The notes under the pieces: model-generated
Seen by the model: the letters and a program-made list of their open reading frames with translations, nothing else
Databases searched by the model: none
Told to the model about the DNA's origin: nothing
From: a virus
Strand: one strand, 5' to 3'
Virus record (IMG/VR): IMGVR_UViG_3300030098_000500
Span: 1 to 21,813 of that record
DNA: 21,813 bases
Part shown: in pieces, positions 1 through 21,813 of the stretch
Layout: the number at the start of each line of letters is the position of its first letter
Position numbering within the stretch: position 1 is the first letter of the stretch
Position numbers and translations under genes: made by a program

Positions 1-417
1 CTGTTCATCTATTCCCTGCTGGCTTTGAGCGGAGAGCGTCTGCGGTTGATTCGGTGTAGAATTACTTGGTGGTTGCGCTTGCTGCGTCTGTGCAGCTACC
101 GCAGGGGTCTCAAGAGCGATGTAAGAATTGATGTTCTGATACCTCGTTCCGTTTGACTTATATCCTCCAAGAGATAAGACCACTTTTGCTAATGCCCCAA
201 CTTCGATATCGGCAGGGTTGCCACGATACGACCAGAAACCGTCTAAATCTTCAAACGCCCAACTGTTATTGCCGAAAGAACTTTGTACTTTTACTCGCAA
301 CTCCATTGGGGGCGAGTTTTGAATTTGTGTCCCGTCTTTTGATGTAACTGGTGTTACATTATCGGAACGAAAAACAGGCTCCCACTGTATTTCTATGTCT
401 CCGTATTCACCCATCAT
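1..417 (-). CDS. Hypothetical protein, 3' end outside window (partial)
   Basis: The reading frame is open from an ATG at 417 to the left edge, giving 139 residues with no stop, so the C-terminus is missing. A second ATG follows at once (414). The start is preceded by AAGAAAGAAGGAAA and forms an ATGA overlap with the stop of the upstream HTH gene, which implies translational coupling. The first ~105 residues look like a compact beta-rich domain with many aromatic and charged residues (GDIEIQWEPVF, SWAFEDLDGFWSYRG, VGALAKVVLSLGGYK). A low-complexity tail rich in Gln, Pro, Ser and Asn follows. That layout, a small beta domain plus a disordered tail, is seen in OB-fold single-strand DNA-binding proteins, but I see no diagnostic motif and offer this only as a possibility. 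Function unknown. Confidence 0.75.
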   Translation of the reverse strand, partial: MMGEYGDIEIQWEPVFRSDNVTPVTSKDGTQIQNSPPMELRVKVQSSFGNNSWAFEDLDGFWSYRGNPADIEVGALAKVVLSLGGYKSNGTRYQNINSYIALETPAVAAQTQQAQPPSNSTPNQPQTLSAQSQQGIDEQ

Positions 418-608
418 TTTCCTTCTTTCTTGAGCAGTTCCATTTCTTGTCTGCTCTTTACTATTTGCTGGCATCGCTGGCTTGTTACATCAAAGCCACG
501 ACGCAAAAGTTCTCTTGAGATTTTGCTGTACGACATTCCCTTTCTGTGCAGGTCAACTATTATTCTATTTCGTGGCGTATCTAGTGCGCCTGTTTTTTTA
601 CGTCCCAT
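414..608 (-). CDS. Small helix-turn-helix DNA-binding protein
   Basis: This is a 64-residue basic protein. Its core, RNRIIVDLHRKGMSYSKISRELLRRGFDVTSQRCQQIVKS, reads as a helix-turn-helix: helix 1 about residues 13-23, helix 2 at 26-34 (SYSKISREL), a turn at RGFDV, and a recognition helix at 42-52 (TSQRCQQIVKS). The pattern resembles HTH_23 and sigma region 4-like domains. There is no room for another domain, so it is probably a small transcriptional regulator or an adaptor of host RNA polymerase; this is inference. The start is preceded by AGAAAGAAAGGAAAATA. It overlaps the stop of the upstream gene by 1 nt (TAATG) and the downstream gene by 4 nt (ATGA), placing it inside the leftward small-gene operon. 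Confidence 0.8.
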   Translation of the reverse strand: MGRKKTGALDTPRNRIIVDLHRKGMSYSKISRELLRRGFDVTSQRCQQIVKSRQEMELLKKEGK

Positions 609-991
609 TATTTTCCTTTCTTTCTAATGGTTACTTTAGGCAAATCTTTTTGTTTCGCAAATTCAATTATACGTTTGATTTCACCACCCTTTTTCATCTC
701 TCGATTTAACTTGGTTTTATTCCATTCACGAGGCTTTGGTTTGTTTAATAATTCTTCCTTTTCTTCTGGCGAGTAATGTTCGTCCAGAGGCTTCAACGCT
801 TCTTCAATCCATTTAGTTTTCGGCTCTAGCTTTACTGTCCAACGAGCGTTCTCAAATAACGACGCTTCGGCATCTTCCATTTCCCGCTTAATAGCAAGTT
901 CTAAAATGCCGATTTCATCAAATAACTCAGACCGCTCGTTCTTCTTCTGCTCTAATAAATCGAGCAATTCACTCATCGATTTTTCGTCCAT
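608..991 (-). CDS. Hypothetical charged, helical protein
   Basis: This 127-residue protein is very rich in Lys and Glu. Residues ~1-45 form a probable amphipathic coiled coil (SMSELLDLLEQKKNERSELFDEIGILELAIKREMEDAE). A central segment contains FENARWTVKLEPKTKWIEEALKPL, and the C-terminal ~45 residues are strongly basic (KPREWNKTKLNREMKKGGEIKRI and KVTIRKKGK). I chose the ATG at 991 because AGAGGTAAGACT lies immediately before it. An in-frame ATG at 1009 has no binding site and would begin inside the preceding gene. The upstream gene ends at 1002, so the stop codon is next to this ribosome binding site. The acidic and basic halves suggest a nucleic-acid or protein-binding accessory factor, but I recognise no family. 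Confidence 0.75.
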   Translation of the reverse strand: MDEKSMSELLDLLEQKKNERSELFDEIGILELAIKREMEDAEASLFENARWTVKLEPKTKWIEEALKPLDEHYSPEEKEELLNKPKPREWNKTKLNREMKKGGEIKRIIEFAKQKDLPKVTIRKKGK

Positions 992-1001
992 AGTCTTACC
1001 T

Positions 1002-1334
1002 CTATTCATTAATCAGATAACCAGAACTAGTTTTTATCACTGGTGTCATGGTTGCATAGTGGTCGCCGTCATAGCTTCCAACAATCTCGACATCGTAGGC
1101 TTTTATTTCATACTTGAAACTGTTTCTAGAATTCATGTCGAGTCTGATGTTCTCTGCTACCGCTTCCGCGGCTGCTATTACGTCGCTATTGTCACTGGCG
1201 TATGTTGACGGGACAGTTGCTGAAAACTGAAAACTGTCACCATCTTTAACAGTCGCCTTGTATCGTGAGCCTTTGTAATTTGTCGGTCCTAGAAATTTTA
1301 TTTTTATCAAATGTTGATAAAAGTTCTGAATCAT
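1002..1334 (-). CDS. Small conserved-looking phage/plasmid accessory protein
   Basis: This 110-residue protein begins MIQNFYQHLIKIKFLGPTN. The stretch KFLGPTNYKGSRYKATVKDG resembles the start of a small protein family common in phages and mobile elements, where a FLGPTN-type strand is followed by GSR-KA and then a Ser/Thr strand; here that is FQFSATVPSTY. No function is known to me for that family. Residues ~62-80 (VIAAAEAVAENIRLDMNSR) look helical and the C-terminus is beta-rich. I chose the ATG at 1334, not the in-frame ATG at 1370, because AAGAAGGAACAA precedes it and it makes a 4-nt ATGA overlap with the upstream gene's stop. It is part of the small-gene operon. Confidence 0.75.
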   Translation of the reverse strand: MIQNFYQHLIKIKFLGPTNYKGSRYKATVKDGDSFQFSATVPSTYASDNSDVIAAAEAVAENIRLDMNSRNSFKYEIKAYDVEIVGSYDGDHYATMTPVIKTSSGYLINE

Positions 1335-1567
1335 TTGTTCCTTCTTTCTAAAAAAACTGGCTTCACCCATCTTGAAACATCTACAAAGCGATCTATCACA
1401 GTTTCAATCCCGTCAGTCTGATACACAGCTACCTGCAAGGGCGAACCATCATCAGGTAACCAGAAGTTCACTTCTAACATCGACTCATTAAGTCTGTCCC
1501 ACCAATCTTCTTCACAGCCATCGTCTATCCACCGTTGGTGAGATTTCTGTAAGCTGGTTTTTATCAT
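1331..1567 (-). CDS. Hypothetical protein
   Basis: This acidic 78-residue protein is unusually rich in tryptophan (WIDDGCEEDWWDRL, VNFWLPDDG, SRWVKPV). An N-terminal helix runs through residues ~5-32, followed by short strands (LEVNFWL, LQVAVYQ, ETVIDRFVDV). I see no catalytic or metal-binding signature. The start at 1567 is well supported by AAAGAAGGAACGA directly upstream. The gene ends in an ATGA overlap with the next gene, so the two are probably co-translated. The 146-nt gap on its 5' side carries two strong RNA hairpins, so this gene is the first one downstream of that structured leader and may be affected by it. Function unknown. Confidence 0.7.
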   Translation of the reverse strand: MIKTSLQKSHQRWIDDGCEEDWWDRLNESMLEVNFWLPDDGSPLQVAVYQTDGIETVIDRFVDVSRWVKPVFLERRNK

Positions 1568-1588
1568 TCGTTCCTTCTTTCTTTATGC

Positions 1589-1620
1589 GAGGCAACGCCA
1601 GTGTCCGCTGACGCTGCCCC
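1589..1620 (-). ncRNA. Strong RNA hairpin upstream of a small gene
   Basis: On the transcribed strand the sequence folds as GGGGCAGCGTCAG, loop CGGACA, CTGGCGTTGCCTC: 13 base pairs, three of them G-U. The G-U pairs are possible only in minus-strand RNA, which suggests the structure is selected as RNA. There is no U-run after it, so it is not an ordinary intrinsic terminator. It ends about 21 nt upstream of the start at 1567, just before the ribosome binding site, where it could protect the downstream mRNA or affect initiation. Confidence 0.6.
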
Positions 1621-1642
1621 TAGCAGTACAAGTGAGGCGTCC

Positions 1643-1700
1643 CAACCTGTCTGTTAACCCCTAAGCCCCACGACGCTGTGCGAGGTGGGGCGGTAGGTTG
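1643..1700 (-). ncRNA. Nested GC-rich RNA structure of unknown class
   Basis: Read on the minus strand, an outer helix CAACCT/AGGTTG (1700-1695 with 1648-1643) encloses a perfect helix GCCCCAC/GTGGGGC (1691-1685 with 1671-1665). The latter is capped by CGC-ACA-GCG after a 2x2 internal loop. It begins ~14 nt after the stop of the gene ending at 1714. The unpaired purine-rich segment TTAGGGGTTAACAGAC lies between the inner helix and the closing strand. The gap is much more GC-rich than its surroundings. I do not recognise it as a tRNA or a known riboswitch. Confidence 0.5.
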
Positions 1701-1713
1701 TATGCGATAAAAG

Positions 1714-1914
1714 TTAGCTACTAATGCTCCTTACAAGTTGTATTTTGGTTGCATCGGGAGCATGGTATTGTTTTTTACCATCAACAATCCACAGGTGTCC
1801 CTTGTGGCAGCCTTTAGGCAGGTCACCCTTTGCTGGCAGGTCACATCGTTCCGGGAGGTTGACAAACTCGCTTGTGTGATAGCACCCATCTTTCATAGTT
1901 ATTTGTTTAGTCAT
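1714..1914 (-). CDS. Small Cys/His-containing hypothetical protein
   Basis: This is a 66-residue protein with three Cys and several His (GCYHTSEF, ERCDLP, KGCHKGHLWIVDGKKQYHAP). The Cys/His spacing could support a small metal-binding fold, but it is not a clear zinc-finger pattern. The short strands TSEFVNL and HLWIVDGKKQYH suggest a small beta domain. The start at 1914 is preceded by GAAAGAAAGGGACTAAGAA, a variant of the leader motif repeated before most genes of this operon, and lies 3 nt from the preceding stop. Downstream is the structured gap 1568-1713. Function unknown. Confidence 0.7.
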   Translation of the reverse strand: MTKQITMKDGCYHTSEFVNLPERCDLPAKGDLPKGCHKGHLWIVDGKKQYHAPDATKIQLVRSISS

Positions 1915-1917
1915 TTC

Positions 1918-2163
1918 TTAGTCCCTTTCTTTCAATGCGAGATATGAATTTGCGTTTGCTTCAATTTCTTTTAGTGTTCTGTAAGAATGAGTCTGTCCAA
2001 ACAATAACTCATTACTAAACACGTCGTACCATGCTCCGTCCTTTTCAATACTGAATCCAGCAGCGACCATTTCTCGTAATTTCAAACTGCGAAACTGGTG
2101 TTCCTTTACTTTGAAAAGTCCTCTGTTTGGATTGTTTAGGTCTATGTAAAGTTGGTCGTTCAT
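1918..2163 (-). CDS. Hypothetical protein downstream of hammerhead ribozyme
   Basis: This 81-residue protein begins MNDQLYIDLNNPNRGLFKVKEHQF. A plausible two-part layout is an N-terminal beta portion (residues 1-22), then a helix and strands around SLKLREMVAAGFSIEKDGAWYDVFSNELLFG, and a C-terminal helix (YRTLKEIEANANSYLALKER). I recognise no family. The start is preceded by GAAAGGAACTAAATAA. This is the first gene downstream of the predicted self-cleaving ribozyme: cleavage between 2216 and 2215 would give its message a new 5'-hydroxyl end with a 52-nt leader. Its expression may therefore be uncoupled from the gene upstream. Function unknown. Confidence 0.75.
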   Translation of the reverse strand: MNDQLYIDLNNPNRGLFKVKEHQFRSLKLREMVAAGFSIEKDGAWYDVFSNELLFGQTHSYRTLKEIEANANSYLALKERD

Positions 2164-2179
2164 TTATTTAGTTCCTTTC

Positions 2180-2253
2180 TCAGATGAAGTCTCATCAGTA
2201 CGCCTATTTGACGTAGACGCTCCGCAGAGCGTTTCGACTAATTTCCTATCCGA
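2180..2253 (-). ncRNA. Type II hammerhead self-cleaving ribozyme
   Basis: The minus strand carries every core element in hammerhead order, with stem II open. Stem II outer is UCGGAU/AUCUGA (2253-2248 with 2185-2180). An internal loop AGGAAAUU/UC follows. Stem II inner is AGUC/GACU (2239-2236 with 2191-2188), giving the canonical 10.1-11.1 G-C pair. GAAA is at 2235-2232. Stem III is CGCUC-UGCG-GAGCG (2231-2218). The cleavage triplet is GUC, with U16.1 at 2217 and C17 at 2216, so cleavage falls after 2216. Stem I is UACGUC-AAAUA-GGCGUA (2215-2199, one G-U). CUGAUGA is at 2198-2192. The loop I and stem II internal loop are placed for the usual tertiary contact. The ribozyme starts at the stop codon region of the upstream gene and ends against the AAAGGAAC binding site of the next. 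Confidence 0.92.
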
Positions 2254-2464
2254 TGACAAGAAGGTTGTATTGTTGGTCGTACCAGCCAATGATTCTGTCC
2301 CACTCATTCCAAAAATGCCCATCTTCGTCCATCTTGTATGTAAGAAATCCATCTACTGCTTTACGAGCAACAGGCTTGCTGATTCTGATAGATGTATCCA
2401 CATCTGCAATGGTGACCGTTGCGTATACGCTGTCTGCCTTGTTGATTGCTGTTGAGAGTTTCAT
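2246..2464 (-). CDS. Hypothetical protein, first gene of the small-gene operon
   Basis: This 72-residue protein begins MKLSTAINKADSVYATVTIADVDTSIRISKPVARKAVDGF. A beta-hairpin (VYATVTIADVDTSIRIS) is followed by a helix (KPVARKAVDGFLTYKM) and a C-terminal pair of aromatic strands (WDRIIGWYDQQYNLLVIG). No family is recognised. It is the first gene after the sigma70-like promoter at 2511-2540, with a leader of roughly 40 nt; AAGGAAC lies slightly far (about 10 nt) from the ATG at 2464. Its TAG stop (2246-2248) sits inside the 5' strand of the hammerhead ribozyme, so terminating ribosomes would cover part of stem II. An overlapping frame at 2164-2352 was rejected as a shadow. Confidence 0.72.
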   Translation of the reverse strand: MKLSTAINKADSVYATVTIADVDTSIRISKPVARKAVDGFLTYKMDEDGHFWNEWDRIIGWYDQQYNLLVIG

Positions 2465-2510
2465 GGTCTTTTTAGTTCCTTTTTTCTTTATCGTTTATTG
2501 CGATGTATTT

Positions 2511-2540
2511 ATTCTAAACCCCCTTTATTTGTTTTGTCAA
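2511..2540 (-). promoter_or_regulatory. Sigma70-type promoter for the leftward small-gene operon
   Basis: On the minus strand a perfect -35 box TTGACA (2540-2535) is followed by an 18-bp spacer and the -10 box TAGAAT (2516-2511), five of six matches to TATAAT. Transcription should start near 2504, about 40 nt before the first ATG at 2464. It lies just beyond the late-operon terminator, so it opens a separate transcription unit. The near-consensus form suggests recognition by unmodified host RNA polymerase. Confidence 0.85.
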
Positions 2541-2560
2541 TACTTATTAGTAACGTATTT

Positions 2561-2595
2561 AAAAACAATCCCGCCAACCGAAGCTGACGGGATTG
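2561..2595 (-). terminator. Intrinsic terminator ending the structural operon
   Basis: The minus strand forms CAATCCCGTCAGC-TTCG-GTTGGCGGGATTG, a 13-bp stem (two G-U pairs) with a C(UUCG)G tetraloop, followed directly by TTTTT. The G-U pairs exist only in minus-strand RNA, which fixes the direction. It lies ~98 nt after the last late gene and ~20 bp before the -35 box of the next operon. Confidence 0.93.
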
Positions 2596-2693
2596 CGAAA
2601 GAAAGGAACCCCCACATTCTCTGCGTGAAAGGCGACCAAACCAAACAAGAGGTATATGTGAGTTGCTTCTAGTTTACCACCTAAAAACAAATA

Positions 2694-2936
2694 TCAACGT
2701 TGATGCTTATGCCGACCAGTTTTCTTCTTGCGTTTGCCGTTTCCCTTGATGATGCCTAATTTACCGCCTAGCTTGCCCCATTCAGGCAAAGTGACGGTTC
2801 CATCAGCAAGGACTTCCAAAGCGTAATCAAACGCTTCTTTACGCTGCTGTGGCGTATCTAATTGAGCAAAAATACTTTGTCCAATTTCCATTACATTACG
2901 CTGTTCTTTTGAAAGTAATTTTAAAAATAAATTCAT
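2694..2936 (-). CDS. Small basic protein of the lysis-proximal cluster
   Basis: This 80-residue protein has a helical first half (NLFLKLLSKEQRNVMEIGQSIFAQL, TPQQRKEAFDYALEVL), then ADGTVTLPEWGKLGGKLGI, and a Lys/Arg-rich tail (KGNGKRKKKTGRHKHQR). The DGTVTLPEW stretch resembles the second half of an EF-hand loop, but the full 12-residue loop is not there. The basic tail could bind nucleic acid or membrane surfaces. The start at 2936 is preceded by AGGTGACTT; that binding site is itself a diverged unit of the 9-bp repeat array. It is the last gene before the terminator. Its position after a holin-like gene suggests a late or lysis role, which is inference only. Confidence 0.75.
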   Translation of the reverse strand: MNLFLKLLSKEQRNVMEIGQSIFAQLDTPQQRKEAFDYALEVLADGTVTLPEWGKLGGKLGIIKGNGKRKKKTGRHKHQR

Positions 2937-2938
2937 AA

Positions 2939-3030
2939 GTCACCTATGTCACTTAAGTTACTTAATAATTAATATTTTTATTTAAGTTACTTAAGTTACT
3001 TAAGTTAATTAAGTTAATTAAGTTACTCAG
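2939..3030. repeat. Array of 9-bp repeats, consensus GTTACTTAA
   Basis: Read on the plus strand in 9-base steps, units are GTCACCTAT (2939), GTCACTTAA (2948) and GTTACTTAA (2957). After an AT-rich ~20-bp interruption come GTTACTTAA (2986), GTTACTTAA (2995), GTTAATTAA (3004), GTTAATTAA (3013) and GTTACTCAG (3022). The last unit contains the stop codon of the holin-like gene and the first supplies the ribosome binding site of the next gene. The units are contiguous with no spacers, so this is a tandem repeat and not a CRISPR. Confidence 0.9.
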
Positions 3031-3181
3031 CTTCTAAAACTTTCATTCCAAGTGCGATGATACCTCCGACAGTACCAGTCGCAATTTCTGGCATATCGTT
3101 GTTAATGCCAAACGTCGCAAGAACGCCTAGCACAACAATCGCTAGAAAAATTTGCGGTCGTAACTTACCTAACCAATTCAT
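3023..3181 (-). CDS. Small holin-like membrane protein
   Basis: This 52-residue protein begins MNWLGKLRPQIFLAIVVLGV. A first membrane segment spans about residues 10-26 (QIFLAIVVLGVLATFGI). A short polar link NNDMPE follows, then a second, Gly-rich hydrophobic segment at about 32-50 (IATGTVGGIIALGMKVLEAE). Size, one or two hydrophobic helices and position in the late operon fit a small holin, which would permeabilise the host inner membrane at lysis; sequence alone cannot prove this. The start at 3181 has a clear AGAGGAAACAAT binding site that overlaps the TAG stop of the upstream gene. The stop lies in the 9-bp repeat array. No endolysin gene is recognisable nearby. Confidence 0.75.
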   Translation of the reverse strand: MNWLGKLRPQIFLAIVVLGVLATFGINNDMPEIATGTVGGIIALGMKVLEAE

Positions 3182-3191
3182 ATTGTTTCCT

Positions 3192-4253
3192 CTAACTTGG
3201 TGGTGAAATATTTACTTCAACGTTATCTTCGTTGACGAATGATTTATAAATTACTGATGTTGTTATTTCAAATTCTTTCGTGGCAAAACCGTTCCCCGCT
3301 CCAACCTCATTTACAAGAATTTCTAAAGTCCCTGCTTTGATTCTATCGAGTATGCAAGGACCTCCTTTTGTATAAAGATTGGACAAAACCAAACGGTCTA
3401 TCTTGCCATTGATTCCGCTTGATGCAGAAGTGATTTTAAGTTGGTCATAATAACCGCCAGACGTAAGCATATCGTCCGCTCTGTTACCGCCACTGATTGC
3501 CCTATCTCTTGGAACTCCTGCTACCGCTGCGATTGATTGACCGTCAGACGCATTTCCTTTCACAATCAGTTCATGCGCTTCAATGTTAGTTAGCTTGAGC
3601 GAATCGCAACGCCATTTCTCTACGGTCATGTGACCTACTTCCAAAAATGTTTCCGTGAAAGCTGGGTCGCTAGAAGCAGCGATGCCACCCACAATAACCG
3701 CATTACTCTCACCCGATGGTAAAGCCGAATTAGCATAAGCAGTTCCTAGCGTGACATCTTCAATCTTGACCAAGCCAATAGGCGTTGAACCCAAGTCGAG
3801 CCGTAGAGTATTAAACTCACTGTCAGAATATATTGGACTATCAAGCGGAGCGTTATAAACACCGGGATCTCCCGCTGCAAATGATGGTGGCTTCATTGCT
3901 TCTGCTGCTACTGCACCTGTGGCAGTTGTTGTTCCAACAGCAAGCAAGCCGACCGCCCATTGAGGCGAAAAGCCTAATTTCAAAAGCAGGGAATAAGGAG
4001 ACCGAACAATCTGGAACGTCCGCTTCCATTTAGCTGATTCCGCTTCAAGGTAATCAACCTTAGCAAGAACCCAATCTCGCCATTTTTTAGTCTTGCGATA
4101 CAGAGCGACAGGAGACTGAGCCACTATGCCCGGAGCAGCATTAATTCCATAACATACCTGTCTTAGCACCCAAAGCGCATAAACAAAAGGTTTCAGTAAC
4201 AACTTCAATAATGTTGATACAAAATTTGGAACAGTCAGTAATCGTTTGAACAT
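3192..4253 (-). CDS. Membrane-anchored, beta-rich protein of unknown function
   Basis: This 353-residue protein has two parts. Residues 1-~120 are helical, basic and hydrophobic: a segment at about 8-36 (VPNFVSTLLKLLLKPFVYALWVL), a charged linker rich in Lys and Trp (YRKTKKWRDWVLAKVDYLEAESAKWKRTF), and a second hydrophobic stretch at about 96-120 (WAVGLLAVGTTTATGAVAAEAM). Residues 121-353 are beta-rich and Gly/Ser/Asn-rich, with repeating short strands (DSLKLTNIEAHELIVKG, KIDRLVLSNLYTKGG, IKAGTLEILVNEVG). This suggests a solenoid or spike-like domain. It overlaps the nuclease gene by 1 nt (TAATG) and is followed by the holin-like gene. It could be a virion or envelope-interacting protein; I do not recognise a family. 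Confidence 0.8.
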   Translation of the reverse strand: MFKRLLTVPNFVSTLLKLLLKPFVYALWVLRQVCYGINAAPGIVAQSPVALYRKTKKWRDWVLAKVDYLEAESAKWKRTFQIVRSPYSLLLKLGFSPQWAVGLLAVGTTTATGAVAAEAMKPPSFAAGDPGVYNAPLDSPIYSDSEFNTLRLDLGSTPIGLVKIEDVTLGTAYANSALPSGESNAVIVGGIAASSDPAFTETFLEVGHMTVEKWRCDSLKLTNIEAHELIVKGNASDGQSIAAVAGVPRDRAISGGNRADDMLTSGGYYDQLKITSASSGINGKIDRLVLSNLYTKGGPCILDRIKAGTLEILVNEVGAGNGFATKEFEITTSVIYKSFVNEDNVEVNISPPS

Positions 4254-4663
4254 TACTCTGCCTCTAACTTGTTTTTCACTTCCTGCATCACTGGATATCT
4301 ATTAAGCATATCTTGGTAGGTCATTTTCTTTTCGCCACCATAGGGATAAGCGTAGCCTTTGTCAATCAACTCAAAGTTGACATTTAACCCATCAGCATAA
4401 ACTATTCCAAGCGCACGACCGAATTTCCCAATATCTTTTACTTCAACCAAAAGGGATTTTGCGTTTAAGAGAACCCCGCCTAAAAACTTTTTCGCAGCTA
4501 ACCCATGTCGCTTTTCCTCTAGGTCGCGTGTGCGTGACTCAGGAGTGTTTATGCCTGACAGCCTAATAGTCTCCACCTTATGAGTCTTAAATCCAAGGTC
4601 TAACTCAGCAACAAAAGTGTCACCGTCAATCACGCGAACAAGTTTCGCTCCATAGTCGTACAT
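4253..4663 (-). CDS. Staphylococcal nuclease-like (SNase/thermonuclease) protein
   Basis: This 136-residue protein has the SNase OB-fold pattern: VIDGDTFVAEL at residues 11-21, IRLSGINTPES at 33-43, and GKFGRALGIVYADG at 79-92. The catalytic and calcium-binding positions map as Asp13/Asp15, Arg34, Glu42 and Arg83; the usual metal-ligand Asp before TPE is Asn39 here. The family hydrolyses DNA and RNA with calcium. No signal peptide is visible, so it would act in the cytoplasm or ride in the particle. It sits in the tail/lysis part of the late operon, with TAATG overlaps at both ends and AGGACTCA before the start. Roles could include host DNA degradation or attack on the cell being infected; which one is not shown. 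Confidence 0.9.
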   Translation of the reverse strand: MYDYGAKLVRVIDGDTFVAELDLGFKTHKVETIRLSGINTPESRTRDLEEKRHGLAAKKFLGGVLLNAKSLLVEVKDIGKFGRALGIVYADGLNVNFELIDKGYAYPYGGEKKMTYQDMLNRYPVMQEVKNKLEAE

Positions 4664-5361
4664 TATTGAGTCCTGATTTCTCTAGTGGACATTCCTTGAT
4701 CGGAGTAGTTCGTGTTAGTGTCTCCACTTTCTTTAAAATCTGTTTGGTATGTAGTCGAAGAATTTGCTGCACCAATATCGACAACAGTTCCTTTTACAAT
4801 AACTTCTGCGTTTAAACTGGCTGGCATGGTTTCACTGAACTCTGCAAGCTGAGTCCCGCCTTTTTCAATGTTCATATAAACAGTACCGCCAAGACCATTC
4901 GCATTTTTGAAAGTTACTTGTCCTTCAATAATCATTGCGTATTTTGCCGAGCCTGTTGAATCGCTTGGTGTTTGAGTTATTGAACGACCATTGTTTCCAT
5001 AAGACGTTGGAGCCCCTGCAACAGTTACGCTGGTATCGGTATTACCTGTTCCACTTGCTTGAGTATGCGTATGGTTTGCTAAAGCTATCGCTGTCGCTGC
5101 GCCTGACGCTCCTGCTCTAATTTTAAAAGTTTCCGATTCAGAAAATAATTTGACTTTGTTAGAACCGGGAGCAGCAGGAGTCGAACCGCTATCGTCAAAC
5201 GTGATAGTGTCCACGCCTGTCATTTCATCGTTACCATCACCTGCAGCCCCGGAATGAGTATGAGTACTCAATGCGTTCAACTGGTCACGAATATGAGTGT
5301 TCAAATCGTCTGCGTCTGGAATGTCTCCATCAGACCATGTTTTTGGTGTTGTCCATGCCAT
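4663..5361 (-). CDS. Tail fibre/tip-like protein with HTHSG motif (long paralogue)
   Basis: This 232-residue protein opens with MAWTTPKTWSDGDIPDADDLNTHIRDQLNALSTHTHSGAAGDG. The N-terminal pattern recurs in the next gene upstream. It fits a short helix for trimer or platform attachment followed by a His-x-His motif (HTHSG), which in phage fibres often binds metal along the trimer axis. A second HTH occurs near residue 98 (LANHTHTQASG). The C-terminal ~110 residues form a beta-rich domain (YAMIIEGQVTFKNANGLGGTVYMNIEKGGTQLAEFSETM) that could contact a receptor. Start and stop codons overlap the neighbours by 1 nt (TAATG). I assign it as a structural tail-tip or fibre component; the receptor role is inference. 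Confidence 0.8.
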   Translation of the reverse strand: MAWTTPKTWSDGDIPDADDLNTHIRDQLNALSTHTHSGAAGDGNDEMTGVDTITFDDSGSTPAAPGSNKVKLFSESETFKIRAGASGAATAIALANHTHTQASGTGNTDTSVTVAGAPTSYGNNGRSITQTPSDSTGSAKYAMIIEGQVTFKNANGLGGTVYMNIEKGGTQLAEFSETMPASLNAEVIVKGTVVDIGAANSSTTYQTDFKESGDTNTNYSDQGMSTREIRTQ

Positions 5362-5654
5362 TAGTGAGTATGTCCTGCAAGACTAAATGCTTGTACCGTT
5401 CCATCAGATTTCTTCATTTTTAGCGTTTCACCATCGACCCAAGCAATTATATCGTTTGCTGATGGCGATGATGGTGCGCTAGTGCTATCTATAACTATTG
5501 AGTCAACACCTGCTAAGTCAGCAGAACCGTCCCCTGCTGCTCCTGAATGTGTGTGAGTAGATAAAGCATTTAAATTATCTTTTAGTTGGGCATTAAGAGT
5601 GTCATCGTCAACTAAATCACCTGTCTCAAATGTTGAAGGAGTTGTCCATGCCAT
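5361..5654 (-). CDS. Short paralogue of the HTHSG tail fibre-like protein
   Basis: This 97-residue protein matches the downstream gene product over its whole N-terminal half: MAWTTPSTFETGDLVDDDTL, NALSTHTHSGAAGDG, then GVDSIVIDSTSAPSSPSANDIIAWVDGETLKMKKSDGT. It ends exactly at LAGHTH, the site where the paralogue continues (LANHTHTQ). So it is the common stem without the C-terminal domain, created either by duplication with loss of the tip or before a tip was gained. It may co-assemble with the long form. Both ends are TAATG junctions with neighbours. A structural tail role is likely from context. Confidence 0.8.
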   Translation of the reverse strand: MAWTTPSTFETGDLVDDDTLNAQLKDNLNALSTHTHSGAAGDGSADLAGVDSIVIDSTSAPSSPSANDIIAWVDGETLKMKKSDGTVQAFSLAGHTH

Positions 5655-7243
5655 TAGTATGTCAACCTCGTATCTCGACCTAGTGCGCTACTACCTAGAA
5701 CCCAGAAACCTGAGAACCCTGCCGTATCGCTCAAGGTGTAACTTGTCTGATGTAAACCACCTGCTGTTATTTTATGGCTTACGCTCTCAATATAAAAATC
5801 TCGGTTGATTCCCAGCTTCGCATTAGTCGAAGCCTTTACTGTAATTCGGTCAGAAATATCTCGCGTCAATGCTTGTGTTAACGTGTCCCCACTTTTATTC
5901 GCATTGAACGCTAATTGCATGACTGGCGTTGGGTCTTTATGCGCTCCAAGATTCTGTAAGCACCATGATTTTGCTTCTTCCTGCGTCGGAACCCATTTCG
6001 CTTCAACTGGTCTAGGGTACGTCCGTATTCCGTAAGTAGTTTGACTGGTTGAATCTTCTGCTTTGATAGTAAACGGATCACTGATTGTTATCGGTGTTCC
6101 GCGCGCTTGCAGCTTTGTCAAATAAACATCAACAGAAGCATTATTTGTAATGGTAATTTCCATCGTCTTTGATGCTTTACTGACACCTATATTCAACGAA
6201 CTTGTGTAATTCGTGCCTGTTCCATTACTGGCAGCGTTCGCAAGATAATCAGTGGTTGCCACTGGAGTTGTCCACGTATCTACTCCAACCACGTTACTTG
6301 CAGAAGTAATGTTTGGATATTCTGCTCGGATAGTTATAGCCTCAGCAGCTTTGATTAGTGGCGCAGTTCCCGAAGTGCTTGCTAGTGGGTGCGTCCATAA
6401 CGCTGCAAGACTTCCGACGGTATAAGTAGAAACCGAACAACGAAACTCGTTATAGACAAGTGACATGGCATCTTCCTGTCTCACGCCCATGTAACTAAAT
6501 CCGGTTCCATCGTCTGCGAATGTTGCCTGTGAAGTTTTAGAAGCTGTTGCAGTTAAGCGATGCCGTCTATCTTCAAATTCTATTTTTCCGTCTGTTGTTT
6601 CGCGAATAAATCCTGACTCAGTAGCTTCAATTTGACGTAAAGCAGTTAAAACTTTTCCACCATCAAAATGAAATCTCGTTATCGTTGTTTCACCTGTGTC
6701 AATAGTTCTGTCTGAGGCTCCCCAACTTGCAGCGTCTAAAACTGCTCCAATCGCTGCACCTGTTCGGATAGATGTTTGTTTCGGTACGGATACGTCTGTT
6801 GTCGCAAACTTTTTGAAAATACCTAGCGCATGAATCTTTGCAGTCGTGTATGCGCCTTTCTGAACTTCCGGTTGTATCTGTTCGATATACCCTGTCCAGA
6901 TTGTTGTAGCAGTTGGCAGACTTGTCTTTAATTGGATCTTTCGGTTAGGTAATAGGCTCCCCGCTAATGCCGATGATGCGTTAAATGGCGAATACTTGCC
7001 CGCATCGTTACGGAGAGACACTTCCATCGTACCCGCTACTGCTTTACCCGTTAACTGACTTGCGAAGTCTCTCCCACGCTTACAAGTGATTTCTAAAACA
7101 TCGTCTGTAATATCTTCATTAGCGTCTGAAAAATCGCCATCGTTATTCCAATCAACATATAGTTCATAACGACCAAAGCCAGTAGGCACACCGTCCCATG
7201 CTCTCGCTACGTCGTAACTTAATGCTGCATTGTAATTTGGCAT
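5654..7243 (-). CDS. Tail hub / minor tail protein
   Basis: This 529-residue protein begins MPNYNAALSYDVARAWDGVP. The first ~160 residues have the form of siphophage distal tail/hub proteins: YELYVDWNNDGDFSDANEDITDDVLEITCKRGRD, then GTMEVSLRNDAGKYSPFN and SLLPNRKIQLKT, followed by WTGYIEQIQPEV. The NDGDFSDANED stretch looks like a calcium-binding loop. The middle (about 250-400) is a beta-rich insertion with Ser/Thr-rich strands. The C-terminal part (RDISDRITVKASTNAKLGINRDFYIESVSHKIT) resembles the end of hub proteins that close the tail channel. It lies between the tape measure/fibre block and small fibre genes, consistent with a baseplate role. The exact family is not named with certainty. 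Confidence 0.8.
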   Translation of the reverse strand: MPNYNAALSYDVARAWDGVPTGFGRYELYVDWNNDGDFSDANEDITDDVLEITCKRGRDFASQLTGKAVAGTMEVSLRNDAGKYSPFNASSALAGSLLPNRKIQLKTSLPTATTIWTGYIEQIQPEVQKGAYTTAKIHALGIFKKFATTDVSVPKQTSIRTGAAIGAVLDAASWGASDRTIDTGETTITRFHFDGGKVLTALRQIEATESGFIRETTDGKIEFEDRRHRLTATASKTSQATFADDGTGFSYMGVRQEDAMSLVYNEFRCSVSTYTVGSLAALWTHPLASTSGTAPLIKAAEAITIRAEYPNITSASNVVGVDTWTTPVATTDYLANAASNGTGTNYTSSLNIGVSKASKTMEITITNNASVDVYLTKLQARGTPITISDPFTIKAEDSTSQTTYGIRTYPRPVEAKWVPTQEEAKSWCLQNLGAHKDPTPVMQLAFNANKSGDTLTQALTRDISDRITVKASTNAKLGINRDFYIESVSHKITAGGLHQTSYTLSDTAGFSGFWVLGSSALGRDTRLTY

Positions 7244-7569
7244 TAGCTTGGTTTCTGATACTTAGCCTTCACCGCTGTAATATGGTCTTTCCAAGTAGAA
7301 GTACCATTGAGCGCATCTTTGTATTGCATATCTAACTGATCGCCAATCGTTCCATATGCTTCCCTGCGAAACTCTGCATAATTAGCATGAGTTCCACCAT
7401 CTTTTTCTACTGCATCAGCAACTTCTTTGTCGTAACTTGCTTGCGCCCAACCGTCAATAGTGGCGTTGTACTCAGTCGAATTGAGTTGACTTGAAACTCC
7501 ATCGACCATTTTTGTGAGCGTTGGGTTATCTGATTTTAGTTGCGCTTTCCATTCTTCTAATGTTGCCAT
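7243..7569 (-). CDS. Small tail-associated protein of unknown function
   Basis: This 108-residue, mainly helical protein begins MATLEEWKAQLKSDNPTL. The C-terminal half carries EFRREAYGTIGDQLDMQYKDALNG and ends STWKDHITAVKAKYQKPS. The combination YxxIGDQLDM...W...I..VKAKYPKP is familiar from small proteins next to tail fibre genes in many environmental phages, where a fibre-assembly role has been supposed; I know no proof. Its position just after three fibre-type paralogues agrees with that. Its ribosome binding site, GGAGTAGGC, is formed by the last codons of the preceding gene, and its start overlaps that gene's stop by 1 nt. Confidence 0.78.
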   Translation of the reverse strand: MATLEEWKAQLKSDNPTLTKMVDGVSSQLNSTEYNATIDGWAQASYDKEVADAVEKDGGTHANYAEFRREAYGTIGDQLDMQYKDALNGTSTWKDHITAVKAKYQKPS

Positions 7570-8105
7570 TAGCCTACTCCGTACATAGTAATTTTACCTG
7601 AATCTATATTCCCACTGTCGAATTTAAAACTAATCCTAGTTAAAGCAGTTGTTGTATTGACATAGCCAGCGCAAAAACTGTCCATCAGTATGTCGGATTC
7701 ATGGACTTCAATCATACGAGATTGAAAATGTTTTACGAAAGTTGTATCTGATGGAGCATATAAAGTTAAAATTCCGCTTACTGATTGATCGTTGTCATTT
7801 CCAAGATCGTTACATAACAATTGATAACTTGTTCCGTTACCTTGATCGTAAGCTGCTATATATGCCACTTCTTCATCACTGTCATCTTCGTGCAGTTTCA
7901 TTCTAAAAAATGATGAAGTTATTTGTTGGTTGTAGTTCGTGTTAGTCCCCGTATCAACTTGAAATGAAATAGCTACCGCATCTGTTTGGGGGTGTAAATT
8001 CACTAAATGAAATTCATAGGCATCATAAGTTCCATCTATTCCTGAAGTGAAATTTAATGTAGAACTTGATGAAGCTGTTTGAGAAGAAAGATAAGTGAGT
8101 GCCAT
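7569..8105 (-). CDS. Fibre-type protein, paralogue 3 of 3
   Basis: This 178-residue protein is the last of three tandem related genes. It starts MALTYLSSQTASSSSTLNFT and shares these blocks with its relatives: SSxLxFTSGID.TYDAYEFHLVNLHP, FQVDTGTNTNYNQ, GILTLYAPSDTTFVKHF, and a C-terminal RISFKFDSGNIDSGKITMYGVG. Composition (Ser, Thr, Asn, Tyr; few Lys) and predicted all-beta form fit a trimeric fibre or receptor-binding domain. The final GVG codons plus stop (GGAGTAGGCTAATG) double as the ribosome binding site and start region for the next gene. Role on the particle is inferred from position between the large fibre gene and the hub gene. Confidence 0.8.
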   Translation of the reverse strand: MALTYLSSQTASSSSTLNFTSGIDGTYDAYEFHLVNLHPQTDAVAISFQVDTGTNTNYNQQITSSFFRMKLHEDDSDEEVAYIAAYDQGNGTSYQLLCNDLGNDNDQSVSGILTLYAPSDTTFVKHFQSRMIEVHESDILMDSFCAGYVNTTTALTRISFKFDSGNIDSGKITMYGVG

Positions 8106-8644
8106 TAACCCACTCCAAACATTTTTATTTTTCCCGAATCAATATTTCCTGAGTTCATTTTAAATTGAACTCTTGTGATAGCTGTCGTTTGATTAATGTA
8201 TCCCCCGCAATAACTATCTAGCACTTGAGGAGTACTTCGCATTAGTGAAGTTCTTGCAAGAAATTGTTTAACGAATGTGCTACTTGAAGGATCGTATAAG
8301 GTAAAAGTGCCTGACATAGAAGCGTCATTGTCACCGCTGCTTATATTTTCTCCGCATAAATCTTGAAATGAAGTCCCTGCGTTTTGATGTCGGTTTGCAT
8401 CTGCGCCTACTCCTGAACTTGAACCGTTTTCATTGTGGTAAGCGTAAAAGAAAGCAGATTGAATTGTTTGGTTGTAACTGGTGTTAGTTCCTGTATCAAC
8501 TTGAAATTGTAGTCTTGTTGAAGATGCCGGGTGAATATTTATAAATTGAAACTCATAAACTGGATATGTTGAATCAATCCCTGAAGTGAATGAAAGAGTT
8601 GAAGAAGCTGATGCAGTCTGTGTTGAAATTAGTGTCTTGCCCAT
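8105..8644 (-). CDS. Fibre-type protein, paralogue 2 of 3
   Basis: This 179-residue protein starts MGKTLISTQTASASSTLSFT. It has the same order of blocks as the flanking paralogues (GIDSTYPVYEFQFINIHPAS, FQVDTGTNTSYNQ, GTFTLYDPSSSTFVKQF, VQFKMNSGNIDSGKIKMFGVG). The middle differs most (HNENGSSSGVGADANRHQNAG), as expected of a variable surface loop. It lacks the N-terminal extension found in paralogue 1, so it may need that protein for attachment. Its last codons (GGAGTGGGTTAATG) provide the ribosome binding site of paralogue 3. I infer a fibre or fibre-tip role from sequence style and position. Confidence 0.8.
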   Translation of the reverse strand: MGKTLISTQTASASSTLSFTSGIDSTYPVYEFQFINIHPASSTRLQFQVDTGTNTSYNQTIQSAFFYAYHNENGSSSGVGADANRHQNAGTSFQDLCGENISSGDNDASMSGTFTLYDPSSSTFVKQFLARTSLMRSTPQVLDSYCGGYINQTTAITRVQFKMNSGNIDSGKIKMFGVG

Positions 8645-9306
8645 TACGACTGAGAAACTCCGTACATTTTGATTTGTCCTGATTCAGTGTTTCCTGTACT
8701 CAACTTGAAGCTAATTTCGTCAATCGCTGATGTGATATTAAAGTAACCGCCGTTGTGAACATCTTGGTTGTATTGAGTCCCGCCTGTCCTAGAACTAGAC
8801 CTTGCATAAAAATGTTTCACATGCGTCGTATCGCTAGGGTCAAATAAAATAAATACTCCTGAGATAGCTTCGTCATTACCTGTTCCGGTATACCCAGAAA
8901 TTATTGAATAATTTTGAGTGTTTGATTGACCCCAACCCTCATATTGCAAGTTGTAGTTATATCCGTGTTCTGCATGGTAGGAAGCTAAAGTGTCGTTTAT
9001 AACGTATTCATTGAAACCACTTCCCCCCACAGCGTTTGCTTGAACTTGCAAGTGAGAACTGCCCGCACTTGCCGGGTGAAGATTTGTAAAATGAAATTCG
9101 TAAACCTCATACGTCGAGTCGATGCCAGAAGTAATATCGATGCTGGCACTATTAGAAGCAGTATGCGTTGAAATCAACGTATGAGCGTCAGATATACCAG
9201 TAAACTCAAGCCCGTTTAGCTTTTCAATATTGGAATCAGTTTTTCCATTGAACGCTTCAATATCGGCAATCGCAATCGCATTTATTTTTTCGATTTCATT
9301 AGCCAT
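8644..9306 (-). CDS. Fibre-type protein, paralogue 1 of 3 with N-terminal extension
   Basis: This 220-residue protein is the longest of the three paralogues. Residues 1-~38 form an extra helix rich in Ile, Ala, Glu and Asn (ANEIEKINAIAIADIEAFN, then SNIEKLNGLEFTG), a type of extension often found at the base of environmental-phage fibres. The shared domain follows (LISTHTASNSASIDITSGIDSTYEVYEFHFTNLHPAS through KLSTGNTESGQIKMYGV). The middle loop (YHAEHGYNYNLQYEGWGQ) is aromatic and differs from the relatives, consistent with a receptor contact. It abuts the large fibre gene with no gap (TAA next to ATG). The extension suggests this copy is the one that docks on the tail. Confidence 0.8.
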   Translation of the reverse strand: MANEIEKINAIAIADIEAFNGKTDSNIEKLNGLEFTGISDAHTLISTHTASNSASIDITSGIDSTYEVYEFHFTNLHPASAGSSHLQVQANAVGGSGFNEYVINDTLASYHAEHGYNYNLQYEGWGQSNTQNYSIISGYTGTGNDEAISGVFILFDPSDTTHVKHFYARSSSRTGGTQYNQDVHNGGYFNITSAIDEISFKLSTGNTESGQIKMYGVSQS

Positions 9307-10479
9307 TTACGCGTGTTCTATAACGTCCATTGATGGATTAAAAAAGAAAGTATTTGCGTCAGAAGCAAAACCTAAGACCTGCACAAAATCACCATCGCTA
9401 TCAGGAGCAGTTTGCTCAGGGACATTCTTTCCTGATGTTTCTGCTTCTGGCGTATAACCGACACCGCCAACAGTCCATGTTGGGAAGTTTGTGTCAGCGC
9501 GTAAAAATCCCTGCAACAAAACAGTCACAGAAGCATCAGCCGATGCGTCTGCTACCACCATACCCATTGCTCTTGATGTTGCTGATGCTGTGGCTACCGC
9601 TTTCCAAACTTTTCCATCAGACGCTTTCAAATAAACAACTTCGCCATCTTCTAAATCTTCCCCTGCCGTAAATGCTGCCGTAATCCCTGAGTAAACAGTA
9701 TCCGCAGGAGTTGAATCAATAAATATATCTTTCGTTACTGTCATATTGCCCGACAGCGCGAGAGTAGAACCTGAGAATGTTAGGTTCGCCTCTGACGTAA
9801 CAGTTCCATCACCATCATCGGTCAGTAGTTGATTTGCAGAACCACTTACTCCGACAGGGTGAAGATCAGTAACAACTAGCGTTGCGCCAGAACGGTCTAA
9901 CCCTGTTGTTCCGACGGTTCCTGCAACCGTGTCGAGTAAGTCAGCAAGTGCTTCCTTTTTCGTTGCGTTGCTGTCATCTGAATCAATAAACGCAAAGCTG
10001 TCACCGTCAGCCATAACTCCTGCTGACAAATCATTCAAATTTAACGCAACTGTCGCTGCTGCTGTTTCGCTTCCACTGTTAGCAATCGTGGTTCCACCGT
10101 TAGTCGCATTTGCTAATGTCGCAAGGTAGTTCCCTGTCGTATGCGTTCCCAACGTGATGAGATTGGTTAGTGCCGTTGCGCCTGTCCCACCATTCGCCAC
10201 AGGGAGCGTTCCAGTTACGTCGGTGGTTAGATTAGCCTGTGCCCATGCGGAAGTGCCTGTACCCGTGCCTCTGAGGACTCTATTAGCAACTGGAGTGCTT
10301 GCTCCTGTGCCAATCTTCCCTTCAATGGCGACAATCGCCTCGGAGACAACGCCATGTAGGTTGGAGTGTACTTTGTTAGCGTCGCCATCACCGTCAAGCT
10401 CTACGCCTGACAGAGCCGAGGCTACCGGAAGATTCGTAGTTGTATCTAAGCTAGATGGATAGCTTGTATTTCCCGGCAT
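9307..10479 (-). CDS. Large tail fibre protein
   Basis: This is a 390-residue fibre protein. Residues ~1-75 include SALSGVELDGDGDANKVHSNLHG. At ~90-105 the classic phage fibre phrase TLPVANGGTGATALTNL appears, and a repetitive shaft with GTGTGTSAWAQANL and LLTDDGDGTVTSEANLTFSGSTLALSGNMT follows. The C-terminal ~110 residues (GEVVYLKASDGKVWKAVATA, GFLRADTNFPTWTVGGVGYT, DGDFVQVLGFASDANTFFFNP) make a compact beta domain of the type found at the end of head or tail fibres and close to DUF2190-like folds. It lies directly after the tape measure gene, 3 nt away. It most likely trimerises and contributes to host recognition. Confidence 0.85.
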   Translation of the reverse strand: MPGNTSYPSSLDTTTNLPVASALSGVELDGDGDANKVHSNLHGVVSEAIVAIEGKIGTGASTPVANRVLRGTGTGTSAWAQANLTTDVTGTLPVANGGTGATALTNLITLGTHTTGNYLATLANATNGGTTIANSGSETAAATVALNLNDLSAGVMADGDSFAFIDSDDSNATKKEALADLLDTVAGTVGTTGLDRSGATLVVTDLHPVGVSGSANQLLTDDGDGTVTSEANLTFSGSTLALSGNMTVTKDIFIDSTPADTVYSGITAAFTAGEDLEDGEVVYLKASDGKVWKAVATASATSRAMGMVVADASADASVTVLLQGFLRADTNFPTWTVGGVGYTPEAETSGKNVPEQTAPDSDGDFVQVLGFASDANTFFFNPSMDVIEHA

Positions 10480-10482
10480 TTA

Positions 10483-12615
10483 TTAACTCCAAATATCCGT
10501 ACCGCCTCGTTGCTTGGATTCTTCAATCCCTTTCGCAACCGTAGCGGATAAATCTTCAGCAATAACATTTCCATTAACAATAACTACAAACTCGCCGTTC
10601 TTAAAAGTTTCCCTATTTCTTGTTTCTTCGTTCCATCTTGTAGGGTCTTTCAATCCGGGAAGCATCGGTAGTCCACGTCCTCTAGCCTTTAGCACTCCCG
10701 CTCCTACTGCATCACCTTTAAAAGCTGAAGTTTGCATTAGTGCTTTAAGTCTAGATATTTCGCTAGTATTTCCTGATGCGATTGCAGCATCAAGTTCTGC
10801 TTCAACCGATTTTTGGCTAGCTTTGAACGCTAACATCGCAGCAGCGATTGTATCTTCACCGCCAGCAGCAGTTCCGACTCCATGTGCAGGTATAACAGAT
10901 GGCAGATTTATAACTGTTGATTTTATTTTTTCAAAAGCTGCTCTATTACTTTCTTCAAGTGCTTTGACCGCATCGGCTCTTTTAGTTGCTATTTCTAAAT
11001 CGTGCCTCAGCGTTTCTTCGTGAGATTTACGTCGTTCTTCTTCTATTTGTAAATCATGCTCAAGGTCTTTTTCACGCTGTTCCCGCAACAAGAGCCTCTG
11101 CTCCTTCCACTGAGCAACAATACCCTCTGCTTCTTCCATTCCGCGCGCTAATGATTCTTCTACTTGTTGTTCGTCCCACGCAGCGATTCTTGCATCACGT
11201 TCACGTTTTCGTTGGAATAACTCACTCAACCCTTTAGATGCTTCGATTGCTGCTTCTACTTGTTTGTTGTGACCATCTTGAGCAGCAGCAGCGACTTTTG
11301 CATACGATTCCTCAGCCGTATCAGCAAGGTCGGAATAATCGTTACGCAAGTCACCCAAAGATTCACTTACAACTGCTGCTTCTTCTTCTACTACCTCAGC
11401 AACTTCTTTCATAGCAGTATTCAATCGTGGAACTTCTACATCAGCTATATGGTCAATTTCTTTTCCAAAAACGCTCCCTAACATATTTACGCCATCAATA
11501 ATTTTATTGATTACTTTGACATATAAATTGACCCAACTTTCAAACAACCCAATCATAATGTTCACGCCTTCTTTAACAGCGCGAACAATGTTGTCCCAAT
11601 TCTTTATTAATATCGGTAATAACGTGACAGCAAGAAGACTAATCGCTGTTGCTATAAGACCAAACGGATTTGCAGCCATCGCAGTCGTCAATCCGACAGT
11701 CGCTATTTTCATAGCAATAAAAGCTGTTTTTAGTAAGCCAACACCAGTTACCAATGGTGGTATAGCAAGACCTATTGCTCCAATAGCTACTAATGCCGTT
11801 CCAAGAACTCCGATTAAAATTCCAAGAGCAGTTGCTAATCCTCTGTTGTTTTCAACAAATTCACTTATACCTGCTGTTACTCTGCCCATTACTTCAAGCA
11901 TCGTAGATAAAGCTGGCGCAAGGTTTTCTGCAAACGCTATCTGTAACCCGATAGTTGCTTGCCTCATTTCGTTTTGAGCATCTATAAGTCTGGCTGCTTT
12001 ATTCGCAGCTTCTTGATCGAAAACAATTCCTAACTCATGCGCTTGTTCTTTAAGTCTTTCAATGCCATCTGCGCCTTGTGCAAGCAGTGGCAATAAAGCA
12101 GTTCCCGACCGCCCAAATATATCTTGTGCTAGAGCAGCTTGAGTTATTTCATCTTCAACATTAGCCAACGCCATAGCCAAAAGTTCAAACGCTTGCTCAG
12201 AATTCAATTTTTCAAAATCAGATACTGACACACCGAGCGAATCTAAGGCTCTTGTTGTTTCAGTCAAACCATCTCGCCCGTCTTGAATAAACGACTGCAT
12301 ACGCCTGACGCCTTTTTCTAGACCTTCAATGCTGGAGCCAGATTGTTCTAATGCAAATTTTAGTTCGGATAATGCTTCAGTAGAAAATGATGTTCTTAAT
12401 GCCATTTTCTGGATTTGGTCACCCGTTTGAGCAAATGTTTTACTAGCTACTGCTAGGCTTCCAAGTAAACTTGCTCCCGCTGCGCCCATAAGCAAAAACT
12501 GCCCACGCATTGAACGTAATTTATTTGCCGTACCTTGCGCGCTAATCCCAACGCCTTTTATTTGCTTACTGGCAAGGTCTTTAGCGGTTAGAGTTATGTT
12601 GACTTCGTTTGCCAT
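10483..12615 (-). CDS. Tape measure protein
   Basis: This 710-residue protein is the longest in the window and follows the chaperone pair, the standard place for a tape measure. The N-terminal ~230 residues match the TP901/PhageMin pattern (KGVGISAQGTANKLRSMRG, RTSFSTEALSELKFALEQSG, ALAQDIFGRSGTALLPLLAQG). Residues ~255-350 hold three hydrophobic stretches (GILIGVLGTALVAIGAIGLAI, GLIATAISLLAVTLLPILI) ahead of NWDNIV, a usual tape-measure feature for membrane passage of DNA. Residues ~400-560 are strongly charged coiled coil. At the common ~0.15 nm per residue, the tail would be roughly 105 nm, which is an estimate. It starts 0 nt after the stop of the -1 frame chaperone. Confidence 0.95.
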   Translation of the reverse strand: MANEVNITLTAKDLASKQIKGVGISAQGTANKLRSMRGQFLLMGAAGASLLGSLAVASKTFAQTGDQIQKMALRTSFSTEALSELKFALEQSGSSIEGLEKGVRRMQSFIQDGRDGLTETTRALDSLGVSVSDFEKLNSEQAFELLAMALANVEDEITQAALAQDIFGRSGTALLPLLAQGADGIERLKEQAHELGIVFDQEAANKAARLIDAQNEMRQATIGLQIAFAENLAPALSTMLEVMGRVTAGISEFVENNRGLATALGILIGVLGTALVAIGAIGLAIPPLVTGVGLLKTAFIAMKIATVGLTTAMAANPFGLIATAISLLAVTLLPILIKNWDNIVRAVKEGVNIMIGLFESWVNLYVKVINKIIDGVNMLGSVFGKEIDHIADVEVPRLNTAMKEVAEVVEEEAAVVSESLGDLRNDYSDLADTAEESYAKVAAAAQDGHNKQVEAAIEASKGLSELFQRKRERDARIAAWDEQQVEESLARGMEEAEGIVAQWKEQRLLLREQREKDLEHDLQIEEERRKSHEETLRHDLEIATKRADAVKALEESNRAAFEKIKSTVINLPSVIPAHGVGTAAGGEDTIAAAMLAFKASQKSVEAELDAAIASGNTSEISRLKALMQTSAFKGDAVGAGVLKARGRGLPMLPGLKDPTRWNEETRNRETFKNGEFVVIVNGNVIAEDLSATVAKGIEESKQRGGTDIWS

Positions 12616-13139
12616 TTATTCTTTCGGTTCTGCTGCCTGAACCAATCTTATTATCCGCAACAGCGATACATCTTCTTCAAGCAGTTGTGATGGCAAACAA
12701 CTATACCGTTGGCACAAATTGTCAATCAAAAGTGCTTGAGTTAATTCGACTGGCTCGTGTTCGCCAATTCCTCCAACATGCCCGTATCGTTGTGCGGCTT
12801 CGATAAATTTGCTGGCGGTTCCAAAACAAGGTCAGCCCACTTGCTGATAACAGCAGCGATCATTCTTGCAGGTGCGACCGCCAACGCATTTTCGCTATTT
12901 GCCGGAATTTCGTTTCCTTCATCATCTGTAAGGTTCCACGATTCAAGAACCTTGTCGCACCAAATCGTGTTTGCCTTAATTGAATCTTCAGTTTTTTCAG
13001 AAGCGACTAGCCGTTGAATTTCTAATACGATCTTCATCGGTAAATCTAATCGCGCCTTTATTTCCAAACCATCAAAGTCGGTTCCTTCAAACGAAATGTT
13101 TGCAACTCTAGCAGCTTGACTTAATTTGAATTTAGACAT
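12616..13139 (-). CDS. Tail assembly chaperone, -1 frameshift product (gpGT type)
   Basis: This is the long form made by slipping back one base at AAATTTA (12810-12804). It shares 112 residues with the short form, ending PPANL, and then continues in the -1 frame with IEAAQRYGHVGGIGEHEPVE, followed by LTQALLIDNLCQRYSCLPSQL, about 62 extra residues ending AEPKE at a TAA directly before the tape measure ATG. The extension has no start codon or binding site of its own. Its CQRYxCLPSxLLEE pattern is typical of the second chaperone domain in siphophages. By analogy with lambda G/GT, the long form recruits tube subunits while the short form coats the tape measure. Confidence 0.88.
12741..13139 (-). 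CDS. Tail assembly chaperone, short form (gpG type)
   Basis: This 132-residue protein begins MSKFKLSQAARVANISFEGT. A short beta portion (EIKARLDLPMKIVLEIQRLV) leads into helices (TEDSIKANTIWCDKVLESWNL, ARMIAAVISKWADLVLEPP). It ends 20 residues after the frameshift site, with a tail of PHNDTGMLEELANTSQSN. Size, order (tube - chaperone - tape measure) and the programmed frameshift all match the siphophage chaperone G. It is not expected in the finished virion. The start at 13139 has a good AGAGGAAT site 1-2 nt before the ATG region. Confidence 0.9.
   Translation of the reverse strand: MSKFKLSQAARVANISFEGTDFDGLEIKARLDLPMKIVLEIQRLVASEKTEDSIKANTIWCDKVLESWNLTDDEGNEIPANSENALAVAPARMIAAVISKWADLVLEPPANLSKPHNDTGMLEELANTSQSN
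12804..12810 (-). other. Programmed -1 ribosomal frameshift site
   Basis: The heptamer A AAT TTA lies in the zero frame as GCA AAT TTA, matching the X XXY YYZ rule with allowed re-pairing at both sites. The -1 frame is open from a stop ~40 nt upstream through to the TAA at 12616, giving the long chaperone. A related A AAU UUA site is used by Rous sarcoma virus. I do not see an obvious strong stem right after it, so a pseudoknot or weaker element may assist. Confidence 0.85.
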
Positions 13140-13156
13140 ATTCCTCTCGTCCTAAT

Positions 13157-13561
13157 TTATGCCCATGTTGGTACAGTACCGCCAGTTAGCACACCGGGAG
13201 CAGAGTAAGTTAATTCACCTGTTGCCGATCTACTCAAACTGTAATCAGTAAAGAAAGTCTCATTGGGTAGAGACTGCCCACTTACAGTGATGGTTACAGT
13301 TCGTGCGACTGATGTGCTGCTTACAGTTTTGAATACGTCATGGGACGCATTAGAACCATCGTTGAACACACCGTTGACACTTATCGAAAAATCGGCGAGA
13401 AGCAATAACCGCTCATTCGCAGACTTATCAATGCCAGTTACGTCCTGAGTGCCTCTTGGAATAGCAAAATCGAAGTTTGTTACATCATTCGATATTGTCC
13501 TTGCAGAGCCACCCGAATCGTCAATGGCTAATGCCATACCTAATCCAGATTCTTTTGCCAT
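13157..13561 (-). CDS. Tail tube-like protein, short paralogue
   Basis: This 134-residue protein shares a clear signature with the longer tube protein upstream: FAIPRGTQDVTGIDKSANERLLLLADFSISVNGVFND here, versus SSPRGVVDVTGINVSANDRLLTHSDGLISFSSFFND there. Both begin MAK..GLG. It is nearly all beta, as expected of the tail-tube fold, and ends soon after LSRSATGELTYSAPGVLTGG without the C-terminal domain of its paralogue. One copy probably forms the tube and the other a terminal ring or minor ring; which is which cannot be told from sequence. It lies just before the chaperone gene, and its start is preceded by AAAGGCTAACTA, which overlaps the upstream stop. Confidence 0.85.
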   Translation of the reverse strand: MAKESGLGMALAIDDSGGSARTISNDVTNFDFAIPRGTQDVTGIDKSANERLLLLADFSISVNGVFNDGSNASHDVFKTVSSTSVARTVTITVSGQSLPNETFFTDYSLSRSATGELTYSAPGVLTGGTVPTWA

Positions 13562-13564
13562 TAG

Positions 13565-13972
13565 TTAGCCTTTCAACCTATGTAGTTGTTCGCCCATTTC
13601 ATCGACCCATTGTGCATCTTCTCGCCTTGAGAATCCGCGTCCGTTATTAACGGTAAATATGTGGGGTCTGTCTAGGCTTTTCCTATGTAGTTCTCGTCTA
13701 AAACATTGCTGTCCTGCGTAGAAAAGAAATTCAACAGTGTTATCTTCTTTACGAGTCTCTTTATAACGCAATCCAGATTCATATTGAATCCATTGAATAT
13801 ATGGGTGACCAACAGGCAGAATTGTTTTCCACCCTTTCATGTAATGGTCACATTCTACCTCAGCGCATGTTGCTTCTCTAAAGTGAGTAGCAACAGGAGC
13901 AGATGATCTATATGTCGTTTGCAGTCCCGCGCCTGATAATGACGCTAAAGACGAGATTCGAGAATGAACCAC
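13565..13972 (-). CDS. Small Cys-containing protein of the tail tube cluster
   Basis: This 135-residue protein (GTG start at 13972) carries ATHFREATCAEVECDHYMKGWKTILPVG, RYKETRKEDNTVEFLFYAGQQCFR, and RKSLDRPHIFTVNNGRGFS. The succession C-x4-C...GW, then GQ.CF..., then LDRPxxFxV matches a small protein type I remember from beside the major tail gene of phages of Actinobacteria. The three Cys may bind metal. The GTG lies inside the upstream tube gene, an overlap of 65 nt in another frame; AAGGG about nine bases before supports it. The region from residue ~27 on is the conserved part, so a later start is possible. Function unknown. Confidence 0.75.
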   Translation of the reverse strand: MVHSRISSLASLSGAGLQTTYRSSAPVATHFREATCAEVECDHYMKGWKTILPVGHPYIQWIQYESGLRYKETRKEDNTVEFLFYAGQQCFRRELHRKSLDRPHIFTVNNGRGFSRREDAQWVDEMGEQLHRLKG

Positions 13973-14627
13973 TTGAAGCTACCCTTAGATACCTATTAAC
14001 TGTTCCGCTTGATGTTGCTCGTTCCGCAGTTCTGCCAGTTACATTTGTGAATGTAATCAAATCTGACCACGAACTGTCGTTTGTAGAGTGCTGCACTTTG
14101 ACCGTCGCTGTCCCAGAAGATAGCGAGAACGCTTGTATATACGCCTGAGAGCCATTTGAAGTCGATGCGCTGTTATCTACGCTCGCAGCGTTTGTTGCGC
14201 TGCTGTGCGTTGGCTTCCCTGCAAGTAAACTGATACCCCATTCCAATGGAGTTGCGTTACCTTCTAGCGATACAGAAAAGTTCAATCCACCATCAGCAGT
14301 TCTGCTTCCGTCGTAGTTGATTTGTTTTGCTACAAGACCGCAACCTGAATCACCCGCTGTACTTCCCATTAGGAATGTAGCAATCCTGTCTGTTGACGGG
14401 AGACTTGATAACGCTGCGTGCTGTTGCGATGCAGCATCGTTGAAGAAAGATGAAAAAGAGATAAGTCCATCAGAGTGCGTTAGCAGTCGATCATTCGCCG
14501 ATACATTAATACCAGTTACATCTACGACTCCACGAGGCGAAGATATACTATCTATCGCACCAACGTCACCGGATAAATCGAATCCTGCTACGTAAAGTTG
14601 ATTTCCAAGTCCAGTTGTTTTTGCCAT
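13908..14627 (-). CDS. Major tail tube protein with extra C-terminal domain
   Basis: This 239-residue protein begins MAKTTGLGNQLYVAGFDLSG. The tube-type part covers residues 1-~140, including SSPRGVVDVTGINVSANDRLL and GGLNFSVSLEGNATPLEWGISL. A linker GKPTHSSATNAASVDNSAST leads into a second beta domain (TATVKVQHSTNDSSWSDLITFTNVTGRTAERATSSGTVNRYLRV), a pattern found as a surface add-on of tail proteins and similar in style to the decoration-like protein at 16638. Such domains decorate the outside of the tail and may hold it to surfaces; this is inference. Tube proteins form stacked hexameric rings. It lies next to the tail-terminator-like gene. Confidence 0.85.
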   Translation of the reverse strand: MAKTTGLGNQLYVAGFDLSGDVGAIDSISSPRGVVDVTGINVSANDRLLTHSDGLISFSSFFNDAASQQHAALSSLPSTDRIATFLMGSTAGDSGCGLVAKQINYDGSRTADGGLNFSVSLEGNATPLEWGISLLAGKPTHSSATNAASVDNSASTSNGSQAYIQAFSLSSGTATVKVQHSTNDSSWSDLITFTNVTGRTAERATSSGTVNRYLRVASSGSFSNLVFSVIIRRGTANDI

Positions 14628-14632
14628 TTTAT

Positions 14633-15070
14633 TTAGGGAGCGATGCTCTCAGCCTCCAAATCTATTATTTCTAAATTGAATGAGCAGATTCGGAACGTAT
14701 TACCGCCAATGTCTGACCACCCGACAGACGCCAAAGAAATATCTAAATCAGTTATATTATCCGTTAAAGTGCTGTCCGCTGTGAACCCTGCCTGTACTGC
14801 ACGAACAGCGTCCCATATTTCTAGTTCTAGTTTTTCCCTTTGTTTCGCTCCTGATGGAACACGCCAGTAACACCGAACTGTCCATAGTTGCGTAACCATT
14901 ACATTGCCAAGTGTTTTTGTTTTTTCGCTTTCACCTGAGAACCAAGCTGCTGCTACTCTATCGCCTGACGGAATAGATAACGGTTCGCCGATTAGCACGA
15001 CTTGAAAATTTGGCGACGAGTTTGCTTCCAGTATCGCCTTGATTCTTGTTACTGCTCCTGACCTGCTCAA
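14633..15070 (-). CDS. Tail terminator / tail completion-like protein
   Basis: This is a 145-residue protein with an alpha/beta layout. It runs from an N-terminal helix (RIKAILEANSSPNFQVVLIGEP), through strands (RVAAAWFSGES, QLWTVRCYWRVP), a long helix (AKQREKLELEIWDAVRAVQAGF) and final strands (FRICSFNLEIIDLE). This order is that of tail terminators such as lambda gpU and related minor tail proteins, which cap the tail tube and join it to the head. The gene order gp10-like - this gene - tube supports it. The start codon is TTG, at 15070; GAGG seven bases upstream makes it credible, and TTGA overlaps the previous stop. Confidence 0.78.
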   Translation of the reverse strand: MSRSGAVTRIKAILEANSSPNFQVVLIGEPLSIPSGDRVAAAWFSGESEKTKTLGNVMVTQLWTVRCYWRVPSGAKQREKLELEIWDAVRAVQAGFTADSTLTDNITDLDISLASVGWSDIGGNTFRICSFNLEIIDLEAESIAP

Positions 15071-15468
15071 TCTATTGCCTCAGATATTGGTTTGGCAAAA
15101 TACTTATCTTTATCTTCACCTTCTAAACGCTTGTAAGCATTTCGGAACATACTGTAACCACGGAAGCTAGTTCGTGCATTTCGCGAACTTACTCCTTCAA
15201 CCCAACTCGCATAAACAACATTGGCTCCCTGTCTTGCTGCTCCTGCATCAATCTGTGCTTTTAGATCACTTACTAATTCGCCAGATACGGTTCGTCGTAA
15301 ATTACCTGTTACGACTCCATGACCTTTATATAGTTGATTTTTTACTCGTTCCTCAGTAACCAATGCCATTCGTTCAATGCCTTGATTGATTGCATCTTTT
15401 AAACGTTTATTTGCGTTAATATCGAATAATTTTCCCTTTACTTCGATTGTCGCTGATACATCAGACAT
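15067..15468 (-). CDS. HK97 gp10-like head-tail joining protein
   Basis: This 133-residue protein has the gp10 pattern: a short N-terminal strand (ATIEVKGKLFD), a helix of about 25 residues (KRLKDAINQGIERMALVTEERVKNQL), the mid motif GVVTGNLRRTVSGEL (S/TGxLRxS-like), the segment VVYASWVEGV, and a C-terminal region ending AKPISEAID. In related phages it forms the connector ring between head stopper and tail or helps tail completion. The gene overlaps the upstream connector gene by 8 nt and the downstream gene by 4 nt, so the three are probably co-translated. Confidence 0.85.
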   Translation of the reverse strand: MSDVSATIEVKGKLFDINANKRLKDAINQGIERMALVTEERVKNQLYKGHGVVTGNLRRTVSGELVSDLKAQIDAGAARQGANVVYASWVEGVSSRNARTSFRGYSMFRNAYKRLEGEDKDKYFAKPISEAID

Positions 15469-16387
15469 ATACAGGCAATTCCCGTCTATTTCTGTAATGA
15501 TCTAATCGTTTCAAAATAGCATTTTCTTCTCTTGAAGGATTGGTCATTGCCATTTCACCGCTACCAATCATCGTGGTCAATCCAGCATCACGACTGCGCC
15601 AATACGTCCTCGCTATATCCAAAGCAGCTTGGCTCACATCTTCTGGATAAATCCATCGGTAGTATGTCGCGCCACCACTGTGAGTGGCAGCCGTTGTCCC
15701 GTTCACTCCACGAATTACAGTTAGGTTATTTCCTGAAACTGCACTTACATACATCTGCTCCGTATCAACGACAATCGTATCGCCAACGTATGTTGTTGAC
15801 CCTGACGAAACGGAAACGCTTGTTGAGCTTGTACTACCTATTGCGTCAACTGTTGATATTGAAGATTTATCGTTCTGCCAACCCCACTCGCCAAGAATCG
15901 TCAAAGTCTGTTGTCCTGCGTCAAAACTTTTAGTTGTTTCTTCTTGCAGTTTTATAAGCGTCTTAGGTGAAGTGTTGTAAGGCTCTAATAAGAAATCGTT
16001 GCTAATGCCCTCTGAGAGCGTCGCAGAGGCTCCACGAGCGGTTCCGGTATAGGCAGTTACCGTTGTCGCTGATACAAGCCAGTCTGCGAGCCGTATGATA
16101 CCCGCACCTGACAGCTTGCTTGACCAATAATCAGGGAAGTCAATTATTTCATTTCCACTTGGCGTAAGCGCATCTGTTCTAAGCGCACCTCTACCAATGT
16201 CATACGTGTGAGTTTCAGTTCTTACTCCGAAACTTCTGCCCATGTAGTTATCAATCCGTTGTGACGCAGCATTTATTACGCGAGTGATCGGAGCCACATC
16301 TGTGTCCCAATCCGTAACGTGATCGGTTCCTGCTAGATAGGCTTTGAAATCATTTACGTTTGCGTAAAGATGATACGTCTGAACCAC
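15461..16387 (-). CDS. Head-tail connector (gp6-like adaptor) with inserted domain
   Basis: This is a 308-residue protein, longer than usual adaptors (~100-220). The N-terminal part has the pattern FKAYLAGTD, then VINAASQRIDNYMGRSFGV, typical of gp6-like adaptors that bind the portal. A Ser/Thr-rich stretch at about 175-245 (AIGSTSSTSVSVSSGSTTYVGDTIVV, EQMYVSAVSGNNLTVIRGVNGTTAATHSGG) looks like an inserted beta domain. The helix IYPEDVSQAALDIARTYWRSRDAGL and a basic C-terminus complete the adaptor. The start is GTG at 16387, with GAGGAC upstream at a loose spacing. It lies between the head genes and gp10-like gene, as expected. Confidence 0.8.
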   Translation of the reverse strand: MVQTYHLYANVNDFKAYLAGTDHVTDWDTDVAPITRVINAASQRIDNYMGRSFGVRTETHTYDIGRGALRTDALTPSGNEIIDFPDYWSSKLSGAGIIRLADWLVSATTVTAYTGTARGASATLSEGISNDFLLEPYNTSPKTLIKLQEETTKSFDAGQQTLTILGEWGWQNDKSSISTVDAIGSTSSTSVSVSSGSTTYVGDTIVVDTEQMYVSAVSGNNLTVIRGVNGTTAATHSGGATYYRWIYPEDVSQAALDIARTYWRSRDAGLTTMIGSGEMAMTNPSREENAILKRLDHYRNRRELPVYV

Positions 16388-16390
16388 TTT

Positions 16391-16585
16391 TTATTTGTCC
16401 TCTGTCGCCCCTGCGTTCTTCGTCGTAACGGACTTCTTTCGCTTTGTAGCGACTTTGCTTGTAACGCGAAAGTAATCGGAATACTTTTCTGCGCGAGCAG
16501 CGTCCATCTTATATTTTTCTCCAGTCGCATATTCATCGTCGCCTACTCTGCGACCCTCTATGCAAACCACATTTACTTGTGCCAT
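16391..16585 (-). CDS. Small head-module protein of unknown function
   Basis: This 64-residue protein has a short beta beginning (AQVNVVCIEGRRVGDDEYATGEKYKMD) and a helix AARAEKYSDYF. The strand VRVTSKV-like end then runs into a basic, probably disordered tail (TKRKKSVTTKNAGATEDK). Similar small proteins between capsid and connector genes occur in many siphophages, but no function is established that I know. The start at 16585 has a good GAGAGGTAAAC binding site, placed just after a strong hairpin that separates this gene from the decoration gene. Confidence 0.75.
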   Translation of the reverse strand: MAQVNVVCIEGRRVGDDEYATGEKYKMDAARAEKYSDYFRVTSKVATKRKKSVTTKNAGATEDK

Positions 16586-16600
16586 GTTTACCTCTCAAGT

Positions 16601-16630
16601 GGGTGACTCGCCCCGAAAGACGAGCCACCC
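16601..16630 (-). promoter_or_regulatory. Stable UUCG hairpin between head genes
   Basis: On the minus strand GGGTGGCTCGTCT-TTCG-GGGCGAGTCACCC makes a 13-bp stem with three G-U pairs and a UUCG loop. It begins 7 nt after the stop of the decoration-like gene and ends before the binding site of the next gene. It has no U-run, so termination is unlikely to be full; mRNA 3'-end protection or lowered downstream expression is more likely. Confidence 0.8.
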
Positions 16631-16637
16631 AACCCTA

Positions 16638-17027
16638 TTAGCTGCGAATGTCTTGGTCGCCTATTACTAGGACACCTTGAACCGCTGCTGCCGTTGCATT
16701 AGTTAGAACAGTTTTCACGAATGGCTTGCCATTAGGAATCTCAAAGTCAACTATTACAGTTGAGCCTGAGTCTCCACCTGCTTCCGTCATTTGAGTAATC
16801 GCTGCTCCTGTAATGTCTGCGTAAGAACCACCTGATGTAGCCGAAGCCTGTACTTTACAGTCAACAGTTCCAGAGGAAGAAATTACGCCTACTGTCACAA
16901 TCAATGCTGCTTTTGAGTAACCAGTCAGGTCAATCGCAGCAGACGTAGTAGCCCCTGCGGATTTACTAACCGGAGCCAATGCAACATTGATTCCTATTCG
17001 ATTTGAGAGTTGATTAAAGCGAGGCAT
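16638..17027 (-). CDS. Head decoration-like protein
   Basis: This 129-residue, beta-rich protein is placed directly after the major capsid gene. It includes KSAGATTSAAIDLTGYSKAALIVTVGVISSSGTVDCKVQASATSGGSYADITGAAITQMT and ends VQGVLVIGDQDIRS. Small Ala/Thr/Gly-rich beta proteins at this site often bind the capsid outside as decoration or cement proteins. I see no exact family motif. The start at 17027 has a perfect AGGAG site. An unstructured head-fibre role is also possible. The following hairpin would separate its probably abundant message from the next gene. Confidence 0.75.
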   Translation of the reverse strand: MPRFNQLSNRIGINVALAPVSKSAGATTSAAIDLTGYSKAALIVTVGVISSSGTVDCKVQASATSGGSYADITGAAITQMTEAGGDSGSTVIVDFEIPNGKPFVKTVLTNATAAAVQGVLVIGDQDIRS

Positions 17028-17036
17028 CAGAATCTC

Positions 17037-18341
17037 CTACTGAATCTTGAAGATTCGGAAAGCGTCCGCAAGTCCAACTCGACCGTCGTACCTTGATCGT
17101 GCAAAGAATCCAACTTGGTCATTTGCAACATAGATCGAGTCATCACGTCGCATTGACATGCCGATTCGGTCAATCAAGTAGTAATTAGAGAAGTCACCGA
17201 TTGCGCCGACTTCTTCGTTCGTTGCGATAGCTGCTGCGTTATCCCAACCTGTGCCGTCAAACAAAAGTGTCGGGCGACCAAGTAGTGTGTCAGCAGGAGC
17301 AGCAGTAAGTGAACCTTTTGACGATGTAACATCAAGAGTGTTTACCTGCTGCATGAAGCTGCTGGTTGTGGATATCGAAGCATTTGCTCGGAACTGAGCA
17401 GGTAGGTCGTAGTACCAAGTGTATATGTCGGCAATAGAAACCGCAGATGTTGAGTCTGTGTCCGTACCGTCAGTTGCGCTTGTCCTAAGTCCTTCTGCCT
17501 CTCCAGAACCGTCACCCTCGATCAATTGCTGATCTTCGTAACGACCCTGAGCCTCGCCAAAGATTTGAGCGAGAAGTGCAGGAAGGTTTACCGCTGAATC
17601 TTCAAGAAGTTCGTTGGATACCTTCACTGTTCCACCAGCCTTGCGAATGGTAAAAGTTACCTGTCCGACGGTTGGTGTGTTGTCACCGTAAGCAGCTTCC
17701 TCAGCAATAGCAGCCCAAGAGACTGAACCCATTGTTGGAAGGTAACCATCTTTCAATGACGTAGTAATTACAGTACAAGCAGGTCGGTGTACTCCACCCG
17801 GAACTCCGGTGTTGTGGATTACCTGAGTGCGGAAATCTTCTGGAACGAAGTAACCACCCTCGTTGTCTGTACCTTCTTGCATTGCTTTCAACTCATTAGA
17901 GTCGGCAGTCTGCCAAAACTTCTGAGCGTTTGGAGAGCGATCTCGGAACCACTTTACCCAAGTGTCCTTGTAGAAGGTTTCTTCTTCCTTCAAGTTCGCG
18001 CCCATCTGTTCCCGAACCCACGTTGGTTGAACAGCAGCAGGTAGACCCTTAACCCAGCTTGCTGGCTTATAGTCGTTGCGGTAGTCCTTACCCTCGTCGG
18101 CAGGGTTGTATATTTTTGCTTCCTCGTAACTCAACGGAACCGTATTAGTCGGTGTGTTGAAGTCACCTGAAAGCACTTCTAGCTTGCCTTTTTCAGCCTC
18201 AAGAGCATTAGCAGTCTCAACTTTAGAAACAGCGTCCTCTCTAGCTTTCTTGGCAGCTTCTACTTCGCCTTTTTCCAAAGCCTCGGTTGCAGTAGTTAGT
18301 GCAACACGCGCTTCTTCGCGAAGTTCATTCACCTTATCCAT
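17037..18341 (-). CDS. Major capsid protein, HK97 fold
   Basis: This 434-residue protein has an N-terminal coiled-coil delta-like domain (DKVNELREEARVALTTATEAL through ALEAEKGKLEVL, residues ~1-60) that would act as an internal scaffold and be removed by the protease. The HK97-type core begins near MQEGTDNEGGYFVPEDFRTQVIH at ~155 and continues with TVITTSLKDGYLPTM, AEEAAYGDNTPTVGQVTFTIRKAGGTVKVSNELLEDSAVNL, EDQQLIEGDGSGEAEGL (the usual E-loop/spine region) and a final domain DRIGMSMRRDDSIYVANDQVGFFARSRYDGRV. The order after protease and before decoration protein is standard. It overlaps the protease by 8 nt. Confidence 0.95.
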   Translation of the reverse strand: MDKVNELREEARVALTTATEALEKGEVEAAKKAREDAVSKVETANALEAEKGKLEVLSGDFNTPTNTVPLSYEEAKIYNPADEGKDYRNDYKPASWVKGLPAAVQPTWVREQMGANLKEEETFYKDTWVKWFRDRSPNAQKFWQTADSNELKAMQEGTDNEGGYFVPEDFRTQVIHNTGVPGGVHRPACTVITTSLKDGYLPTMGSVSWAAIAEEAAYGDNTPTVGQVTFTIRKAGGTVKVSNELLEDSAVNLPALLAQIFGEAQGRYEDQQLIEGDGSGEAEGLRTSATDGTDTDSTSAVSIADIYTWYYDLPAQFRANASISTTSSFMQQVNTLDVTSSKGSLTAAPADTLLGRPTLLFDGTGWDNAAAIATNEEVGAIGDFSNYYLIDRIGMSMRRDDSIYVANDQVGFFARSRYDGRVGLADAFRIFKIQ

Positions 18342-18969
18342 TGGTAAATGTCTCCAAGTCTAATTGTGCCTTTGTCAGTTCGATACTCTCACGCACCTTC
18401 TCTAATTCCGTGTCAGAGGCAACATCGGATTCTTCCGGTGTCGTGTCTGAGGCAGACTTTGAAGTGATAGTTTGAGTGTTTGGACTCGCGCCACGAAGTA
18501 CAGGCGATACCTCAACCCAATCTAGGTTTTCAATAACGCGTGCTTTCGTGCCGTCAGCCATTAGTTCAACTTCGTCAGCAAGTGACCGGAATCCCACCGA
18601 CCATTCTTTGACGCTGCCAAACTGCACATCGGCGAAGGCTTCTCGCCCTCGCTGAGTGTTCATATTGAATTGCATGATGGCTTTGAGTCTCCCCGTAGCC
18701 ATGCCTGTCGCTTCGTCAATTCCTAGCGTCACCGGAGCAGCATCTACTACCTTGCCCACTGGTGTGCTTTGATCGTGGAACCAAGCAACTGTTTGACCGC
18801 CTTTCATAATTGATTTACCGAAAGCGTCAATGTCGATTACTTCACCGTCGTGGTCAATGACTCCCATCGTATTAACAAATGCCTCAACGATGCCTTCAGA
18901 TTCATCAATCATTGTCGGTTCAGACTGATCTATTTTTCGGATAATAGTATCCGGTGCTGTTGCAACCAT
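18334..18969 (-). CDS. Prohead maturation protease (S78/U35 family)
   Basis: This 211-residue protein has the caudovirus protease pattern: GIVEAFVNTMGVIDHDGEVIDIDAFGKSI at residues 26-54, WFHDQSTPVGKV at 63-74 with probable catalytic His65, and SVKEWSVGF at 119-127 with probable catalytic Ser124. It cleaves scaffold and capsid delta domains inside the immature head. The Thr/Ser/Glu-rich region after ~170 (SKSASDTTPEESDVASDTELEKVRESIEL) followed by a helix could be a scaffolding-like tail. Start overlaps the portal stop by 1 nt, and it ends inside the capsid gene's first codons. Confidence 0.93.
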   Translation of the reverse strand: MVATAPDTIIRKIDQSEPTMIDESEGIVEAFVNTMGVIDHDGEVIDIDAFGKSIMKGGQTVAWFHDQSTPVGKVVDAAPVTLGIDEATGMATGRLKAIMQFNMNTQRGREAFADVQFGSVKEWSVGFRSLADEVELMADGTKARVIENLDWVEVSPVLRGASPNTQTITSKSASDTTPEESDVASDTELEKVRESIELTKAQLDLETFTNG

Positions 18970-20948
18970 TACTCTGTCACTCCTTCAATGACTGGTGAAT
19001 AGGCTCTTGTGCAATTTGGGTGGGCAATCGGATTATCTAACGCCCAATCAATTGTTTGTCGTGTGCCATTATACGGAGCGCAAAGTTCGTCATCATCTCC
19101 GTCTTGAATTTCCACATACTGCACTCCCGCTGATTTATACCGAGCAGCAGTTGCGGTATTTTGTGCAGTTGCTACCTCTGTTCGTGCGATAGTCTTGGCG
19201 CGATTTTTATACGTTTCCCGCACCACGCTTCTCAATCCTCTATATTTATCATCAGGAACGCCTCTAACTATTTGTTCAAGACTGTAACCTGCTCTAGCCC
19301 CTGTTTGAATTTCATTCCTAAGCGCAGAACGTGATACATCATTTATCAATACGCCAGCCTTTCGCAACGTGTTCGATACGATTGGAAGTTCCGGGTCAAA
19401 CGGCATATCTCTAAACACTCCCGCAGCATTGATTACTCCCCAAGCCTTTTCCATTGTTGACAATAACATTGGCGACATTGCTTGAGCCATTTGAGCATCA
19501 GCAGCTAAAGGAAGCAAAGTGAACTCATTGAACGGCATCTGCAACTTTTCGTGATGTATTGACCCCATTGACAGATAGCGTCCCATTATTCCGTCGGCTC
19601 TGTTTAGTTGCGCTCTGAACTCTTGTTCTAAAACTTTTTCTAATGCTTCAACTTCTTCTTCGTAAGATTCTTGAAGTGGTGCTGCTATTTGGTTGGCTGC
19701 TGCTTGAGTTAAAGCCTTCGGTTCTTCTTTTATTTCTACCGCCTGTAAGCCACGGACAGCAAGTGACGTAGGCAATAAGCCAGTATGCTCTAACTCCAAC
19801 TCTATACCCGCTGCTTGTAACGCTGCGTCAGGAGTAAATCCTGCGTTGATAAATTCTTTTGCAGTCTGCGCTCTAACAAGCTGTCGCTGAACTAATGCAT
19901 CTTGATCTTCTTGTAACGCTCGAACTTCTGAAAAATCAAACGCTACCGACCCTCGTTCTGCGGGAAATTCCTCAGCCAACATTCCACCCATGAACTGTTC
20001 AACCCTACGGTACATCGGTAACAGTGTTTCTTCCCAAAATGATTCGCGCGCTTCCCCATAATTGCTGTAAGTGCTGCGCTGTAATCCAGTATTCGCTCCT
20101 ACAAGAATTGCAGGAACTCCAAACGCTGAACAAATACGTGTTTCTGATAACGCTCGCAACGCTGGCATTTCCATATCGCCAAGACTGCTACCCATAGTTT
20201 CGTAGCTTGCGTCCTCGTCCAGTATTGCTATGCGATGCCAGTTGCGGTTTCCTTGAAACTGATTACGCCATGCTGATCGCAGTCGATTCGCTTCATCTTG
20301 TGACGTTAGTTTGCGTTTGACTTTTAGGATTCCAGACGGGACACCTGCGTTATTGAAAAATGCTTTCGTAAATTTAGTTGCGTCTGTATCTAGGTTGACT
20401 TGTTTTGCAAGAACTTGAAGTGGTGACAATCCATAATAATCGTTATTCGGATTAGGGAATTTCAAATGGGCAACATCTTCAAACGGCAGAATATAACGCG
20501 CGCCATTTATGTCGTATTGATAACCTCGTCCCGGCTTTATTTCGATACGGTCTGGACGCAATAGCATTAGCGAAACAACGCCAATTCCTGCCCGCTCTTT
20601 CAAAACGTAAACATTACCTGCTATATGCAGATGAGTAAGTAATTCTTCTAAAAACTCATACTGCGTAGTTCCTACTGCTGGCTTCTGTAACAGTTGAGCA
20701 ACAGGACTATTCTCTATCGGTTCTTGTACGTCATCATAAAGTCGCAGAAATGCTTCGGAAGCTGATGTTGCTATCTCGCGAATACACGCAAACACCAGTT
20801 CGTTTCCTGCGTATCCTTCACGAGCAAAGTTTGAGTAACTCGCATCAGGGAAAGCGTTCCCGATATCAAAGTTACTAACAACCGCAGAAACGACAGCATC
20901 GTTTGGTTCCTGTTTTCGATACGGAATGAAACGGTCAAGAAATCCCAT
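18969..20948 (-). CDS. Portal protein fused to MuF-like minor head protein
   Basis: This is a 659-residue protein. The first ~400 residues are a portal (FACIREIATSASEAFLRLYDD, FLEELLTHLHIAGNVYVLKERAG, LMLLRPDRIEIKPG, YYGLSPLQVLAKQVNLD, SAFGVPAILVGANTGLQRSTYSNYGEARESFWEETLLPMYRRVEQFM). A charged linker (YEEEVEALEKVLEQEFRAQLN) leads to a C-terminal domain with KTIARTEVATAQNTATAARY, then EIQDGDDDELCAPYNGTRQTI and AHPNCTRAYSPV. That is the phage Mu gpF-type domain, usually a separate gene. Portal and minor head protein would thus be made in one-to-one ratio. The start is 2 nt after the terL stop; the binding site is weak. Confidence 0.93.
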   Translation of the reverse strand: MGFLDRFIPYRKQEPNDAVVSAVVSNFDIGNAFPDASYSNFAREGYAGNELVFACIREIATSASEAFLRLYDDVQEPIENSPVAQLLQKPAVGTTQYEFLEELLTHLHIAGNVYVLKERAGIGVVSLMLLRPDRIEIKPGRGYQYDINGARYILPFEDVAHLKFPNPNNDYYGLSPLQVLAKQVNLDTDATKFTKAFFNNAGVPSGILKVKRKLTSQDEANRLRSAWRNQFQGNRNWHRIAILDEDASYETMGSSLGDMEMPALRALSETRICSAFGVPAILVGANTGLQRSTYSNYGEARESFWEETLLPMYRRVEQFMGGMLAEEFPAERGSVAFDFSEVRALQEDQDALVQRQLVRAQTAKEFINAGFTPDAALQAAGIELELEHTGLLPTSLAVRGLQAVEIKEEPKALTQAAANQIAAPLQESYEEEVEALEKVLEQEFRAQLNRADGIMGRYLSMGSIHHEKLQMPFNEFTLLPLAADAQMAQAMSPMLLSTMEKAWGVINAAGVFRDMPFDPELPIVSNTLRKAGVLINDVSRSALRNEIQTGARAGYSLEQIVRGVPDDKYRGLRSVVRETYKNRAKTIARTEVATAQNTATAARYKSAGVQYVEIQDGDDDELCAPYNGTRQTIDWALDNPIAHPNCTRAYSPVIEGVTE

Positions 20949-20950
20949 TG

Positions 20951-21813
20951 CTAAAGCCAGACCCCGATTCCCGGTGCGTTATCTTGGTGGTAAACAGCGA
21001 GAGAAAGAGCGCAAACTCCATCGTCGTGAAGCCCCGTTGGTGCGGAATATTGCGCTCCTGTTCTCGTATAAACATATTCAAAACTAAGCAACTCATTCAG
21101 AAGCTGACCTTCTGGAAAGGTAATCTGCTTCTGTTGAATAGCGACAGCCAGCCTCTCCATAAGCTGCTGCTTGGAACTGCTGGTAAATTTGAATCCCTCA
21201 AAATTGCTTCCGGCTTTTGCGAGGAACTCTATTATTGCATCACCTACACCTGTGCTGTCAACTAAAGCTGGAACATTCCCTGTATGCTTGACAATACGTT
21301 TGAGCGTTTCTTCCCATGGCGATTGCCAACGCTCTGAGCGACAAACATTTCCGTCCTCATCAAGTCCTACTCCCCATGTCCAATCTACTGACTTTGCTAA
21401 GTCCCAACCCCAAACGACTGGCTCTTTTGTAGATACTGGTGCAACACACTCATAGATAGCGTCAACTCCAAACGGATTGCCTTGATCGTCACTCGGCTCC
21501 GCAAGATAAAGTTCTTTGAATACTTGTTCTGGAAGGTCGCGCTTTGCATCTGCTATTTCACTATCTGTCAGAACACCGCCATTTATTGCATCAGCAGCAG
21601 TTATTTTTGTAAATTGCCAATCAGGAACTCCCGACTCAGCTTTTCGCGCTAATTGATACGCCCAATTCTTTCGTCCTTTGACGTTACCAATTATTCTTAT
21701 ATGTCCTTGAGTAGCAGTAAGAGTTGATCTAACAGCGTGCCAAACTTCTTCTTTACATCGTGATGCTTCGTCTATAACGGCTGCATATACATCTTCACCG
21801 TAAAGACTGTCAG
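20951..21813 (-). CDS. terL: Terminase large subunit (5' end outside window)
   Basis: A frame of 286 residues is open from the right edge to a TAG at 20951; the Walker A half lies outside. The visible start has the Walker B region VYAAVIDEASR (about 21767-21790) and coupling motif GHIRIIGNVKGRKNW. The nuclease domain follows, with acidic residues in VVWGWDLAKSVDWTW (about 21400), ALVDSTGVGDAI (about 21255) and GLHDDGVCALSLAV (about 21025), matching the three-Asp RNase H-like active site. It packages DNA into the prohead through the portal encoded next. A short in-frame ATG at 21160 is internal, not the start. Confidence 0.95.
   Translation of the reverse strand, partial: DSLYGEDVYAAVIDEASRCKEEVWHAVRSTLTATQGHIRIIGNVKGRKNWAYQLARKAESGVPDWQFTKITAADAINGGVLTDSEIADAKRDLPEQVFKELYLAEPSDDQGNPFGVDAIYECVAPVSTKEPVVWGWDLAKSVDWTWGVGLDEDGNVCRSERWQSPWEETLKRIVKHTGNVPALVDSTGVGDAIIEFLAKAGSNFEGFKFTSSSKQQLMERLAVAIQQKQITFPEGQLLNELLSFEYVYTRTGAQYSAPTGLHDDGVCALSLAVYHQDNAPGIGVWL

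Follow-up and report, generated by a model that had tools for sequence, protein, structure and literature searches.

A short-form type II hammerhead ribozyme at a gene junction of an uncultured tailed phage and its probable role in mRNA processing

The role of hammerhead ribozymes in phage genomes has been an open question since 2011. One such ribozyme lies at the junction of two small genes in an uncultured virus. The window, as the whole 21.8-kb stretch of DNA analyzed is called here, is an uncultured virus record whose gene content is that of a tailed phage. Its minus strand carries terminase, portal, protease, capsid and tape-measure genes, after which small genes follow. The capsid protein is <35% identical to the cultured matches listed, and DNA searches with the region found no cultured relatives. 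Three neighboring similar genes at 7569-9306, with STQTAS/SSQTAS and ITSGIDSTY-like motifs, are probably duplicated structural genes. AT-rich iteron-like repeats of TTAAGTTAC/TTAAGTTAA separate two small genes at 2940-3025, and a 52-aa protein (PQIFLAIVVLGVLATFG...MPEIATGTVGGIIALGMKVLEAE; 3023-3181, minus strand) has >200 viral-contig relatives with identities of up to 81%, a conservation that is odd given the size of the gene. Located 3' of the structural genes are, in minus-strand order, a terminator, a promoter, the 72-aa gene, the hammerhead, the 81-aa gene and more small genes:

2565-2596, minus: intrinsic terminator of the preceding transcription unit, just upstream of the promoter
2511-2540, minus: sigma70-like promoter, TTGACA-18-TAGAAT, 11/12 consensus match
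2246-2464, minus: upstream gene, 72 aa, function unassigned, UAG stop at 2248-2246; relatives exist
2172-2177, minus: ribosome-binding site AAGGAA of the 81-aa gene, predicted to be single-stranded in the downstream product
1918-2163, minus: downstream gene, 81 aa, function unassigned, AUG at 2163

The promoter (2540-2511) and the terminator upstream of it (2596-2565) are consistent with the early-type operon suggested in the first-pass annotation of this DNA.

The minus strand, which is also the gene strand, contains a complete type II hammerhead with all invariant bases and three stems in type II order. From 2239 to 2188 it reads AGUC-GAA-ACGCUC(UGCG)GAGCGU-C^-UACGUC(AAAUA)GGCGUA-CUGAUGA-GACU, where the caret marks the predicted cleavage site. 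The plus strand has no hammerhead, and its fold is ordinary. The parts of the element are as follows:

2187-2240, minus: class 3 type II hammerhead, from U(-2) to U(tail 2), assigned by core, relatives and model scores
2240, minus: U(-2), 5' half of a conserved U.U outside stem II, covarying with loop nucleotide 7 (A2209)
2236-2239, minus: stem II 5' strand AGUC, pairing with GACU at 2191-2188 over 4 bp, with compensatory changes in the free-flank relatives
2236, minus: C11.1
2232-2235, minus: core GAAA (G12, A13, A14, A15.1), from the core alignment
2217-2232, minus: stem III hairpin ACGCUC-UGCG-GAGCGU, 6 bp, UNCG tetraloop
2216, minus: C17, with predicted cleavage between 2216 and 2215, from its position in the core
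2199-2215, minus: hairpin I, 17 nt, 6 bp, UACGU-CAAAUAG-GCGUA
2192-2198, minus: core CUGAUGA (C3 to A9)
2188-2191, minus: stem II 3' strand GACU, pairing with 2239-2236
2187, minus: U(tail 2), 3' half of the conserved U.U

The three-stem junction thus holds the CUGANGA and GAAA boxes and an NUH triplet, together with the A15.1-U16.1 and 10.1-11.1 pairs. The hairpins at 2232-2217 and 2215-2199 are closed and stem II is open, which is the type II arrangement. Most of what the first-pass annotation had described is borne out: the invariant nucleotides and three ordered stems lie on the minus strand at 2240-2187, both special pairs are present in the RF02276 alignment (minus strand, 2239-2188), the element sits between the UAG stop (2246-2248) and the next ribosome-binding site, and a cut at 2216/2215 would place 52 nt of leader ahead of the AUG at 2163. 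Its account of stem II was right about the open end, whereas the outer helix with an internal loop able to meet loop I, as proposed there, is not shared by the family. An outer stem II helix of length at least 5 occurs in 27.5% of relatives, compared with 23.8% when tails are swapped, and CGGAU/AUCUG with its internal loop was rejected as a family feature. What is conserved instead is the U.U at 2240/2187 together with a loop of the form CANNYAG.

The Rfam search proposed alongside that description identified the family and returned a low score. At the gathering threshold, Rfam gave no match for the window hammerhead; under an E-value threshold, RF02276 (Hammerhead_II) scored 26.6 bits (E 0.0034; 601 nt against 4,227 families), below the family's gathering threshold of 37 bits. 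The score is this low because the window element is a short form, whereas the published type II family is a long, pseudoknotted one. This division emerged from relatives of the element. The window-core pattern matched at least 120 stretches among the viral-contig matches listed, and 145 elements, window included, were read out of the pattern matches. Strong covariation marks stems I and III (197 cells changed on both sides, against 62 in shuffles), and the stem III tetraloop is UNCG or GNRA in 145/218, that of the window being UGCG. The length of hairpin I is bimodal, with 172/295 distinct elements having exactly 17 nt and most others 20-24 nt. In the long form, hairpin I has 19-24 nt and its loop forms a pseudoknot with the 3' tail; in the short form, hairpin I is almost always 17 nt and stem II has 4 bp. 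Among 134 elements compared (87 long, 47 short), loop I/3'-tail pairing of at least 4 Watson-Crick pairs is found in 78-79 of the 87 long forms, against ~17% with swapped tails across all forms, and such pairing is rare in the 47 short forms, which have a covarying fourth stem II pair (G-C 32, A-U 14). The window lacks the loop I/tail helix of at least 4 bp and the 19-24-nt hairpin I that define the pseudoknotted long form; its longest such helix is 2 bp and its hairpin I 17 nt. Most long-form elements tested pass the Rfam threshold, and none of the short-form elements tested, from ten loci of other phages, does so.

The long form corresponds to the type II consensus published by Perreault et al. 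(2011; PMC3088659). Like the type II elements there, the window element has the core, the three stems and an open stem II, and those elements also lie between phage genes and cluster around single genes. It differs in lacking the loop I/3'-tail pseudoknot that most members of that consensus form. The short forms, that of the window among them, do without it, keep hairpin I at a constant 17 nt and for the most part score below the Rfam threshold. A motif with the window's stem lengths (III at least 6, I at least 6, II at least 3, placement ignored) occurs once in 105 Mb of random sequence with matched dinucleotides, or 2e-4 per window. Two further covariance models find a single hammerhead in the window, scoring 73.5 bits with model R2 (26 class 3 relatives, window left out) and 59 bits with model R1 (built without the window), scores that are partly circular because the search patterns were derived from the window's own core; the R1 score is not relied on. 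Assignment to the type II hammerheads is strongly supported by the relatives, the covariation and the position of the element.

Within the short form, the window belongs to a subclass, class 3, defined by a 17-nt hairpin I with the loop C-A-N-N-Y-A-G, a 4-bp stem II and a U.U immediately outside it; the window has UACGU-CAAAUAG-GCGUA for the former and U-AGUC/GACU-U for the latter. The 172 elements with a 17-nt hairpin I occur in two states: A(-2) with U7 in 145, and A7 with U(-2) (26, window included) or G(-2) (1). This association between position -2 and loop position 7 has no exception in the 172, involves positions that were part of no search pattern, and gives the highest corrected mutual information after the helices. 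As an independent test of the state, a scan in which only the core and the loop CANNNAG were fixed, leaving stem II and the flanks free, recovered 38 distinct viral-contig relatives. In all of them stem II has 4 bp, in several different sequences, and is flanked by U.U, except L243, which has G.U, and L092:13491, which has a 1-bp stem II and is probably a chance match. With a single exception, loop position 10 in this set is a pyrimidine, and of the twelve relatives that were out of reach of the earlier pattern, 11 agree with class 3. The covariation of the U.U with the loop points to a tertiary contact. Many hammerheads lack known contacts, according to the 2011 survey (PMC3088659). Class 2 and class 3 were never seen in the same locus, and the switch and its covariation may therefore reflect few ancestral events.

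The possibility that U(-2) is kept merely as part of a stop codon was rejected: with L092 left out, the U.U is retained in 16/17 class 3 elements whose stop lies elsewhere, and it is therefore not there for the stop. The kind of ribozyme, a type II hammerhead, has been known since 2011. The variant looks new, as no description of a pseudoknot-free subclass was found in the literature compared, which took in the main text of PMC3088659. A crystal structure of a pseudoknotted hammerhead (PMC11300833) has the same catalytic core, from which G12 would be expected to act as general base and the G8 2'-OH as general acid; that ribozyme is stabilized by its pseudoknot, and no structure was found for the class 3 U.U/CANNYAG contact. 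In bacterial and archaeal genomes the class 3 pattern has two matches. The Pseudomonas match (L342) was rejected as chance, its hairpin I being unpaired. The other (L343), on a contig filed under a Lokiarchaeota MAG, is a class 3 hammerhead located between a small gene, ubiquitin-like and with a GGRA end, and one of 365 aa that follows it; a JAB-like protein is encoded farther along (gene names assigned by eye). That contig has four model matches and may be viral.

The placement of these ribozymes is strict. A same-strand stop codon lies within 60 nt upstream in 131/145 elements, compared with 21% of control positions, and the median distance (n=145, all forms) from the stop to GUC is 1 nt, and that from the ribozyme to the next ATG 25 nt. 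Most phage ribozymes of this kind lie within a few nt of a stop and about 20-25 nt before a start. The window element is likewise at a cistron junction on the gene strand, with a stop codon 7 nt 5' of the GUC core and, downstream, a ribosome-binding site and an AUG 25 nt 3' of GAC. Several phages have tandem ribozymes flanking single genes; one record contains up to nine by model R1, and contig L217 has nine by model R2. The minus strand of L092 (oriented 454-4846) has ten hammerhead-like ribozymes at consecutive operon junctions in 4.4 kb. The culturable Streptomyces phages R4 and phiRKBJ001 have matching hammerhead cores between annotated genes. Contig L025 has RAGATH-24 and twister-P1 RNAs (174-372, 2309-2357), both under the Rfam gathering score, ~2 kb from a short-form hammerhead.

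No hammerhead was found in the phages that share neighboring genes with the window (about 676 kb searched), and it is therefore no conserved part of this operon. At the junction after the 72-aa gene family, or at a nearby junction, four of these contigs (L003, L004, L007 and L008) have a two-hairpin element, AACCC..GCCCC..GGGGC..GGGUU and a second hairpin, located 5' of the ribosome-binding site. It recurs between stop and ribosome-binding site as AACCC-GCCCC...GGGGC-UAA-GGGUUA followed by a varying hairpin (L003 1209; L004 798/2233/2561/5523; L007 2846/4969; L008 5611; window ~1690-1650, minus strand), and it replaces the hammerhead in relatives. Junction structures therefore seem exchangeable, in agreement with a role in processing or stability. 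The minus strand also has a conserved structured RNA at 1583-1704, between the genes at 1914-1714 and 1567-1331. Over 123 nt it is 80% identical to L008 5595-5716, and it forms a long hairpin with compensatory changes apparent by eye; it has no Rfam match, and a wider search found it in only one other contig.

Taken together, the class 3 hammerhead probably cuts the operon mRNA in cis, between C2216 and U2215, giving separately stable messages (probability roughly two in three). After such a cut, the 3' end of the upstream message, that of the 72-aa gene, would be a stable UNCG hairpin plus C>p. Downstream, the new message would open with a flush hairpin bearing a 5'-OH, followed closely by an open ribosome-binding site, which is single-stranded in the predicted downstream product. 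Judging from the three permutations, only the type II layout, as opposed to types I and III, closes both new ends with local hairpins. Such a cut would therefore yield separately stable, context-independent messages, presumably to the benefit of the phage, and the layout thus fits use at gene junctions. As read from structure and placement, programmed mRNA processing is the most likely role and would be common to hundreds of similarly placed phage ribozymes. Folding predictions complicate this picture. With native flanks, the predicted fold prefers a competitor in which CUGAU pairs with AUUAG (MFE -23.5 kcal/mol), compared with -17.3 kcal/mol for the hammerhead core and -19.5 with the outer helix. 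Stem II has a probability of about 0.09 in this secondary-structure ensemble, which excludes tertiary contacts; the median for class 3 members, computed with shorter flanks than the window's, is 0.77. Cleavage may therefore be slower, or need the tertiary contact or co-transcriptional folding.

The same observations could be read as regulated cleavage. With a terminating ribosome on GUCGAAAC, the ribozyme could not fold, and the RNA would be cut only when upstream translation pauses or falls, uncoupling the genes. The in-frame stop consists exactly of U(-2), A(-1) and the first stem II base in 22/40 class 3 elements, across all forms it typically lies -1 to 3 nt from the core, and the competitor fold predicted for the window would permit an off state. 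Tight packing, however, accounts for the overlap by itself, there is no conserved ligand domain or switch, the window's own stop is set apart from the core, and the U.U persists where the stop lies elsewhere; regulation of this kind is unlikely. A more elaborate picture, in which a pseudoknot-free phage subclass combines the U.U/CANNYAG contact, stem II placed on the stop codon, termination-gated cleavage and, in some operons, protein-free processing at every junction, is unlikely as a whole. If the ribozymes were instead mobile or neutral passengers, cassettes that spread between junctions and cleave to no use of the phage, their patchy distribution and the different hairpin element at the syntenic junction of L008 and others would be expected. 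Such an origin is decidedly unlikely in view of the strict stop-to-ribosome-binding-site placement on the coding strand, the strong UNCG/GNRA preference, ten copies in one operon, and a core and tertiary positions that are fully conserved while all else has diverged.

A chance or decayed, inactive look-alike would agree with the Rfam score under gathering, the weak stem II of the predicted ensemble and the near relatives without a copy. This is very improbable, given a chance rate of ~2e-4 per window before position is considered and a match at every unselected class position: U(-2), the 17-nt hairpin I, C6, A7, Y10, A11, G12 and the A-U fourth pair. The tandem ribozymes around single genes in several phages recall the excised or circular RNAs made by the tandem hammerheads of retrozymes and viroids. 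Excision requires two hammerheads, whereas the window has one, and Perreault et al. (PMC3088659) sought spliced or circular products and found none; this reading is extremely improbable.

Cleavage of the operon mRNA into separate messages, the preferred reading, resembles several known systems. RNase III cleaves the polycistronic early mRNA of phage T7 between genes, giving fragments that end in hairpins; there the work is done by a host protein enzyme, in contrast to the self-cleavage proposed for the window. RiboJ was engineered from a satellite RNA hammerhead and, unlike the window element, is neither type II nor located at a cistron junction. In E. coli, a hammerhead of this kind set 5' of a ribosome-binding site (RiboJ) raised protein 2-10 fold and transcript about 2-fold (PMC6206723), showing that such an element can alter both levels. 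In the 2011 survey (PMC3088659), clustered bacterial and prophage hammerheads cleaved in vitro, and one from A. tumefaciens did so in E. coli. The same source describes a variant in haloviruses HF1/HF2, likewise a viral hammerhead, part of an early transcript and directly followed by a start codon, located upstream of a helicase gene and with a mapped 5' end no more than 3 nt from the cleavage site. It is a core variant from an archaeal virus and falls outside class 3.

At the standard Rfam threshold most of the class 3 subclass goes undetected, and phage ribozymes are therefore under-counted. Strict placement, selected tetraloops and an operon with ten ribozymes make the mRNA-processing idea precise and testable, and the U.U/loop contact can be tested by exchanging two or three bases.
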